A DNA stretch of 64,000 nt from Enterobacter hormaechei subsp. hoffmannii (GTDB lineage Bacteria; Pseudomonadota; Gammaproteobacteria; Enterobacterales; Enterobacteriaceae). Where the stretch lies: assembly GCF_001729745.1 (NCBI RefSeq), contig NZ_CP017186.1:3472001-3536000 (forward strand), given 5' to 3'. The notes under the pieces are model-generated. The model was not told the DNA's origin and searched no databases. It saw nothing but the letters and a program-made list of their open reading frames with translations. Made by a program: the position numbers and the translations under genes. Position 1 is the first letter of the stretch. Each line of letters begins with the position of its first letter. Of the stretch, positions 1-64,000 are shown piece after piece.

Positions 1-267
1 GTCAGCCAATTAGCGGACACGCTGGAAGCCGTATTGAAATCCTGGGGCTCTGACGCGAAGGACGAAGCAGATGCCGCGAAACGTAAGGCTCAGTCTCTGC
101 TGCGTGAAACGCGCGCAAGGATGAATGGCCGCTCACGTACCACTCAGGCGGCCTGCGATATGGCCAGCTGCGCCACCACCTTCGTACGTGAAAAACCGCT
201 GTGTACGCTGGGAACGGTCGCGGCAGTCGGGATTTTTGTCGGCGCCCTGCTTAGCCTGCGTAAGTAA
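1..267 (+). CDS. ygaM: YgaM, DUF883/ElaB-like inner membrane protein (5' end missing)
   Basis: The open frame runs in from the window edge, so the true start lies upstream; 88 codons plus stop are present. The family (ElaB, YqjD, YgaM) comprises small stress-associated proteins with an amphipathic helical N-terminal part and one C-terminal membrane anchor, some of which associate with ribosomes. Visible here are the charged helical segment rich in Ala, Lys and Glu (LADTLEAVLKSWGSDAK onward), the family phrase FVREKPLCT, and a terminal hydrophobic stretch AAVGIFVGALLSLRK as anchor. It sits directly upstream of nrdH, as in E. coli. Exact cellular role is not established. Confidence 0.85.
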   Translation, partial: VSQLADTLEAVLKSWGSDAKDEADAAKRKAQSLLRETRARMNGRSRTTQAACDMASCATTFVREKPLCTLGTVAAVGIFVGALLSLRK

Positions 268-278
268 GCACGCGTTCT

Positions 279-311
279 CAGCCCCGGCAGCCTCAGGCGC
301 CGGGGCTTTTC
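279..311 (+). terminator. Rho-independent terminator of ygaM
   Basis: A GC-rich stem AGCCCCGGC / GCCGGGGCT with a short loop is followed directly by a T run, 11 bases after the ygaM stop codon. Confidence 0.75.
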
Positions 312-389
312 ATTGCCTGAAAGCCTGAAAAACCCGCGCAGTTCGCCCTGCCCCGCCAGGCTCATCATTGGGGCCTTATCAATCTGAAT

Positions 390-437
390 TTCCCATATCT
401 TGTGTGGTTGAAAGTTATCTCAACTACATCTAGTATT
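390..437 (+). promoter_or_regulatory. Two NrdR-box-like sites upstream of nrdHIEF
   Basis: TTCCCATATCTTGTGT (390-405) and AACTACATCTAGTATT (422-437) both resemble the NrdR box (ACACnATATnnnGTGT type). Their centres are 32 bp apart, three helical turns, which is the spacing usual for paired NrdR boxes before ribonucleotide reductase operons. NrdR represses such operons when (d)ATP is high. Site assignment is by eye; the second box is the weaker match. Confidence 0.55.
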
Positions 438-510
438 CCCTTTAGCAAGACAGACACAACATGACGCGTTTACTCGCGCCGTTCTCTAATTCTAAATGGA
501 AATACGAATC

Positions 511-750
511 ATGAGCATTATTATTTACACTCGTAACGATTGTGTTCAGTGCCACGCCACGAAACGGGCGATGGAGAGCCGCGGCGTGGCATTTGAGATG
601 GTCAATATAGATCAGGTGCCTGACGCGGCAGACACCCTGCGGGCGCAGGGTTTCCGTCAGCTTCCGGTCGTGGTTGCCGGCGACACCAGCTGGTCTGGCT
701 TTCGTCCGGACATGATCAACCGCCTTGCCGCTCAGGGCGTCAGTGCATGA
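511..750 (+). CDS. nrdH: NrdH, glutaredoxin-like electron donor of class Ib ribonucleotide reductase
   Basis: A 79-residue thioredoxin-fold protein that reduces the C-terminal cysteines of NrdE. The redox pair CVQC is at residues 11-14, followed by HATKRAME, and the GFRQLPVV cis-proline segment and [10 protein letters not shown]-terminal element mark it as NrdH rather than a glutaredoxin. The ATG at 511 is preferred to the in-frame ATG at 496, because GGA lies about ten bases before 511 and the N-terminus then matches the family (M-S-I-I-I-Y-T). The stop overlaps the nrdI start by four bases (ATGA). First gene of nrdHIEF. Confidence 0.95.
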
Positions 751-1157
751 GCAGGCTGGTCTACTTTTCCAGCAGCTCGGAAAACACGCTTCGGTTTATG
801 GAGCGTCTCGGGCTGCCCGCGATTCGCATTCCGCTGAACGAGCGGGAGCGTATTCAGGTAGACGAACCCTACATTCTGGTAGTGCCCAGCTATGGCGGTG
901 GCGGCACCGCGGGGGCTGTGCCTCGTCAGGTGATCCGCTTTCTGAACGATCCCCATAACCGGCAGCTGATTCGCGGCGTGATCGCGGCAGGCAATCGTAA
1001 CTTCGGCGAGGCCTTTGCCCGCGCCGGGGATGTCATCTCTCAAAAATGCGGCGTGCCGTATCTCTATCGTTTTGAACTGATGGGGACACAGCAGGACGTA
1101 GAGAACGTGCGTAAAGGAGTGAACGAATTTTGGCAACGACAACCGCAGAGCGCGTGA
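747..1157 (+). CDS. nrdI: NrdI, flavodoxin-like activator of NrdF
   Basis: A 136-residue FMN protein that supplies oxidant (superoxide/peroxide) for assembly of the dimanganese-tyrosyl radical cofactor in NrdF. The phosphate-binding loop SSSSENT lies near residues 8-14, and the glycine-rich loop [10 protein letters not shown] near 50-60 is the NrdI hallmark around the flavin. Its length equals the E. coli protein. It overlaps nrdH by four bases at its start and nrdE by 28 bases at its end, implying tight translational coupling. Confidence 0.96.
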
Positions 1158-3274
1158 TTCAGGCGACGCCGGATTACCATGCATTAAACGCCATGCTAAA
1201 CCTCTATGACCGGGAGGGGCGCATTCAGTTTGGCAAAGATCGTGAGGCGGTGGACGCCTTTTTTGCCGCTCATGTACGCCCGAACAGCGTCGTCTTTGGC
1301 AGCCAGCAGGAACGTCTCGACTGGCTGGTAAAAGAGGGTTATTACGAAGAGCGCGTCCTGACCCGCTACGACCGCGCCTTCGCGGTGGCATTGTTTGAAC
1401 GGGCGCACGCCAGCGGTTTTCGCTTCCAGACGTTTCTCGGCGCGTGGAAGTATTACACCAGCTACACCCTGAAAACCTTCGACGGCAAACGCTATTTAGA
1501 AAGCTTTGAAGATCGGGTGGTGATGGTAGCCCTGACGCTGGCGCAGGGCGATGAAGCCCTGGCCGAAAGACTGACGGAGGAGATCCTCTCTGGCCGCTTC
1601 CAGCCCGCCACGCCAACCTTCCTTAACTGCGGCAAAGCCCAGCGCGGCGAGCTGGTCTCCTGCTTCCTGCTGCGTATTGAAGACAATATGGAGTCGATTG
1701 GCCGTGCGGTAAATTCGGCGCTACAGCTTTCGAAACGCGGCGGCGGCGTGGCATTTCTGCTTTCGAACCTGCGGGAAGCGGGCGCGCCGATCAAGCGCAT
1801 CGAAAATCAGTCCTCCGGCGTCATCCCGGTGATGAAGATGCTGGAAGATGCCTTCTCATACGCCAACCAGCTTGGCGCACGTCAGGGCGCGGGTGCGGTT
1901 TATCTGCACGCGCATCATCCGGACATTCTGCGTTTTCTGGATACCAAACGTGAAAACGCCGACGAAAAGATCCGCATTAAAACCCTGTCGCTCGGCGTGG
2001 TGATCCCGGATATCACGTTTAAGCTGGCCAAAGAAAATGCCGACATGGCGCTTTTCTCGCCGTATGACGTCGAGCGTATCTACGGCAAAGCCTTTGGCGA
2101 TGTGGCCATCAGCGAACTTTATGACGAACTGGTGACGGACGAGCGCATTCGTAAGAAATACATTAACGCCCGCGACTTTTTCCAGACGCTGGCCGAAATT
2201 CAGTTTGAGTCCGGGTACCCGTACATCATGTACGAGGATACGGTGAACCGCGCCAACCCGATTGCCGGGCGCATCAACATGAGCAATCTGTGCTCGGAAA
2301 TTTTGCAGGTCAACAGCGCGTCCAGTTACGACGAGAACCTCGACTACGCGGATATCGGCAAAGATATCTCCTGCAATCTCGGTTCGCTGAATATTGCCCA
2401 CACCATGGATTCCCCCGATTTTGGCCGCACGGTAGAGACCGCCATTCGCGGGCTGACGGCGGTATCGGACATGAGCCACATCCGCAGCGTACCGTCCATT
2501 GAGGCGGGCAACGCCGCGTCGCATGCCATCGGCCTTGGGCAGATGAACCTGCACGGCTATCTGGCGCGGGAGGGTATCGCCTACGGCAGCCCGGAAGGGC
2601 TGGATTTCACCAACCTTTATTTCTATACCATCACCTGGCATGCGCTGCATACCTCGATGATGCTGGCGCGCGAACGCAACCAGCGGTTCGCAGGCTTTGA
2701 GCAGTCCCGCTACGCCAGCGGAGAGTATTTCAGCCAGTATCTGGAAGGCGACTGGCAGCCGAAAACCGAAAAAGTACGCGCGCTTTTCGACCGCGCCGGC
2801 ATTACCCTGCCGACGCGTGAGATGTGGCAACAGCTGCGTGAGGATGTGATGCACTACGGCATCTATAACCAGAACCTTCAGGCGGTTCCTCCAACCGGCT
2901 CCATTTCCTATATAAATCATGCCACGTCGAGCATCCATCCGATCGTGTCGAAGATTGAAATCCGCAAGGAAGGCAAAACCGGACGCGTCTACTACCCTGC
3001 CCCGTTTATGACTAACGAGAATCTGGCTCTGTACCAGGACGCCTATGAGATCGGCCCGGAAAAGATCATTGATACCTACGCCGAGGCGACCAGACATGTG
3101 GACCAGGGGCTGTCGCTGACGCTCTTCTTCCCGGACACCGCCACCACGCGGGACATCAATAAAGCGCAGATCTACGCCTGGAAGAGAGGCATCAAAACGC
3201 TGTACTACATTCGCCTGCGCCAGCTCGCGCTGGAAGGTACCGAAATTGAAGGCTGCGTGTCCTGCGCGCTGTAA
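1130..3274 (+). CDS. nrdE: NrdE, class Ib ribonucleoside-diphosphate reductase alpha subunit
   Basis: The 714-residue catalytic subunit reduces ribonucleoside diphosphates with electrons from NrdH and a radical from NrdF. Diagnostic segments are [16 protein letters not shown] (active-site cysteine region), [27 protein letters not shown], and the C-terminal EGCVSCAL whose two cysteines are the shuttle pair. The start is a TTG at 1130 inside the 3' end of nrdI. It gives MATTTAE, the same N-terminus and length as E. coli NrdE, and AAAGGAG lies upstream. Class Ib enzymes lack the long ATP-cone of class Ia NrdA, as seen here. Confidence 0.95.
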
Positions 3275-4243
<969 letters not shown>

Positions 4244-4334
4244 TGAATGAATTAACGTTCATTAATTAACTCTACATTTCATTATTTTCAGCCGAATATT
4301 CCACTACGTACTACACTGTAATTTCTCCTTCATA

Positions 4335-4363
4335 TTCGCCTGAATCACACCGATTCAGGCGAA
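4335..4363 (+). terminator. 12-bp perfect dyad downstream of nrdF
   Basis: TTCGCCTGAATC, a five-base loop, then its exact complement. No long T run follows (ATTCTCC), so it may be a transcript 3'-end stabiliser or weak terminator of nrdHIEF rather than a canonical terminator. Confidence 0.5.
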
Positions 4364-4480
4364 ATTCTCCCATGCAGTAGCAAAAAATTGAGAAAAATTC
4401 AAAGCGCCCTCAGCCCTTTATTCATGGGAAATTCAGCCGTTTCGCTTGCGGTAAAATTCCGACCTGAGGCAGGTCCAGGG

Positions 4481-4508
4481 TTGTCTCAGATTCTGAGTAT
4501 GTTAGGGT
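4481..4508 (+). promoter_or_regulatory. proU P2-like promoter
   Basis: A -35 element TTGTCT at 4481-4486 and a -10 element TAGGGT at 4503-4508 are separated by 16 bp. This is the arrangement of the osmotically induced sigma-70 P2 promoter of E. coli proU. The promoter leaves a leader of roughly 60 bases before proV. Confidence 0.6.
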
Positions 4509-4576
4509 AATGCCAGTTAACTATTTACCATGGTAATCATATCGACATAAACAAATAACAGGACACTCTCTATTGC

Positions 4577-5779
4577 ATGGCAATTAAATTAGAAGTGAAA
4601 AATCTTTATAAAGTATTTGGCGAGCACCCACAGCGTGCTTTCAAATATATTGAGAAAGGCCTTTCGAAAGAGCAAATTCTGGAAAAAACCGGGCTATCGC
4701 TTGGCGTTAAAGACGCCAGTCTGGCCATTGAAGAAGGCGAGATTTTTGTCATCATGGGATTATCCGGTTCGGGTAAATCCACTATGGTTCGCCTTCTCAA
4801 TCGCCTGATTGAACCCACCCGCGGACAGGTGCTGATTGACGGCGTTGATATCGCCAGAATATCAGACGCGGAACTCCGCGAGGTGCGCAGAAAGAAAATT
4901 GCGATGGTGTTTCAGTCATTTGCACTGATGCCGCACATGACGGTACTCGATAATACCGCCTTTGGCATGGAGTTAGCCGGCACGCCCGCTCAGGAACGTC
5001 AGGAAAAAGCCCTTGATGCACTGCGTCAGGTCGGGCTGGAAAATTATGCTCATGCGTATCCGGATGAGCTCTCCGGCGGTATGCGTCAGCGCGTAGGATT
5101 AGCGCGCGCATTAGCGATTAATCCGGATATTTTATTAATGGACGAAGCCTTCTCGGCGCTCGATCCCTTAATTCGCACCGAGATGCAGGATGAGTTGGTA
5201 AAATTACAGGCCAAACATCAGCGCACCATTGTTTTTATTTCTCACGATCTGGATGAAGCCATGCGTATTGGCGACCGTATCGCCATTATGCAAAATGGTG
5301 AAGTGGTGCAGGTCGGCACACCGGATGAAATTCTCAATAATCCGGCGAATGATTATGTGCGCACCTTCTTCCGCGGCGTGGATATTAGCCACGTATTCAG
5401 TGCGAAAGATATTGCCCGTCGAACACCAAACGGCATTATTCGAAAAACGCCAGGTTTTGGTCCGCGCTCCGCGCTGAAGCTGTTGCAGGACGAAGACCGT
5501 GAATACGGTTATCTGGTTGAACGCGGCAATAAATTTGTCGGCGTTGTCTCCATCGACTCCCTGAAAACCGCCCTGAGCGAAAACCAGGGAATCGATGCGG
5601 CGTTGATTGACGCTCCGCTTGCCGTGGACGCCGAAACGCCGCTCAGCGAGTTGCTCTCTCACGTGGGTCAGGCGCCGTGCGCCGTGCCGGTTGTCGGTGA
5701 AGAACAACAGTACGTTGGCATCATCTCAAAACGGATGCTGCTACAGGCTTTAGATCGCGAGGGGACAAACAATGGCTGA
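4577..5779 (+). CDS. proV: ProV, glycine betaine/proline ABC importer ATPase
   Basis: This 400-residue cytoplasmic ATPase powers ProU uptake of glycine betaine and proline betaine under osmotic stress. The Walker [10 protein letters not shown] is at residues 61-69, followed by a Q-loop ([10 protein letters not shown]), signature LSGGMRQRV, Walker [14 protein letters not shown] and H-loop [11 protein letters not shown]-terminal pair of CBS domains (about 280-395) is typical of OpuA/ProV ATPases and is linked to ionic-strength sensing. Its length equals the E. coli protein. Its end overlaps proW by eight bases. Confidence 0.97.
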
Positions 5780-6836
5780 TCAATCAAACCCATGGGGCAC
5801 CACTGAAGCAGCGGACAGCGCGGCGCAATCTGCCGATGCGTGGGGGTCGACGCCTGCGCCTGCCGATGGCGGCGGCGCGGCAGACTGGCTCAACAGCGCA
5901 CCGGCGCCTGCCCCAGAGCATTTCAATATTATGGATCCGTTCCACAAGACGCTGATCCCGCTGGATAGCTGGGTAACGGAGGGGATCGACTGGGTCGTTA
6001 CCCACTTCCGTCCGGTGTTCCAGGGGATCCGCATCCCGGTGGATTACATCCTGAACGGCTTCCAGCAGCTGATGCTGGGCATGCCCGCGCCGGTGGCGAT
6101 TATCTTGTTCTCGCTGATCGCATGGCAGTTCGGCAGCGCGGGTATGGGGATCGCCACGCTGATCTCCCTGATTGCCATCGGCGCGATTGGCGCGTGGTCT
6201 CAGGCGATGATCACCCTGGCGCTGGTGCTGACCGCCCTGCTGTTCTGCGTGGCGATCGGCCTGCCGATGGGGATCTGGCTGGCGCGCAGCCCCCGGGCCG
6301 CAAAAATTATCCGCCCGCTGCTGGATGCGATGCAGACCACGCCAGCGTTCGTTTACCTGGTGCCTATCGTGATGCTGTTCGGCATCGGTAACGTACCGGG
6401 GGTGGTCGTGACCATTATCTTTGCCCTGCCGCCGATTATTCGCCTGACCATTCTGGGCATTAACCAGGTGCCTGCGGATCTGATAGAGGCATCACGCTCG
6501 TTTGGCGCCAGCCCGCGTCAGATGCTGTTTAAGGTTCAGCTTCCGCTGGCGATGCCGACCATTATGGCAGGTGTTAACCAGACGCTGATGCTGGCGCTGT
6601 CGATGGTGGTGATCGCCTCAATGATTGCCGTTGGCGGGTTAGGTCAGATGGTACTGCGCGGCATTGGCCGTCTCGATATGGGGCTGGCGACCGTCGGCGG
6701 CGTCGGGATTGTGATCCTCGCCATCATTCTTGACCGCCTGACCCAGGCTGTCGGTCGTGATTCACGCAGTCGCGGCAACCGTCGCTGGTATACCACCGGC
6801 CCTGTCGGGTTACTCACCCGCCCATTCACAAAATAA
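5772..6836 (+). CDS. proW: ProW, glycine betaine/proline ABC importer permease
   Basis: A 354-residue inner-membrane permease of ProU. The first 100 residues are a long hydrophilic, Ala/Pro-rich cytoplasmic-type extension ([19 protein letters not shown]...), a ProW feature. Several membrane spans follow, with the EAA coupling loop [20 protein letters not shown] (about 238-257) that contacts ProV. The start overlaps the proV 3' end, and proX follows after nine bases, so the three form one operon. Confidence 0.97.
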
Positions 6837-6845
6837 GGAACAACG

Positions 6846-7841
6846 ATGCGACATAACGTACTTTTTGCCACAGCGTTTGCGACCCTTGTCTCCACCAGCG
6901 CAGTTGCCGCTGACCTGCCGGGCAAAGGCATTACCGTGCAGCCGGTGCAGAGCACCATTTCGGAAGAGTCCTTCCAGACCCAGATTGTCAGCCGTGCGCT
7001 GGAGAAACTGGGCTATACGGTGAATACCGCCAGTGAAGTGGATTACAACGTGGGCTATACCTCTATTGCCTCCGGCGATGCCACCTTTACCGCCGTGAAC
7101 TGGCAGCCGCTGCACGACGATATGTATGCCGCCGCAGGCGGTGACAAGAAATTCTACCGCGAAGGCACCTTTGTGACCGGCGCTGCGCAGGGATATTTGA
7201 TCGACAAGAAAACCGCCGATAAGTATCACATCACCAATATTGAACAGCTGAAAGATCCGAAGATCGCCAAACTCTTTGATACCAACGGTGACGGCAAAGC
7301 CGACATGATGGGCTGCTCGCCGGGCTGGGGCTGTGAAGCGGTGATTAACCACCAGAACAAAGCCTTCGATCTGGCGAAGACCGTCGACGTGAGCCACGGT
7401 AATTACTCTGCGATGATGGCCGATACCATCGCCCGCTTTAAAGAAGGCAAGCCGGTGATCTACTACACCTGGACGCCGTACTGGGTGAGCGACGTGCTGA
7501 AGCCGGGCAAAGACGTGGTGTGGTTGCAGGTGCCCTTCTCCTCCCTGCCGGGCGAGCAGAAAGATATCGACACCAAACTGCCAAACGGCATGAACTATGG
7601 CTTCCCGGTGAATACCATGCATATCGTGGCGAACAAAGCCTGGGCCGAGAAAAACCCGGCGGCGGCGAAGCTGTTCTCGGTAATGAAACTGCCGCTGGCA
7701 GACATTAACGCCCAGAACGCGATGATGCATGCGGGTAAATCATCCGAAGCTGATATCAAAGGCCACGTGGATGGCTGGATCAAAGCCCACCAGCAGCTGT
7801 TTGACGGCTGGGTGAAAGAGGCGCTTGAGGCGCAGAAGTAA
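6846..7841 (+). CDS. proX: ProX, periplasmic glycine betaine-binding protein
   Basis: A 331-residue substrate-binding protein of ProU. The signal peptide [21 protein letters not shown] ends in A-V-A, with mature ADLPGKG. The single disulfide-capable pair is in [13 protein letters not shown]. Aromatic residues in [21 protein letters not shown] and similar segments would form the cage for the quaternary ammonium group. AAGGAACAACG precedes the start. Last gene of proVWX. Confidence 0.96.
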
Positions 7842-7849
7842 AAATACTA

Positions 7850-7896
7850 CCCCTCACCCTGCCCTCTCCCCAAAGGGGAGAGGGCAGGGTGAGGGG
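7850..7896. repeat. GC-rich palindrome, 22-bp perfect arms
   Basis: CCCCTCACCCTGCCC... and its exact complement form 22-bp arms around an AAA loop, nine bases after the proX stop. Related, less perfect copies occur at 27151-27196 and 45985-46025, so this is a dispersed extragenic palindrome family distinct from the REP units elsewhere in the window. It could end or stabilise the proVWX transcript. Confidence 0.85.
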
Positions 7897-8015
7897 ATCA
7901 AACCGCACCCAACCTAAACCGCACAATCCACCACGTAACAATCCCCCAACATTCACAATCATTGGTTATTATGTTTCCGGAAAAATAATCACTTAACTTA
8001 CGATTCCTGAAACAA

Positions 8016-9200
8016 ATGACAAAAACAACTCAAGGGCTTAGCCCCGCACTCATCCTTTTAATGTCCGTGGCAACGGGACTGGCCGTCGCCAGCAACTATT
8101 ACGCGCAACCTCTGCTTGATACTATCGCGCGTGCTTTCGATCTTTCAGCCAGCTCCGCCGGCTTTATCGTCACCGCTGCGCAGCTCGGCTATGCGGCCGG
8201 GCTGCTGTTCCTGGTGCCATTAGGCGATATGTTTGAGCGCCGGATGCTTATCGTCTCCATGACGCTGCTGGCCGCAGGCGGGATGTTGATCACCGCCAGC
8301 AGCCAGTCGTTAACGATGATGATTATCGGTACCGCGCTGACGGGGCTGTTCTCGGTGGTGGCACAAATTCTGGTTCCCCTCGCGGCGACGTTGGCTTCCC
8401 CGGAAAAACGCGGCAAAGTGGTTGGCACTATTATGAGCGGCCTGCTGCTGGGCATCCTGCTGGCGCGAACCGTTGCCGGGCTGCTGGCGAGCCTCGGCGG
8501 CTGGCGCACCGTTTACTGGGTGGCAAGCGTGCTGATGGTTATCATGGCGCTGGCCCTGTGGCGCGGCCTGCCAAAGGTGAAGCAGGAGAATCACCTGAAC
8601 TATCCGCAGCTCCTCGCCTCCGTTTTCAGCCTCTTCACCCGGGATAAACTCCTGCGCACACGCGCCGTTCTGGGGTGTCTCACCTTCGCCAACTTCAGCA
8701 TCTTATGGACGTCGATGGCGTTTCTGCTCGCCGCGCCGCCGTTTAACTACTCAGAAGGCGTGATTGGCCTGTTCGGGCTGGCAGGCGCGGCTGGCGCACT
8801 GGGCGCGCGCCCGGCGGGTGGCCTGGCCGACAAAGGTAAATCTCATATGACCACCTCCGCAGGGCTGGTTTTACTCCTGCTCTCATGGGCGGCTATCTGG
8901 TACGGACACGTCTCAGTGCTGGCGCTAATTGTCGGTATTCTGGTACTCGACCTCACCGTGCAGGGCGTACATATCACCAACCAGACCGTGATTTACCGCG
9001 TGAAACCAGACGCCCGTAACCGTCTGACGGCCGGGTACATGACCAGCTACTTTATCGGCGGCGCGGCGGGCTCGCTAATCTCAGCCTCCGCCTGGCAGCA
9101 TGCGGGCTGGACGGGCGTGTGCGCAATCGGCGCCATCGTGGCGGCGATAAATCTGCTGGTATGGTGGCGCGGCTATCACCGCCAGGAAGCAATTCACTAA
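8016..9200 (+). CDS. ygaY: MFS family exporter, YgaY-like
   Basis: A 394-residue major facilitator protein with about 12 hydrophobic spans. The loop 2-3 motif is in LVPLGDMFERRMLIV (near 69-83), and a second such loop ARPAGGLADKGKS lies in the C-terminal half. In E. coli K-12 the ygaY gene at this position, after proX, is broken; here it is intact. The substrate cannot be read from the sequence; relatives are putative drug or sugar-efflux exporters. Downstream E. coli carries ygaZ-ygaH (L-valine exporter), which are missing here. The ATG at 8016 has only a weak purine-rich stretch upstream. Confidence 0.8.
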   Translation: MTKTTQGLSPALILLMSVATGLAVASNYYAQPLLDTIARAFDLSASSAGFIVTAAQLGYAAGLLFLVPLGDMFERRMLIVSMTLLAAGGMLITASSQSLTMMIIGTALTGLFSVVAQILVPLAATLASPEKRGKVVGTIMSGLLLGILLARTVAGLLASLGGWRTVYWVASVLMVIMALALWRGLPKVKQENHLNYPQLLASVFSLFTRDKLLRTRAVLGCLTFANFSILWTSMAFLLAAPPFNYSEGVIGLFGLAGAAGALGARPAGGLADKGKSHMTTSAGLVLLLLSWAAIWYGHVSVLALIVGILVLDLTVQGVHITNQTVIYRVKPDARNRLTAGYMTSYFIGGAAGSLISASAWQHAGWTGVCAIGAIVAAINLLVWWRGYHRQEAIH

Positions 9201-9514
9201 GTTTTACATTGCTTTGGGCCCCCTGGGGTGTAAAGGGGGCCTGCATCTGTTAAGGTAACGGTAATCATTTATCCCAGAAATTTTACTGTGGGTGACATAT
9301 TTACTACCGGCATGAATAGTTCAGACCCCTGTCCTCACATCCCCTCTTTCGCGGGTACACACCCCACACTTTCTGTGCTCACCGGGTCACGGATTTACCC
9401 GGCGCTTTCTGATGGTGACATACGTTTGGCGGATATAACCGCACAAATAATTCATTTACATTATTTGTCACTATCGTTACTATATCGGCTGTAATTAATG
9501 AGGTTATGCCCAAA
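9201..9514. other. Intergenic region between MFS gene and emrR
   Basis: This 314-bp gap holds no convincing gene. A GC dyad (GGCCCCCT / AGGGGGCC, 9217-9241) follows the MFS gene without a clear T run. A second short dyad CCGGGT / ACCCGG lies near 9388-9410, and the phrase GGTGACATA occurs twice (about 9291 and 9414). The AT-rich last 80 bases probably contain the emrRAB promoter and EmrR operator, but no unambiguous site could be fixed. In E. coli ygaZ and ygaH occupy this position. Confidence 0.6.
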
Positions 9515-10045
9515 ATGGATAGTTCGTTTACGCCCATTGAACAAATGCTTAAGTTCCGCGCCAGTCGTCATGAGGACTTCCCGTATCAGGAGATCCTGCT
9601 GACGCGCCTGTGCATGCACATGCAGGGTAAGCTGCTGGAAAATCGTAACAAGATGCTGAAAGCGCAAGGGATTAACGAGACGTTGTTTATGGCGTTGATT
9701 ACGCTTGAGTCTCAGGAAAACCACAGCATTCAGCCGTCTGAACTGAGCTGCGCGCTGGGTTCATCCCGTACCAATGCAACCCGTATTGCTGATGAGCTGG
9801 AGAAGCGCGGCTGGATCGAGCGCCGTGAGAGCGATAACGATCGCCGCTGCCTGCATCTGCAACTGACCGAGAAAGGTCACGAATTCCTGCGCGAAGTGCT
9901 GCCACCGCAGCATAACTGCCTGCACCAGCTTTGGTCTGCCCTCAGCACCGCCGAGCGCGACCAGCTTGAGCACATTACTCGCAAGCTGCTCACCCGTCTG
10001 GACCAGATGGATGAAGATGGCGTCATTCTTGAGGCGCTGCGCTAA
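9515..10045 (+). CDS. emrR: EmrR (MprA), MarR-family repressor of emrRAB
   Basis: A 176-residue winged-helix regulator that represses emrRAB and releases DNA on binding hydrophobic drugs or uncouplers. The N-terminus [14 protein letters not shown] and the MarR wing [19 protein letters not shown] (about 108-126) are seen, with the recognition region [18 protein letters not shown] just before. An in-frame ATG at 9506 exists, but GAGG at 9500-9503 is too close to it and correctly placed for 9515. emrA follows 128 bases later, across a possible attenuator hairpin (CTGGCC region, 10091-10116). Confidence 0.95.
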
Positions 10046-10173
10046 CGCGACGATCCGCTCAACATTCCAGATTGCAAAAGAAAAACTGACAGGCCAGCAC
10101 GTGAAACTGCTGGCCTTTCTGACAACAGGTCGGCTCAGCCGATGTGAAAATAAAAAGATCGTGGAGAACAACA

Positions 10174-11346
10174 ATGAGCGCAAATGCGGAGAACACCCCC
10201 CCGCAGCAACCGGTCAACAAGAAGGGCAAACGTAAGAGCGCCCTTATTCTGCTGACCTTGCTCTTTATTATTATTGCCGTGGCATATGGGATCTATTGGT
10301 TTTTAGTCTTGCGTCATGTTGAAGAGACAGACGATGCATACGTGGCAGGGAATCAGGTTCAAATCATGGCGCAGGTGTCAGGCAGCGTGACGAAAGTCTG
10401 GGCTGACAACACCGACTTTGTGAAAAAAGGGGATGTGCTGGTCACGCTCGACCCGACCGACGCCCAACAGGCGTTTGAAAAAGCACAGACGGCGCTGGCC
10501 TCCAGCGTTCGCCAGACCCGCCAGCTGATGATCAACAGCAAACAGCTTCAGGCCAATATCGACGTGCAGAAAACGGCCCTGGCCCAGGCGCAGAGCGACC
10601 TCAAGCGTCGTGTTCCTCTCGGCACCGCCAACCTGATTGGCCGTGAAGAGTTGCAGCACGCCCGCGATGCGGTGGCGAGCGCACAGGCGCAGCTGGACGT
10701 GGCGATCCAACAGTACAATGCCAACCAGGCGATGGTGCTGGGCACCTCTCTGGAAAACCAGCCAGCGGTGAAACAGGCGGCGACCGAAGTGCGTAACGCA
10801 TGGCTTGCCCTGCAACGTACCAAAATCGTCAGCCCGATGACCGGTTACGTTTCCCGTCGTTCCGTGCAGCCGGGTGCGCAAATTAGCACCACCACGCCGC
10901 TGATGGCGGTCGTTCCGGCGAACAACCTGTGGGTGGACGCGAACTTCAAAGAGACCCAGCTGGCGCATATGCGTATCGGCCAGACCGCAACCGTGGTCAG
11001 CGATATCTACGGTGATGACGTGAAATACACCGGTAAAGTGGTCGGTCTGGACATGGGGACCGGCAGCGCGTTCAGCCTGCTGCCTGCACAGAACGCCACC
11101 GGCAACTGGATCAAAGTGGTACAGCGCTTGCCTGTACGTATCGAGCTGGATCCTAAGCAGCTGGCAGACCATCCGCTGCGAATTGGCCTTTCCACGCTGG
11201 TGACGGTCGATACCGCCAACCGCGACGGTCAGATCCTCGCAAGCCAGGTGCGCAGCACGCCAGCTTATGAAAGTAACGCCCGTGAAATTAGCCTCGATCC
11301 GGTCAATAAGTTGATCGATGACATCGTGAAGGCAAACGCCGGTTAA
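10174..11346 (+). CDS. emrA: EmrA, membrane fusion protein of EmrAB-TolC multidrug efflux
   Basis: This 390-residue periplasmic adaptor is anchored by one N-terminal span (KSALILLTLLFIIIAVAYGIYW, about 24-45) after a short basic cytoplasmic tail. It carries the lipoyl/barrel segments of HlyD-type adaptors (EETDDAYVAGNQVQI; SPMTGYVSRRSVQPGAQI) flanking a long alpha-helical hairpin (about 90-205). It links EmrB to TolC. GTGGAG lies nine bases ahead of the chosen ATG, which gives the family N-terminus MSANAE. It sits between emrR and emrB. Confidence 0.96.
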   Translation: MSANAENTPPQQPVNKKGKRKSALILLTLLFIIIAVAYGIYWFLVLRHVEETDDAYVAGNQVQIMAQVSGSVTKVWADNTDFVKKGDVLVTLDPTDAQQAFEKAQTALASSVRQTRQLMINSKQLQANIDVQKTALAQAQSDLKRRVPLGTANLIGREELQHARDAVASAQAQLDVAIQQYNANQAMVLGTSLENQPAVKQAATEVRNAWLALQRTKIVSPMTGYVSRRSVQPGAQISTTTPLMAVVPANNLWVDANFKETQLAHMRIGQTATVVSDIYGDDVKYTGKVVGLDMGTGSAFSLLPAQNATGNWIKVVQRLPVRIELDPKQLADHPLRIGLSTLVTVDTANRDGQILASQVRSTPAYESNAREISLDPVNKLIDDIVKANAG

Positions 11347-11362
11347 GCCGAAGGTGAGCGTT

Positions 11363-12910
11363 ATGCAACAGCAAAAGCCGCAAAAACCGCTTGAGGGGGC
11401 GCAGCTGGTCATTATGACCATTGCGCTGTCGCTGGCGACATTCATGCAGGTGCTGGACTCCACCATCGCAAACGTGGCGATCCCTACGATCGCCGGGAAC
11501 CTTGGCTCATCGCTGAGCCAGGGGACCTGGGTCATTACCTCATTCGGGGTGGCGAACGCCATCTCTATTCCCATCACCGGCTGGCTGGCGAAGCGCGTCG
11601 GTGAAGTGAAGCTGTTCCTCTGGTCGACGATCCTGTTCGTGCTGGCCTCCTGGGCCTGCGGCATGTCCAGCAGCCTGACGATGCTGATTTTCTTCCGCGT
11701 CATCCAGGGGATTGTCGCCGGGCCGTTGATTCCGCTGTCGCAGAGTTTACTGCTGAACAACTATCCGCCCGCCAAGCGCTCCATCGCGCTCGCGCTGTGG
11801 TCGATGACGGTGATTGTCGCCCCAATTTGCGGGCCAATCCTCGGCGGCTATATCAGCGATAACTATCACTGGGGCTGGATCTTCTTCATCAACGTACCCA
11901 TCGGTGCGCTGGTGGTGCTGATGACGCTACAGTCTCTGCGTGGTCGCGAAACGCGGACCGAACAGCGGCGGATCGACGGCATCGGGCTGGCACTGCTGGT
12001 TGTCGGCATCGGCAGCCTGCAAATCATGCTCGACCGCGGCAAAGAGCTGGACTGGTTCGCCTCTACGGAAATCATCGTGCTGACGGTGGTCGCCGTGGTT
12101 GCCATCAGCTTCCTGATTGTCTGGGAGCTGACGGACGAAAATCCGATAGTCGACCTCTCGCTGTTTAAATCGCGAAACTTCACCATCGGCTGCCTCTGTA
12201 TCAGCCTCGCCTATATGCTCTACTTCGGCGCGATTGTTCTGCTGCCGCAGCTGTTGCAGGAGGTGTACGGCTATACCGCAACCTGGGCGGGGCTGGCCTC
12301 CGCGCCGGTGGGGTTAATTCCGGTTCTGCTGTCGCCGATTATTGGCCGTTTCGCCCATAAGCTCGACATGCGCAGGCTGGTGACGTTCAGCTTCATCATG
12401 TACGCCGTGTGCTTCTACTGGCGCGCGTATACGTTTGAACCGGGAATGGACTTTGGCGCCTCCGCGTGGCCGCAGTTTATTCAGGGCTTTGCTGTGGCGT
12501 GCTTCTTTATGCCACTGACCACCATTACGCTTTCGGGCTTGCCGCCTGAGCGGATGGCGGCGGCATCGAGCCTGTCGAACTTCACCCGTACGCTGGCGGG
12601 CTCCATCGGGACATCGATCACCACCACGCTGTGGACCAACCGGGAAGCGATGCACCACGCCCAGTTGACCGAAGCGGTGAACCCGTTCAACCCTAACGCT
12701 CAGCAGATGTATAGCCAGCTTGAGGGGATGGGGATGACGGAGCAGCAGGCGTCCGGCTGGCTTGCCCAGCAGATCACCAACCAGGGGCTGATTATCTCGG
12801 CAAACGAGATTTTCTGGATATCGGCGGGGATCTTCATCGTCCTGCTGGGGCTGGTGTGGTTTGCCAAACCACCGTTTGGTGCCGGTAGCGGGGGCGGTGG
12901 AGCGCACTAG
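11363..12910 (+). CDS. emrB: EmrB, DHA2-family MFS drug/proton antiporter
   Basis: A 515-residue inner-membrane transporter with about 14 spans, expelling uncouplers and hydrophobic antibiotics through EmrA and TolC. Features include the TM1 motif TFMQVLDSTIANVAIPTI, the motif A loop WLAKRVGEVK, motif C around IVAPICGPILGGYISD, and a glycine-rich tail GAGSGGGGAH. The ATG at 11363 follows AGGTGAG and fits the family start MQQQKP; the GTG at 11354 is in frame but less likely. The N-terminus has a short duplicated KPQKP compared with E. coli. It lies 16 bases after emrA. Confidence 0.95.
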   Translation: MQQQKPQKPLEGAQLVIMTIALSLATFMQVLDSTIANVAIPTIAGNLGSSLSQGTWVITSFGVANAISIPITGWLAKRVGEVKLFLWSTILFVLASWACGMSSSLTMLIFFRVIQGIVAGPLIPLSQSLLLNNYPPAKRSIALALWSMTVIVAPICGPILGGYISDNYHWGWIFFINVPIGALVVLMTLQSLRGRETRTEQRRIDGIGLALLVVGIGSLQIMLDRGKELDWFASTEIIVLTVVAVVAISFLIVWELTDENPIVDLSLFKSRNFTIGCLCISLAYMLYFGAIVLLPQLLQEVYGYTATWAGLASAPVGLIPVLLSPIIGRFAHKLDMRRLVTFSFIMYAVCFYWRAYTFEPGMDFGASAWPQFIQGFAVACFFMPLTTITLSGLPPERMAAASSLSNFTRTLAGSIGTSITTTLWTNREAMHHAQLTEAVNPFNPNAQQMYSQLEGMGMTEQQASGWLAQQITNQGLIISANEIFWISAGIFIVLLGLVWFAKPPFGAGSGGGGAH

Positions 12911-12924
12911 CCCTGTGCACGGGT

Positions 12925-12992
12925 TGCCCGGTGGCGCTACGCTTACCGGGCCTACGAACGTAGGCCGGATAAGGCGTAGCCGCCATCCGGCA
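12925..12992. repeat. REP/BIME pair downstream of emrB
   Basis: Two inverted REP-type units: GCCCGGTGGCGCTACGC...GGGCCTAC and GTAGGCCGGATAAGGCG...CCATCCGGC. They form an extended imperfect palindrome characteristic of enterobacterial intergenic mosaic elements. Confidence 0.9.
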
Positions 12993-13094
12993 AAACACCG
13001 CACCGTGTCCAAAACGCGACAGCGATTGTCAGTTCCGATAAAGCAGCGCGCCTGAAATTGATTCACGAGAGTGAAAAGACAACAGGAGCGTACC

Positions 13095-13340
13095 ATGCTG
13101 AACACACCCGCGCCACGCGCTGGCTCTCGACAGACTTACGTCGAAGTGAGCACGCCGAACGTCTATCTCGACCAGATCGAATATTTCTGCCACCACTTCA
13201 GCCGCCGCAGCGACGTCTGTATCAGCGTGCATCCGCAAAACGATCGCGATACCGGCGTCGCCAGCGCGGAGCTGGCCGTGGTTGTCGTCATCAGTATTGT
13301 AGGCCCGGTCAGCGAAGTGTATGACCGTATACATAGGTAA
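13095..13340 (+). pseudogene. Small ORF of unknown function interrupted by the IS481-type element
   Basis: The frame starts at ATG 13095, seven bases after GGAG, and reads [35 protein letters not shown] in its first part, then a hydrophobic [14 protein letters not shown] near residues 59-72. I do not recognise it. The insertion sequence begins at about 13318, so the last eight codons are IS sequence. Removing the IS and one CGAAG copy gives a frame continuing [12 protein letters not shown] and on into the luxS 3' end (antisense). The original C-terminus is therefore uncertain. It may be a real small membrane-associated protein now disrupted, or a chance frame. Confidence 0.4.
13313..13317. 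repeat. Target-site duplication, left copy (CGAAG)
   Basis: CGAAG at 13313-13317 is repeated at 14611-14615, immediately outside the two ends of the insertion sequence. Confidence 0.65.
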
Positions 13341-14610
13341 CAGATCAGACCGGGAACATAGGTAACACTTTTCAGTCTATCCGGAGCACACTCTGGGTTT
13401 TTCGGTCGTAGTACGCAAGCGTTATTCCATTAAAGATGATGGCCTCCAGGCCATCATCTTGTTCTTCCAGCATGATGTACTCATCAGTCAGCGCTTCACT
13501 CAGGAACACCGTCCCCTTTTTCCCCATATAGAGTGTCCCCCTTGATTTCACCCTGTAGACCGTACCTCCTTCCGGATAAGCATATTCAGGAACCCTGCCA
13601 TCCCAGTGCCGGCCTGAGGGTTGCCATACCGTTCCGGGCGTTGCACCCGCCAGGGCTTCATGTGGCCTTTCATAGTTAAACTCTTCCCGGTAGCCACTGA
13701 ACCACCGCTGTTGTTCTTCCATCGTCATAAATATGTTGCCCTGTTTTACTGCACTTTTCAGCGAACGATGCATTCGCTCATGACGGCCGTTTTCTTCCGG
13801 ATGCCCCTTTCTGATGCGTTCCGGTCTGATGCCCAGCTTTATCAGCCAGACTGCAAGGCGACTTAACCCGGCGATACCTGTTCCTGCGAAAGGCTGACCA
13901 TTATCCGTTCTCAGGACTTCCGGCAGACCGTACTCCAGGAACGCATCCGTCAGGCACTGCCTGACGAAGGGCTCGCTCTCCCGGTCTGCTCCCCGGCAGC
14001 TCAGAAGATACCGGCTGTGATTGTCGGTGAGGGTGAAGGGATGACAGTATTTCCGGCTCAGCAGCCTGAACTTGCCTTTAAAATCAGCGCTCCAGACCTG
14101 ATTGTTCTCACTGATGATGGTCAGGGGCTGGCGATTGCCCGGGGTTCTGCGTTTTCGCTTTTTATCCGGAACCAGGCCTTCACGCTTGAGGATATCGCCG
14201 ATAGTACTGGCAGCGGGGACGGTAAAATCGACGTGATGATTGAGCAGCCACATCCGCAGTTTTTTGGGGCCCCAGTCAGGGTGTTTTTGCCTCAGGGCCG
14301 TAAGCTGCCCGGCGATATCATCAGGAACTGTCCGGGAGTGGGAGTGCGGAGCACGTGACCGGTCAGAGAGAGATGACAGGTCAGAGGGGTCAAAACGCTG
14401 AAGCCATTTGTAACCGGTTTTTCGACTGATGCCGAAGAGACGGCAGAGGGCAGAAAAAGAATCCGTACCTGCATGGCAGGCACGGATGAAATCAAGGCGT
14501 TGCATAGGTCGGGTCTCAGTCCAGGGCATAGCGAGTCTCCTCTTCTATGCCAGTTATAACTGTTACCCATGTATCCGGTCTAAAGTGTTACCCATGTTCC
14601 CGGTTCATAC
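13318..14610 (-). mobile_element. IS481-type insertion sequence with doubled terminal repeats
   Basis: About 1.29 kb between CGAAG duplications, carrying one transposase on the minus strand. Each end has two tandem copies, 25 bp apart, of a 19-mer of form ACCG-nnn-ACAT(A/G)GGTAACA: 13324 and 13349 on the left, and their inverted equivalents near 14604 and 14579 on the right. The outermost bases differ slightly (TGTATGACCG against GTATGAACCG), so the ends are fixed only to a base or so. The element sits between emrB and luxS. Confidence 0.85.
13372..14529 (-). CDS. IS481-family DDE transposase
   Basis: A 385-residue transposase. The N-terminal helix-turn-helix region (FSALCRLFGISRKTGYKWLQRF, about 24-45) is followed by a second DNA-binding segment and an integrase-core domain. 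The catalytic triad is visible as VWSADFKGKF (Asp), LRTDNGQPF (Asp) and GHPEENGRHERMHRSLK (Glu), with the family-typical NYERPHEAL downstream. GAGGAGACTCGCT precedes the ATG at 14529. The frame is intact, so the element could still be active. Confidence 0.93.
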   Translation of the reverse strand: MPWTETRPMQRLDFIRACHAGTDSFSALCRLFGISRKTGYKWLQRFDPSDLSSLSDRSRAPHSHSRTVPDDIAGQLTALRQKHPDWGPKKLRMWLLNHHVDFTVPAASTIGDILKREGLVPDKKRKRRTPGNRQPLTIISENNQVWSADFKGKFRLLSRKYCHPFTLTDNHSRYLLSCRGADRESEPFVRQCLTDAFLEYGLPEVLRTDNGQPFAGTGIAGLSRLAVWLIKLGIRPERIRKGHPEENGRHERMHRSLKSAVKQGNIFMTMEEQQRWFSGYREEFNYERPHEALAGATPGTVWQPSGRHWDGRVPEYAYPEGGTVYRVKSRGTLYMGKKGTVFLSEALTDEYIMLEEQDDGLEAIIFNGITLAYYDRKTQSVLRID

Positions 14611-14615
14611 CGAAG
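14611..14615. repeat. Target-site duplication, right copy (CGAAG)
   Basis: Second copy of CGAAG, abutting the right IS end; see the left copy at 13313-13317. Confidence 0.65.
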
Positions 14616-14642
14616 CGCCACCGGGCATCCACAGGCACAATA

Positions 14643-15158
14643 CTAAATGTGCAGTTCCTGAAGTTTTTCTTTTGGCAGGGCCAGCTCGTCGTTGCTGTTT
14701 ACACGAACATCACGTTCGATGATATGGCGGGCAATCTCCTGAGCTTCTTCCAGAGAGTGCATCTGGTAAGTGCCACACTGGTAAACGTTCAGCTCTGGGA
14801 TCTGGTTCTGCTCTTTCACCTTCAGCACGTCTTCCATGGCCGCTTTCCACGCATCCGCGACGCGTTTCTCTTCAGGCTGACCAATCAGGCTCATGTAGAA
14901 ACCGGTGCGGCAGCCCATCGGAGAGATATCGATGATCTCCACGCCGTTGCCGTTCAGGTGGTCGCGCATGAATCCGGCGAAAAGGTGTTCCAGCGTGTGA
15001 ATGCCTTTCTCTGGCATCACTTCTTTATTCGGCACGCAGAAGCGCAGGTCGAAAACGGTGATCGTGTCGCCGTGCGGCGTGTTCATGGTCTTCGCCACGC
15101 GGACTGCTGGTGCTTCCATACGGGTATGGTCGACAGTAAAGCTATCTAATAACGGCAT
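14643..15158 (-). CDS. luxS: LuxS, S-ribosylhomocysteine lyase (AI-2 synthesis)
   Basis: This 171-residue cytoplasmic metalloenzyme splits S-ribosylhomocysteine to homocysteine and DPD, the AI-2 precursor, in the activated methyl cycle. The metal-binding motif HTLEH is at residues 54-58, the third ligand Cys128 lies in VYQCGTYQ, and the catalytic Cys83 is in [10 protein letters not shown]. Its length equals E. coli LuxS. An AGGTGACG ribosome site precedes the ATG. The IS element lies only 32 bp beyond the stop codon, so the native 3' end and terminator of this transcript may have been altered. Confidence 0.97.
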
Positions 15159-15192
15159 ACGTCACCTCCGATAGTGATTTTTTTTAAAATAA

Positions 15193-15222
15193 ACTGAACT
15201 CTTCTACAGAATGCGCGTCTGA
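15193..15222 (+). promoter_or_regulatory. Sigma-E-type promoter of micA
   Basis: GAACT near 15194 (-35) and GTCTGA at 15217-15222 (-10) match the sigma-E pattern (GGAACTT / TCTGA) with about 16 bp between. The -10 ends six bases before the expected micA start, as for the envelope-stress-induced micA of E. coli. Confidence 0.65.
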
Positions 15223-15228
15223 GTATAT

Positions 15229-15302
15229 GAAAGACGCGCATTTGTTATCATCATCCCTGAATTCAGAGATGTATATTTTGGCCACAGCGATGTGGCCTTT
15301 TT
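15229..15302 (+). ncRNA. micA: MicA small RNA
   Basis: An Hfq-dependent antisense RNA that represses ompA and other outer-membrane protein mRNAs under sigma-E stress. The 5' segment GAAAGACGCGCATTTGTTAT is identical, as far as I recall, to E. coli MicA, including the seed. A stem CTGAATTCAG follows, then the terminator GGCCACA-GCGA-TGTGGCC and a T tract. Location and orientation (between gshA and luxS, opposite to both) also match E. coli. Only the linker and terminator loop differ. Confidence 0.95.
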
Positions 15303-15310
15303 CTTTTGGT

Positions 15311-16855
15311 TCAGGCCTGCTTCGCCAGAAACGCCTCAAACGACTCCGTATCCGCCGCTTCGACCTCTTTCTGACGCACAACGGACGCATCGCGCTCTGC
15401 CACAAAATCCGCTTCGCTCAGGATCTCTAACGGCTCCTGCATCAGCATCTCACGGTACTCCGCTGAGAGTGAACGCCCTGTGCCACCAATTCCCTGTTCA
15501 ATCATAGAACGCAGAATACGTGCTGAGAATGTCAGTTCCGGGTTATCGAAGCTTTCAACCAGTTCGTCGCAGACCTTCTGGTAAGCTTCGCCGCCGTACA
15601 CGCTATCCAGCGTCTGGGCTACGCGCTTCAGGTCATGGAACAGATCCTTCCCTACCTTAGACAGTGGGAACTGGGCCGTTTCACAGCCAATATCTAACGT
15701 CAGACCCGGCTTGCGCCCTTCCAGAATCACGCGATTCCAGTTGGCACGAGTACACAGCAGTTCGTCGGAACTCATTTCCGGCGCATCCGCCAGTACGCAC
15801 CAGACCATAAACAGGTCAAGGAAGCGAACCTGCTGCTCGTCAACGCCAATCGGTGAGAACGGGTTGATATCCAGCGAGCGCACTTCAATGTATTCGATCC
15901 CGCCGCGCTGTAGCGCATCCGACGGCGTTTCACCGCTGCGCGTCACGCGCTTCGGACGAATCGGCGCATACAGTTCATTTTCAATCTGCAATACGTTGGT
16001 GTTAATTTGCAGGCGCTTGCCGTCTTTTTCGAGGCCGATTTTTTCGTACTCTTCCGACGGGGTTTTTATCGCCCGCTTCAGGCCTGCCACATATTCGTGC
16101 AGATCGTTAAACGTAATTCCGAGATTGCTTTGCGACTTATTGGTATAGCCAAGGTCGCTCAGGCGCAGCGAGGTCGCGTACGGCAGATAGTACATGCCAC
16201 ACTCAGTCTTCTCGAACGGCAGCGTGGTCGGTTTCCCTTGCAGGAACGATGAACAGATAGCCGGGGACGCGCCGAACAGATACGGAATAACCCAGCCAAA
16301 ACGGTAGTAGTTGCGGATCAGGCGGAAGTAGCCCGCGGAGATCGCTTCTTTATCCGTTTCACCGCACTTCGCCTGCCAGAACGCCATCGGCAGAGAGAAA
16401 TTGTAGTGCACGCCAGAGATCGTCTGCATCAGTGCGCCGTAGCGATTTTTCAGTCCTTCGCGATACAGCGTTTTCAGCCGTCCAATATTCGAGGTGCCGT
16501 ACTGAGCCAGCTCGATATCCTGCCCCTGCTCGATATAGCACGGCATGCTGAGCGGCCACATACGCTCGTCGCCGAGGTTGCGGGCGGTGAAGCGATGCAC
16601 GTCGCGCATGATCGTCAGCATATGATCAATATCACCGTCTACTGGCGTAATGAACTCCAGCAGCGCTTCGGCGAAATCGGTTGTGATCCATTTATGTGTC
16701 AGCGCCGAGCCTAACGCCTTCGGGTGTCCCGTAGTCGATAAGCTACCATCCGCATTTACGCGCAGCGTTTCGCGCTCAAGCCCACGCTGAATCCCCTTCA
16801 GTGCCTGAGGGTGATTTTCCAGCCAGGCCAGCGCCTGTGATACGTCCGGGATCAA
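15311..16855 (-). CDS. gshA: GshA, glutamate-cysteine ligase
   Basis: A 514-residue ATP-dependent ligase making gamma-glutamylcysteine, the first step of glutathione synthesis. Family segments include [14 protein letters not shown] at the N-terminus, [27 protein letters not shown], and [20 protein letters not shown]. The start is a TTG at 16855 with GGGAGGT five bases upstream; the E. coli gene also uses TTG. It is about four residues shorter than E. coli GshA, apparently from a small deletion in the [16 protein letters not shown] loop near residue 185. Confidence 0.96.
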
Positions 16856-16938
16856 TTTGACCTCCCGCCTGTCAAAAAATTGTCACTCAGCATAATTGTA
16901 ATGGTTGACGATTGAAGGTCGCGAATTCATTCCACCAA

Positions 16939-17367
16939 TTAGTGCCACCACGTCATACCCTGTAGTGTTACCCATGCCAGTAAAACATAGCGTAACGCCT
17001 TGCCAAGGCACAAAAAAAAGAGCACCGGTCCCCAGGAGATGCGCATCCATCCCGCCAGCAGACACAGTAAATCGCCTATTACAGGCATCCAGCTTAATAA
17101 CAGCGTGGCAGCGCCATAGCGTTTTAGCCAGCCCACTGCCTTTTCCTGCCAGCGAGATTTTTCGCGTAGCGGAAAGAAACGTCCAAGAATAACGTTAGTC
17201 AGCCCTCCAAGGCTATTACCCATTGTTGCTATTAAGACCAGCAACCAGGGCTGACTCACGCCGGACAGCAGCATCGCCACCAGCACCACTTCCGAATTCC
17301 CCGGTAAGAGGGTGGAGCTTAAAAAACTGCTGGCGAATAATGAAGCGAGTGACAGCGCGTCACTCAC
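16939..17367 (-). CDS. yqaA: YqaA, DedA-like (SNARE-associated) inner membrane protein
   Basis: A 142-residue hydrophobic protein with four to five membrane segments. The DedA/VTT-type phrase LLPGNSEVVLVAMLLSG near residues 21-37 and the glycine-rich GNSLGGLTNVILGRF near 50-64 place it in the family. DedA proteins are linked to lipid flipping and membrane homeostasis; the specific role of YqaA is unknown. Its start overlaps the yqaB stop by four bases, as in E. coli, so the two are co-translated. Confidence 0.92.
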   Translation of the reverse strand: MSDALSLASLFASSFLSSTLLPGNSEVVLVAMLLSGVSQPWLLVLIATMGNSLGGLTNVILGRFFPLREKSRWQEKAVGWLKRYGAATLLLSWMPVIGDLLCLLAGWMRISWGPVLFFLCLGKALRYVLLAWVTLQGMTWWH

Positions 17368-17930
17368 AGTAAGCGAACCTCCACCGCCGCCATTCCGGCA
17401 TCACGCGCGGCCTGAATGCCAAAATCAGCATCTTCAAACACCACGCATTTTGCAGGTGGTACACCCATTAATTCTGCACAGCGCAGGAAGGTATCCGGTG
17501 CGGGTTTGTGATGTTTAACATGATCGGCGGCAACGACGGCAGAAAAATAGTGGCGCAGGCCAAGGTGTTTGAGTAGCGCTTCAGCAATCGCGCTCTCGCT
17601 GCCCGTACCGACAGACATAGGACGACGGCCGTGCCACTCCTTGACGACGTCAATGAGTGGTAAAGGCTGCACGGTGTCTAACAGTATGGCTTTTACCGCG
17701 TCGGTTTTTTCACGCGCGAGCTGGTGCGGGTCGAGATCGGCCTGATTCAGCTCAATCACGGCCTGTGCGATACGCCAGGTGGGCGATCCGTTGAGGGCAA
17801 TCATCGCCTGTAAATCGAAGCGCATACCGTAACGGCCCAGGACTTCGGTCCAGGCCTGACGATGCGTGGGTTCGGTATCCAGGAGGGTGCCGTCCATGTC
17901 GAAGATCAAACCGTCATACTGTGCGTACAT
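17364..17930 (-). CDS. yqaB: YqaB, HAD-superfamily fructose-1-phosphate phosphatase
   Basis: A 188-residue phosphatase of the beta-phosphoglucomutase-like HAD group; the E. coli protein hydrolyses fructose 1-phosphate and related sugar phosphates. HAD motif I is IFDMDGTLLDTEP (nucleophile Asp11, acid Asp13), motif II SVGTGSESA, motif III Lys in HHKPAPDTF, and motif IV VFEDADFGIQAA. A helical cap domain lies at about 17-80. Upstream member of a two-gene unit with yqaA. Confidence 0.94.
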   Translation of the reverse strand: MYAQYDGLIFDMDGTLLDTEPTHRQAWTEVLGRYGMRFDLQAMIALNGSPTWRIAQAVIELNQADLDPHQLAREKTDAVKAILLDTVQPLPLIDVVKEWHGRRPMSVGTGSESAIAEALLKHLGLRHYFSAVVAADHVKHHKPAPDTFLRCAELMGVPPAKCVVFEDADFGIQAARDAGMAAVEVRLL

Positions 17931-18056
17931 CGTGCTCTCGCTAAACGATTAACAAAGCATTACTTTATCGTAAAAGGGGATTTTTGTCGCTGATTGCGAA
18001 GTGATAACAATGAGAGTGATTAAGAACTAAACATCGAAGGGGATCACAAGAAGAGA

Positions 18057-18133
18057 TGGTGCATCCGGGAGGATTCGAACCTCCGACCGCTCGGTTCGTA
18101 GCCGAGTACTCTATCCAGCTGAGCTACGGATGC
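18057..18133 (-). tRNA. argQ: tRNA-Arg (anticodon ACG), copy 4 in transcription order
   Basis: A 77-nt gene including encoded CCA. It has a seven-pair acceptor stem GCATCCG/CGGATGC, a D-arm with AGCTCAGCTGGATAGAG, an anticodon loop CTACGAA (ACG, reads CGN Arg after inosine modification), and a T-arm GGTTCGAATCC. Identical to the other three copies. The gene letter is by position relative to E. coli and is not otherwise supported. Confidence 0.97.
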
Positions 18134-18197
18134 ATCGGGATTTGCTGCTGTACTTCTCGATACTCATATCACTTCAAAAGCAATATGAATTAAAAAA

Positions 18198-18274
18198 TGG
18201 TGCATCCGGGAGGATTCGAACCTCCGACCGCTCGGTTCGTAGCCGAGTACTCTATCCAGCTGAGCTACGGATGC
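18198..18274 (-). tRNA. argZ: tRNA-Arg (anticodon ACG), copy 3
   Basis: Identical 77-nt tRNA with encoded CCA, exactly 141 bp from its neighbours on both sides. The spacer to the next copy begins with an ATCGGGATTT(G/A)CT sequence shared across the array. Confidence 0.97.
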
Positions 18275-18338
18275 ATCGGGATTTACTACTGTACTGCTCG
18301 ATATTCATATCACTTCGAAAGCAATATGAAGTAATAGA

Positions 18339-18415
18339 TGGTGCATCCGGGAGGATTCGAACCTCCGACCGCTCGGTTCGTAGCCGAGTACTCTATCCAG
18401 CTGAGCTACGGATGC
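18339..18415 (-). tRNA. argY: tRNA-Arg (anticodon ACG), copy 2
   Basis: Identical 77-nt tRNA with encoded CCA. The spacers on either side of this copy are essentially identical, indicating recent duplication or gene conversion. Confidence 0.97.
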
Positions 18416-18479
18416 ATCGGGATTTACTACTGTACTGCTCGATATTCATATCACTTCGAAAGCAATATGAAGTAATAGA

Positions 18480-18556
18480 TGGTGCATCCGGGAGGATTCG
18501 AACCTCCGACCGCTCGGTTCGTAGCCGAGTACTCTATCCAGCTGAGCTACGGATGC
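18480..18556 (-). tRNA. argV: tRNA-Arg (anticodon ACG), copy 1
   Basis: Identical 77-nt tRNA with encoded CCA. It is the first Arg gene in the transcript, only four bases downstream of the tRNA-Ser gene. Confidence 0.97.
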
Positions 18557-18560
18557 AAAA

Positions 18561-18653
18561 TGGCGGTGAGGCGGGGATTCGAACCCCGGATGCAGCTTTT
18601 GACCGCATACTCCCTTAGCAGGGGAGCGCCTTCAGCCTCTCGGCCACCTCACC
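18561..18653 (-). tRNA. serV: tRNA-Ser (anticodon GCU)
   Basis: A 93-nt class II tRNA with encoded CCA. It has the acceptor GGTGAGG/CCTCACC, the anticodon loop CTGCTAA (GCT, reads AGC/AGU), the long variable arm TATGCGGTCAAAAGCTGCAT, and a T-arm GGTTCGAATCC. First gene of the serV-argVYZQ-type operon. Confidence 0.97.
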
Positions 18654-18718
18654 ACACAACGCCTCTTTCGAGTGCTTCGAGCAACTCGTTAAGAGCTTCT
18701 CGTCGCTGCGTGGCGCAT

Positions 18719-18746
18719 ATATTACTTTCTGGGACTTATAAGTCAA
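18719..18746 (-). promoter_or_regulatory. tRNA operon promoter with stringent-type discriminator
   Basis: On the minus strand, -35 TTGACT (18746-18741) and -10 TAATAT (18724-18719) are 16 bp apart, followed by a GC-rich discriminator ATGCGCCACGC. This combination is typical of growth-rate and ppGpp-controlled stable RNA promoters. Confidence 0.75.
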
Positions 18747-18964
18747 ACAATTTTCCACATGCTTTTTTCGTTTGCACAATTCGCACGCAATTCGCATGTA
18801 AAAGCCGCAAAGAGAGTGTTTTATAAGCGGATTTTGCAGGCATCTTCACAGAATTGTGTTGAGAGAAGCGCGTCATTTGGATGAGATAAGATTATGAGAG
18901 TGGTCAAAAACGAAGCGTTTGAAATAGAACGGTAACTTTATGCATGAAAAATTGCGGGAGGGTT

Positions 18965-18988
18965 GCGTCTCGCCCGACAGCGAGACGC
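18965..18988 (-). terminator. Hairpin downstream of csrA
   Basis: GCGTCTCG and CGAGACGC flank an eight-base loop, seven bases beyond the csrA stop on the minus strand. The T run is displaced by about 13 bases (CCCTCCCGCAATTTTTC), so termination efficiency is uncertain. Confidence 0.45.
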
Positions 18989-18995
18989 GACAATA

Positions 18996-19181
18996 TCAGT
19001 AACTGGACTGCTGGGATTTTTCAGCCTGGATACGCTGGTAGATCTCTTCACGGTGGACAGATACTTCTTTAGGAGCGTTAACACCAATACGTACCTGGTT
19101 ACCCTTTACCCCTAAAACTGTCACGGTGACCTCATCCCCAATCATGAGGGTCTCACCAACTCGACGAGTCAGAATCAGCAT
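18996..19181 (-). CDS. csrA: CsrA, global post-transcriptional regulator
   Basis: A 61-residue RNA-binding homodimer that blocks or stabilises mRNAs at GGA motifs, controlling glycogen, biofilm and motility genes. The sequence [20 protein letters not shown] and the RNA-contact region [19 protein letters not shown] (Arg44 region) are essentially invariant among enterobacteria. CAAGGAGC precedes the ATG. It is placed between alaS and the tRNA operon on the same strand, as in E. coli. Confidence 0.98.
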
Positions 19182-19374
19182 TCTTTGCTCCTTGAAAGAT
19201 TAAAAGAGTCGGGTCTCTTGTATCCCGGCATTATCCATCATATAACGCCAAAAAGTAAGCGATGACAAACACGTAAAGTGTAAGCAGTCACGGCATCACA
19301 TTCTGTTAAACGTAAGTTTAGCCGATATACACAAACTCAACCTGACTTTATCGTTATCGATAGCGCAGTGAGCA

Positions 19375-19404
19375 AGACGCCATAACGTTACCGTTATGGC
19401 GTCT
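19375..19404 (-). terminator. 12-bp perfect dyad between alaS and csrA
   Basis: AGACGCCATAAC and its exact complement flank GTTACC, 19 bases past the alaS stop. The sequence after it on the minus strand (TGCTCACTGCG) lacks a T run, so it may be a partial terminator or processing signal limiting read-through from alaS into csrA. Confidence 0.5.
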
Positions 19405-19422
19405 GCTTGTGCTTTGTAGTTA

Positions 19423-22050
19423 TTACAGTTTCGCGCTTACCCAGCTTTCAACGCTGGCTAATGCCGCGGGAAGTGCCGCCGCATCCGTACCACCGGCTTG
19501 CGCCATGTCCGGACGACCGCCACCTTTGCCACCCACCTGCTGGGCGACCATGCCAATCAGTTCCCCTGCTTTGACACGATCCGTCACATCCTTAGAGACG
19601 CCCGCAATCAGAGAAACCTTACCCTCTGCGACCGTTGCCAGCACGATAATCGTCGAACCAAGCTGGTTCTTCAGATCGTCGACCATGGTACGCAGCATCT
19701 TAGGCTCAACGCCCGCCAGGTCGCTGACCAGCAGTTTGACGCCCTTAATGTCTACCGCTTTGCTGGAGAGGTTTGCGCTCTCCTGCGCCGCAGCCTGTTC
19801 TTTCAGCTGCTGGAGTTCTTTTTCCAGCTGACGGGTACGATCCAGCGCGACACGCACTTTCTCGCCCAGGTTTTGGCTATCGCCTTTCAGCAGCTGCGCG
19901 ATCTCGTGCAGCTGGTCGCTCTGCGCATGCAGGCTGGCAATTGCACCTTCCCCGGTCACCGCCTCAATACGACGCACGCCTGCCGCCGTACCCGACTCGG
20001 AAACGATGCGGAACAAGCCGATGTCACCGGTGCGGGATGCGTGAGTACCGCCACACAGTTCGGTAGAGAAGTCGCCCATGCTCAGCACGCGAACGCGGTC
20101 GTCATATTTCTCGCCAAACAGCGCCATCGCACCTTTCTTCTTCGCTGCCTCAAGATCCATGATGTGGGTTTCGATTGGCAGGTTGCGGCGGATCTGGGCA
20201 TTCACCAGGTCTTCCACCGCACGAATTTCAGACGGCTTCATCGCTTCAAAATGCGAGAAGTCGAAACGCAGCACTTTGTCGTTAACCAGAGAACCTTTCT
20301 GTGCAACGTGCGTACCCAGCACTTCGCGCAGGGCTGCGTGCATCAGGTGGGTTGCCGAGTGGTTCAGACGAATGCGCGCGCGGCGAGCTTCGTCAACGTT
20401 GGCCTGAACGCCCTCGCCCACTTTCAGAGAACCGGAAACCAGTTTGCCCTGGTGACCAATTGCCTGACCGTATTTCTGGGTATCGCTTACGCTGAAGCTG
20501 AAGCCATTGCCTTTCAGTTCGCCTTTATCGCCAACCTGGCCGCCGGATTCCGCATAGAACGGTGTTTTATCCAGAATAACAACCGCGTCCTGACCTGCGC
20601 TAATGCTGTCTACGGCTTTACCGTCAACAAACAGCGCGGTCACGTTGCTGGTCAGAGCCAGCTCTTCGTAGCCTTTAAATTCAGACGCGCTATCAACGCG
20701 GATCATCGCGTTGTAGTCCGCGCCAAAACCGCTGGATTCACGCGCACGACGACGCTGCTCTTCCATTGCGGCTTCAAAGCCTGCTTCGTCAACTTTGATG
20801 TTGCGCTCGCGGCAAACGTCCGCCGTCAGGTCAACCGGGAAGCCGTAGGTGTCGTACAGGCGGAAAGCGGTTTCGCCATCCAGCGTGTCACCCTTGAGTT
20901 TCGCCAGCTCGTCGTCCAGCAGCGCCAGTCCGCGCTCCAGCGTACGGGCAAACTGCTCTTCTTCGGTTTTCAGAACCTGTTCAACCTGCGCCTGCTGGCG
21001 TTTCAGCTCGTCACCGGCAGAGCCCATCACGCCAATCAGTGGCCCAACGAGTTTATAGAAGAAGGTGTCCTTCGCGCCCAGCATGTTGCCATGACGGATC
21101 GCACGACGAATGATACGACGCAGCACATAGCCACGGTTTTCATTCGACGGGATAACGCCGTCAGCAATCAGGAACGCACAAGAACGAATATGGTCTGCGA
21201 TAACGCGCAGTGATTTGTTGTTCAGATCGGTTGCGCCCGTCACTTCGGCAACGGCTTTGATCAGGGTGCTGAACAGGTCAATCTCATAGTTGGAGTTAAC
21301 GTGTTGCAGAACGGCCGCGATACGCTCAAGACCCATACCGGTATCTACGGACGGTTTTGGCAGCGGCTCCATGGTGCCGTCGGCCTGACGGTTGAACTGC
21401 ATGAAGACGATGTTCCAGATCTCAATGTAGCGATCGCCATCTTCTTCCGCGCTTCCCGGAGGGCCGCCCCAGATGTGGTCACCATGATCGTAGAAGATCT
21501 CGGTGCACGGACCGCAAGGGCCGGTGTCACCCATCTGCCAGAAGTTATCAGACGCGTAAGGCGCGCCTTTGTTGTCACCGATACGGATGATACGTTCGCG
21601 AGGGATACCCACTTCTTTTTCCCAGATGTCGAACGCTTCGTCATCGGTCTCATACACGGTCACCCACAGACGCTCTTTCGGCAGATTAAACCAGTTTTCA
21701 CCGGTCAGCAGTTCCCACGCATATTGAATGGCATCGTGTTTGAAGTAGTCGCCGAAGCTGAAGTTACCCAGCATTTCGAAGAAAGTGTGGTGGCGCGCGG
21801 TGTAACCGACGTTTTCCAGATCGTTGTGTTTACCGCCCGCACGCACGCAACGCTGTGAGGTTGTGGCGCGGGAATAATTACGCTTGTCGAGACCAAGGAA
21901 CACATCCTTGAACTGGTTCATCCCGGCGTTGGTAAACAGCAGAGTCGGGTCATTGTTCGGTACCAGGGAGCTGCTGGCAACAACCTGGTGTCCCTTACTA
22001 TGGAAAAAATCGAGAAACGCCTGACGGATCTCAGCGGTGCTCTTGCTCAT
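19423..22050 (-). CDS. alaS: AlaS, alanine-tRNA ligase
   Basis: An 875-residue class II synthetase. The aminoacylation core begins [16 protein letters not shown] with motif 1/2 elements ([39 protein letters not shown]). The editing domain carries zinc ligands in [16 protein letters not shown] and [13 protein letters not shown], which clear Ser and Gly mischarged tRNA. A C-terminal coiled coil and C-Ala domain follow, with [15 protein letters not shown]. Its length matches E. coli (876). Transcribed toward csrA. Confidence 0.97.
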
Positions 22051-22181
22051 AATTATCCTGAAATCAAGCTAACGAAATGTCGCAGCAGATCTGTATCTGT
22101 AAACAGTTGGACGGACCAGCTACTGGAAAAAGTGGGAATAAGATAAGTTTTCTTTAGTGGGAAGTAAAATCCCGCATGCGT

Positions 22182-22682
22182 TCAATCGGTAAAATTACGC
22201 CAGATATCCTGAATATCTTCCATCAGGAAGCCGCGGTAGAGCAAAAAGCGCTGGATTTTAACTTTTTCTGAAAATTCACGCGGCAGCGGCTCACCGTACT
22301 TTCGTACCGCCTGCTCACGCGCCAGTTCGCGCCAGTCGATTTCACTTTCGCGCATGGCTTTTTCAATCGATTCACGGGCTACACCTTTCTGGTTCAGCTC
22401 CTGGCGGATACGCGCTGGCCCATAGCCTTTACGACCACGGCTGGCAAGAAAGCGAGCGGCAAAACGGCCGTCATCCAGATAGTGATGCTCGTAGCACCAG
22501 GCAACCACGCGGTCATAATCTTCCGCGGTGGCATCAATGTCTTCCGGACCGTTTTTGCTCATGACGGGCGCTGACAGTTTCCGCCGCAGCTCCTGTTCGC
22601 TATGGTCACGCACGGCAAGAATACGCACGGCCCGATCCAGCAAGCGTGAGTAGGCTGGTCGGCGTGATGTCGGTTCACTCAT
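22182..22682 (-). CDS. recX: RecX, RecA inhibitor
   Basis: A 166-residue helical protein that caps RecA filaments and limits recombination and SOS activity. It has the three-repeat RecX fold: repeats around [29 protein letters not shown], and [14 protein letters not shown]. It lies 68 bases downstream of recA, separated by a terminator, so expression should depend on read-through from the LexA-controlled recA promoter, as in E. coli. Confidence 0.95.
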
Positions 22683-22707
22683 AAAAAACCTGTCGATTCA
22701 GAAATGC

Positions 22708-22730
22708 AAAAAGGGCCGCATCAGCAGCCC
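22708..22730 (-). terminator. recA-recX intercistronic terminator
   Basis: On the minus strand GGGCTGC-TGAT-GCGGCCC is followed at once by TTTTT. It lies about 20 bases past the recA stop, and would let only a fraction of transcripts continue into recX. Confidence 0.8.
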
Positions 22731-22750
22731 TTCATTTTTATCCGAGAGGA

Positions 22751-23845
<1,095 letters not shown>

Positions 23846-23878
23846 TCACCATGGACTTCTGTTCTGTTGAGGCAATTA

Positions 23879-23898
23879 TACTGTATAGTCATACAGTA
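23879..23898 (-). promoter_or_regulatory. LexA box (SOS operator) of recA
   Basis: TACTGTATAGTCATACAGTA, a near-perfect 20-bp dyad matching CTG-N10-CAG with AT-rich core, 70 bases before the recA start. In E. coli the operator is in the same place, overlapping the recA promoter. Confidence 0.95.
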
Positions 23899-24396
23899 TC
23901 AAGTATTTTGTAGAAATTGTTGCCAGAGCGTTTTTAACGCGTATTCCGTTGCCTGACGACGCACGCTTTCGCGATCGCCGCTGAAGCATTCCCGGCGGGT
24001 GATCCCTTCACCTTTTGAGGTGGCAAAGCCAAACCAGACGGTGCCGACAGGCTTCACGTCGCTGCCGCCGTCCGGCCCCGCGATACCGCTGATGGAGATA
24101 GCGTAATCTGCGCGCGCCTCTTTCAGCGCGCCAATCGCCATTTCGATCACCACCGGCTCGCTGACCGCGCCATGCTGCTCAAGCGTGGCTTCACGCACGC
24201 CAATCATCTGCGCTTTAGCCTCGTTACTGTAGGTCACAAAGCCGCGTTCAAACCAGGCGGAACTGCCAGCAATATCGGTAATTGCTTTCGCCACCCAGCC
24301 GCCGGTGCAGGATTCTGCGGTCGTGAGAGTCGCGCCGCGCTGTTTCAGCGCCAGCCCCACCACTTCGCTTAGCTGCATCAATTCATGGTCAGTCAT
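23899..24396 (-). CDS. pncC: PncC, nicotinamide-nucleotide amidase
   Basis: A 165-residue CinA C-domain enzyme that deamidates NMN to nicotinate mononucleotide in pyridine nucleotide recycling. It has the catalytic Ser region TTAESCTGGWVAKAI (about 23-37), the conserved SSAWFERGFVTYSNEAK, and the GIAGPDGG loop near 103-110. The ATG at 24396 is chosen for its GGAGCGAG site and family N-terminus MTDHELMQLSE; upstream in-frame starts lack these. It lies just upstream of the recA LexA box, as in E. coli. Confidence 0.94.
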   Translation of the reverse strand: MTDHELMQLSEVVGLALKQRGATLTTAESCTGGWVAKAITDIAGSSAWFERGFVTYSNEAKAQMIGVREATLEQHGAVSEPVVIEMAIGALKEARADYAISISGIAGPDGGSDVKPVGTVWFGFATSKGEGITRRECFSGDRESVRRQATEYALKTLWQQFLQNT

Positions 24397-24488
24397 TCTC
24401 GCTCCAGGCCTTAGAAAAACATGCAGCACAAGATAGCACTTTCTCATCAAATATGGGGATGCGCGTCGGGTTTTACGAGGGGGCTTCA

Positions 24489-24515
24489 GAAAAAAGCCGA
24501 TGCGGGCGCACCGGC
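24489..24515 (-). terminator. Terminator of the zinc-type ABC operon
   Basis: On the minus strand GCCGGTGCG-CC-CGCATCGGC (one G-U pair) is followed by TTTTTT, 12 bases past the stop of the binding-protein gene. Confidence 0.8.
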
Positions 24516-24526
24516 CAGAGAGACGC

Positions 24527-25405
24527 TTATTTCATGCTGTTAGCGAGGGTATCCACATTGTGGCGAAACGCCTTGACGTAGGTGTCCGCCACGCCGCCCT
24601 TCGCGGACAGCGCTTCCGGGTAAAGTTCACCGCCCGGCTGGGCGCCCGTGGCGGTCGCGATCTGCTTCACCAGGCGCGGATCAAGCTGGTTTTCCATAAA
24701 CCAGGTTTTCACGCCGTCAGCTTTAATCTGATTGATGATCTCCGCTACCTGCGCCGCGCTGGCTTCACTCTCAGACGTCAGCCCCTGCGGCGCCATAAAC
24801 GTCACGCCGTAGGCGCGGCTGAAATAGCCGAAGGCATCGTGGCTGGTCAGCACTTTGCGCTTCGCCTGTGGGATGTCGCTGAAACGCTTTTTAGCCCAAC
24901 CGTCCAGCTGAGAGAGCTGCGTAATATAGGGTTTACCGGTAGCTTCAAGCGCCGCCGTATCTTCAGGATCGGCCTTCACCAGCCCTGAGAGAATATTTTG
25001 CGCATACAGCGCGCCGTTCGCCGCGCTGTTCCACGCGTGCGGATCGGTCACGGTTTTACCGTCCTCTTCCAGCGTGTGCGTTTTCACGCCGTCCGAAGCA
25101 ACCACCAGCTGGCCTTTGAATCCGGAGGCTTTCACCAGACGATCGAGCCAGCCCTCCAGCCCCAGCCCATTGACCACCACCACGTCAGCTTTACTCAACG
25201 CCGCGCTGTCTTTGGGCGAGGGTTCGAAAGTATGGGGATCACCGTCCGGCCCCACCAGCGTCGTCACCTTCACACGATCGCCGCCAACCTGCTGCGTGAT
25301 GTCTCCCAGGATGGAAAAGCTGGTCACCACATTAAGCGTTTTCGCCATTACGCCGTGCGTCATCATGCCGAGCGCGAGCGCCACGGCTAACCCTGTACGT
25401 TTCAT
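24527..25405 (-). CDS. Metal (probably zinc) ABC importer, periplasmic binding protein
   Basis: A 292-residue cluster A-I (ZnuA/PsaA/AztC-like) binding protein. The signal peptide MKRTGLAVALALGMMTHGVMA precedes KTLNVVTSFSILGD. Likely metal ligands are His58 (GDPHTFEPSP), His123 (TDPHAWNS), His189 (LTSHDAFGYF) and an acidic residue near Glu264 (LYPEALS). Three histidines favour zinc, since manganese or iron proteins of the family usually have Glu at the third position. It lacks the long His/Asp-rich loop of ZnuA. Last gene of a four-frame unit, 14 bases after the permease. E. coli K-12 has nothing here between pncC and mltB. Confidence 0.85.
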   Translation of the reverse strand: MKRTGLAVALALGMMTHGVMAKTLNVVTSFSILGDITQQVGGDRVKVTTLVGPDGDPHTFEPSPKDSAALSKADVVVVNGLGLEGWLDRLVKASGFKGQLVVASDGVKTHTLEEDGKTVTDPHAWNSAANGALYAQNILSGLVKADPEDTAALEATGKPYITQLSQLDGWAKKRFSDIPQAKRKVLTSHDAFGYFSRAYGVTFMAPQGLTSESEASAAQVAEIINQIKADGVKTWFMENQLDPRLVKQIATATGAQPGGELYPEALSAKGGVADTYVKAFRHNVDTLANSMK

Positions 25406-25419
25406 CGTTTCCCCTTGCG

Positions 25420-26280
25420 TTAAAAAAGCGCCCGCAGGCTATCCGCCAGCCTGCTGCGCGTGCCAAATAAAACGGAAATAAAGAACAATGCGCTGGCGGT
25501 CAGCACAATGGAGGGCCCGGCGGGCAGACTCACTGCCCAGGAAAGGCTTAAGCCCAGCCACGCGCAAAAAATACCGCTGATACCCGCCATCAGAAGTAAC
25601 CCTGGCAGGGTGCGCACCCAGCAGCGTGCCGCCACGGCGGGTAACATCATCAGCCCGACGGCCATCAACGTGCCGAGCACCTGAAAACCGGCCACCAGGT
25701 TGAGCACCAGCAGCGCCAGAAACAGACCGTGTAACATCCCGGGCAGCCAGCGCGCGTTCACCTGCAACCACGCGGTATCGAACGCTTCGCTGACCAGCCC
25801 ACGATAAAACATCGCCAGCGTGAGGAGCGTGAACATGCAAACGCCCGTCACGAACAGGGCTGACGCGCTATCCACGGCGAGAATGGAGCCAAACAGAAGA
25901 TGAAGCAGATCGACATTTGAACCGCGCAGCGACACCAGCGTGACGCCCAGCGCCAGGGAACCCAGGTAAAACCCCGCGAAGCTGGCATCCTCTTTAAGGG
26001 GCGTGCGGCGGCTGACCAGCCCGGCCACCAGCGCAACGGCGATCCCGGCAATAAACCCGCCGACAGTCATTGCCAGCAGCGACATCCCGCTGAGCAGATA
26101 GCCCACCGCGACACCCGGCAAAATGGCGTGAGAAAGGGCGTCCCCCATCAGGCTCATCCGACGCAGCTGAAGAAATACGCCCAGCGCAGTGGTGCTGACG
26201 GAGAGCGCCAGGCAAACCACCAGTGCACGGCGCATAAAGCCGTACTCAATAAACGGCTGGAAGAATGTATGCCAGATCAT
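25420..26280 (-). CDS. Metal ABC importer, ABC-3 type permease
   Basis: A 286-residue permease of the ZnuB/SitC/MntB family with about eight to nine membrane spans. The phrase RRMSLMGDALSHAILPGVAVGYLLSG (about 40-65) is the family hallmark. The ATG at 26280 overlaps the ATPase stop (ATGA), and the resulting N-terminus MIWHTFFQPF fits the family; an upstream in-frame ATG is inside the ATPase gene and less likely. It works with the adjacent ATPase and binding protein to bring the metal into the cytoplasm. Confidence 0.87.
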   Translation of the reverse strand: MIWHTFFQPFIEYGFMRRALVVCLALSVSTTALGVFLQLRRMSLMGDALSHAILPGVAVGYLLSGMSLLAMTVGGFIAGIAVALVAGLVSRRTPLKEDASFAGFYLGSLALGVTLVSLRGSNVDLLHLLFGSILAVDSASALFVTGVCMFTLLTLAMFYRGLVSEAFDTAWLQVNARWLPGMLHGLFLALLVLNLVAGFQVLGTLMAVGLMMLPAVAARCWVRTLPGLLLMAGISGIFCAWLGLSLSWAVSLPAGPSIVLTASALFFISVLFGTRSRLADSLRALF

Positions 26281-26930
26281 GCCACCCTCACCCGCTCGGT
26301 TTTCCATTGGGGAATATCAGCGTCCAGACGTAACGTCTGCGGGAAGTGACGTGCTACGCGCTCGCTGTCATGCAGAACCGCCAGCAGGGTCTGCCCCTGC
26401 ATATACATCTCCAGCATCAGATCCATCAGCACGTTGCAGGTCGCTTCATCGACGCCGGTGAAAGGCTCATCCAGCATCACCAGCGGCGCCTGCTGCACCA
26501 AAACGCGGGCAAACAGCATGCGCTGAAACTGGCCGCCGGAAAGTTCATCTATGGTAGAGAACGCCATGGACGCCAGCCCCACGCGCTCAAGCGCGCCGGC
26601 AATGCGCATGCGGGTATCCCGACGAAAACTGGCAAATAGCGAGATTGCTGGCCAGCAGCCCATGCTCACCACGTCCTGCACGGTCAGAGGAAATTGCGCC
26701 TCCAGCGCGTGACGCTGCGCCAGCCAGCCCACCACCGGACGTCTCCCCTGCCAGCGAAACGTACCGCTGACGGGCGGAAGAAAGCCAGCGAGCGTTTTCA
26801 GCAGCGTGGATTTGCCGCAGCCGTTGGCCCCGACGATGGCGGTCATGCTCCCGCGTTCAATCACGCCGGACAGTGCGCGCGTAACGGGCTGGCGATCGTA
26901 ACCCGCTACCAGGTCGTTCATCACGATCAT
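26277..26930 (-). CDS. Metal ABC importer, ATP-binding protein
   Basis: A 217-residue ABC ATPase of the Mn/Zn/Fe chelate group. Walker A is GANGCGKSTLLK (about 34-45), the Q-loop GWLAQRH, the signature ELSGGQFQRMLFARVL, Walker B PLVMLDEPFTGVD and the H-loop LAVLHDSERV. It is slightly shorter than typical ZnuC and has no C-terminal extension. Its ATG overlaps the stop of an upstream 35-codon frame by four bases and its own stop overlaps the permease start, so the unit is tightly coupled. Confidence 0.87.
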   Translation of the reverse strand: MIVMNDLVAGYDRQPVTRALSGVIERGSMTAIVGANGCGKSTLLKTLAGFLPPVSGTFRWQGRRPVVGWLAQRHALEAQFPLTVQDVVSMGCWPAISLFASFRRDTRMRIAGALERVGLASMAFSTIDELSGGQFQRMLFARVLVQQAPLVMLDEPFTGVDEATCNVLMDLMLEMYMQGQTLLAVLHDSERVARHFPQTLRLDADIPQWKTERVRVA

Positions 26931-27034
26931 GGCAACGCCACCGCCCAGCGCACGGCCAGGCCGAGAAACAGAATGAGCACCAGCGCCAGCAGCAGCCGAA
27001 CCGGGGATGAGAGAGAAAACAGGGACATGGACAT
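26927..27034 (-). CDS. 35-residue single-span membrane microprotein at the head of the metal ABC operon
   Basis: The frame starts at ATG 27034 (a second ATG two codons in) and reads MSMSLFSLSSPVRLLLALVLI, then LFLGLAVRWAVALP and stop. It is one clear hydrophobic span (about 13-32) with a short Ser-rich N-terminus and Arg residues at both ends. Its TGA overlaps the ATG of the ATPase gene (ATGA), the same coupling used inside the operon. It lies 17 bases downstream of a Zur-like dyad. The Shine-Dalgarno (GAATTGAG) is weak. Function unknown; it could assist the transporter or act as a leader peptide. Confidence 0.55.
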   Translation of the reverse strand: MSMSLFSLSSPVRLLLALVLILFLGLAVRWAVALP

Positions 27035-27050
27035 CTCAATTCAAAATTAT

Positions 27051-27063
27051 GTTATAACATAAC
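27051..27063 (-). promoter_or_regulatory. Zur-like operator of the metal ABC operon
   Basis: GTTATAACATAAC differs by one base from the core GTTATAATATAAC of the enterobacterial Zur box, and is embedded in the AT-rich dyad TTATGTTATAACATAA. It sits 17-29 bases before the microprotein start, where it would overlap a promoter. No MntR or Fur consensus is evident, which supports zinc control. By-eye match only. Confidence 0.6.
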
Positions 27064-27150
27064 AATAATGAAAGACGATTAAGATGTAAACGGCGGGAGT
27101 GAAATGGGAATGTGGCGAAATGTTTCTGCGGGAAACAGGTGCGGGCGGGT

Positions 27151-27196
27151 GCCCTCACCCCAGCCCTCTCCCACAGGGAGAGGGAGGCATAAGGGG
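27151..27196. repeat. GC-rich palindrome copy 2, near mltB 3' end
   Basis: CCCTCTCCC-ACA-GGGAGAGGG forms a nine-base perfect inner stem, with degenerate outer arms (CCCTCACCCCAG / CATAAGGGG). Same family as 7850-7896. It lies between the convergent or tail-to-head ends of mltB and the metal operon promoter. Confidence 0.75.
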
Positions 27197-27198
27197 AC

Positions 27199-28299
27199 TT
27201 ACTGGCTAAACGGTGACGCTGCCGGCACACGCGCCTGAGACACCGCCAGCCCCAGCTGCCACACCGCCATCGCATAGTGCGTGCTGTGGTTGTAGCGGGT
27301 AATGGTGTAGAAGTTCGGCAGTCCGAACCAGTACTGATAACCGGTTCCGACATCCAGGCGCAGCAGACTCACCTGGTCAACATTGCCCAGCGGCTGCGAC
27401 GGCGTTAAGCCTGCCGCTGCAAGCTGCGCCACGCTGTATTTGGTTTTAAATCCGTTTTCCAGACCAAACGCCTCGCCGTTCGCCTGCACCGCCACCTGGC
27501 CGCCCGGCGTCCAGCCGTGCGCTTTGAAGTAGTTGGCCACGCTGCCAATGGCGTCTTCGGGATCCCACAGGTTGATGTGACCATCCCCGTTAAAATCTAC
27601 CGCGTACTGCTTATAGGAGGACGGCATAAACTGGCCGTAGCCCATCGCACCGGCGAACGACCCTTTCAGATCTAACGGATCGTCCTGTTCGTCTCGCGCC
27701 ATCAGCAGGAAGGTTTCCAGTTCAGAGGAGAAATACTCGGCGCGGCGCGGGTAGTTGAAGGAGAGCGTCGCCAGCGCATCGAGGATGCGGGTTTTACCCA
27801 TAATGCGTCCCCAGCGAGTCTCGACCCCAATAATACCGACGATGATCTCCGGCGGCACGCCATAGACCTGCCACGCACGATTCAGGGCGTCTTCATACTG
27901 ATTCCAGAACACCACGCCATTTTGCACGTTGTCCGGGGTAATAAACTGTTTGCGATAGCGCAGCCACGCCCCGTTTGGCCCGGTCGGCACCTGGGCCGTC
28001 GGCGCCTGCCTGTCCATCAGGCGCAGCACGTAGTCCAGACGCTTCGCCTGAGACAAAATGGCATGCAGCTGCTGGCGATCAAAACCGTGCTTGCTCACCA
28101 TTTTATCGATGAACTGTTCGGCCGCAGGGTTATTCGCGAAGTCGCCGCCCATCTGCATCATATTGTGCTGCGGCTCAAGCAGGAACCCGCCGGAAGGCGC
28201 GCCCGCCGTTTGTTGAACAGCTTCAGTCCTGGGTTTGCTACTACAGGCGGACAGGAGAATAAGCGCAGGTAACAGCGCTGCATAACGACGCTTGAACAT
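27199..28299 (-). CDS. mltB: MltB, membrane-bound lytic transglycosylase B
   Basis: A 366-residue outer-membrane lipoprotein that cleaves peptidoglycan to 1,6-anhydromuramyl products. The lipobox LLSAC gives lipidated Cys19 (MFKRRYAALLPALILLSAC). The catalytic Glu is in GIIGVETRWGRIMGK, and GYGQFMPSSYKQYAVDF and YNHSTHYAMAVWQLG are family blocks. The start at 28299 (GGATGCC upstream) is chosen because it exposes the lipobox signal; longer frames add an implausible N-terminus. The C-terminal tail QARVPAASPFSQ is a few residues longer than in E. coli. Confidence 0.95.
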   Translation of the reverse strand: MFKRRYAALLPALILLSACSSKPRTEAVQQTAGAPSGGFLLEPQHNMMQMGGDFANNPAAEQFIDKMVSKHGFDRQQLHAILSQAKRLDYVLRLMDRQAPTAQVPTGPNGAWLRYRKQFITPDNVQNGVVFWNQYEDALNRAWQVYGVPPEIIVGIIGVETRWGRIMGKTRILDALATLSFNYPRRAEYFSSELETFLLMARDEQDDPLDLKGSFAGAMGYGQFMPSSYKQYAVDFNGDGHINLWDPEDAIGSVANYFKAHGWTPGGQVAVQANGEAFGLENGFKTKYSVAQLAAAGLTPSQPLGNVDQVSLLRLDVGTGYQYWFGLPNFYTITRYNHSTHYAMAVWQLGLAVSQARVPAASPFSQ

Positions 28300-28433
28300 G
28301 TGGCATCCATTTAACGAGTTCGGTAAGAACCCAGTATGGTAAAGCATCCGCAACACCTCAAGGAAGCGGTACACACCTCCCCAACGCAAATCCGCGCTTT
28401 TTTCCATCGAAAATCATTCGCCCCACCAATTAT

Positions 28434-30070
<1,637 letters not shown>

Positions 30071-30082
30071 GAGGTTCCTGCC

Positions 30083-30445
30083 ATGACCGTGATTTACCAG
30101 ACCACCATTACCCGCATCGGCCAGAGCGCGGCCGATGCGCTGAGCGACCAGATGCTGATCACCTTCCGCGAAGGGGCGCCTGCGGATATCGAAGAGTTTT
30201 GCTTTATCCACTGCCACGGCGAGCTAAACGGCGAGCTGAAGGCCGGGAGCCAGCTTGAGCTGGGCGAGGCGCGCTATGCCGTGACCGCCGTCGGCGACGT
30301 CGCTGAACAAAACCTGCGCGAGCTGGGGCACATCACCCTGCGTTTTGACGGGCAACCGCAGGCGGAGTATCCCGGCACGGTTCACGTTGAGGGGCCGGTT
30401 CCGCAGGCTGTCACACCAGGCTGTACGTTAAAATTTGTTGCGTAA
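30083..30445 (+). CDS. srlB: SrlB, glucitol/sorbitol PTS EIIA component
   Basis: A 120-residue soluble EIIA. The phosphorylatable His is in EEFCFIHCHGELNGELKAGS (about residues 42-44), characteristic of the glucitol-family EIIA. It transfers phosphate from HPr to the SrlE EIIB domain. It is three residues shorter than E. coli SrlB at the C-terminus (ends CTLKFVA). AAGAGGTTCC precedes the ATG, 13 bases after srlE. Confidence 0.95.
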   Translation: MTVIYQTTITRIGQSAADALSDQMLITFREGAPADIEEFCFIHCHGELNGELKAGSQLELGEARYAVTAVGDVAEQNLRELGHITLRFDGQPQAEYPGTVHVEGPVPQAVTPGCTLKFVA

Positions 30446-30459
30446 TTAAGGAGAAACAC

Positions 30460-31239
30460 ATGAGTCAGGTTGCCGTTGTCATTGGTGGGGGACAAACCTT
30501 AGGCGAGTTCCTCTGCCGTGGGCTTGCCGCAGAGGGTTACCGCGTGGCGGTTGTGGACATTCAGAGTGAAAAAGCCGCCCGCGTGGCGGACGCCATCAAC
30601 ACCGAGTTTGGCGAAGGGATGGCGTACGGATTTGGTGCCGACGCCACCAGCGAGCAGAGCGTGATGGCGCTGGCCCGCGGCGTAGATGAGATATTTGGGC
30701 GTATCGACCTGCTGGTCTACAGCGCGGGGATCGCGAAAGCGGCCTTTATCAGCGATTTCGAACTGGGGGATTTTGACCGCTCGTTGCAGGTGAATCTGGT
30801 GGGCTATTTCCTCTGCGCCCGTGAGTTTTCCCGGCTGATGATCCGCGATGGTATTCAGGGGCGCATCATTCAGATCAACTCGAAATCCGGGAAAGTGGGC
30901 AGCAAGCACAACTCCGGCTACAGCGCGGCGAAGTTTGGCGGCGTGGGGCTGACGCAGTCTCTGGCGCTGGATCTGGCCGAATACGGCATCACCGTTCACT
31001 CGCTGATGCTGGGTAACCTGTTGAAATCGCCGATGTTCCAGTCCCTGCTGCCGCAGTACGCCTCCAAGCTCGGCATCAAAGCTGAAGAAGTGGAGCAGTA
31101 CTACATCGACAAAGTGCCGCTCAAGCGCGGGTGTGATTATCAGGACGTGCTGAACATGCTGCTGTTTTACGCCAGCCCGAAAGCCTCGTACTGCACCGGG
31201 CAGTCGATTAACGTCACCGGTGGGCAGGTGATGTTCTGA
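30460..31239 (+). CDS. srlD: SrlD, sorbitol-6-phosphate 2-dehydrogenase
   Basis: A 259-residue short-chain dehydrogenase converting sorbitol 6-phosphate to fructose 6-phosphate with NAD. The cofactor loop is VIGGGQTLGEFLCRG (near 7-21), the NAG-type motif is LVYSAGIAKAAF, catalytic Ser is in INSKSGKVGS, and Tyr/Lys are in SGYSAAKFGG. AAGGAGAAACAC precedes the ATG. It feeds the PTS product into glycolysis. Confidence 0.97.
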   Translation: MSQVAVVIGGGQTLGEFLCRGLAAEGYRVAVVDIQSEKAARVADAINTEFGEGMAYGFGADATSEQSVMALARGVDEIFGRIDLLVYSAGIAKAAFISDFELGDFDRSLQVNLVGYFLCAREFSRLMIRDGIQGRIIQINSKSGKVGSKHNSGYSAAKFGGVGLTQSLALDLAEYGITVHSLMLGNLLKSPMFQSLLPQYASKLGIKAEEVEQYYIDKVPLKRGCDYQDVLNMLLFYASPKASYCTGQSINVTGGQVMF

Positions 31240-31247
31240 GTTTAATC

Positions 31248-31317
31248 CCCGGTGGCGCTGCACTTACCGGGGCTACAACCCCCGTAGGCCGGGTAAGGCG
31301 CAGCCGCCACCCGGCAA
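31248..31317. repeat. REP/BIME pair between srlD and gutM
   Basis: Two inverted REP units (CCGGTGGCGCTGCACTTACCGG and GTAGGCCGGGTAAGGCG...CACCCGGC) sit inside the srl operon. Such internal elements often protect upstream mRNA and lower downstream expression. Confidence 0.88.
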
Positions 31318-31330
31318 TTAAGGAGCCGAT

Positions 31331-31690
31331 ATGGTAACCGCATTAATCACCTTCGCCGCCCTCGCCTGGATCTGCCAGATGGCGTTTGGCGGCTGGCAAA
31401 TCCATCAGTTTAACCGCGCCTTTGACGCCCTGTGCCAGAAAGGCCGTGTGGGCGTCGGGCGTTCCGGCGGACGCTTCAAACCGCGGGTTGTCGTCGCTGT
31501 TGCGCTGGATGAAAACAATAAGGTCTGCGATTCCCTCATCATGCGCGGCATGACCGTCTTTGCCCGCCCGGTGAAAATCCAGGCGATCAACGGCATGTTG
31601 CTGCATGAATTACAACCTGATGTGATCTTCCCCCATGATTCACTCTGTCAGAATGCACTATCATTAGCGCTTAATCTGAAACATGGATAA
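31331..31690 (+). CDS. srlM: GutM (SrlM), sorbitol operon activator
   Basis: A 119-residue protein known genetically in E. coli as an activator of the srl operon. It begins with a hydrophobic segment MVTALITFAALAWICQMAFGGWQIHQF, so membrane association is likely, followed by a compact domain GRVGVGRSGGRFKPRVVVAVALDENNKVCDSLIM. AAGGAGCCGAT precedes the start. It lies between the REP pair and srlR. Confidence 0.92.
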   Translation: MVTALITFAALAWICQMAFGGWQIHQFNRAFDALCQKGRVGVGRSGGRFKPRVVVAVALDENNKVCDSLIMRGMTVFARPVKIQAINGMLLHELQPDVIFPHDSLCQNALSLALNLKHG

Positions 31691-31753
31691 TTTCGTTGTG
31701 AAAGTTATAAACTTGCGGAATTATCATTTCGCAATGTAAGGAACGAAGCGCCT

Positions 31754-32527
31754 ATGAAACCACGTCAGCGGCAGGCGGCCATACTTGAGCATCTGCAAAA
31801 GCAGGGAAAGTGCTCGGTAGAGGATCTGGCCCACTACTTTGACACCACCGGCACGACAATACGCAAGGACCTGGTGTTGCTCGAAAACTCCGGCGCCGTC
31901 ATTCGTACCTACGGCGGCGTGGTGCTCAATAAAGACGAAGCCGACCCGCCTATCGATCACAAGACGCTGATTAATACGCACCAGAAAGCGCTGATTGCCG
32001 AAGCCGCGGTCAAATTTATCCAGGACGGCGATTCCATCATCCTCGACGCTGGCAGTACCGTCCTGCAGATGATCCCGCTGCTCAGCCGCTTTAATAACAT
32101 CACCGTGATGACCAACAGCCTGCACATCGTCAATGCCCTGGCAGAGTTCGACAGCGAGCAGACCATCCTGATGCCCGGTGGCACCTTCCGTAAAAAATCC
32201 GCGTCGTTTCACGGGCAGCTGGCGGAGAATGCCTTCGACCACTTCAGCTTCGATAAGCTGTTTATGGGCACGGACGGCATCGACCTCAACGCGGGCGTGA
32301 CCACCTTCAACGAGGTGTTCAGCGTCAGCAAAGCGATGTGCAACGCCGCGCGGGAAGTGATTTTGATGGCGGACTCGTCGAAGTTTGGCCGTAAAAGCCC
32401 CAACATTGTCTGTAGCCTTGAAAGCGTCGATAAGCTGATTACCGACGCAGGTATCGATCCGGCATTTAAAAAAGCGCTGGAAGCGAAGGGCATCGACGTG
32501 ATCGTAACCGGAGAGAAAAATGAGTGA
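31754..32527 (+). CDS. srlR: SrlR (GutR), DeoR-family repressor of the sorbitol operon
   Basis: A 257-residue regulator with the N-terminal DeoR helix-turn-helix ([54 protein letters not shown]) and a sugar-phosphate-sensing C-terminal domain with [14 protein letters not shown] and the [18 protein letters not shown] signature. It represses srl in the absence of sorbitol. It overlaps gutQ by eight bases. Confidence 0.96.
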
Positions 32528-33485
32528 TTTTCTGTTAAACGCAGGCCGCCAGACTCTGCTGCTGGAGCTACAGGAAGCCAGCCGCCTGCCGGAGCGTCTG
32601 GGTGAGGATTTTGTTCGTGCAGCCAACACCATTATCCACTGCGAGGGCAAAGTGATCGTGGCGGGTATCGGTAAATCCGGTCATATCGGCAAGAAGATTG
32701 CCGCGACGCTTGCCAGCACCGGCACACCGGCGTTCTTCGTGCATCCTGCCGAAGCGCTGCACGGCGATCTGGGGATGATCGAAAGCCGCGACGTGATGCT
32801 GTTTATCTCCTACTCCGGTTCAGCCAAAGAGCTGGATCTCATCATCCCTCGCCTGCAAGAAAAATCGGTAGCCCTGTTAGCGATGACCGGCAAATCCCGT
32901 TCGCCGCTGGCGCTGGCCGCGAAAGCAACGCTGGATATTTCCGTTGAGCGCGAAGCCTGCCCGATGCACCTGGCACCGACCTCCAGCACCGTCAACACGC
33001 TGATGATGGGCGACGCGCTGGCGATGGCGGTGATGCAGGCGCGCGGTTTTAATGAGGAAGATTTCGCCCGTTCCCATCCTGCTGGCGCGCTTGGGGCACG
33101 TCTGCTCAACAAGGTTCACCATCTGATGCGCACGGACGATGCCATTCCTCAGGTCAAACTCGACACCAGCGTGATGGACGCCATGCTGGAGCTGAGCCGC
33201 ACCGGGCTGGGGCTGGTTGCGGTATGCGACAACGACCGCCAGGTGAAGGGCGTCTTCACCGACGGCGACCTGCGCCGCTGGCTGGTAGGCGGCGGCAAGC
33301 TGGAGGCGCGGGTATCCGAAGCAATGACCCGGGGCGGGCTGACGCTGAATGCCGACAGCCGCGCCATTGAAGCCAAAGAGGTGCTGATGAAGCGCAAAAT
33401 CACCGCTGCGCCGGTGGTGGACGAGCACGGCAGGCTGTGCGGCGCGATCAACCTGCAAGACTTCTACCAGGCGGGGATTATTTAA
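32520..33485 (+). CDS. gutQ: GutQ, D-arabinose-5-phosphate isomerase
   Basis: A 321-residue SIS-domain isomerase converting ribulose 5-phosphate to arabinose 5-phosphate (a second KdsD). The SIS domain carries [30 protein letters not shown] (about 41-70 in parts) and [10 protein letters not shown]. Two CBS domains follow (about 205-320; [14 protein letters not shown] end [11 protein letters not shown]). The stop codon overlaps the convergent norR stop by four bases, so the two transcripts must overlap at their 3' ends. Confidence 0.95.
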
Positions 33486-34996
33486 CCCTTAAGCCCCAGA
33501 CGTTTCGCCAGCCTGTGAAGGTTGGCGACGTCCATCTCCAGCGCCCGCGCGCATGCCGCCCAGCTGCGGTTATTCTGCTCCAGGGCGCGGGTGATCATCT
33601 GACGCTGGAACGCATCCGTCGCCTCGCGCAGGTTTTCGTTCACGCTCTCAGGTATCACCGGCTTCACGGACGGCGTCGTTTCCTCATGCAGCGCGAAATG
33701 GCGCGCATGAATCACCACTTCATCCCCCGAACGCGTAGCCCGCGCCAGCACCACCGCGCGGTGAATCGCATGTTCCAGTTCACGCACGTTACCCGGCCAG
33801 CCGTAGCACAGCAGGTGCGTCCTCGCGCCGGGGCTCAGCACCACGCGGGAAAGCCCCATTTTGAGCCGACACTGTTCGCAGAAAAAGCCCGCCAGCAGCA
33901 CCACATCATCGCCCCGCTCGCGCAGCGGCGGCACCGTGAGCGGGAACACGCTCAGACGGTGGAACAGATCGGCGCGGAAATTCCCCGCCAGCACCTCTTC
34001 GCGCAGATCGCGGTTCGTCGCCGCCAGCACGCGCACATCCACACGTAAGCTGCGATCGTCACCTACGCGTTGAATATCGCCATACTGCAACACCCGCAGC
34101 AGTTTGGCCTGGAGCGAAAGGGAGAGTTCGCCAATTTCATCGAGGAACAGCGTGCCGTTATCAGCCATTTCGAACTTGCCGCTGCGGTTGCTGATCGCCC
34201 CGGTAAAGGCCCCTTTGACGTGTCCGAACAGCTCGCTTTCCGCCACGCTTTCCGGCAGCGCCGCGCAGTTGAGATAGACCAGCGGGTTCACCGCACGGGG
34301 CGAGGCTTCGTGGATCGCTTTCGCCACCAGCTCTTTACCGGTGCCGGTCTCCCCGAAGATCAGCACGTTCAAATCAGACGCGGCGACAATCTCAATCTCT
34401 TTTTTAAGCTGCGCCATGCCCGGCGAAAGGCCAATCATTTCGGTGTGCGCCACCTGCTCAAACGCCGTCGGGCTACCCGGAAGAATATTCTGGCTCTCCA
34501 GCTGTTCTATCAGCAGGGCGTTGTTCAGCGCCCCGGCCGCCAGCGCGGCAATCAGCCGTAGCTCTTCGTCGCTGAAGGTATCGAACTGATCCGGCGACAT
34601 GCCATCGAGGGTTAACGCGCCAATCAGGTTCTGCCCGGCAAACAGCGGCAGGCCGATACAGGCGTGAACCTTCAGGCTCTCCTGGCCGGGGATCAGGCCG
34701 TCGTACGGATCGGGCAGATCGCTGTCTGCCGGGAAACGCACCACGTCACCCGCGCGGGCGATGGTTTCCAGACGCGGGTGACCCTCCAGGGTAAAGCGCC
34801 GCCCGAGTACGTCCTTCGCCAGACCGTCGATAGCCAGCGGAATAAACTGCCGCCCTTCGTAACGCAGCAGCGCCGAGGCATCGCAATCCAGCACGTGGCG
34901 CAACGTGGAGATCAGCCGCTGAAAGCGGTCCTGATGACCAATACCGGTTTGCAGTTCTATGGCGATCTTCGCCAGCACATCTACGGAAAAGCTCAT
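33482..34996 (-). CDS. norR: NorR, nitric oxide-responsive sigma-54 activator
   Basis: A 504-residue enhancer-binding protein. The N-terminal GAF domain (about 20-170) binds NO at a non-haem iron, the AAA+ domain has [16 protein letters not shown] and the sigma-54-contact GAFTGA, and a Fis-type helix-turn-helix lies at the end ([24 protein letters not shown]). The ATG at 34996 gives [10 protein letters not shown] and the E. coli length. It is divergent from norVW, whose promoter it activates. Confidence 0.96.
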
Positions 34997-35008
34997 CTCT
35001 GCCTCACT

Positions 35009-35064
35009 GTCATTTTGACAACACATAGTGTCATATTGACAATTTTTAAGATAGTCAAAATGAC
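35009..35064 (+). promoter_or_regulatory. Three NorR-binding sites
   Basis: GTCATTTTGAC (35009-35019), GTCATATTGAC (35030-35040) and GTCAAAATGAC (35054-35064) are three GT-N7-AC dyads of the known NorR enhancer form. The number and order match the three-site enhancer required for NorR hexamer assembly in E. coli. Confidence 0.9.
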
Positions 35065-35119
35065 TACCCATTAGGGAGAATCAAAACACAAATACATTAT
35101 TTTCAATAAGTTAAAAAAC

Positions 35120-35135
35120 TGGCACGCAACTTGAT
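35120..35135 (+). promoter_or_regulatory. Sigma-54 promoter of norVW
   Basis: TGGCACGCAACTTGAT fits the -24/-12 pattern TGGCAC-N5-TTGC(A/T), apart from GA for GC at -12. It lies 56 bases downstream of the last NorR site and 48 bases before the norV start. Confidence 0.85.
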
Positions 35136-35183
35136 ATATGACAGTCATCTTATTTGAAAACGCCGTATTAAGTTGAGGTTGCT

Positions 35184-36632
35184 ATGTCTATTCTGGTTAA
35201 AAATAACATTCATTGGGTGGGTCAACGTGACTGGGAAGTACGTGATTTTCACGGGACGGAATACAAAACGCTGCGCGGCAGCAGCTACAACAGCTATCTC
35301 ATTCGTGAAGGTAAAAACGTCCTGATCGATACCGTCGATCACAAATTCAGCCGCGAGTTCGTGCAGAACCTGCGCAGCGAAATCGATTTGAATGACATCG
35401 ACTACATCATCATCAACCACGCGGAAGAGGATCACGCCGGGGCGCTGACCGAGCTGATGTCCCACATCCCGGATACCCCGATCTACTGCACCACCAACGC
35501 CATTGACTCCATCAACGGCCACCACCACCACCCGGAGTGGAACTTCCACACCGTAAAAACCGGCGACACGCTGGATATCGGCAACGGCAAACAGCTGATC
35601 TTCGTGGAAACCCCAATGCTGCACTGGCCGGACAGTATGATGACCTACATGACCGGTGACGCGGTGCTGTTCAGCAACGACGCCTTCGGCCAGCACTACT
35701 GCGACGAACGTCTGTTCAACGACGAAGTGGATCAGACCGAGCTGTTCGAACAGTGCCAGCGCTACTACGCCAACATCCTGACGCCGTTCAGCCGTCTGGT
35801 CACGCCAAAAATCACCGAGATCCTCGGCTTCAACCTGCCGGTGGATATGATTGCCACCTCCCACGGCGTGGTATGGCGTGAAAATCCAACCCAGATCGTC
35901 GAGCTGTACCTGAAGTGGGCGGCGGACTATCAGGAAGACCGCATCACCATCTTCTACGACACCATGTCCAACAACACCCGCATGATGGCGGACGCCATTG
36001 CCCAGGGCATCAACGAAGTGGACCCGAACGTGGCAGTGAAAATCTTCAACGTGGCGCGCAGCGATAAGAATGAGGTATTGACCAACGTCTTCCGCTCCAA
36101 AGGCGTGCTGGTGGGTACCTCCACCATGAATAACGTGATGATGCCGAAAATTGCCGGACTGGTGGAAGAGATGACCGGCCTGCGCTTCCGTAACAAACGC
36201 GCCAGCGCCTTTGGTTCACACGGCTGGAGCGGCGGCGCGGTAGACCGTCTCTCCACCCGTTTACAGGATGCCGGTTTTGAGATGTCCCTGAGCCTGAAGG
36301 CGAAATGGCGTCCGGATCTCGACGCGCTGGAAATCTGTCGCCAGCACGGTCGCGACATTGCCCGCCAGTGGGCGCTTGCGCCGCTGCCGGAAACCGCACC
36401 CGCCGCGGCTGCTGCGCCGGAAGCCGTAGCAGAAGCCGCTCCTGCCGCTGCCGACCTCGGCCCCTGCATGCAGTGCAGCGTCTGCCAGTGGATTTACGAT
36501 CCCGAGCTGGGCGAGCCGTTGCAGGATGTCGCGCCGGGTACACCGTGGAGCGAGGTGCCGGACAACTTCCTCTGCCCGGAATGTTCCCTCGGAAAAGACG
36601 TCTTTGATGAACTGGCAACGGAGGCAAAATGA
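35184..36632 (+). CDS. norV: NorV, flavorubredoxin (anaerobic NO reductase)
   Basis: A 482-residue cytoplasmic enzyme reducing NO to N2O. The metallo-beta-lactamase domain has the di-iron ligands H79-x-E81-x-D83-H84 (HAEEDHAG), a flavodoxin domain begins near residue 254 ([19 protein letters not shown]), and a C-terminal rubredoxin has [16 protein letters not shown] and [14 protein letters not shown] long Ala/Pro-rich linker (about 400-425) between flavodoxin and rubredoxin makes it slightly longer than E. coli NorV. Overlaps norW by four bases. Confidence 0.96.
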
Positions 36633-37762
36633 GCCACGGCATCGTCATTATCGGCTCGGGCTTTGCCGCCCGCCAGCTGGTGAAAAATATCCGCAAACAG
36701 GATGCTAACGTGCCGTTGACGGTGATCGCCGCCGACAGCATGGATGAGTACAACAAGCCTGATTTAAGCCACGTCATTAGCCAAAATCAGCGCGCCGACG
36801 ATCTCACCCGCCAGACGGCGGGGGAGTTTGCAGAACAATTTAATCTGCGTCTGTTTCCGTACACCTGGGTCACCGATATCGACGCCGACGCCCACGTGGT
36901 GAACGCGAAAGATAAAACCTGGCAGTACGACAAGCTGGTGCTGGCGACGGGGGCATCTGCGTTTGTGCCGCCGGTTGAGGGCCGCGAGTTGATGGTCACG
37001 CTCAACAGTCAGCAGGAGTATCAGGCCAGCGAGACCCTGTTACGCGACGCCATGCGGGTGATGATTGTCGGCGGCGGGCTGATTGGCACCGAGCTGGCGA
37101 TGGACTTCTGCCGGGCGGGAAAATCCGTCACCCTGGTTGACCACGCGGCCAGCATTCTGTCAGCGCTGATGCCGGCAGAAGTAAGCAGTCGCTTACAGCA
37201 TCGTCTGACCGACATGGGCGTGCATCTGCTGCTGAAATCGCAGTTGCAGAGCCTGAGCAAAACCGAAACCGGCATTTGTGCGACGCTCGACCGCACCCGC
37301 AGGGTGGAAGTGGATGTGGTTATTGCGGCGACGGGGCTGCGCCCGGAAACGGCGCTGGCGCACCGCGCAGGCGCCGAAATTAACCGCGGCGTGAAGGTTA
37401 ACAGCTACCTGCAAACTACCCAGCCGGACATGTATGCCCTGGGCGACTGCGCGGAAATTAACGGCCAGGTGCTGCCGTTCCTGCAACCGATTCAGTTAAG
37501 CGCCATGTGCCTGGCGAAAAACCTGCTCGGGGGCAACGCTCCGGTGAAATTACCCGCCATGCTGGTGAAGGTAAAAACGCCGGAATTACCGCTGCATCTC
37601 GCAGGTGAAACGCAGCGTCAGGATCTGGACTGGCAGATTGCCCTTTCGCCGCAGGGCATGGTGGCGCGCGGCACCGATACCGACGGTCAGATGCGCGCCT
37701 TTGTCGTCAGCGAAGACAGAATGAAGGAGGCCTTCGCGCTGCTGAAATCGTTACCTGCTTAA
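36629..37762 (+). CDS. norW: NorW, NADH:flavorubredoxin reductase
   Basis: A 377-residue FAD-dependent reductase passing electrons from NADH to the rubredoxin domain of NorV. The FAD-binding loop is [17 protein letters not shown] at the N-terminus, the NADH-binding loop [20 protein letters not shown] is mid-protein, and the FAD-contact [17 protein letters not shown] lies near 265-281. Its length equals E. coli NorW. It ends the operon; a BIME follows. Confidence 0.96.
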
Positions 37763-37772
37763 CCCTCGTCAT

Positions 37773-37857
37773 GCCGGGTGGCGCTCCGCTTACCCGGCCT
37801 ACTTAACACCATAACGGTAAACCTTGTAGGCCCGCGCAAGCGTAGCGCCGCCGGGCA
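37773..37857. repeat. REP/BIME pair between norW and the nickel permease gene
   Basis: GCCGGGTGGCGCTCCGCTTACCCGGCCTAC and the inverted GTAGGCCCGCGCAAGCGTAGCGCCGCCGGGC lie between two convergent genes, a usual site for BIMEs. Confidence 0.88.
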
Positions 37858-37875
37858 AAAACAGGGCTGCGTGGT

Positions 37876-38898
37876 TCAGGACCGCACCACCAGCGCGTCA
37901 TAACCGCGCCAGCGGTAATTCGCCATCGAGATCAGCCAGCAGGCGACAAACAGCCCGACCACCACAAACCCGGCGTCGCCCAGGTTATCGTTCACCGCGC
38001 CAATCAGATCCCACACGCCGCCGCTGAGGGCGAACTTGTCCATCAGAAGACCCAGCGCTTCCAGCCCGCCGATAAACAGCGCCACCACCACCGAAGTGCC
38101 GGTGATGGTCATGTTGTAGTACAGCTTGCGCTGTGGCTTGTTAAACGCCCAGCCATAGGCACCCACTATCAGCAGGTTATCGAGCGTATCCACCAGCGCC
38201 ATGCCGCTGGCGAAGAGCGCCGGGAAGATCATGATCGACCACACCGACATCCCGCTGGAGGCGCTGGCGGCGGAGATCCCCAGCACGCCGATTTCGGTGG
38301 CAGTGTCAAAGCCGAGGCCAAACAGGAAGCCCACCAGATACATCTGCCAGCTTTTATTGACGAGGCGGAAGGTTTTGCCGAACAGCCAGTTCATGACGCC
38401 ACCCTGGGCAGGCAGCGTGATGTCGCCCTGCACGGGCCTGCCGTGTTTCAGTGCCTGAAAACTGCGCCAGACGCCGCGCAGGATCACCATATTCACCAGC
38501 GCCATCGCCAGCAGGAAGGTGGCGGAGACGGCGGTGCCAATCAGGCTGCCGGTTTCGTGGAACCATTCCATATTTTTCTGAAACGCCGTGGCGGTGGCGG
38601 CGATGGCAATGGAGGCCAGCACCACGATGGTGGAGTGTCCGAGGGAAAACCATGCCCCCACGCCGGACGGGCGCTTGCCCTGCTGCATCATCTTACGCGT
38701 CACGGTATCAATCGCGGCGATATGGTCGGCATCCACCGCATGACGCAGTCCGTAACACCAGGCCAGCAGGCTGGCCGCCATCAGCGCCGTACTGCCGCTA
38801 AAGGTGTGCCACGCCAGCCCCCAGGCCAGCAGGTTAGCCATCACCAGAGCCAGCAGCAGGCACGCTGCACGAGGTTCATTGCGTAAAAGTCGTAACAT
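37876..38898 (-). CDS. NiCoT-family nickel/cobalt permease (HoxN/NixA-like)
   Basis: A 340-residue secondary transporter with about eight spans. The family signature H-x4-D-H is in YGLRHAVDADHIAAIDT (His53, Asp58, His59), and the second signature LGFDTATEIGVLG is present, with GMALVDTLDNLLIVGAYGWA as the third. The ATG at 38898 has AAGGAT upstream and begins one base after the hypF stop codon; the longer in-frame extension lies within hypF and is not needed. High-affinity Ni2+ uptake would supply the Ni-Fe hydrogenases whose maturation genes precede it. E. coli K-12 lacks it here and uses NikABCDE. Confidence 0.9.
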   Translation of the reverse strand: MLRLLRNEPRAACLLLALVMANLLAWGLAWHTFSGSTALMAASLLAWCYGLRHAVDADHIAAIDTVTRKMMQQGKRPSGVGAWFSLGHSTIVVLASIAIAATATAFQKNMEWFHETGSLIGTAVSATFLLAMALVNMVILRGVWRSFQALKHGRPVQGDITLPAQGGVMNWLFGKTFRLVNKSWQMYLVGFLFGLGFDTATEIGVLGISAASASSGMSVWSIMIFPALFASGMALVDTLDNLLIVGAYGWAFNKPQRKLYYNMTITGTSVVVALFIGGLEALGLLMDKFALSGGVWDLIGAVNDNLGDAGFVVVGLFVACWLISMANYRWRGYDALVVRS

Positions 38899-38899
38899 T

Positions 38900-41116
38900 T
38901 TAAATCCTTTGTGAACATGATCGGGCGGCAGCAACCACCGCCTGCCCGAAGGAGATCGCTCCGTCGCCTGCGGGCAGGCGCGAAGGAAAAAGAAGCGTGA
39001 AATCAGAAAGGTAATGACGAAGGCGCGCGCGTAGCAGGCGGTTGTGAAGGACACCTCCGCTGAAGCACACCGTAGAGAGCGACCGTCGGCGCGCATGCGT
39101 TGCCGCCAGTTCGCTCAGCCCTTTTGCCAGCGCATCGTGAAAGGCCCAGGCGCGCTCGCCGGGCTCCGCCCGCCAGGCCAGCCACTGCTGCCAGAACAGC
39201 GCAAGGTTATCCGTCTTGAGCGTCACCGGATGATCAACCCCTGGACAGCGTTCGGCCAGCGCCTCCACCCGGCACGCGGCTTCGCCCTCATAGCGTTGCG
39301 TTTCAATGCCCAGCGCACAGGCCACGGCGTCGAACAGACGACCACAGGAGGAGGCCCGCGGCGCATTGATACCGCGCGACACTGCCGTTGCCAGCAGCGG
39401 CCAGTTTTGACGCTGTACCGCCTCTGTTTCCGGGTACTGCTGCCAGTCAGGTACGAACGCCAGACAGTGGGCGAGCAAATTGCGCCACGGCTGTTTTGCC
39501 GCCAGATCGCCCCCCGGCAGCGCAACGGCTGGCAGACCGCCCAGCCGTTCGCAGTCGCGATAGTTCACCCGCAGGCACTCGCCGCCCCACATCGCGCCGT
39601 TCTCACCCATACCGATCCCATCCAGCGTCAGGGCAATAACATCCCCGCCGTCGAGCGGCCAGCCATTCTCCGCCAGACACGCTGCTGCATGCGCATGATG
39701 ATGCAGCACGGTCTCAACGGGCAGCGCCTGCGCCCGGGCCCACTGTCGGGCGTGATATCCCGGATGGGCATCGCACACCACGCGCTCTGGCTGGAAGGCG
39801 TAGATGTCCTGCATCGTCGAGAGCGCACTGCGCCACTGCGCCTCTATGCCCTCGTCGCTCAGATCGCCAAAATGCTGGCTCAGCACCGCCTGGTTGCCAC
39901 GCACCAGGCAGAAGGTATTTTTCATCTCCGCGCCGGTGCATAACATGGGCGAGATATCGCGGAATCCGGCGGGCAATGTGATGGCATCCGGCACAAAACC
40001 GCGTGCGCGACGCAGCATCGCACCGTCCCGATCCATTACTGAATCATCCATCCGTTGAAGAATATCGCGGTTGTGCAGCAGGAAGCCGTCAGCGATGTCA
40101 CTGAGTTCTTCCAGCGCCTGCTGGTTGCTTATGGCGGGTGGATGGCCGCTGAGGTTGCCGGAGGTCATCACCAGCGGGCGATGGCAGTCCAACATCAGCA
40201 AATGCTGGAGCGGGTTCGCAGGTAGCATTACGCCGACCGTAGTCAGCCCCGGCGCAATCTCCTCAGGAAATGCAGGAAGGCAGGCTTTTGGCGTCAGCAC
40301 AATCGGCGCAGCGGGTGAACGTAACAGCGTCTGGATGGCCTCCGGCAGATCGTTCGCATGCGGGATCATCACTGCCAGCGGCTTGGTCGGGCGCTGCTTG
40401 CGTGCCCGCAATTTCCGAATCGCCTGTGGGTTAAGCGCGTCGCAGACCAGGTGAAATCCGCCCAGCCCTTTGACCGCCACAATCCCGCCGTTTTTCAATC
40501 TCTCCACCGCCGCGCTTAACGCCGATTCGCGGGTGGTGGCAGCATCCCCGGCTTGCCACTCCAGCTGCGGACCGCAGTCCGGGCAGGCCACCGGCTGGGC
40601 GTGAAAACGCCGGTCAGCCGGGTTGCGGTACTCCGTTTCACAGGGCACACAGAGCGGGAAAGGCGCCATTGACGTGGCCGGGCGGTCATAGGGCATGGCG
40701 CGGATAATGGTAAACCGCGGCCCGCAGTGGGTGCAGTTGATAAACGGGTAGCGATAACGGCGCTCGCGCGGATCGCGCATCTCCGCCAGGCACGCGGGAC
40801 AGGTGGCGGCATCCGGGACGATTTGCGTATCCATCGCCCCGCTCTCGCTGTGGCGGATGACAAACTCATCCGGCAGCGTATTCCAGCTGTACGGCTGCGT
40901 TTCAACGCGATCGATGCGCGCCAGCGGTGGGCAGTCCTGGCGCAGTCTCGCGGTAAAGTCACCCCCACTACCCGCGAGACGCACCAGGACACCCTCTCCG
41001 TCGTTGCACACGTCGCCCGCCAGCCCCAGCTGGTGTGCAAGCTGCCAGACGAAGGGACGAAATCCTACCCCCTGCACCTTGCCGCGCACCCGAAGCTGTA
41101 CGCCGTTAACGCGCAT
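38900..41116 (-). CDS. hypF: HypF, carbamoyltransferase for hydrogenase maturation
   Basis: A 738-residue enzyme that makes thiocarboxamide on HypE from carbamoyl phosphate, the source of the CN ligands of Ni-Fe hydrogenase. The acylphosphatase-like domain is at the N-terminus ([19 protein letters not shown]). A zinc-finger pair follows (CPACLAEM...[17 protein letters not shown]...CPDCGPQ), then a YrdC-like domain ([18 protein letters not shown]) and a Kae1-like domain with [15 protein letters not shown]. Read with hydN upstream (six bases) and the nickel permease downstream. Confidence 0.96.
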
Positions 41117-41122
41117 TGCAGC

Positions 41123-41668
41123 TTAAAACAGCAGCGATGACGAGGTGTCGAACGCCGCACGGCGGCGTTTTTCGGCACTCATCTGTTCGAGCTTATCGCG
41201 ATCGACGCAGACCAGCGCATGCGTCGGACAGGCTTCCATACACGCCGGACCGGCGTCGCGGTGGTAGCAGAGGTCACATTTATTGGCTTCGGCTTTCTCC
41301 GCGCGCACGCTGAGCCCGATACCGCTGTTGCGCACCACCGGGCGAACGACCACCTCCATCGCGCCATACGGACACGCCACCACACAGGTTTTGCACCCGA
41401 TGCAGCGCTCCTGCATCACATGCACAAAGCCTTTCTCGCGCTTAATCGCCCCGTTCGGACAGACGTTGGCGCACGGCGCGTCTTCGCACTGGCGACAGAT
41501 AGCGGCAGTGGAAATATTCACGCCTTTAATGACGTGGATGCGCGGCAGGAAGGTATCGGGGGTCAGGGAGGCGCAATCCTGCTCCGCCTGATGGGAAACC
41601 ACGCACGCCACTTCACAGGTACGGCAACCAATGCATTTGCTGGCATCGGCCATAATAAAACGGTTCAT
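41123..41668 (-). CDS. hydN: HydN, four-cluster ferredoxin-like electron carrier
   Basis: A 181-residue iron-sulfur protein needed for full formate dehydrogenase H activity. Four cysteine groups each able to hold [4Fe-4S] are visible: CIGCRTCEVAC, CRQCEDAPCANVC, CIGCKTCVVAC and CDLCYHRDAGPACMEAC. The ATG at 41668 follows GGAGAAGC; a start five codons earlier is less likely. The C-terminus AAFDTSSSLLF is a few residues longer than in E. coli. Six bases separate it from hypF. Confidence 0.94.
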   Translation of the reverse strand: MNRFIMADASKCIGCRTCEVACVVSHQAEQDCASLTPDTFLPRIHVIKGVNISTAAICRQCEDAPCANVCPNGAIKREKGFVHVMQERCIGCKTCVVACPYGAMEVVVRPVVRNSGIGLSVRAEKAEANKCDLCYHRDAGPACMEACPTHALVCVDRDKLEQMSAEKRRRAAFDTSSSLLF

Positions 41669-41702
41669 CTGCTTCTCCGGCATAACTGTTATGCGCGAAG
41701 CT

Positions 41703-41719
41703 ATTCATAAACCGTGCCA
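41703..41719 (-). promoter_or_regulatory. Sigma-54-type promoter of hydN-hypF (weak -12)
   Basis: On the minus strand TGGCACGGTTTATGAAT has a perfect -24 element (TGGCAC) but ATGA instead of TTGC at -12. It lies about 35 bases before the hydN ATG. The E. coli hydN-hypF operon is sigma-54/FhlA dependent, which supports the call despite the weak -12. Confidence 0.55.
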
Positions 41720-41765
41720 ATATTTAATGCATTGATTTTGAAGATAAATAAAAAAGAAGAGGATC

Positions 41766-41791
41766 TGTCATCGTCATTTGTGACGATGACA
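41766..41791 (-). terminator. 11-bp perfect dyad between ascG and hydN
   Basis: TGTCATCGTCA-TTTG-TGACGATGACA. On the minus strand it lies ten bases past the ascG stop and is followed by GATCCTCTTCTTTTTTATTT, so it can act as the ascG terminator. It also sits about 50-75 bases upstream of the hydN promoter, next to TGTCGACGTC, which recurs near the hyc/hyp control region, so it may overlap an FhlA site. Confidence 0.55.
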
Positions 41792-41801
41792 GATGTCGAC
41801 G

Positions 41802-42815
41802 TCAGCGATGCGGGCCGTCAATGACGGAGCCGCGCAGGATAAGCTCGCCGGAAAAAGTTTGCTGAGGCTTAAACTCACCGCCGTCGAGCATGAAGATCAG
41901 GCGGCTGATGGTCTCCTGGATCATCTCCGTTACCGGAATACGCACGCTGGAGAGGGACGGCACGATATAGGGCGCGATTGCCACGTCGTCAAAGCCGATG
42001 ACGGACACCGCGCCCGGCGTGGCGACGCCGCTCTCGTGCAACTGCCTGATGGCACCAATCGCCATATCGTCGTTACTCGCCACCAGCGCGGTAAACGTTT
42101 CGCCGCGGGTGAGCAGCTGAGAGACCGCCGCCGCGCCGCTGGCCGGGCTCCACTTCCCTTCGGCGATCAGCGGGTCACGCAGGGCAATGCCGTGCTGCGC
42201 CAACGCGTCCTTGTAGCCGGAAAGACGCTCCACGCCGGTGGGGGAATCCAGCGAACCGGTGATAAACGCAATCTCCCGGTGGCCTTTCGCGATCAACTGC
42301 GATACTGCGTCCTGACACGACGCTTTATGATCGGACCAGACGCTGTGGCTGCTGTTTTTCCGCAAACGGCGGTTGAGCACCATAATCGGCTGCTCGCATT
42401 TCTCAATAATTTCGTCCAGCGCTTCCACGCTCAGAAAACGCGGGTAGATGATCACCGCGTCGCAGCGCATGTCGAGCAGGTACTGGATCGCCTCGCGCTC
42501 CTCTTCGGCGCTGTGCTTGCCGTCCGCCAGGATCAGCTGACGCCCCTTCTCTTCCGTCATCCGCGCGGCGTTAAACAGCAGCTCGCTAAAGTAGACCCCA
42601 TGGTACAGGGTGTTTGTCACCACCAGCCCCAGGGTCTGGGTGCGTTTGGTCGCCAGGTTTCGCGCCAGCAGATTGGGGCGATACCCGCTCTCTTCGATGG
42701 CCTGAAACACGCGGTCTTTCGTCTCCTGGCTGACGTAACCGTTCCCCGACAGCACCCGGGAGACCGTCGCTTTCGACACGCCTGCCCGCTTCGCCACTTC
42801 CAGCATCGTGGTCAT
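41802..42815 (-). CDS. ascG: AscG, LacI-family repressor of ascFB
   Basis: A 337-residue repressor. The LacI helix-turn-helix and hinge helix are MTTMLEVAKRAGVSKATVSRVLSGNGYV and SGYRPNLLARNLATKRTQTLGLVV; the ligand domain includes SNDDMAIGAIRQLHESGVATPGAVSVIGFDD. It represses the divergent ascFB beta-glucoside operon through sites of the form TGAAACCGGTTTCA. Its length equals E. coli AscG. Confidence 0.95.
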   Translation of the reverse strand: MTTMLEVAKRAGVSKATVSRVLSGNGYVSQETKDRVFQAIEESGYRPNLLARNLATKRTQTLGLVVTNTLYHGVYFSELLFNAARMTEEKGRQLILADGKHSAEEEREAIQYLLDMRCDAVIIYPRFLSVEALDEIIEKCEQPIMVLNRRLRKNSSHSVWSDHKASCQDAVSQLIAKGHREIAFITGSLDSPTGVERLSGYKDALAQHGIALRDPLIAEGKWSPASGAAAVSQLLTRGETFTALVASNDDMAIGAIRQLHESGVATPGAVSVIGFDDVAIAPYIVPSLSSVRIPVTEMIQETISRLIFMLDGGEFKPQQTFSGELILRGSVIDGPHR

Positions 42816-42950
42816 AGTGTTATTCCATTCAAAACCGATGAGCCGCAGTGTACTTCACCGCAGAAAAATTGTCGCAGCGGCGTTATCACGCTTTTTTCGG
42901 CCACGAGTGATCGTCATCACGAAACGAAAAAATGCATAAAAAGTGGTCTT

Positions 42951-42995
42951 GTTTCATTAAAAGAAACTCATGATGATTATGTGAAACCGGTTTCC
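42951..42995 (+). promoter_or_regulatory. AscG operator region
   Basis: TGAAACCGGTTTCC at 42982-42995 matches the AscG site with one deviation from perfect symmetry. A looser GTTTC-N7-GAAAC dyad lies at 42951-42967. Both are in the ascG-ascF divergent gap, placed to control ascFB and ascG. Confidence 0.8.
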
Positions 42996-43029
42996 TACAC
43001 TTCTCACAACGATAACAGGATCACATCCG

Positions 43030-44481
43030 ATGGCAAAAAATTACGCTGCGCTGGCAAATGACGTGGTTAGCGCGCTGGGCGGTAAAGAGAACATCATCGC
43101 CGTCACCCACTGCATGACGCGCCTGCGCTTCGTTCTGAAAGACGAAAGCCTTACCGACGCCGCGCGTCTGAAAAGCATCAGCGGCGTGCTCGGCGTGGTG
43201 CGCAACGACAACCAGTGCCAGGTGATCATCGGCAACACCGTGTCCCAGGCATACCGTGAAGTGGTGAGCCTGCTGCCCGCCAACCTGCAACCTGCCGTAG
43301 CGGAAGGTCCACAGAAGCTTACGCTGCGCCGGATTGGCGCCGGGATCCTCGACGCGCTGATCGGCACCATGTCTCCGCTGATCCCGGCGATCATCGGCGG
43401 GTCGATGGTCAAGCTGCTGGCGATGATCCTTGAGATGACCGGCGTGCTGGGCAAAGGTGACCCGACGCTGACGATCCTGACCGTTATTGGCGACGGCGCG
43501 TTCTTCTTCCTGCCGCTGATGGTGGCGGCTTCCGCAGCGGTGAAGTTCAAAACCAACATGTCCCTGGCGATAGCCATTGCGGGCGTACTGGTTCACCCGA
43601 GCTTTATCGAGCTGATGGCGAAAGCGGCGCAGGGCGAGCATGTAGAATTTGCCTTAATTCCGGTGACGGCGGTGAAATACACCTATACCGTTATCCCGGC
43701 CCTGGTGATGACCTGGTGCCTGTCGTATATCGAACGCTGGGTGGATCGCATCACCCCGGCAGTGACGAAAAACTTCCTCAAGCCGATGCTGATCGTGCTG
43801 ATTGCCGCCCCGCTCGCCATCGTACTGATTGGCCCGCTCGGGATCTGGATCGGCAGCGCCATCTCCGCGCTGGTCTACACCATTCACGGTTATCTGGGCT
43901 GGCTCTCCGTTGCCATTATGGGCGCGCTGTGGCCGCTGCTGGTGATGACCGGGATGCACCGCGTGTTTACGCCGACCATCATCCAGACCATTGCCGAAAC
44001 GGGCAAAGAAGGGATGGTGATGCCGTCGGAAATCGGCGCCAACCTGTCGCTCGGCGGTTCGTCGCTGGCGGTGGCGTGGAAAACCAAAAACCCGGAGCTG
44101 CGCCAGACGGCGCTGGCGGCTGCGGCCTCCGCCATCATGGCGGGGATCTCTGAACCGGCCCTGTACGGCGTGGCGGTACGCCTGAAGCGTCCGCTGATTG
44201 CGAGCCTGATCAGCGGTTTTATCTGCGGCGCGGTGGCGGGCATGGCAGGTCTTGCCAGCCACTCGATGGCGGCGCCGGGGCTGTTCACCAGCGTGCAGTT
44301 CTTCGACCCGGCCAACCCGATGACCATCGTCTGGGTGTTTGGCGTGATGGGTCTGGCGGTGGTGCTGTCGTTTGTGCTGACCCTGCTGTTAGGGTTTGAG
44401 GATATCCCGGTAGAAGACGAAGCCGAAAAAGCACGCGCCCTGCAAACCGCACCGGTACAGAACAAAGCAGCAGAAGCATAA
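43030..44481 (+). CDS. ascF: AscF, arbutin/cellobiose/salicin PTS EIIBC
   Basis: A 483-residue PTS permease for aromatic and other beta-glucosides. The N-terminal EIIB domain has the phosphorylated Cys in VTHCMTRLRFVLKDE (near residue 30). The EIIC domain covers about 100-460 with ten or so spans, including the GISEPALYGV motif (near 375). There is no EIIA domain, so it relies on the glucose-type EIIA (Crr). ascB follows after 18 bases. Confidence 0.95.
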   Translation: MAKNYAALANDVVSALGGKENIIAVTHCMTRLRFVLKDESLTDAARLKSISGVLGVVRNDNQCQVIIGNTVSQAYREVVSLLPANLQPAVAEGPQKLTLRRIGAGILDALIGTMSPLIPAIIGGSMVKLLAMILEMTGVLGKGDPTLTILTVIGDGAFFFLPLMVAASAAVKFKTNMSLAIAIAGVLVHPSFIELMAKAAQGEHVEFALIPVTAVKYTYTVIPALVMTWCLSYIERWVDRITPAVTKNFLKPMLIVLIAAPLAIVLIGPLGIWIGSAISALVYTIHGYLGWLSVAIMGALWPLLVMTGMHRVFTPTIIQTIAETGKEGMVMPSEIGANLSLGGSSLAVAWKTKNPELRQTALAAAASAIMAGISEPALYGVAVRLKRPLIASLISGFICGAVAGMAGLASHSMAAPGLFTSVQFFDPANPMTIVWVFGVMGLAVVLSFVLTLLLGFEDIPVEDEAEKARALQTAPVQNKAAEA

Positions 44482-45924
<1,443 letters not shown>

Positions 45925-45930
45925 CCTGTT

Positions 45931-45964
45931 TTGCCGGGTGGCGGCGTTGCCTTACCCGGCCTAC
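45931..45964. repeat. Single REP unit after ascB
   Basis: GCCGGGTGGCGGCGTTGCCTTACCCGGCCTAC, one REP palindrome between convergent ascB and hycI. Confidence 0.85.
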
Positions 45965-45983
45965 AAACTGCTCGATGCGGTTT

Positions 45984-46469
45984 TCACCCTCTCCCCTCTG
46001 GGGAGAGGGCCGGGGTGAGGGGCTGAAAACCCCCGTCCCCAACCCACCCGGCAAGCCGTGAATACACCACGTCCACCGCCTCTTTCACCGGCGGCGTCAT
46101 CGGATAATAAAACCCGACGATGTCCGGCTGAATGCCCAGAAACAGCACCTCACCCACGTCGTCTTTAATCTGATCCACCAGGTAGTTCAGCGGCATGTTG
46201 TGGGTGGTCATCATAAACATCTCGGCGATGTCGTCCGGGTCAATCAGGCGGATCTCGCCGGGGTTGAGCCCCATATCGGTGGCATCGACGATTAACAACC
46301 TGTCCGGGCGCAGCTCGCGAATGGCCACCACGTCGTTTTCCGGCGCGCTGCCGCCGTCAATCACCACCCAGTTGCCTGGCGGGTTCGCGGCGCACATCTC
46401 CGCCAGCAGCGGGCCCGCGCCGTCGTCGCCCATCATGCTGTTGCCGACACACAGTAAAACGTCAGTCAC
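45984..46469 (-). CDS. hycI: HycI, hydrogenase 3 maturation endopeptidase
   Basis: A 161-residue nickel-dependent M52 protease that trims the C-terminus of HycE after nickel insertion. Metal ligands Asp16 (GDDGAG), Asp62 (IVDATDMG) and His90 (MTTHNMPL) match those known for E. coli HycI. The C-terminal 14 residues (FQPLTPALSPEGRG) are encoded by a dispersed GC palindrome and replace the usual tail, making the protein about five residues longer than in E. coli. It overlaps hycH by eight bases; last gene of hyc. Confidence 0.94.
   Translation of the reverse strand: MTDVLLCVGNSMMGDDGAGPLLAEMCAANPPGNWVVIDGGSAPENDVVAIRELRPDRLLIVDATDMGLNPGEIRLIDPDDIAEMFMMTTHNMPLNYLVDQIKDDVGEVLFLGIQPDIVGFYYPMTPPVKEAVDVVYSRLAGWVGDGGFQPLTPALSPEGRG
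45985..46025. repeat. GC-rich palindrome copy 3, overlapping the hycI 3' end
   Basis: ACCCTCTCCCC-TCT-GGGGAGAGGG forms a ten-base stem with an extra arm CCGGGGTGAGGGG. It is the same family as 7850-7896. On the minus strand it is read as codons for the last residues of HycI. Confidence 0.8.
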
Positions 46470-46872
46470 GTAATCTCCTCACCATCAGGTAGATGGCGCT
46501 CTCCTGATGAATATCGTGCAGCATGCCGAGCAGCGTTTTGCTCCACGCCTGCTGCGCCGGGGTTTGTACGCTCAGCACCGCGTCAAAGGCGTTGGCGAGC
46601 ATCGTGATATGGTTGGCGTCTATAACGATCTCGCCGTACTTCGGCACGCCCTCCATTTTGCGCCGCGCCACGCTGCCCTCCTCCAGCGTGGCGATCCACG
46701 CCAGGTACTCGGGCCACGGGCAGCTTAACGCCGCCTCCAGGCAGTCGATCACCCCGAGGTGGTGCCCAATCGCCAGGCTGTAATAGACCACCTGCTGCGC
46801 CGCATCCGGCGTGGCATCGTTCTCATCAATAAACTTACGGCTCAGCTGGCTGAACACCACCGTTTCACTCAT
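46462..46872 (-). CDS. hycH: HycH, hydrogenase 3 assembly protein
   Basis: A 136-residue cytoplasmic protein required for conversion of the HycE precursor; precise activity unknown. The family-typical start is [41 protein letters not shown]. Its length equals the E. coli protein. It overlaps hycG by four bases and hycI by eight, within the hyc operon. Confidence 0.94.
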
Positions 46873-47636
46873 CGGATACGCGCCTCATCCACAATACTGT
46901 TCAGGTTTGCCACGATCTCATTGAGACGCGGATCGTTCTCGGCCTCCAGCCAGCGCGCCACCTGATGGTCGCCCTGGCTCAGCAGGCGCAGATAATCGTC
47001 GGCAATCTGACGGCCATAGCGGTACCCCGCCAGCCTGCGCGCCGTGCGGTCGATCTTCACCCGCAGCGGCTGCACCATATCCGGGTGCAGGAGAGTGGCT
47101 GGCTGGTTGTCCAGCTCGCCCGGCTCGCGGGCGTGGATCTTCTGCTCCAGCAGGCCGAGCGCCATGGCAAAACCGTACAGCGTGGCGGCGGGCGTCGGCG
47201 GGCAGCCCGGAATGTAAACGTCCACCGGCACGATTTTGTCGGTGCCGCCCCAGACGCAGTAAAGATCGTGGAAGATGCCGCCGCTGTTGCCGCAGGCGCC
47301 GTAGGAGATGCAGATTTTCGGATCCGGCGCAGACTGCCAGGCGCGCAGCGCAGGCGAGCGCATCGCGCGGGTGACCGCGCCGGTGAACAGCAGGATATCC
47401 GCGTGGCGCGGGGACGGCACCACTTTGATGCCGAAGCGTTCGGCGTCAAACAGCGGCGACAGGGTGGCGAAGATTTCGATCTCACAGCCGTTGCAGCCGC
47501 CGCAGTCCACGCGATAGACGTAGGCCGAGCGTTTGATTTTTTTCAGCAACGACGCCTTCATGCTGGCGATGGACTCCTCCACCGTCAGCGGCACCGGAAT
47601 GCCGTTAGCGTCGCGCGGGCCGAGTAAGTTTTCCAT
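46869..47636 (-). CDS. hycG: HycG, hydrogenase 3 small subunit (FHL complex)
   Basis: A 255-residue iron-sulfur subunit homologous to the NuoB/PSST subunit of complex I. Cluster cysteines are seen in [21 protein letters not shown] and PGCPPTPAA, ligating one [4Fe-4S]. It relays electrons between HycF/HycB and the Ni-Fe site of HycE. The long C-terminal helix-rich extension ([20 protein letters not shown]) is typical of HycG. Confidence 0.96.
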
Positions 47637-48178
47637 CAGCTGGCCTCTCTCATATGACGGGTTAAATCGATGCGGTCAGACGGCAGCAGGCATTTCTGAC
47701 GTTTGCACTCCGGGCAGGTTTCGAAGCTTTCACGGTGATGCTCCGCACGCACGTCGCCGTTGTGCTTCAGCAGCGCGATGGCGTAGTCGATCTCTTTTTG
47801 CACGGCGAACGGACGCTTGCAGACGCGGCAGTTGCACAGCGCAAAGCGCGACTGCTGGAGGAAATCCTCTTTTTTCCACACCGCCAGCTCGTACTCCTGA
47901 GACAGGCGAATGGCTACCGTCGGGCAGACCTCCTCGCAGCGGCCGCAGAAGATGCAGCGCCCGAGGTTAAACTGCCAGGCCAGCTCGCCGGTTTTCAGGT
48001 CCGTTTCCACCGTTAAGGCATTCGACGGGCAGGCGTTGACGCAGGCCGCGCAGCCGATGCACTGCTGCGGGTTGTGCTCCGGCTTGCCGCGAAAGTTTTT
48101 ATCCACCGGCATCGGCTCCAGCGGATAACTGCTGGTCTGCGCGCCGGTTTTGATCACTTTTTTGATAAAGGTAAACAT
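47636..48178 (-). CDS. hycF: HycF, FHL 2[4Fe-4S] ferredoxin-like subunit
   Basis: A 180-residue NuoI-like protein with two ferredoxin motifs, [16 protein letters not shown] and [16 protein letters not shown], plus further Cys pairs in the C-terminal part ([19 protein letters not shown]) that may hold zinc or another centre. It forms part of the electron path of formate hydrogenlyase. It abuts hycG by one base and hycE upstream by nine. Confidence 0.95.
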
Positions 48179-48187
48179 GACGAGTCC

Positions 48188-49903
48188 TTATTTCAGCGGC
48201 GAGTTCTTACGCTCGATGCTGTAGCGCTCAAGCTCTTTGTACGGCACCACCTGGCTTTTCTTCTTGCGCACGTCCACGACGGTCATGCGGTCGGTGCAGG
48301 AGTAGCACGGGTCGAGGCTGCCGATGATCAGCGGCGCGTCAGAGACGGTGTTACCGCGCAGCATGTAGCGCAGGGTTGGCCAGTTGGCGTAGGTCGCCGC
48401 ACGGCAGCGCCAGCGGTAGAGCTTCTGGTTGTCGCCGGTCATGCTCCAGTGAATGTCATCCCCGCGCGGCGCTTCGGCGAATCCGAGGGCAAAGCGGTTT
48501 GGAATGTAGGTGAAGCCTTCCACCATCAGCGGGCCGCCCGGCAGGTTATCGAGGCCGTAGTCGATCATGTTCAGCGCAGTAAACACCTCGTTGATGCGCA
48601 CCTTCAGGCGGGAGATGACGTCGCAGCCCTGCTCGCTGTGCACGGTCATCGGCAGCAGGCCGTAGCCGACGAACGGGTGATCGGCGCGGGTGTCGCGGGC
48701 GTGGCCGCTGGCGCGCACCATTGGACCGACGTTGCTGAAGTCGCGGGCGATTTCCGGGTCAAGACGACCAATCCCGACGGTGCGCTGCTCGATGTTTGGC
48801 GTGCTGAGCAGCATGTCCACCAGCTCCTGCACGTCCCGGCGCATCTGCTGCGCCAGCTGGCGGGTCTGGATCATGTCGTCCTTCAGCAGGTCGCGGCGGA
48901 TCCCGCCGATCAGGTTCAGGCCGTAGGTTTTACGCGCCCCGGTGAGGATCTCCGCCATCTTCATTGATGCCTCACGCACGCGGAAGAACTGCATAAACCC
49001 GGAGTCAAAGCCGACGAAGTGGCAGGCCAGGCCGAGGTTCAGCAGGTGTGAGTGCAGGCGTTCCACCTCCAGCAGAATGGCGCGGATCATCTGCGCGCGT
49101 TCCGGCACCACGATCCCCATGCCGTTCTCCACCGAGGTGGTGTAGGCGGTGCTGTGGGCAAAGCCGCAGATGCCGCACACGCGGTCAGAAAGAAACGTGA
49201 CTTCGTTGTAGCCCATGCGGGTCTCCGCCAGCTTCTCCATGCCGCGGTGGACGTAGAACAGGCGGTAGTCGGCGTCGATAATGTTTTCGCCGTCGACGAA
49301 CAGGCGGAAGTGGCCCGGTTCGTCAGAGGTGACGTGCAGCGGGCCGATCGGCACCACATTATTCTTCTTGCTGCCCAGCTCGTTGATGAACTCGTAGGTT
49401 TCGCTGTCGGTTGTCGGGGCCGGACGCTGGCGGTAGTCCATGCTGTCCTTGCGCAGCGGATAGAGTTCATCCGGCCAGTCGTCCGGCAGCACCAGGCGAC
49501 GCTCGTCAGGCAGACCAACCGGCACCAGGCCGTACATGTCGCGCACTTCGCGCTCGCCCCAGACGGCGGCGGGTACGCGCGGCGTGACGGACGGGTACTC
49601 CGGCTTGTTCGGGTCAACTTCGACGCGCACGGTGAGCCAGCACTTCTCGCCCTGCTCCATCGACATCACGTAGTACACCGCATAGTTGCCGCACAGCTGA
49701 CGCTCGTCGTTGCCGAACAGCACCGACAGCCAGCCGCCCTGCTGGTAGTAAAGAAACTCCACCACTTCCGGCAGGTAGTTCACCTTAATGGTGACGGTTA
49801 CCTGGTCTTTGGTTTGCCATGACTCCTCCAGCACCACGCCCGGGAAAGCCTGATGCAACGCGGCGAGATACTGCTGACCTTTCTTTTCTTCAGACATAAA
49901 CAC
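48188..49903 (-). CDS. hycE: HycE, hydrogenase 3 large (Ni-Fe) subunit
   Basis: A 571-residue fusion of a NuoC-like N-terminal domain (about 1-170) and a NuoD-like Ni-Fe catalytic domain. Nickel/iron ligand pairs are SDRVCGICGFAHS (about 240-252) and SLDPCYSCTDRMTV (near 528-541). The sequence after the second pair (KKKSQVVPYKELERYSIERKNSPLK) is the extension removed by HycI. Two residues longer than E. coli HycE. Confidence 0.97.
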   Translation of the reverse strand: MFMSEEKKGQQYLAALHQAFPGVVLEESWQTKDQVTVTIKVNYLPEVVEFLYYQQGGWLSVLFGNDERQLCGNYAVYYVMSMEQGEKCWLTVRVEVDPNKPEYPSVTPRVPAAVWGEREVRDMYGLVPVGLPDERRLVLPDDWPDELYPLRKDSMDYRQRPAPTTDSETYEFINELGSKKNNVVPIGPLHVTSDEPGHFRLFVDGENIIDADYRLFYVHRGMEKLAETRMGYNEVTFLSDRVCGICGFAHSTAYTTSVENGMGIVVPERAQMIRAILLEVERLHSHLLNLGLACHFVGFDSGFMQFFRVREASMKMAEILTGARKTYGLNLIGGIRRDLLKDDMIQTRQLAQQMRRDVQELVDMLLSTPNIEQRTVGIGRLDPEIARDFSNVGPMVRASGHARDTRADHPFVGYGLLPMTVHSEQGCDVISRLKVRINEVFTALNMIDYGLDNLPGGPLMVEGFTYIPNRFALGFAEAPRGDDIHWSMTGDNQKLYRWRCRAATYANWPTLRYMLRGNTVSDAPLIIGSLDPCYSCTDRMTVVDVRKKKSQVVPYKELERYSIERKNSPLK

Positions 49904-49912
49904 TCTCTTTAA

Positions 49913-50836
49913 TCACGCCACCAGCAAGGAGACGAACGCTAAAAATGCAAAACCAAAACCAGCCCAGGTAATGCGTGACGTTTCGACAAAACGCAGGCGC
50001 GCCATGCTGTTTTCAAACAGGGCAATCACCAGCACGCCGATAAGCAGCTTGAGCGCAGCCACCACAACGGCCAGCAGCAGGCCGCCCGCAGAGAAGTGCG
50101 TCATCTGCCCCCACGGGAAGAAAACGCCGACGAACATCTGCAACACCACCAGCTGCTTGAGGCTGATGCCCCACTTCAGCACCGCAAAGCCGTAGCCGCT
50201 GTACTCGGTGAGTGGCCCCTCCTGCAATTCCTGCTCCGCTTCCGCGAGATCGAACGGCAGCTTGCCCATCTCGATAAAGGTGGCGAACGCGCAGGCGCAG
50301 AGCGCCAGCACCAGCGGGAGCGAACGTGAAACCGGCCAGTGGTAAACGGTGTCGGTGATGAAACTGATGTGGGTCGAGCCAGCAACCTGCGCGGCGACCC
50401 ACAGCCCCAGCAGCAGAATTGGCTCAACCAGCACGCCGAGCATCGCCTCACGACTGGCGCCGATACCCGTAAACGGGCTGCCGGTGTCCAGGCCCGCAAT
50501 CGCAAAGAAGAAACGCGCGATGGCGAAGAGGTAGATCAGCGTAATCAGATCGCCAAGCACGGGCAGCGGCGAGCCCACCGTCACTACCGGCAGCGCGGTG
50601 GCGATGGTCAGCATCACGCCGACCATCACGAACGGTGTCAGGCGGAACACCCAACCTGCGGCATCCGGCGCGACGCTCTGACGGGAGAGCAGCTTGAAGA
50701 GATCGCGGTACTCCTGGAGCACGCCAGGCCCGCGACGGTTGTGCAGCCGGGCGCGCGCCACGCGCGTGATGCCCGACAGCAGCGGCGCGGCGGCAAACAG
50801 CACCAGCGCCTGAAGTATTGCCAGTAACAAACTCAT
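49913..50836 (-). CDS. hycD: HycD, FHL membrane subunit (NuoH-like)
   Basis: A 307-residue inner-membrane protein with about eight spans, homologous to the NuoH subunit of complex I, anchoring the hydrogenase. The signature RRGPGVLQEYRDLFKLLSRQ lies near 35-54, and ETSRITWAGFGFAFLAF at the end. The ATG at 50836 with AGGAGCC upstream gives the E. coli length; an earlier in-frame ATG lies inside hycC. One base separates it from the hycC stop. Confidence 0.95.
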   Translation of the reverse strand: MSLLLAILQALVLFAAAPLLSGITRVARARLHNRRGPGVLQEYRDLFKLLSRQSVAPDAAGWVFRLTPFVMVGVMLTIATALPVVTVGSPLPVLGDLITLIYLFAIARFFFAIAGLDTGSPFTGIGASREAMLGVLVEPILLLGLWVAAQVAGSTHISFITDTVYHWPVSRSLPLVLALCACAFATFIEMGKLPFDLAEAEQELQEGPLTEYSGYGFAVLKWGISLKQLVVLQMFVGVFFPWGQMTHFSAGGLLLAVVVAALKLLIGVLVIALFENSMARLRFVETSRITWAGFGFAFLAFVSLLVA

Positions 50837-50837
50837 G

Positions 50838-52652
50838 TCAGGCTCCTCGTGAAATGACAATCACCACCAGCACCGCCAGCTCGATCAGCGCCAGGCGACG
50901 GAACAGCACGGGCACGGCGGCACTCTGCCAGCCCGGCACCCAGCCCACCGGGTTCAGCCAGTGGCGCAGCTTCAGCACGGCGGCGAAGTTCTCCTTCACC
51001 GGCATGGCGAAACCGTGGGCGGTGATGACCATCGACTGCTCGTGTTCGTAGCCGCAGGCCCACGCCGCGCCGCGCGAGCGGGAGGCGAGACGGTCGCGTC
51101 TGAAGAACAGCATCAGCACGAACGGCAGGAGCGGCGCGGCAATCAGCAGCAGCGCCATCATCGGCTGGGACACGACGGTATGCGCCGTAGCCAGCGGCAG
51201 CGGAATGGCGTGGCCCAGAAGCGGCAGCAGCCACGGCGCGGCAACCCCACCTGCGATACAGCACAGCGCCAGCGCGAACACGCTGGTGGCCATCAGCACC
51301 GGGGCGCAACAGGCGTTTTCCGCTTCGCGGGTGCGCGGCGCGCCCAGGAAGGTGACGCCGTAAACCTTCGCCATACACATCACCGCCAGCGCCCCGGTAA
51401 TCGCCAGCCCAACCGCCAGCAGCGGGCCGAGCAGCCGCGCGATAAACGCGTCGCTCTGGCCGAGCGCGAAGAAGGATTGATAGATCACCCACTCCCCGGC
51501 AAAGCCGTTCAGCGGCGGCAGCGCGGCCATCGCCATCAGCCCGACCAGCATCGCCAGCGAAATGACGGGCATTTTTTTGCCAATCCCGCCGAGCTTTTCA
51601 ATATCGCGGTGCCCGGTGCGAAACCAGACGCTGCCCGCGCCGAGGAACAGGGTGCTTTTAAACAGGCTGTGGTTGATAAGGTGATACAGACCGCCAATAA
51701 ACCCGGCGGCAATCAGCGCCGGCTGGTTGAGCGCCAGCCCGCTGACACCCGCGCCCATGCCGAGCAGGATGATGCCGATATTCTCCTGGGTGTGGTACGC
51801 CAGCAGGCGCTGGATGTTATGCTCCATCAGGGCGTACAGCCCGCCGACAAATGCGGTGATCATCCCCGCAATCAGCAGCGCCACGCCCCACCACAGCGGC
51901 GGCTGGCCGCCCGTCAGGGTTATCGTCAGGATGCCGAACAGACCGACCTTCATCACCACGGTGGAGAACAGCGCGGCAGCCGGGGCCGAGGCATTGGCAT
52001 GCGCCTGCGGCACCCAGCCGTGCAGCGGGATAATCCCGGCCAGCAGGCCAAAACCGACTACGCCCAACAGCCAGACGTCATTCCCCAGCGGCTGGCCGTT
52101 AAGCACGGCAAAGTCCAGCGTGCCGAAACGCTGCCACACCAGCCAGCAGGCCAGCGCCAGCAGCAGCGTACCGAGTCGTCCGAGCGCAAACCACAGCTTG
52201 CCGGAGGCGCTGCATCCGGTCAGGAACACGCCGCACAGGGCCATGATTTCAGCCATCACCACCAGCGCGCCGAGGTTGCTGGCGACAACGGTGCAGACCG
52301 CGGCGGCCATCAACAGGTTGACCAGCAGGCCGTTGGCGTTGGTGTGCTGATGGCGGTGCCAGTCGATATTAAACAGGCTGATAAACAGCCCACACAGACC
52401 AAAGGTGACCAGCCAGATGGCATTTAGCGGCGTAAGCTCAACGGCGTGGTGAATCAGCGGGATGAGGGTGTCGACGGATTGGCCGTCGATCAGGACAACG
52501 CCGCCCGCCGCCAGCGTCATCAGGCTGCCGACCGCCCCGCCGATACCGGCGATCCAGCCGCTCAGCGTTTTATGGAAGGAGAGGAGCAGCGCCAGGACAG
52601 CGGCGGCGGCAAACCAGGCCACGCCGCTGGTCATCATAACTATCGCGTTCAT
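50838..52652 (-). CDS. hycC: HycC, FHL membrane subunit (NuoL/M antiporter-like)
   Basis: A 604-residue inner-membrane protein with about 14-16 spans, homologous to the Mrp/NuoL antiporter-like subunits. Conserved blocks include IIPLHGWVPQAHANASAPAAALFSTVVMKVG, the lysine-containing LYHLINHSLFKSTLFLGAGSV, and ALPPLNGFAGEWVIYQSFFA. It may couple formate-driven hydrogen evolution to ion movement. Overlaps hycB by four bases. Confidence 0.96.
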   Translation of the reverse strand: MNAIVMMTSGVAWFAAAAVLALLLSFHKTLSGWIAGIGGAVGSLMTLAAGGVVLIDGQSVDTLIPLIHHAVELTPLNAIWLVTFGLCGLFISLFNIDWHRHQHTNANGLLVNLLMAAAVCTVVASNLGALVVMAEIMALCGVFLTGCSASGKLWFALGRLGTLLLALACWLVWQRFGTLDFAVLNGQPLGNDVWLLGVVGFGLLAGIIPLHGWVPQAHANASAPAAALFSTVVMKVGLFGILTITLTGGQPPLWWGVALLIAGMITAFVGGLYALMEHNIQRLLAYHTQENIGIILLGMGAGVSGLALNQPALIAAGFIGGLYHLINHSLFKSTLFLGAGSVWFRTGHRDIEKLGGIGKKMPVISLAMLVGLMAMAALPPLNGFAGEWVIYQSFFALGQSDAFIARLLGPLLAVGLAITGALAVMCMAKVYGVTFLGAPRTREAENACCAPVLMATSVFALALCCIAGGVAAPWLLPLLGHAIPLPLATAHTVVSQPMMALLLIAAPLLPFVLMLFFRRDRLASRSRGAAWACGYEHEQSMVITAHGFAMPVKENFAAVLKLRHWLNPVGWVPGWQSAAVPVLFRRLALIELAVLVVIVISRGA

Positions 52653-53257
52653 TTCGCCCCCTCGTTAAGCGCCCGCAGCAGCGAAAGATCGCCGACGTCA
52701 GTATTGATGGTCAGCTCGCGCTTGCGTTTGCTGGTGCGGGCGATGTCGCGAATATTAACCAGAATTAACGCTTTGGTCGGACAGGTGCGCACGCAGGCCG
52801 GACCTTGTTCATCGAAGCTGCACAGGTCGCACTTCACCGCGACGGCGCGAATGCCCGGCACCCAGTCCAGCAGCGTGCTCACGCGTGCCGGTGCCGGCGG
52901 CGCAGGCGGCGCTTTCGGGGTGTTGGCATTCGCCGGAATATGCAGCGGACGGCTGCCGGAAAACTCAATGGCACCAAACGGACAGGCGATGCCGCACAGC
53001 TTGCAGCTCACGCACAGGCTTTCGTTCAGCTGTACCGCGCCGTCAACGCGGGTGATGGCATTGACGGGACAGACGCCCGCGCATGGCGCGTCTTCACAGT
53101 GGTGACAGAGCTGCGGGGCAGACTCTTTCTCATTACGCATGACGCGCAGGCGCGGCATGGACTGTAGCCCGTGCAGGCGGTGTGTTTCCGAGCACGCCGC
53201 CTCACAGGTTCGACAGCCAATACAGACCGTCGAGTCAGCAATTACAAAACGGTTCAC
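52649..53257 (-). CDS. hycB: HycB, FHL four-cluster ferredoxin subunit
   Basis: A 202-residue iron-sulfur protein that accepts electrons from formate dehydrogenase H. Four cluster motifs are CIGCRTCEAAC, CHHCEDAPCAGVC, CVSCKLCGIAC and CDLCSFDEQGPACVRTC. It resembles HydN in layout. First structural subunit after hycA in the operon. Confidence 0.95.
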   Translation of the reverse strand: MNRFVIADSTVCIGCRTCEAACSETHRLHGLQSMPRLRVMRNEKESAPQLCHHCEDAPCAGVCPVNAITRVDGAVQLNESLCVSCKLCGIACPFGAIEFSGSRPLHIPANANTPKAPPAPPAPARVSTLLDWVPGIRAVAVKCDLCSFDEQGPACVRTCPTKALILVNIRDIARTSKRKRELTINTDVGDLSLLRALNEGAK

Positions 53258-53330
53258 CGGGTCATCCTCTGGTGATGGTCATTTTTGACGAAAAAAAACT
53301 GTCTTATCGACACTTCTCGACACTCGCTCT

Positions 53331-53795
53331 TCAGGCCACGTTCGCGGAGGATTTTCCGTCGATCAGCTGTTTCAGGTTGATCGGCTGATCGTGCTCAACG
53401 GCAGCGTAGAGGCCGTTATAAACCGGCGCGATTTTCTCCAGATAGTGCTCCAGCACCTGCTGGCGATCGCGGGTGCTGACGTGACCGTCCACCATGCCGT
53501 CGGCCATCAGTTGGGCTTTCGCAATACACTGTTTTTCACCCTCTTTTGTCTCAACGTAATACTCAATGGTGTGGCTGTTGAAGCTCTCCGCCAGGGTGAC
53601 AAAAATCGTGAAGTGTCCAAACAACACAAAGCGCATATCCCCCTGCGCCGCGCAGCTCATGGCATGGTGCAGACGGGCTTTTGAGAGGGTGATCCCCTGA
53701 ATCAGAGAGTTGCAGTAGAGGTGCCACTGATCCTGAAGCTGCTGATGACGTTGCGCGATGTAATCCGCTTTTTCGCTAATTTCCCAAATAGTCAT
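53331..53795 (-). CDS. hycA: HycA, negative regulator of the formate regulon
   Basis: A 154-residue protein that counteracts FhlA activation of hyc and hyp; mechanism not fully known. The N-terminus MTIWEISEKADYIAQRHQQLQDQWHLYCNSLIQGITLSKARLHHA is family-typical, given here in part. One residue longer than E. coli HycA. First gene of the hyc operon. Confidence 0.93.
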   Translation of the reverse strand: MTIWEISEKADYIAQRHQQLQDQWHLYCNSLIQGITLSKARLHHAMSCAAQGDMRFVLFGHFTIFVTLAESFNSHTIEYYVETKEGEKQCIAKAQLMADGMVDGHVSTRDRQQVLEHYLEKIAPVYNGLYAAVEHDQPINLKQLIDGKSSANVA

Positions 53796-53830
53796 AAAAG
53801 GTATCCGGTTAATGGAGTTAGCGGCTGTTA

Positions 53831-53846
53831 AGCAGGTTTCGTGCCA
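53831..53846 (-). promoter_or_regulatory. Sigma-54 promoter of hycABCDEFGHI
   Basis: On the minus strand TGGCACGAAACCTGCT: a perfect -24 TGGCAC and CTGCT at -12. It lies about 36 bases before the hycA start, in the divergent hyc-hyp gap. Confidence 0.85.
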
Positions 53847-53887
53847 GTTTTTAATTTATTGATTTATATGGATTTTAAAGAGATGCG

Positions 53888-53945
53888 CACTGTCACCGCT
53901 GCGGTGTCGACGTGTCATTTCGACAGCGTTGACATCGTCACGCCG
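53888..53945. promoter_or_regulatory. Candidate FhlA upstream activating region for hyc and hyp
   Basis: The stretch contains TGTCGACGTGTCATTTCGACAG and TTGACATCGTCAC, in parts repeating TGTCGA/TCGACA. It lies between the two divergent sigma-54 promoters. A related TGTCGACGTC occurs at 41795-41804 upstream of the hydN promoter. FhlA is known to bind tandem sites in these positions in E. coli. Confidence 0.6.
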
Positions 53946-53960
53946 TAACGCAAATCAAGC

Positions 53961-53976
53961 TGGCACTGTTATTGCA
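53961..53976 (+). promoter_or_regulatory. Sigma-54 promoter of hypABCDE
   Basis: TGGCACTGTTATTGCA is a perfect -24/-12 match (TGGCAC-N5-TTGCA), 30 bases upstream of the hypA ATG. Confidence 0.93.
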
Positions 53977-54005
53977 TTAAAGGGGCAATTCATTAAGGAG
54001 GCGTC

Positions 54006-54356
54006 ATGCACGAAATCACCCTCTGCCAGCGGGCACTGGAACTTATCGAACAGCAGGCTGTGCAGAACCATGCGAAGCGCGTGACCGGCGTCTGGCTGAA
54101 GGTCGGGGCGTTTTCCTGCGTCGAGACCAGCGCCCTCACCTTCTGTTTTGAGCTGGTGTGCCGCGGCACGCTGGCGGAGGGTTGCGCACTGCATATCGAG
54201 GAGCAGCAGGCGGAGTGCTGGTGCGAGCAGTGTCAGCAGTACGTCACGCTGCTGTCATCGAAGGTACAGCGCTGTCCGCAGTGCCAGAGCAGCGGGCTGC
54301 GCATCGTGGCGGATGACGGTATGCAGATCCAACGCCTCGAAATCGAGAAGGAGTAA
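54006..54356 (+). CDS. hypA: HypA, nickel chaperone for hydrogenase 3
   Basis: A 116-residue metallochaperone. The N-terminal Met-His2-Glu3 (MHEITLCQRALELIE) is the nickel site, and the zinc site is CWCEQCQQYV...CPQCQSSG (four Cys). It works with HypB to insert nickel into HycE. AAGGAGGCGTC precedes the ATG. hypB follows after three bases. Confidence 0.96.
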   Translation: MHEITLCQRALELIEQQAVQNHAKRVTGVWLKVGAFSCVETSALTFCFELVCRGTLAEGCALHIEEQQAECWCEQCQQYVTLLSSKVQRCPQCQSSGLRIVADDGMQIQRLEIEKE

Positions 54357-54359
54357 TGT

Positions 54360-55223
54360 ATGTGTAGTACCTGCGGTTGCGCTGAAGGCAACCTGTATAT
54401 AGAAGGGGATGAACACCGTCCCCACTCCGCGTTTCGCTCCGCGCCCTTTTCCCCTGCCCCGCGTCCCGCGGCGGCATTGACCGGCATCACCTTTGCGCCA
54501 CAACGTTCAGACGCGGGCGACCTGCATTACGGCCACGGCGAAGCGGGCACCCACGCGCCGGGCATCAGCCAGCGCGAGATGCTGGAGGTGGAGATCAATG
54601 TGCTGGACAAAAATAACCAGCTCGCCGCCCGCAATCGCGCCCGCTTTGCCGCCCGTCAACAGCTGGTACTGAACCTGGTCTCCAGCCCCGGCTCCGGTAA
54701 AACCACCCTGCTGACCGAAACCCTCAAACGACTGAATAAACGTGTCTCCTGCGCCGTTATCGAAGGCGATCAGCAAACGGTAAACGACGCGGCGCGCATC
54801 CGCGAAACCGGTACGCCCGCGATTCAGGTCAACACCGGCAAGGGCTGCCACCTGGATGCGCAGATGATTGCCGACGCCGCCCCGCGCCTGCCGCTGGCGG
54901 ATAACGGCATCCTGTTTATTGAAAACGTCGGCAACCTGGTCTGCCCGGCAAGCTTCGACCTCGGCGAGCGGCATAAAGTGGCGGTGCTCTCCGTGACCGA
55001 AGGGGAAGACAAGCCGCTGAAGTATCCACATATGTTTGCCGCCGCCTCCCTCATGCTGCTGAACAAAGTCGACCTGCTGCCGTACCTGAATTTCGACGTG
55101 GATAAGTGCCTGGCTTACGCCCGGGAAGTGAACCCGGACATTGAGATCCTGCTGGTTTCCGCCACGCACGGCGACGGGATGGATGCCTGGCTGAACTGGC
55201 TGGAGAGCGAACGATGTGCATAG
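54360..55223 (+). CDS. hypB: HypB, GTPase for nickel insertion
   Basis: A 287-residue SIMIBI-class GTPase. The N-terminus [18 protein letters not shown] carries the high-affinity CxxCGC nickel site. There is no poly-His storage stretch, as in E. coli. The P-loop is [17 protein letters not shown] (near 106-120), switch elements [10 protein letters not shown] and [16 protein letters not shown] include the metal-binding Cys, and [10 protein letters not shown] is the guanine-specificity loop. Overlaps hypC by ten bases. Confidence 0.96.
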
Positions 55224-55486
55224 GCGTCCCCGGACAAATTCATTCGATCGACGGCAATCAGGCCAAAGTGGAGGTCTGCGGCATCCTGCGCGATGTCGAT
55301 CTGACGCTGGTGGGCAGCCACGATGAGACCGGCGCATCGCGTCTTGGCCAGTGGGTGCTGGTCCACGTGGGGTTTGCCATGAGCGTGATTAATGAGGAAG
55401 AAGCCCGCGACACGCTGGACGCGCTACAGAATATGTTCGACGTTGAGCCGGACGTGGGTGCCCTGCTATATGGTGAGGAACGATAA
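55214..55486 (+). CDS. hypC: HypC, hydrogenase maturation chaperone
   Basis: A 90-residue chaperone that carries the Fe(CN)2CO moiety with HypD and binds the HycE precursor. The essential N-terminal Cys2 is in [13 protein letters not shown]; the [20 protein letters not shown] core is conserved. It starts within the last ten bases of hypB, and hypD follows after three bases. Confidence 0.96.
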
Positions 55487-55489
55487 CAC

Positions 55490-56611
55490 ATGCGTTACGT
55501 TGATGAATATCGCGCGCCTGAGCAGGTGTTGCAGCTTATCGATCGCCTGAAAACCCGCGCGTCCCTGCTGGACTACACGAAAGAAAAACCGCTGCGGATC
55601 ATGGAGGTGTGCGGCGGACACACCCACGCCATCTTCAAATTTGGCCTCGACCAGCTGCTGCCGGAGAACATCGAATTTATCCACGGCCCCGGCTGCCCGG
55701 TGTGCGTGCTGCCGATGGGGCGCATCGACAGCTGTCTCGACATCGCCAGCCGCCCCGGTGTGATTTTTTGCACCTTCGGCGACGCCATGCGCGTACCGGG
55801 AAAAAATGGCTCGCTGCTCCAGGCGAAGGCGCGCGGCGCGGACGTGCGAATCGTCTACTCACCGATGGATGCCCTTACGCTGGCGATGGCTAATCCTGAG
55901 CGTAAGGTGGTCTTTTTCGGGCTGGGTTTTGAAACCACCATGCCCGCCACCGCTATCACTCTCCAGCAGGCGAAAGCCCGCAACGCCACTAACTTTTACT
56001 TTTTCTGCCAGCACATCACGCTTATTCCCACGCTGCGTAGCCTGCTTGAAGCGCCGGACAACGGCATCGACGCCTTCCTGGCACCAGGACACGTCAGCAT
56101 GGTGATCGGCACAGAAGCCTACGGTTTTATCGCTGAACAGTACAATCGTCCGTTAGTGGTGGCTGGTTTCGAGCCACTTGATCTACTGCAAGGCGTGACC
56201 ATGCTGGTTGAGCAGAAAATAGCGGCCCTGAGTGTGGTGGAAAATCAGTATCGCCGCGTGGTGCCCGATGCAGGTAACAGACGGGCACAGCAGGCGATAG
56301 CCGACGTGTTTAGCGTCGAAGGCGACAGCGAGTGGCGCGGACTGGGGCTGATTGCCGAATCCGGCGTACACCTGACGCCCGCGTATCGCGCCTTCGACGC
56401 CGAAGCGCATTTCCGCCCGCAGCCGCAGAAGGTGTGCGACGATCCCCGCGCCCGCTGTGGCGACGTACTCACCGGCAAATGCAAACCTCATCACTGCCCG
56501 TTATTTGGCAACGCCTGTAACCCGCAAACCGCGTTTGGCGCGCTGATGGTCTCTTCCGAAGGGGCATGCGCCGCGTGGTATCACTATCGCAACCAGGAGT
56601 GTGAAGCATGA
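55490..56611 (+). CDS. hypD: HypD, iron-sulfur scaffold for Fe(CN)2CO assembly
   Basis: A 373-residue maturase carrying one [4Fe-4S] cluster. Conserved motifs are VCGGHTHAIFKFG (near 41), GPGCPVCVLPMG (near 67-75), GFETTMPATAI, and the C-terminal CRCGDVLTGKCKPHHCPLFGNACNP-type cysteine cluster (here starting DDPRARCGDVLTGKC). With HypC it receives CN from HypE. Overlaps hypE by four bases. Confidence 0.96.
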   Translation: MRYVDEYRAPEQVLQLIDRLKTRASLLDYTKEKPLRIMEVCGGHTHAIFKFGLDQLLPENIEFIHGPGCPVCVLPMGRIDSCLDIASRPGVIFCTFGDAMRVPGKNGSLLQAKARGADVRIVYSPMDALTLAMANPERKVVFFGLGFETTMPATAITLQQAKARNATNFYFFCQHITLIPTLRSLLEAPDNGIDAFLAPGHVSMVIGTEAYGFIAEQYNRPLVVAGFEPLDLLQGVTMLVEQKIAALSVVENQYRRVVPDAGNRRAQQAIADVFSVEGDSEWRGLGLIAESGVHLTPAYRAFDAEAHFRPQPQKVCDDPRARCGDVLTGKCKPHHCPLFGNACNPQTAFGALMVSSEGACAAWYHYRNQECEA

Positions 56612-57618
56612 ACACGGTGGAAATGGCGCACGGAAGCGGTGGACAGGCGATGCAGCAGTTGATTAACAGGCTGTTCATGGAAGCCTTTAACAACCCCTGG
56701 CTCGCCGAGCAGGAAGATCAGGCGCGTATTGACCTCGCGGCCCTGACCGCCCACGGCGACAGGCTGGCGTTCTCTACCGACAGCTACGTGATTGACCCGC
56801 TGTTCTTCCCGGGCGGCGATATCGGCAAGCTCGCCGTCTGCGGCACGGCAAACGACGTGGCCGTCAGCGGCGCGATCCCCCGCTACCTCTCCTGCGGGTT
56901 TATCCTCGAAGAAGGGTTACCCATGGAGACGCTCACGGCGGTGGTCAACAGCATGGCGCACACCGCCCGCGAGGCGGGGATCGCCATCGTGACCGGGGAT
57001 ACCAAGGTGGTGCAGCGCGGCGCGGCTGATAAGCTCTTCATTAACACCGCCGGAATGGGGGCGATCCCCGCCGACATTCACTGGGGCGCGCAGCAGCTTT
57101 GTGCAGGCGACGTGCTGATTGTCAGCGGCACGCTGGGCTGCCACGGGGCAACCATCCTGAACCTGCGCGAAGGCTTAGGGCTGGATGGCGAGCTGCACAG
57201 TGACTGCGCGGTACTCACGCCGCTGATCCAGACGCTGCGCGACATGCCGGGTGTAAAAGCCCTGCGCGACGCCACGCGAGGCGGCGTGAATGCCGTCGTA
57301 CACGAATTTGCCGCAAGCAGCGGCTGCGGAATTGAACTGACCGAGCGCGGCCTGCCCGTTAAGCCTGCTGTACGCGGGCTGTGCGAGCTATTAGGGCTAG
57401 ACCCGCTTAACTTTGCCAACGAAGGCAAGCTGGTGATCGGCGTGGAACGCACGGCGGCGGAAGCCGTACTTGAACAACTGCGCGCACATCCCTTAGGGAA
57501 AGACGCGGCCATCATCGGCGACGTGGTTGAGCGCAAAGGGGTGCGCCTGATCGGGCTTTACGGCGTGAAGCGCACGCTGGATCTGCCGCACGATGAACCG
57601 TTACCCCGAATTTGCTAG
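56608..57618 (+). CDS. hypE: HypE, thiocyanate-forming hydrogenase maturation protein
   Basis: A 336-residue PurM/AIR-synthetase-like ATPase. HypF places a carbamoyl group on its C-terminal Cys, which HypE dehydrates to thiocyanate; here the protein ends PRIC with Cys336. The core includes MAHGSGGQAMQQLI, FSTDSYVIDPLFFPGGDIGKLAVCGTANDVA (in parts) and DATRGGVNAVVHEF. Last gene of hypABCDE, followed 63 bases later by fhlA on the same strand. Confidence 0.96.
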   Translation: MNTVEMAHGSGGQAMQQLINRLFMEAFNNPWLAEQEDQARIDLAALTAHGDRLAFSTDSYVIDPLFFPGGDIGKLAVCGTANDVAVSGAIPRYLSCGFILEEGLPMETLTAVVNSMAHTAREAGIAIVTGDTKVVQRGAADKLFINTAGMGAIPADIHWGAQQLCAGDVLIVSGTLGCHGATILNLREGLGLDGELHSDCAVLTPLIQTLRDMPGVKALRDATRGGVNAVVHEFAASSGCGIELTERGLPVKPAVRGLCELLGLDPLNFANEGKLVIGVERTAAEAVLEQLRAHPLGKDAAIIGDVVERKGVRLIGLYGVKRTLDLPHDEPLPRIC

Positions 57619-57681
57619 ACCGCGCCAAAAGCGGTCAGCGCTGAATGTCTCTTTTTTGCCAGTTTCTATTGGAAAGCAATA

Positions 57682-59754
57682 ATGCCGTATACACCGATGA
57701 GCGATCTTGGACAGCAGGGCCTGTTTGACATCACGCGCACACTTTTACAACAGCCCGACCTCGGCGCGCTGAGCGATGCCCTGACGCGGCTGGTCAGGCA
57801 ATCAGCGCTGGCGGACAGCGCCGCCATTGTGCTCTGGCATAGCGCAACCCACCGCGCGAGCTATTTCTCAACGCGTGATAACGGCAAAATCTTCGAATAT
57901 GAAGATGAAACGTTTCTGGCCCACGGTCCGGTGCGACGTATTCTCTCCCGCCCGGAAGCGCTGCACTGCAATTTTGACCAGTTTCGCCAGGCCTGGCCGA
58001 AGCTGGCAGAGAGCAACCTTTACCACCCGTTCGGCCACTACAGCATGCTGCCGCTGGCGGTGGAAGGGCAAATTTTTGGCGGCTGCGAGTTTATCCGTAA
58101 TAACGACCAGCCCTGGACCGAGGCGGAGTACGAGCGGTTGCATACCTTCACGCAAATTGTGGCCGTCGTGGCAGAGCAGATCCAAAGCCGCGTCACCAAT
58201 AACGTGGATTACGACCTGTTGAGCCGCGAGCGCGATAATTTCCGCATACTGGTCGCCATCACCAATGCCGTGCTGTCGCGTCTCGATATGGACGAACTGG
58301 TGAGCGAAGTCGCCAAAGAGATCCATCACTATTTCAGGATCGATGCTATCAGCATTGCGCTGCGCGGCAACCGTAAGGGCAAGCTGAACATCTACTCCAC
58401 CCACTACCTCGACGAAGCTAACCCGGCGCACGAGCAAAGCGAAGTGGACGAAGCGGGAACCCTGTCTGAACGGGTATTTAAAAGCAAAGAGATCCTGCTG
58501 TTAAATCTCAGCGAGCAGGATCCGGTAGCGCCCTACGAGCGGATGCTGTTTAACACCTGGGGCAACAAGATCCAGACCCTGTGCCTGCTGCCGCTGATGT
58601 CCGGCAACACCATGCTCGGCGTGCTTAAACTGGCGCAGTGCGATGAAGCCGTATTTACCACCGCCAACCTGAAGCTGCTGCGCCAGATCGCCGAACGTAT
58701 CTCCATTGCGCTGGATAACGCCCTCGCCTATCAGGAGATCCACCGTCTGAAAGAACGGCTGGTGGACGAAAACCTGGCGCTGACCGAGCAGCTCAACAAT
58801 GTGGACAGCGAGTTTGGCGAAATCATCGGACGCAGCGATGCCATGTACAACATCCTCAAGCAGGTGGAGATGGTGGCGCAGAGCGACAGCACGGTGCTGA
58901 TCCTCGGTGAAACCGGCACAGGGAAAGAGCTGATTGCCCGGGCGATCCACAACCTGAGCAACCGCAACAGCCGCCGGATGGTGAAGATGAACTGCGCGGC
59001 GATGCCTGCGGGCTTACTGGAAAGCGACCTGTTCGGCCACGAGCGCGGCGCGTTTACCGGCGCCAGCAGCCAGCGGCTGGGCCGTTTTGAACTGGCGGAT
59101 AAAAGCTCATTGTTCCTCGACGAAGTGGGCGATATGCCGCTGGAGCTTCAGCCTAAGCTGCTGCGCGTTTTGCAGGAGCAGGAGTTCGAGCGTCTCGGCA
59201 GCAACAAGCTGATCCAGACCGACGTGCGTCTGATTGCCGCCACCAACCGCGATCTGAAAAAAATGGTCGCCGACCGCGAGTTTCGCAGCGATCTTTACTA
59301 TCGTCTGAACGTCTTCCCGATCTGCCTGCCGCCGCTGCGCGAACGCCCGGAAGATATTCCGCTGCTGGTGAAAGCCTTTACCGCGAAGATTGCCCGCCGG
59401 ATGGGGCGAAATATCGACAGTATTCCTGCCGAAACGCTACGCACCCTTTCGGCGATGGAGTGGCCGGGGAACGTGCGCGAGCTGGAAAACGTCATTGAGC
59501 GCGCGGTCCTGCTGACGCGCGGGAACGTGCTCCAGCTCTCCCTGCCAGAGGTTACTCTCTCTGAAACGACCGTGGCCGCAAGCGAGCTTGCGAAAGAGGG
59601 AGAAGATGAATATCAGCTCATTATGCGAGTGCTGAAGGAGACCAACGGCGTGGTAGCCGGACCGAAAGGTGCGGCGCAACGGCTGGGGCTGAAGCGTACT
59701 ACCCTGCTCTCGCGTATGAAGCGTCTGGGAATCGATAAAGAGAGCCTGAAATAA
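57682..59754 (+). CDS. fhlA: FhlA, formate-sensing sigma-54 activator
   Basis: A 690-residue enhancer-binding protein. The N-terminal half has two GAF-like domains (about 20-170 and 190-350) that sense formate. The AAA+ domain contains [30 protein letters not shown] and SLFLDEVGDMPLELQPKLL. A Fis-type helix-turn-helix closes it (GAAQRLGLKRTTLLSRMKRLG). It activates hyc, hyp and hydN-hypF. Two residues shorter than E. coli FhlA. A GAAAGCAATA ribosome site precedes the ATG. Confidence 0.96.
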   Translation: MPYTPMSDLGQQGLFDITRTLLQQPDLGALSDALTRLVRQSALADSAAIVLWHSATHRASYFSTRDNGKIFEYEDETFLAHGPVRRILSRPEALHCNFDQFRQAWPKLAESNLYHPFGHYSMLPLAVEGQIFGGCEFIRNNDQPWTEAEYERLHTFTQIVAVVAEQIQSRVTNNVDYDLLSRERDNFRILVAITNAVLSRLDMDELVSEVAKEIHHYFRIDAISIALRGNRKGKLNIYSTHYLDEANPAHEQSEVDEAGTLSERVFKSKEILLLNLSEQDPVAPYERMLFNTWGNKIQTLCLLPLMSGNTMLGVLKLAQCDEAVFTTANLKLLRQIAERISIALDNALAYQEIHRLKERLVDENLALTEQLNNVDSEFGEIIGRSDAMYNILKQVEMVAQSDSTVLILGETGTGKELIARAIHNLSNRNSRRMVKMNCAAMPAGLLESDLFGHERGAFTGASSQRLGRFELADKSSLFLDEVGDMPLELQPKLLRVLQEQEFERLGSNKLIQTDVRLIAATNRDLKKMVADREFRSDLYYRLNVFPICLPPLRERPEDIPLLVKAFTAKIARRMGRNIDSIPAETLRTLSAMEWPGNVRELENVIERAVLLTRGNVLQLSLPEVTLSETTVAASELAKEGEDEYQLIMRVLKETNGVVAGPKGAAQRLGLKRTTLLSRMKRLGIDKESLK

Positions 59755-59788
59755 CCCGTCATTCCGTCAGCGGGTACATATTGCTCCC

Positions 59789-59839
59789 GCGCTGGCGCAG
59801 GGATATTTGGTGCTCTTTTTCTGTCTGCCTGCGCCGCGC
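59789..59839. other. Long-loop dyad between convergent fhlA and ygbA
   Basis: GCGCTGGCGCAGG (59789-59801) can pair with CCTGCGCCGCGC (59828-59839), with one bulge, around a 26-base loop containing CTCTTTTTCTG. It lies in the 130-bp gap between convergent genes, and may serve as a bidirectional 3'-end structure. Confidence 0.4.
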
Positions 59840-59884
59840 CGTAGCCCTGAGCGTGATTTGTCGTCCACTGCGGCGCTGAGACGA

Positions 59885-60229
59885 TTATTTTTTAGGCCGA
59901 TACTTTTCCGGTAATTCCGGAACCGGACGACGATCGTCGATCAGATGTCGGATGGTCAGAATCGGATGACGCCATAACATACGTGGCCCTGCCCAGCGCA
60001 TTACCTGCTTCATCTCTTCCCGTCGGGCGGGCTGATAACAGTGCACCGGGCACTGTTTGCAGGCAGGTTTTTCCTCACCAAACACGCATTTATCCAGCCG
60101 CTTATCGGCATAAGCCTTAAGCGCCGAATAGTGCCCCTCTTCTTTTATGGCGTGCGGACACCTGTTTTCGTACAGGGCGATCATTCTGGCGATCGTCTTT
60201 TTTTCTCGTGAAATACGTTTACCGGACAT
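59885..60229 (-). CDS. ygbA: YgbA, nitrosative-stress-induced protein
   Basis: A 114-residue basic protein with five cysteines (Cys24, 48, 57, 60, 64), the last group reading KPACKQCPVHCYQPARREEMK. In E. coli ygbA is one of the genes most strongly repressed by NsrR and induced by NO; the protein aids growth under nitrosative stress, but its biochemical role is unsettled. It is transcribed toward fhlA, and a good NsrR site lies just upstream. Confidence 0.9.
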   Translation of the reverse strand: MSGKRISREKKTIARMIALYENRCPHAIKEEGHYSALKAYADKRLDKCVFGEEKPACKQCPVHCYQPARREEMKQVMRWAGPRMLWRHPILTIRHLIDDRRPVPELPEKYRPKK

Positions 60230-60247
60230 AACGTCGTCCTCAACAAT

Positions 60248-60270
60248 AAAGTGTATTTATAATACCTTTT
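60248..60270 (-). promoter_or_regulatory. NsrR-like operator of ygbA
   Basis: AAAGTGTATTTATAATACC and the following TTTT form a dyad close to the NsrR motif (AAGATGYATTT-WWAATRCATCTT), with half-sites GTATT/AATAC exact. It lies about 20-40 bases before the ygbA start. Confidence 0.7.
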
Positions 60271-60348
60271 TATCCGCACATTTTCAGTTATTGCATTCCG
60301 TTTTCTGAAGCGTCCTTCCAGAATTACCCCTCCCCTCGCTGCGTTTTA

Positions 60349-60364
60349 CTGGTATTTTATACAG
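60349..60364 (+). promoter_or_regulatory. LexA-like box before the SymE-family gene
   Basis: CTGGTATTTTATACAG has the invariant CTG-N10-CAG of LexA operators, with a consensus right half (TATACAG). It is 31 bases upstream of the small gene at 60395. The left half deviates (GTATT). Confidence 0.6.
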
Positions 60365-60394
60365 GTGTAAATAACCGTATTCACCGGAGAGCTT

Positions 60395-60625
60395 ATGCAA
60401 CAGATCGCGATCGCCAAACCCTATCGGCACTTAAAAGTGGGTTACTTCAGAAAACGTCATGAAGACCGTAAAACGAAAATTCCAAAACGCTACAGCGTAC
60501 ACGCAGCGCTAAGCCTGAAAGGCGACTGGCTTGAACAAGCGGGATTTACCACCAACTCGCAGGTTCGGGTGGGCGTCGAGCACGGAAAAATCATCATTGA
60601 ATTAATAGCGGAAGATGCCTCGTAA
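60395..60625 (+). CDS. SymE-family type I toxin-like protein
   Basis: A 76-residue protein with the SymE/AbrB-like core LKGDWLEQAGFTTNSQVRVGVEHGKIIIEL (41-70, cited in parts). SymE of E. coli (113 residues) is an SOS-induced protein that affects RNA and the nucleoid, and is held down by the antisense RNA SymR. This one is short, with a basic N-terminus (RHLKVGYFRKRHEDRKTKIPKRY) and no C-terminal extension. GGAGAG precedes the ATG. It stands alone between ygbA and mutS, behind a LexA-like box. No antisense RNA promoter was identified with certainty. Confidence 0.75.
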   Translation: MQQIAIAKPYRHLKVGYFRKRHEDRKTKIPKRYSVHAALSLKGDWLEQAGFTTNSQVRVGVEHGKIIIELIAEDAS

Positions 60626-60738
60626 AGTCGTGACTTTTTTCTGCGCCGCACCTTTTTTTCATGCGACAATAGAAGGAACAATCGGCCATTGAGCCGCTCA
60701 AAGCGTAATATTTTCAAAGAAATGGATATCATAACTCC

Positions 60739-63300
60739 ATGAGCACAATCGACAATTTCGACGCGCATACGCCGATGATGCAGCAGTACCTGAAGCTGAA
60801 GGCACAGCATCCGGAAATTCTGCTGTTTTACCGTATGGGCGATTTTTACGAGCTTTTTTATGACGATGCGAAACGTGCGTCTCAGCTGCTCGACATTTCT
60901 CTGACGAAACGTGGCGCGTCGGCAGGCGAGCCCATCCCGATGGCGGGTATCCCGCATCACGCGGTTGAAAACTATCTGGCGAAGCTGGTGAACCAGGGCG
61001 AGTCTGTCGCTATCTGCGAACAAATTGGCGACCCGGCCACGTCGAAAGGCCCCGTTGAGCGCAAGGTCGTACGCATCGTGACGCCGGGAACCATCAGCGA
61101 TGAAGCCCTGCTTCAGGAGCGCCAGGATAACCTGCTGGCGGCGATCTGGCAGGACGGTAAAGGGTTTGGCTACGCCACGCTGGATATCAGCTCCGGTCGT
61201 TTTCGCCTGAGTGAACCGGCTGACCGTGAAACCATGGCGGCTGAACTACAGCGCACTAATCCGGCAGAACTGCTTTATGCAGAGGATTTCGCCGAGATGG
61301 CGCTGATTGAAGGTCGCCGCGGCCTGCGTCGTCGTCCACTGTGGGAGTTCGAAATTGATACCGCGCGCCAGCAGCTGAACCTGCAATTTGGCACGCGCGA
61401 TTTGATTGGCTTTGGTGTGGAAAATGCCCCGCGCGGGCTATGTGCCGCAGGCTGCCTGTTGCAGTACGTGAAGGATACGCAGCGTACCGCCCTGCCCCAT
61501 ATCCGTTCAATTACCATGGAGCGTCAGCAGGACAGCATCATCATGGATGCCGCCACGCGCCGCAACCTGGAGATCACGCAGAACCTCGCTGGCGGCATGG
61601 AAAATACGCTGGCGTCGGTTCTTGACAGCACGGTTACCCCCATGGGCAGCCGTATGCTCAAACGCTGGCTGCATATGCCGATCCGCAACACCGAAACGCT
61701 GATTGGCCGTCAGCAAACCATTGCCGCATTGCAGGATCGTTACACCGAATTGCAGCCGGTGCTGCGTCAGGTGGGTGACCTTGAGCGTATCCTGGCGCGC
61801 CTGGCATTGCGTACCGCGCGTCCACGCGATCTCGCCCGTATGCGTCACGCTTTCCAGCAGTTGCCGGAACTGCGCGCTCAGCTGGGAGAGATCGACAGCG
61901 CGCCAGTGCAAAAGCTGCGCGAAACCATGGGCGAATTTACCGAGCTTCGCGAACTGCTGGAACGCGCCATCATTGATGCGCCGCCTGTTCTGGTGCGGGA
62001 TGGCGGGGTTATTGCTCCGGGTTATAACGAAGAGCTGGACGAATGGCGTGCGCTGGCCGATGGCGCGACGGATTATCTGGATAAGCTGGAAATCCGCGAG
62101 CGTGAACGTCTGGGGCTCGACACCCTGAAAGTCGGCTACAACGCCGTACACGGTTACTATATCCAGATCAGTCGTGGGCAGAGCCACCTGGCACCGATTC
62201 ACTACGTTCGCCGCCAGACGCTGAAAAATGCCGAGCGCTACATTATTCCCGAGCTGAAAGAGTACGAAGACAAAGTGCTCACGTCGAAAGGTAAAGCGCT
62301 GGCGCTGGAGAAACAGCTGTATGACGAGCTGTTCGACATCCTGTTGCCGCATCTGGCTGACCTTCAAATGAGCGCCGCTGCGCTGGCCGAGCTGGATGTG
62401 CTGGTAAACCTGGCCGAGCGCGCCGAAACGCTGAACTACACCTGTCCAACCTTTACTGACAAGCCCGGCATTCGCATTACCGAAGGTCGCCATCCGGTGG
62501 TTGAGCAGGTGCTGAACGAGCCGTTTATTGCCAACCCGTTGAACCTGTCACCGCAGCGAAGAATGCTGATCATTACCGGCCCCAATATGGGCGGTAAAAG
62601 TACCTATATGCGCCAGACAGCCCTTATCGCGCTGCTCGCCTACATCGGCAGCTACGTTCCGGCGCAGAAGGTTGAGATTGGCCCTGTCGACCGTATCTTC
62701 ACCCGTGTGGGTGCGGCGGACGATCTGGCGAGCGGTCGCTCTACCTTTATGGTCGAGATGACCGAAACCGCCAACATTCTGCATAACGCGACAGAGAACA
62801 GTCTGGTGTTGATGGACGAAGTAGGACGCGGTACCTCCACCTATGACGGCCTGTCCCTGGCCTGGGCGTGCGCGGAAAGTCTGGCGAATAAAATCAAGGC
62901 GCTGACGCTGTTCGCGACGCACTATTTCGAACTGACACAGCTGCCAGAGAAAATGGAAGGCGTGGCTAACGTCCACCTTGATGCGCTTGAGCACGGCGAC
63001 ACCATCGCCTTTATGCACACGGTGCAGGACGGCGCGGCAAGCAAGAGCTATGGCCTGGCCGTCGCCGCGCTGGCGGGTGTGCCGAAAGAGGTGATTAAGC
63101 GCGCGCGTCAGAAATTGCGTGAGCTGGAAAGTTTGTCACCGAATGCGGCAGCTACGCAGATAGATGGTACGCAGATGTCACTGCTGGCGGTGCCGGAAGA
63201 GACATCTCCGGCTGTGGAAGCGCTGGAAAATCTCGATCCGGATTCGCTGACGCCGCGTCAGGCGCTGGAGTGGATTTATCGGTTGAAGAGTCTGGTTTAG
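60739..63300 (+). CDS. mutS: MutS, DNA mismatch recognition ATPase
   Basis: An 853-residue protein starting methyl-directed mismatch repair. The mismatch-contact motif Phe36-x-Glu38 is in RMGDFYELF. The ABC-type ATPase has Walker [14 protein letters not shown] (near 614-626), signature [14 protein letters not shown], Walker [17 protein letters not shown] and the helix-turn-helix after [11 protein letters not shown]. The C-terminal tetramerisation tail ([18 protein letters not shown]) is intact. The length equals E. coli MutS. Confidence 0.97.
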
Positions 63301-63317
63301 TTCTCTGCGGTCTTTTT

Positions 63318-63439
63318 TGCCGGGTGGCGGCTTCGCCTTACCCGGCCTACAAAACCCGTAGGCCCGGTAAGCGTAGCGCCACCGGGCAAAAGATCGCACA
63401 ATATTAACGCCCGGTAAGCGCAGCGCCTCCGGGCTTTTT
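63318..63439. repeat. Triple REP/BIME cluster between mutS and the decarboxylase locus
   Basis: Three REP-type units in succession: GCCGGGTGGCGGCTTCGCCTTACCCGGC, GTAGGCCCGGTAAGCGTAGCGCCACCGGGC and GCCCGGTAAGCGCAGCGCCTCCGGGC. The last is followed by TTTTTATT. They fill the convergent gap and could terminate both flanking transcripts. Confidence 0.9.
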
Positions 63440-63440
63440 A

Positions 63441-63662
63441 TTACAGCAGCGGCGGGATCGTCGGCACCTGCGGTGCTTCATCAATATCCTTCTGCGTCAT
63501 GCGGAACGCTTCCGGGTAATGCTCACGGCTGGTACGGCGCAGCGGTTCGGTATCGCGCCAGGTATACAGACAGTGCTGACACTGGTATACCGTCCAGACA
63601 CCTTTCACCGGTGATGTTGCCATCACCTCAATATGTTCATCGGCACAACGTGGACAAATCAT
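63441..63662 (-). CDS. Hydroxyarylic acid decarboxylase subunit D (BsdD/EcdD-like)
   Basis: A 73-residue zinc-ribbon-like protein with Cys pairs CPRC (3-6) and CQHC (28-31), in the family of small D subunits of non-oxidative hydroxyarylic acid decarboxylases (YclD/BsdD, EcdD). The pad/ecd locus sits next to mutS in some E. coli, including O157, which fits. AAGGAGGAAAAA precedes the ATG, and the partial UbiD-type gene lies ten bases upstream. Confidence 0.85.
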   Translation of the reverse strand: MICPRCADEHIEVMATSPVKGVWTVYQCQHCLYTWRDTEPLRRTSREHYPEAFRMTQKDIDEAPQVPTIPPLL

Positions 63663-63672
63663 TTTTTCCTCC

Positions 63673-64000
63673 TTATTGACGTGCCGCCAGCATCGCGGTC
63701 AGTTTTTCGGCCCAGGCTTTGGTTTCAGGGAGATCCTGTACCGGCTGGCTGTAGTGACCACGGTTGTCCGGAGCGACAGGGGTGGTGGCATCAATGATCA
63801 GCTTGTCAGTGATCCCCGCCGGGCTGGAGCCGGGGTCAAGCTCCAGCACAGACATATTCGGTAGCTGCACCAGATCGCCAGCCGGATTGACCTTCGATGA
63901 CAGCGCCCACATCACCTGCGGCAGGTTAAACGGATCGACGTCCTCATCCACCATAATCACCATTTTCACGTAACCCAGACCGTGTGGCGTGGTCATGGCG
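63673..64000 (-). CDS. Hydroxyarylic acid decarboxylase subunit C, UbiD family (C-terminal part only)
   Basis: The frame enters from the window edge; 108 residues of the C-terminus are present. VKMVIMVDEDVDPFNLPQVMWALSSKV is a classic UbiD C-terminal block (prenylated-FMN decarboxylases), and DPGSSPAGITDKLIIDATTPV follows. UbiD-type C subunits decarboxylate vanillate, 4-hydroxybenzoate or protocatechuate, and need a UbiX-like partner (subunit B), presumably just beyond the window. The start codon is outside the window. Confidence 0.88.
   Translation of the reverse strand, partial: AMTTPHGLGYVKMVIMVDEDVDPFNLPQVMWALSSKVNPAGDLVQLPNMSVLELDPGSSPAGITDKLIIDATTPVAPDNRGHYSQPVQDLPETKAWAEKLTAMLAARQ

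Follow-up and report, generated by a model that had tools for sequence, protein, structure and literature searches.

A conserved single-span small protein accompanies ZniCBA-type zinc importers in Pseudomonadota

A 35-codon frame that ends on the start codon of a zinc importer ATPase gene in Enterobacter hormaechei was followed through related genomes. Judged by its conservation and gene neighbourhood, its product accompanies ZniCBA-type zinc importers, with deep conservation and occasional loss. The ZniCBA-type transporter probably has a fourth part that has been overlooked. A sequence-only reading of the same DNA had proposed a membrane microprotein coupled to a metal importer; the frame proved to be real and to reach further than that reading had claimed. 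A zinc ABC importer is usually regarded as having three parts, a binding protein, a permease and an ATPase. If a fourth part exists, knock-outs, complementations and purifications of ZniCBA-type importers have been interpreted, and perhaps built, without this part of only 35 residues that was missed.

Results

A small frame precedes the zni operon

The window, by which the whole analysed stretch of 64,000 nucleotides is meant, carries the features listed in Table 1. The small frame was found exactly where the sequence-only reading had placed it, with its hydrophobic span predicted as one helix, and both the ATGA shared by its stop and the ATPase start and the same overlap at the ATPase/permease junction can be read on the minus strand. 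The last codons of the frame contain GCGGTGG, a weak ribosome-binding-like run before the ATPase ATG. Operon and dyad sit between mltB and pncC/recA. A repeat-like stretch, CCCTCTCCCTGTGGGAGAGGG, is found between mltB and the putative promoter at about 27150-27190 of the window. In sequence records the small protein is termed uncharacterised or hypothetical in K. aerogenes, Comamonas and Thioclava, and it is absent from the gene table of the E. hormaechei record, a table that is incomplete by its own description.

The 35-residue start assigned earlier holds in most loci but not in two of the nearest relatives (L002 and L003), where ATA replaces the first ATG; the second ATG, which gives 33 residues, may therefore be the start in that lineage.

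Table 1. Features of the zni locus in the window (coordinates are window positions).
Feature	Position	Strand	Remarks
zniA-like zinc-binding protein gene (periplasmic metal-binding)	24527..25405	minus	best PDB relative 8svc, E 1e-151
zniB-like permease gene (ABC-3 family)	25420..26280	minus	start inside ATPase stop
ATGA overlap, ATPase stop/permease start	26277-26280	minus	
zniC-like ATPase gene	26277..26930	minus	AztA-like, under NCBIfam cut-off
ATGA overlap, small ORF TGA with ATPase ATG	26927..26930	minus	
Small ORF, 35-aa single-span membrane protein	26927..27034	minus	108 nt, 35 codons + TGA; MSMSLFSLSSPVRLLLALVLILFLGLAVRWAVALP
Alternative start of small ORF	27028	minus	gives 33 aa
Zur-type dyad	27046..27063	minus	GTTATGTTATAACATAAT; ends 11 nt before small ORF
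Putative promoter, second element TATTGT	27062-27067	minus	17 nt after TTTACA; touches Zur dyad
Putative -35 element TTTACA	27085..27090	minus	read by eye; inferred promoter

The importer is ZniCBA rather than AztABCD

Homology and gene order identify the importer of the window as ZniCBA, which was published as the second zinc ABC importer of Klebsiella pneumoniae and lies there at the same mltB-pncC site. PMC10797113 describes K. pneumoniae ZniCBA as a zinc-regulated importer that is induced by zinc starvation and encoded between mltB and pncC, and reports it in a subset of Enterobacteriaceae and its absence from E. coli. Megablast of the window operon against 20,395 E. coli records gave 0 matches at that sensitivity. 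PDB entry 8SVC, the best PDB match of the window's binding protein (Table 1), is K. pneumoniae ZniA according to PMC12183173. The order ATPase, permease, binding protein between mltB and pncC was found in the window and likewise in the E. hormaechei and K. aerogenes records, and the dyad of the window, a putative site of zinc/Zur control, recurs at other zinc-regulon genes of the genome.

Membership in AztABCD was considered and rejected. The window proteins score below the NCBIfam cut-offs for AztA (202.1 against 220 bits), AztB (236.5 against 280) and AztC (275.1 against 350), and the binding-protein gene is followed by pncC instead of AztD, as read by eye in the window and found in a near relative. 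The small protein was also considered as a split-off piece of the permease and this too was rejected, ZniB having 286 residues compared with 285-303 in the 11 AztB proteins compared and its length showing no span that is obviously missing. Five positions separate ZniB from AztB (R26, S76, L77, A79 and D146, numbered in L150), too few for placing a binding site. Near its N-terminus ZniB reads FMRRAL; the first Arg of this motif occurs in 110/110 aligned Zni-type permeases (a frequency rounded to 1.0) and is Gln in 10 of 11 Azt-type permeases.

The dyad resembles sites of other zinc genes

The dyad that had been described as Zur-type ahead of the small frame is there, and within the window it is a unique site at up to 3 mismatches, with 0 occurrences in 100 shuffles. 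Genes for rpmE2, zinT and znuA/znuC are classical Zur targets. The 15-bp core of the dyad, TGTTATRNTATAACA, was also located with at most 1 mismatch ahead of rpmE2-like, zinT-like and znuA/znuC genes of the same genome, the genes being read by eye. This core search of the genome gave 12 rows and its backwards control 4; one match (L293) lies amid genes with no obvious zinc link, and together with the control rows this means that some core matches are meaningless. A perfect copy of the core precedes a further binding-protein gene of the genome (L290, C1:1618333), a possible extra Zur target. A loose -35/-10 pattern is present at the place of the putative promoter in 56/113 loci of the detailed set described below. 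Since the putative promoter touches the dyad, the message would begin with the small frame.

The frame is under purifying selection

Among 28 genus sequences the last 33 codons of the small frame gave a dN/dS of 0.26, compared with 0.52-3.2 in the other five frames, so that the protein-level conservation expected of a genuine gene was borne out by the synonymous/non-synonymous ratio. The value was 0.26 for the first 22 of the 33 codons and 0.21 for the last 11, and the first thirty codons of the ATPase gave 0.14. In 31 loci from other genera the small frame gave 0.39 and the other frames 0.49-2.1. The ratios point clearly to purifying selection on the small protein, somewhat weaker than on the ATPase, and as the first 22 codons still give 0.26 the constraint reaches beyond the overlap region.

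Chance formation of such a frame was evaluated on dinucleotide shuffles of the same upstream DNA. An ATG start, 30-52 codons, a membrane span, an Arg and a Trp separated by 16 residues (R-x16-W) and a TGA at +1 were found together in 107/113 loci and in 21 of 22,600 shuffles.

The frame is kept throughout genus and family

An orthologous ATPase was found in the window's genome and in 27 of 35 relatives of the same genus, and in all 28 genomes it is preceded by the frame with its TGA at the overlap. The zni operon is patchy in the genus: 8 of the 35 relatives lack a ZniC orthologue, their best matches reaching only 1e-23 to 1e-33 (G007, G011, G020, G024, G030, G032, G033 and G034).

The search of the family returned 133 ATPase places in 125 of 295 genomes, every one of which was examined and 3 of which were already in the genus count. 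The others comprised 27 loci, a group made up of 57 loci that have the frame and 2 Azt-type paralogues, 2 places (L126 and L145) and a remaining 42, which divide into 33 with the frame, 7 of the Azt clade and 2 Zni-type losses. Genus and family together thus amount to 159 places, 148 with the frame and 11 without. Nine of the 11 belong to the Azt clade or branch next to it (L119, L120, L346, L350, L353, L357, L361, L365 and L367) and the others are L351 and L366. An ATPase kept while the frame is lost, which the sequence-only reading had named as counter-evidence, is therefore not the general case, 148 of 150 Zni-type loci keeping the hydrophobic frame, but it does occur at these last two; Klebsiella and Kosakonia, two of the genera in which conservation had been proposed as a check, are included among the loci found by permease. 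Losses of the small ORF exist but are rare. Among genomes of at most 2.4 Mb with a match in the family search 12/13 keep the frame. One genome, G013, has a second zni-type copy (L064) besides its first, with an ATPase 65% identical to that of the window and with its own small ORF and dyad; it is counted among the 148. At L335 and L336 the frame is present and the ATPase is interrupted by an internal stop.

A set of 113 loci was analysed in detail, 55 being all loci first returned and 58 coming from 60 chosen places (59 from the family search, 1 from the genus search). The stop is at +1 in 113/113, as ATGA in 112 and GTGA in 1, and the starts are ATG (108), TTG (3) and GTG (2); L104, from a genome that is 91% complete, has a GTG start and no ATG. 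R-x16-W occurs somewhere in all 113 proteins; counting back from the C-terminus, position -23 is R in 105 and position -6 is W in 108. In 33 loci added later R-x16-W was again invariant (33/33); 27 of them have the stop at +1 and 6 have it at another position.

Homologues reach beyond the family

When named genomes were scanned with an alignment of the permease, a hydrophobic small frame was located just ahead of the ATPase in 80/80 of the best 80 of 585 loci; 16 of these 80 repeat DNA of the 113. Within these best 80 the stop reads ATGA in 71, so that an overlap with an ATG is possible, and R-x16-W is present in 78, or in all 80 if a spacing of 15-18 residues is accepted. Their genera are Enterobacter, Lelliottia, Kluyvera, Klebsiella, Raoultella, Kosakonia, Trabulsiella, Hafnia, Rahnella, Pantoea, Erwinia, Pectobacterium, Serratia, Agrobacterium, Methylobacterium and, for one locus, Pseudomonas. 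Outside Enterobacterales R-x16-W was found in 43/54 homologues. One contig labelled Enterobacter ludwigii (L189) carries a Pantoea-like zni locus and is probably a mislabelled assembly.

A profile of the small protein gave only one strong match in the window's genome, the frame itself (E 5.6e-19; next 0.08). Across the order, with a profile that misses many family loci known to carry the frame, matches at E<=1e-3 were obtained in 27/394 genomes, all ahead of the ATPase and four outside the family, and across the class in 4/274, the three besides the window's own preceding the same kind of ATPase, in two cases with a zur-like gene alongside. At L147 and L148 (G783 and G903) a zur-like gene is immediately upstream of the small ORF and zni-type ATPase. 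A broader profile searched against 299 Pseudomonadota genomes gave 56 matches at E<=1e-3, each of which adjoins an AztB-like permease on comparison by hand, and 35 of the 56 matched genomes had contributed no row to the profile; 8 weaker matches adjoin no permease listed. A further 32 loci of the phylum sample (L246-L277) have the frame in 31 cases, L257 and L276 by eye. The L257 frame lacks R-x16-W, and that of L276, counted as present, stops 65 nt short of the position assigned to the ATPase start. The sampled Planctomycetota and Desulfuromonadales rows are metagenome bins, and the Planctomycetota label of L214 is doubtful because L214 is nearly identical to a Proteobacteria bin. From these neighbourhoods we conclude that the small protein follows ZniCBA-type importers across Pseudomonadota, a reach that the first reading understated.

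The frame is missing from Azt-type loci

The small ORF was absent from 20/20 Azt-type loci examined, namely seven over the AztB cut-off, three alphaproteobacterial plasmid loci, one Klebsiella plasmid locus, L119, L120 and seven of the Azt clade. Ten Znu-like loci showed no frame with the pattern. A tblastn search of 89 loci with two AztD proteins gave 4 matches, exactly the four Azt loci without the small ORF, and none in the 85 loci that carry it, within the flank covered. Azt-type loci within Enterobacterales (L119, L120, L232, L346, L350, L353, L357, L361, L365 and L367), none with a small ORF, mostly have a Zur-like dyad close before the ATPase, and 8/10 are second copies beside the Zni type; L232 is on a Klebsiella pneumoniae plasmid and has AztD.

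Losses among Zni-type loci are scattered. In the 1.0-Mb genome of L351 the small ORF is lost and the ATPase kept; L366 is a loss near a contig end, the locus starting 241 nt before the match; and the small ORF is also missing at L252 of the phylum sample, from a 1.5-Mb genome, and at L288. A dyad-like site is found directly ahead of the ATPase start at L366.

When mapped on a 113-row tree of the ATPase, in which 88 rows have the frame and 25 lack it, presence of the frame requires 2 changes, compared with a shuffled mean of 22.9, the bootstrap being unsettled. The Azt rows form one clade (99/87) inside a group in which almost every other member has the frame. A larger tree (126 rows), built by a quicker method and with long branches, requires 5 changes against 30.0 when shuffled. 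Eleven labels on the 113-row tree were set by eye, as the motif-based caller erred, mostly by forbidding charged residues in the span: L009, L026, L028, L069, L091, L092, L183 and L257 were changed from absent to present, and L001, L114 and L209 were already present by a wrong frame. The simplest history on these trees, with the root unfixed, would be that the frame arose once, was lost once in Azt and disappeared from a few other loci here and there.

The small protein is a predicted single helix

AlphaFold2 predicts a single helix over residues 5-33 with a mean pLDDT of 85.7. Summed over the 113 proteins, there are 191 K/R and 21 D/E on the N-terminal side and 4 K/R and 1 D/E in the last six residues. 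From this bias and the positive-inside rule we infer that the N-terminus is inside, with R13 at the inner face and W30 near the outer face. The window protein had no match in Pfam or NCBIfam and only a chance-level one in the PDB search (E 5.7), and 33 homologues that were scanned gave only weak family matches (E 0.0055-0.093), one member each and to a different family each time. The earlier statement that no such protein had been described for this importer class agrees with the literature searched, outside which most subscription journals fall; with that restriction on the literature, the small protein is both undescribed and without a match in the libraries searched.

Discussion

The small protein as a probable accessory subunit

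The reading we favour, with somewhat better than an even chance of being right, is that the frame is a real gene and its product a single-helix accessory subunit of ZniCBA, N-terminus inside, packed on ZniB and required for full assembly or activity. What the sequences show is conservation, selection, hydrophobicity, linkage to this clade of transporters and the Zur-type dyad; translation, coupling, topology, binding to ZniB and an effect on transport belong to the proposed model. Zinc starvation would lift Zur, and transcription would begin at the dyad or immediately downstream of it, with the small ORF read first. Ribosomes that finish it could then start the ATPase at the ATGA overlap, so that both would be made together. 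The product would insert as one helix with its N-terminus in the cytosol and pack on the permease, where it may stabilise ZniBC or set its activity, as KdpF does for KdpFABC. That nearly all of the small genomes retain the frame speaks for a working part rather than for a regulator that can be spared. Counted against a subunit are the Azt-type relatives, zinc importers according to the literature, that do without the small ORF, the stops that lie off +1 in 6 of the 33 later loci and the non-uniform starts. The losses at L351, L366, L252 and L288 show that the small ORF can be lost.

Regulation, zinc sensing and other alternatives

The main rival, to which a real but clearly lesser chance is given, is that the small protein regulates the importer as a zinc-responsive brake or turnover tag on ZniBC when zinc returns, in the manner of regulatory membrane microproteins. 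Such feedback would fit co-expression with the target under Zur, and the four sporadic losses fit a dispensable part. It would also fit the homologues outside Enterobacterales, 8/54 of which, from four families, carry 6-15 His in a tail predicted to face the cytosol (L249, L253, L260, L261, L263, L267, L271 and L273; the longest, L267, has 76 residues), hinting at zinc sensing. These His-rich forms give a handle on the question whether cytosolic zinc is sensed by importers directly. The forms in Enterobacterales are however almost free of His, with 25 in 1870 N-side residues of the 113 proteins, and the constant R-x16-W core argues for a structural role, as does the frame's persistence in small genomes.

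A wider evolutionary scheme, which we hold to be doubtful, would make the small protein an ancient zinc-sensing gate. Its helix would lie against ZniB while the cytosolic tail reads zinc and closes the pump, a trans-inhibition by a separate peptide; the tail would have been enlarged to a His-rich sensor in several lineages and the protein reduced to a fixed helix in Enterobacterales, and the sister Azt systems would have dropped the peptide and come to rely on AztD.

It is unlikely that the frame serves as a leader only, its translation opening or coupling the ATPase start and the peptide being inert. The stop at +1 as ATGA or GTGA in all of the detailed loci and 27 of the 33 later ones is what a leader would give, and the weak ribosome-binding-like run ahead of the ATPase ATG fits as well. 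A leader needs no membrane span, no R-x16-W and no selection on amino acids, yet all of these are kept, the selection also in the first 22 codons away from the overlap. The Comamonas frame stops 34 nt short of the annotated start of the ATPase and still has the core. On the dN/dS values and the kept R-x16-W a pure leader was rejected.

That the peptide passes zinc on, its N-terminal tail taking the ion from ZniB and handing it on inside the cell, is very improbable: the His-rich tails outside Enterobacterales would suit it, but the protein of the window has no His and no Cys, and in 46/54 homologues the tail contains fewer than 6 His. That the frame arose by chance from the ATPase ATGA start can practically be dismissed, for although the second ATPase codon provides the TGA and 2396 of 22,600 shuffles contain some ATG-started frame of 30-52 codons, the shuffles that have every feature are few and deep conservation, dN/dS and the profile search all speak against it.

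Comparison with known systems

The window shares its gene order and mltB-pncC site with K. pneumoniae ZniCBA. That operon is published as three genes, with no small ORF in the accessible text of PMC10797113, whereas the window has a fourth frame before zniC. The published K. pneumoniae and R. leguminosarum studies (PMC10797113, PMC12183173) describe operons of three genes and complementation with binding-protein genes, and therefore neither test nor exclude a fourth part. In Rhizobium leguminosarum ZniCBA is Zur-regulated, with a Zur box 153 bp before zniC compared with 41 bp for znuA, and the available portion of PMC12183173 mentions no small ORF. According to the same paper this species depends on one of its two zinc systems when the medium is zinc-limited. 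The 153-bp gap is long enough to hold about 40 codons, and the corresponding gap in Agrobacterium holds a 40-residue homologue. By analogy, promoter deletions made in R. leguminosarum may have cut such a frame, as the 88-bp truncation would end inside it.

KdpF is a membrane peptide of about 30 residues, likewise encoded and transcribed together with its transporter, a complex for cation uptake, which it is said to stabilise (PMC3618439 and the title of Gassel 1999, cited in PMC6255902). KdpFABC is a P-type ATPase and not an ABC transporter, and Pfam and NCBIfam tests gave no KdpF-type homology for the small protein; the likeness would nevertheless be one of working, with the small protein as a physical part of the complex. 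The gene for AcrZ, another small protein, is not known to lie in the operon of its transporter. AcrZ binds the membrane part AcrB and changes pump activity, as stated in PMC7267776; its partner is an RND efflux pump and it is likened here by description, without sequence comparison.

AztABCD of Paracoccus denitrificans and relatives resembles the window importer in having an ATPase and permease of the sister clade and a described function in zinc import, and in the loci inspected by eye Zur-like dyads precede aztA. It differs in having the small ORF in none of its loci examined and in AztD, which among the 89 loci searched occurs in just the four without the small ORF. The division between Zni, with its small ORF, and Azt would thus present two sister zinc importers with different accessory parts for the same problem.
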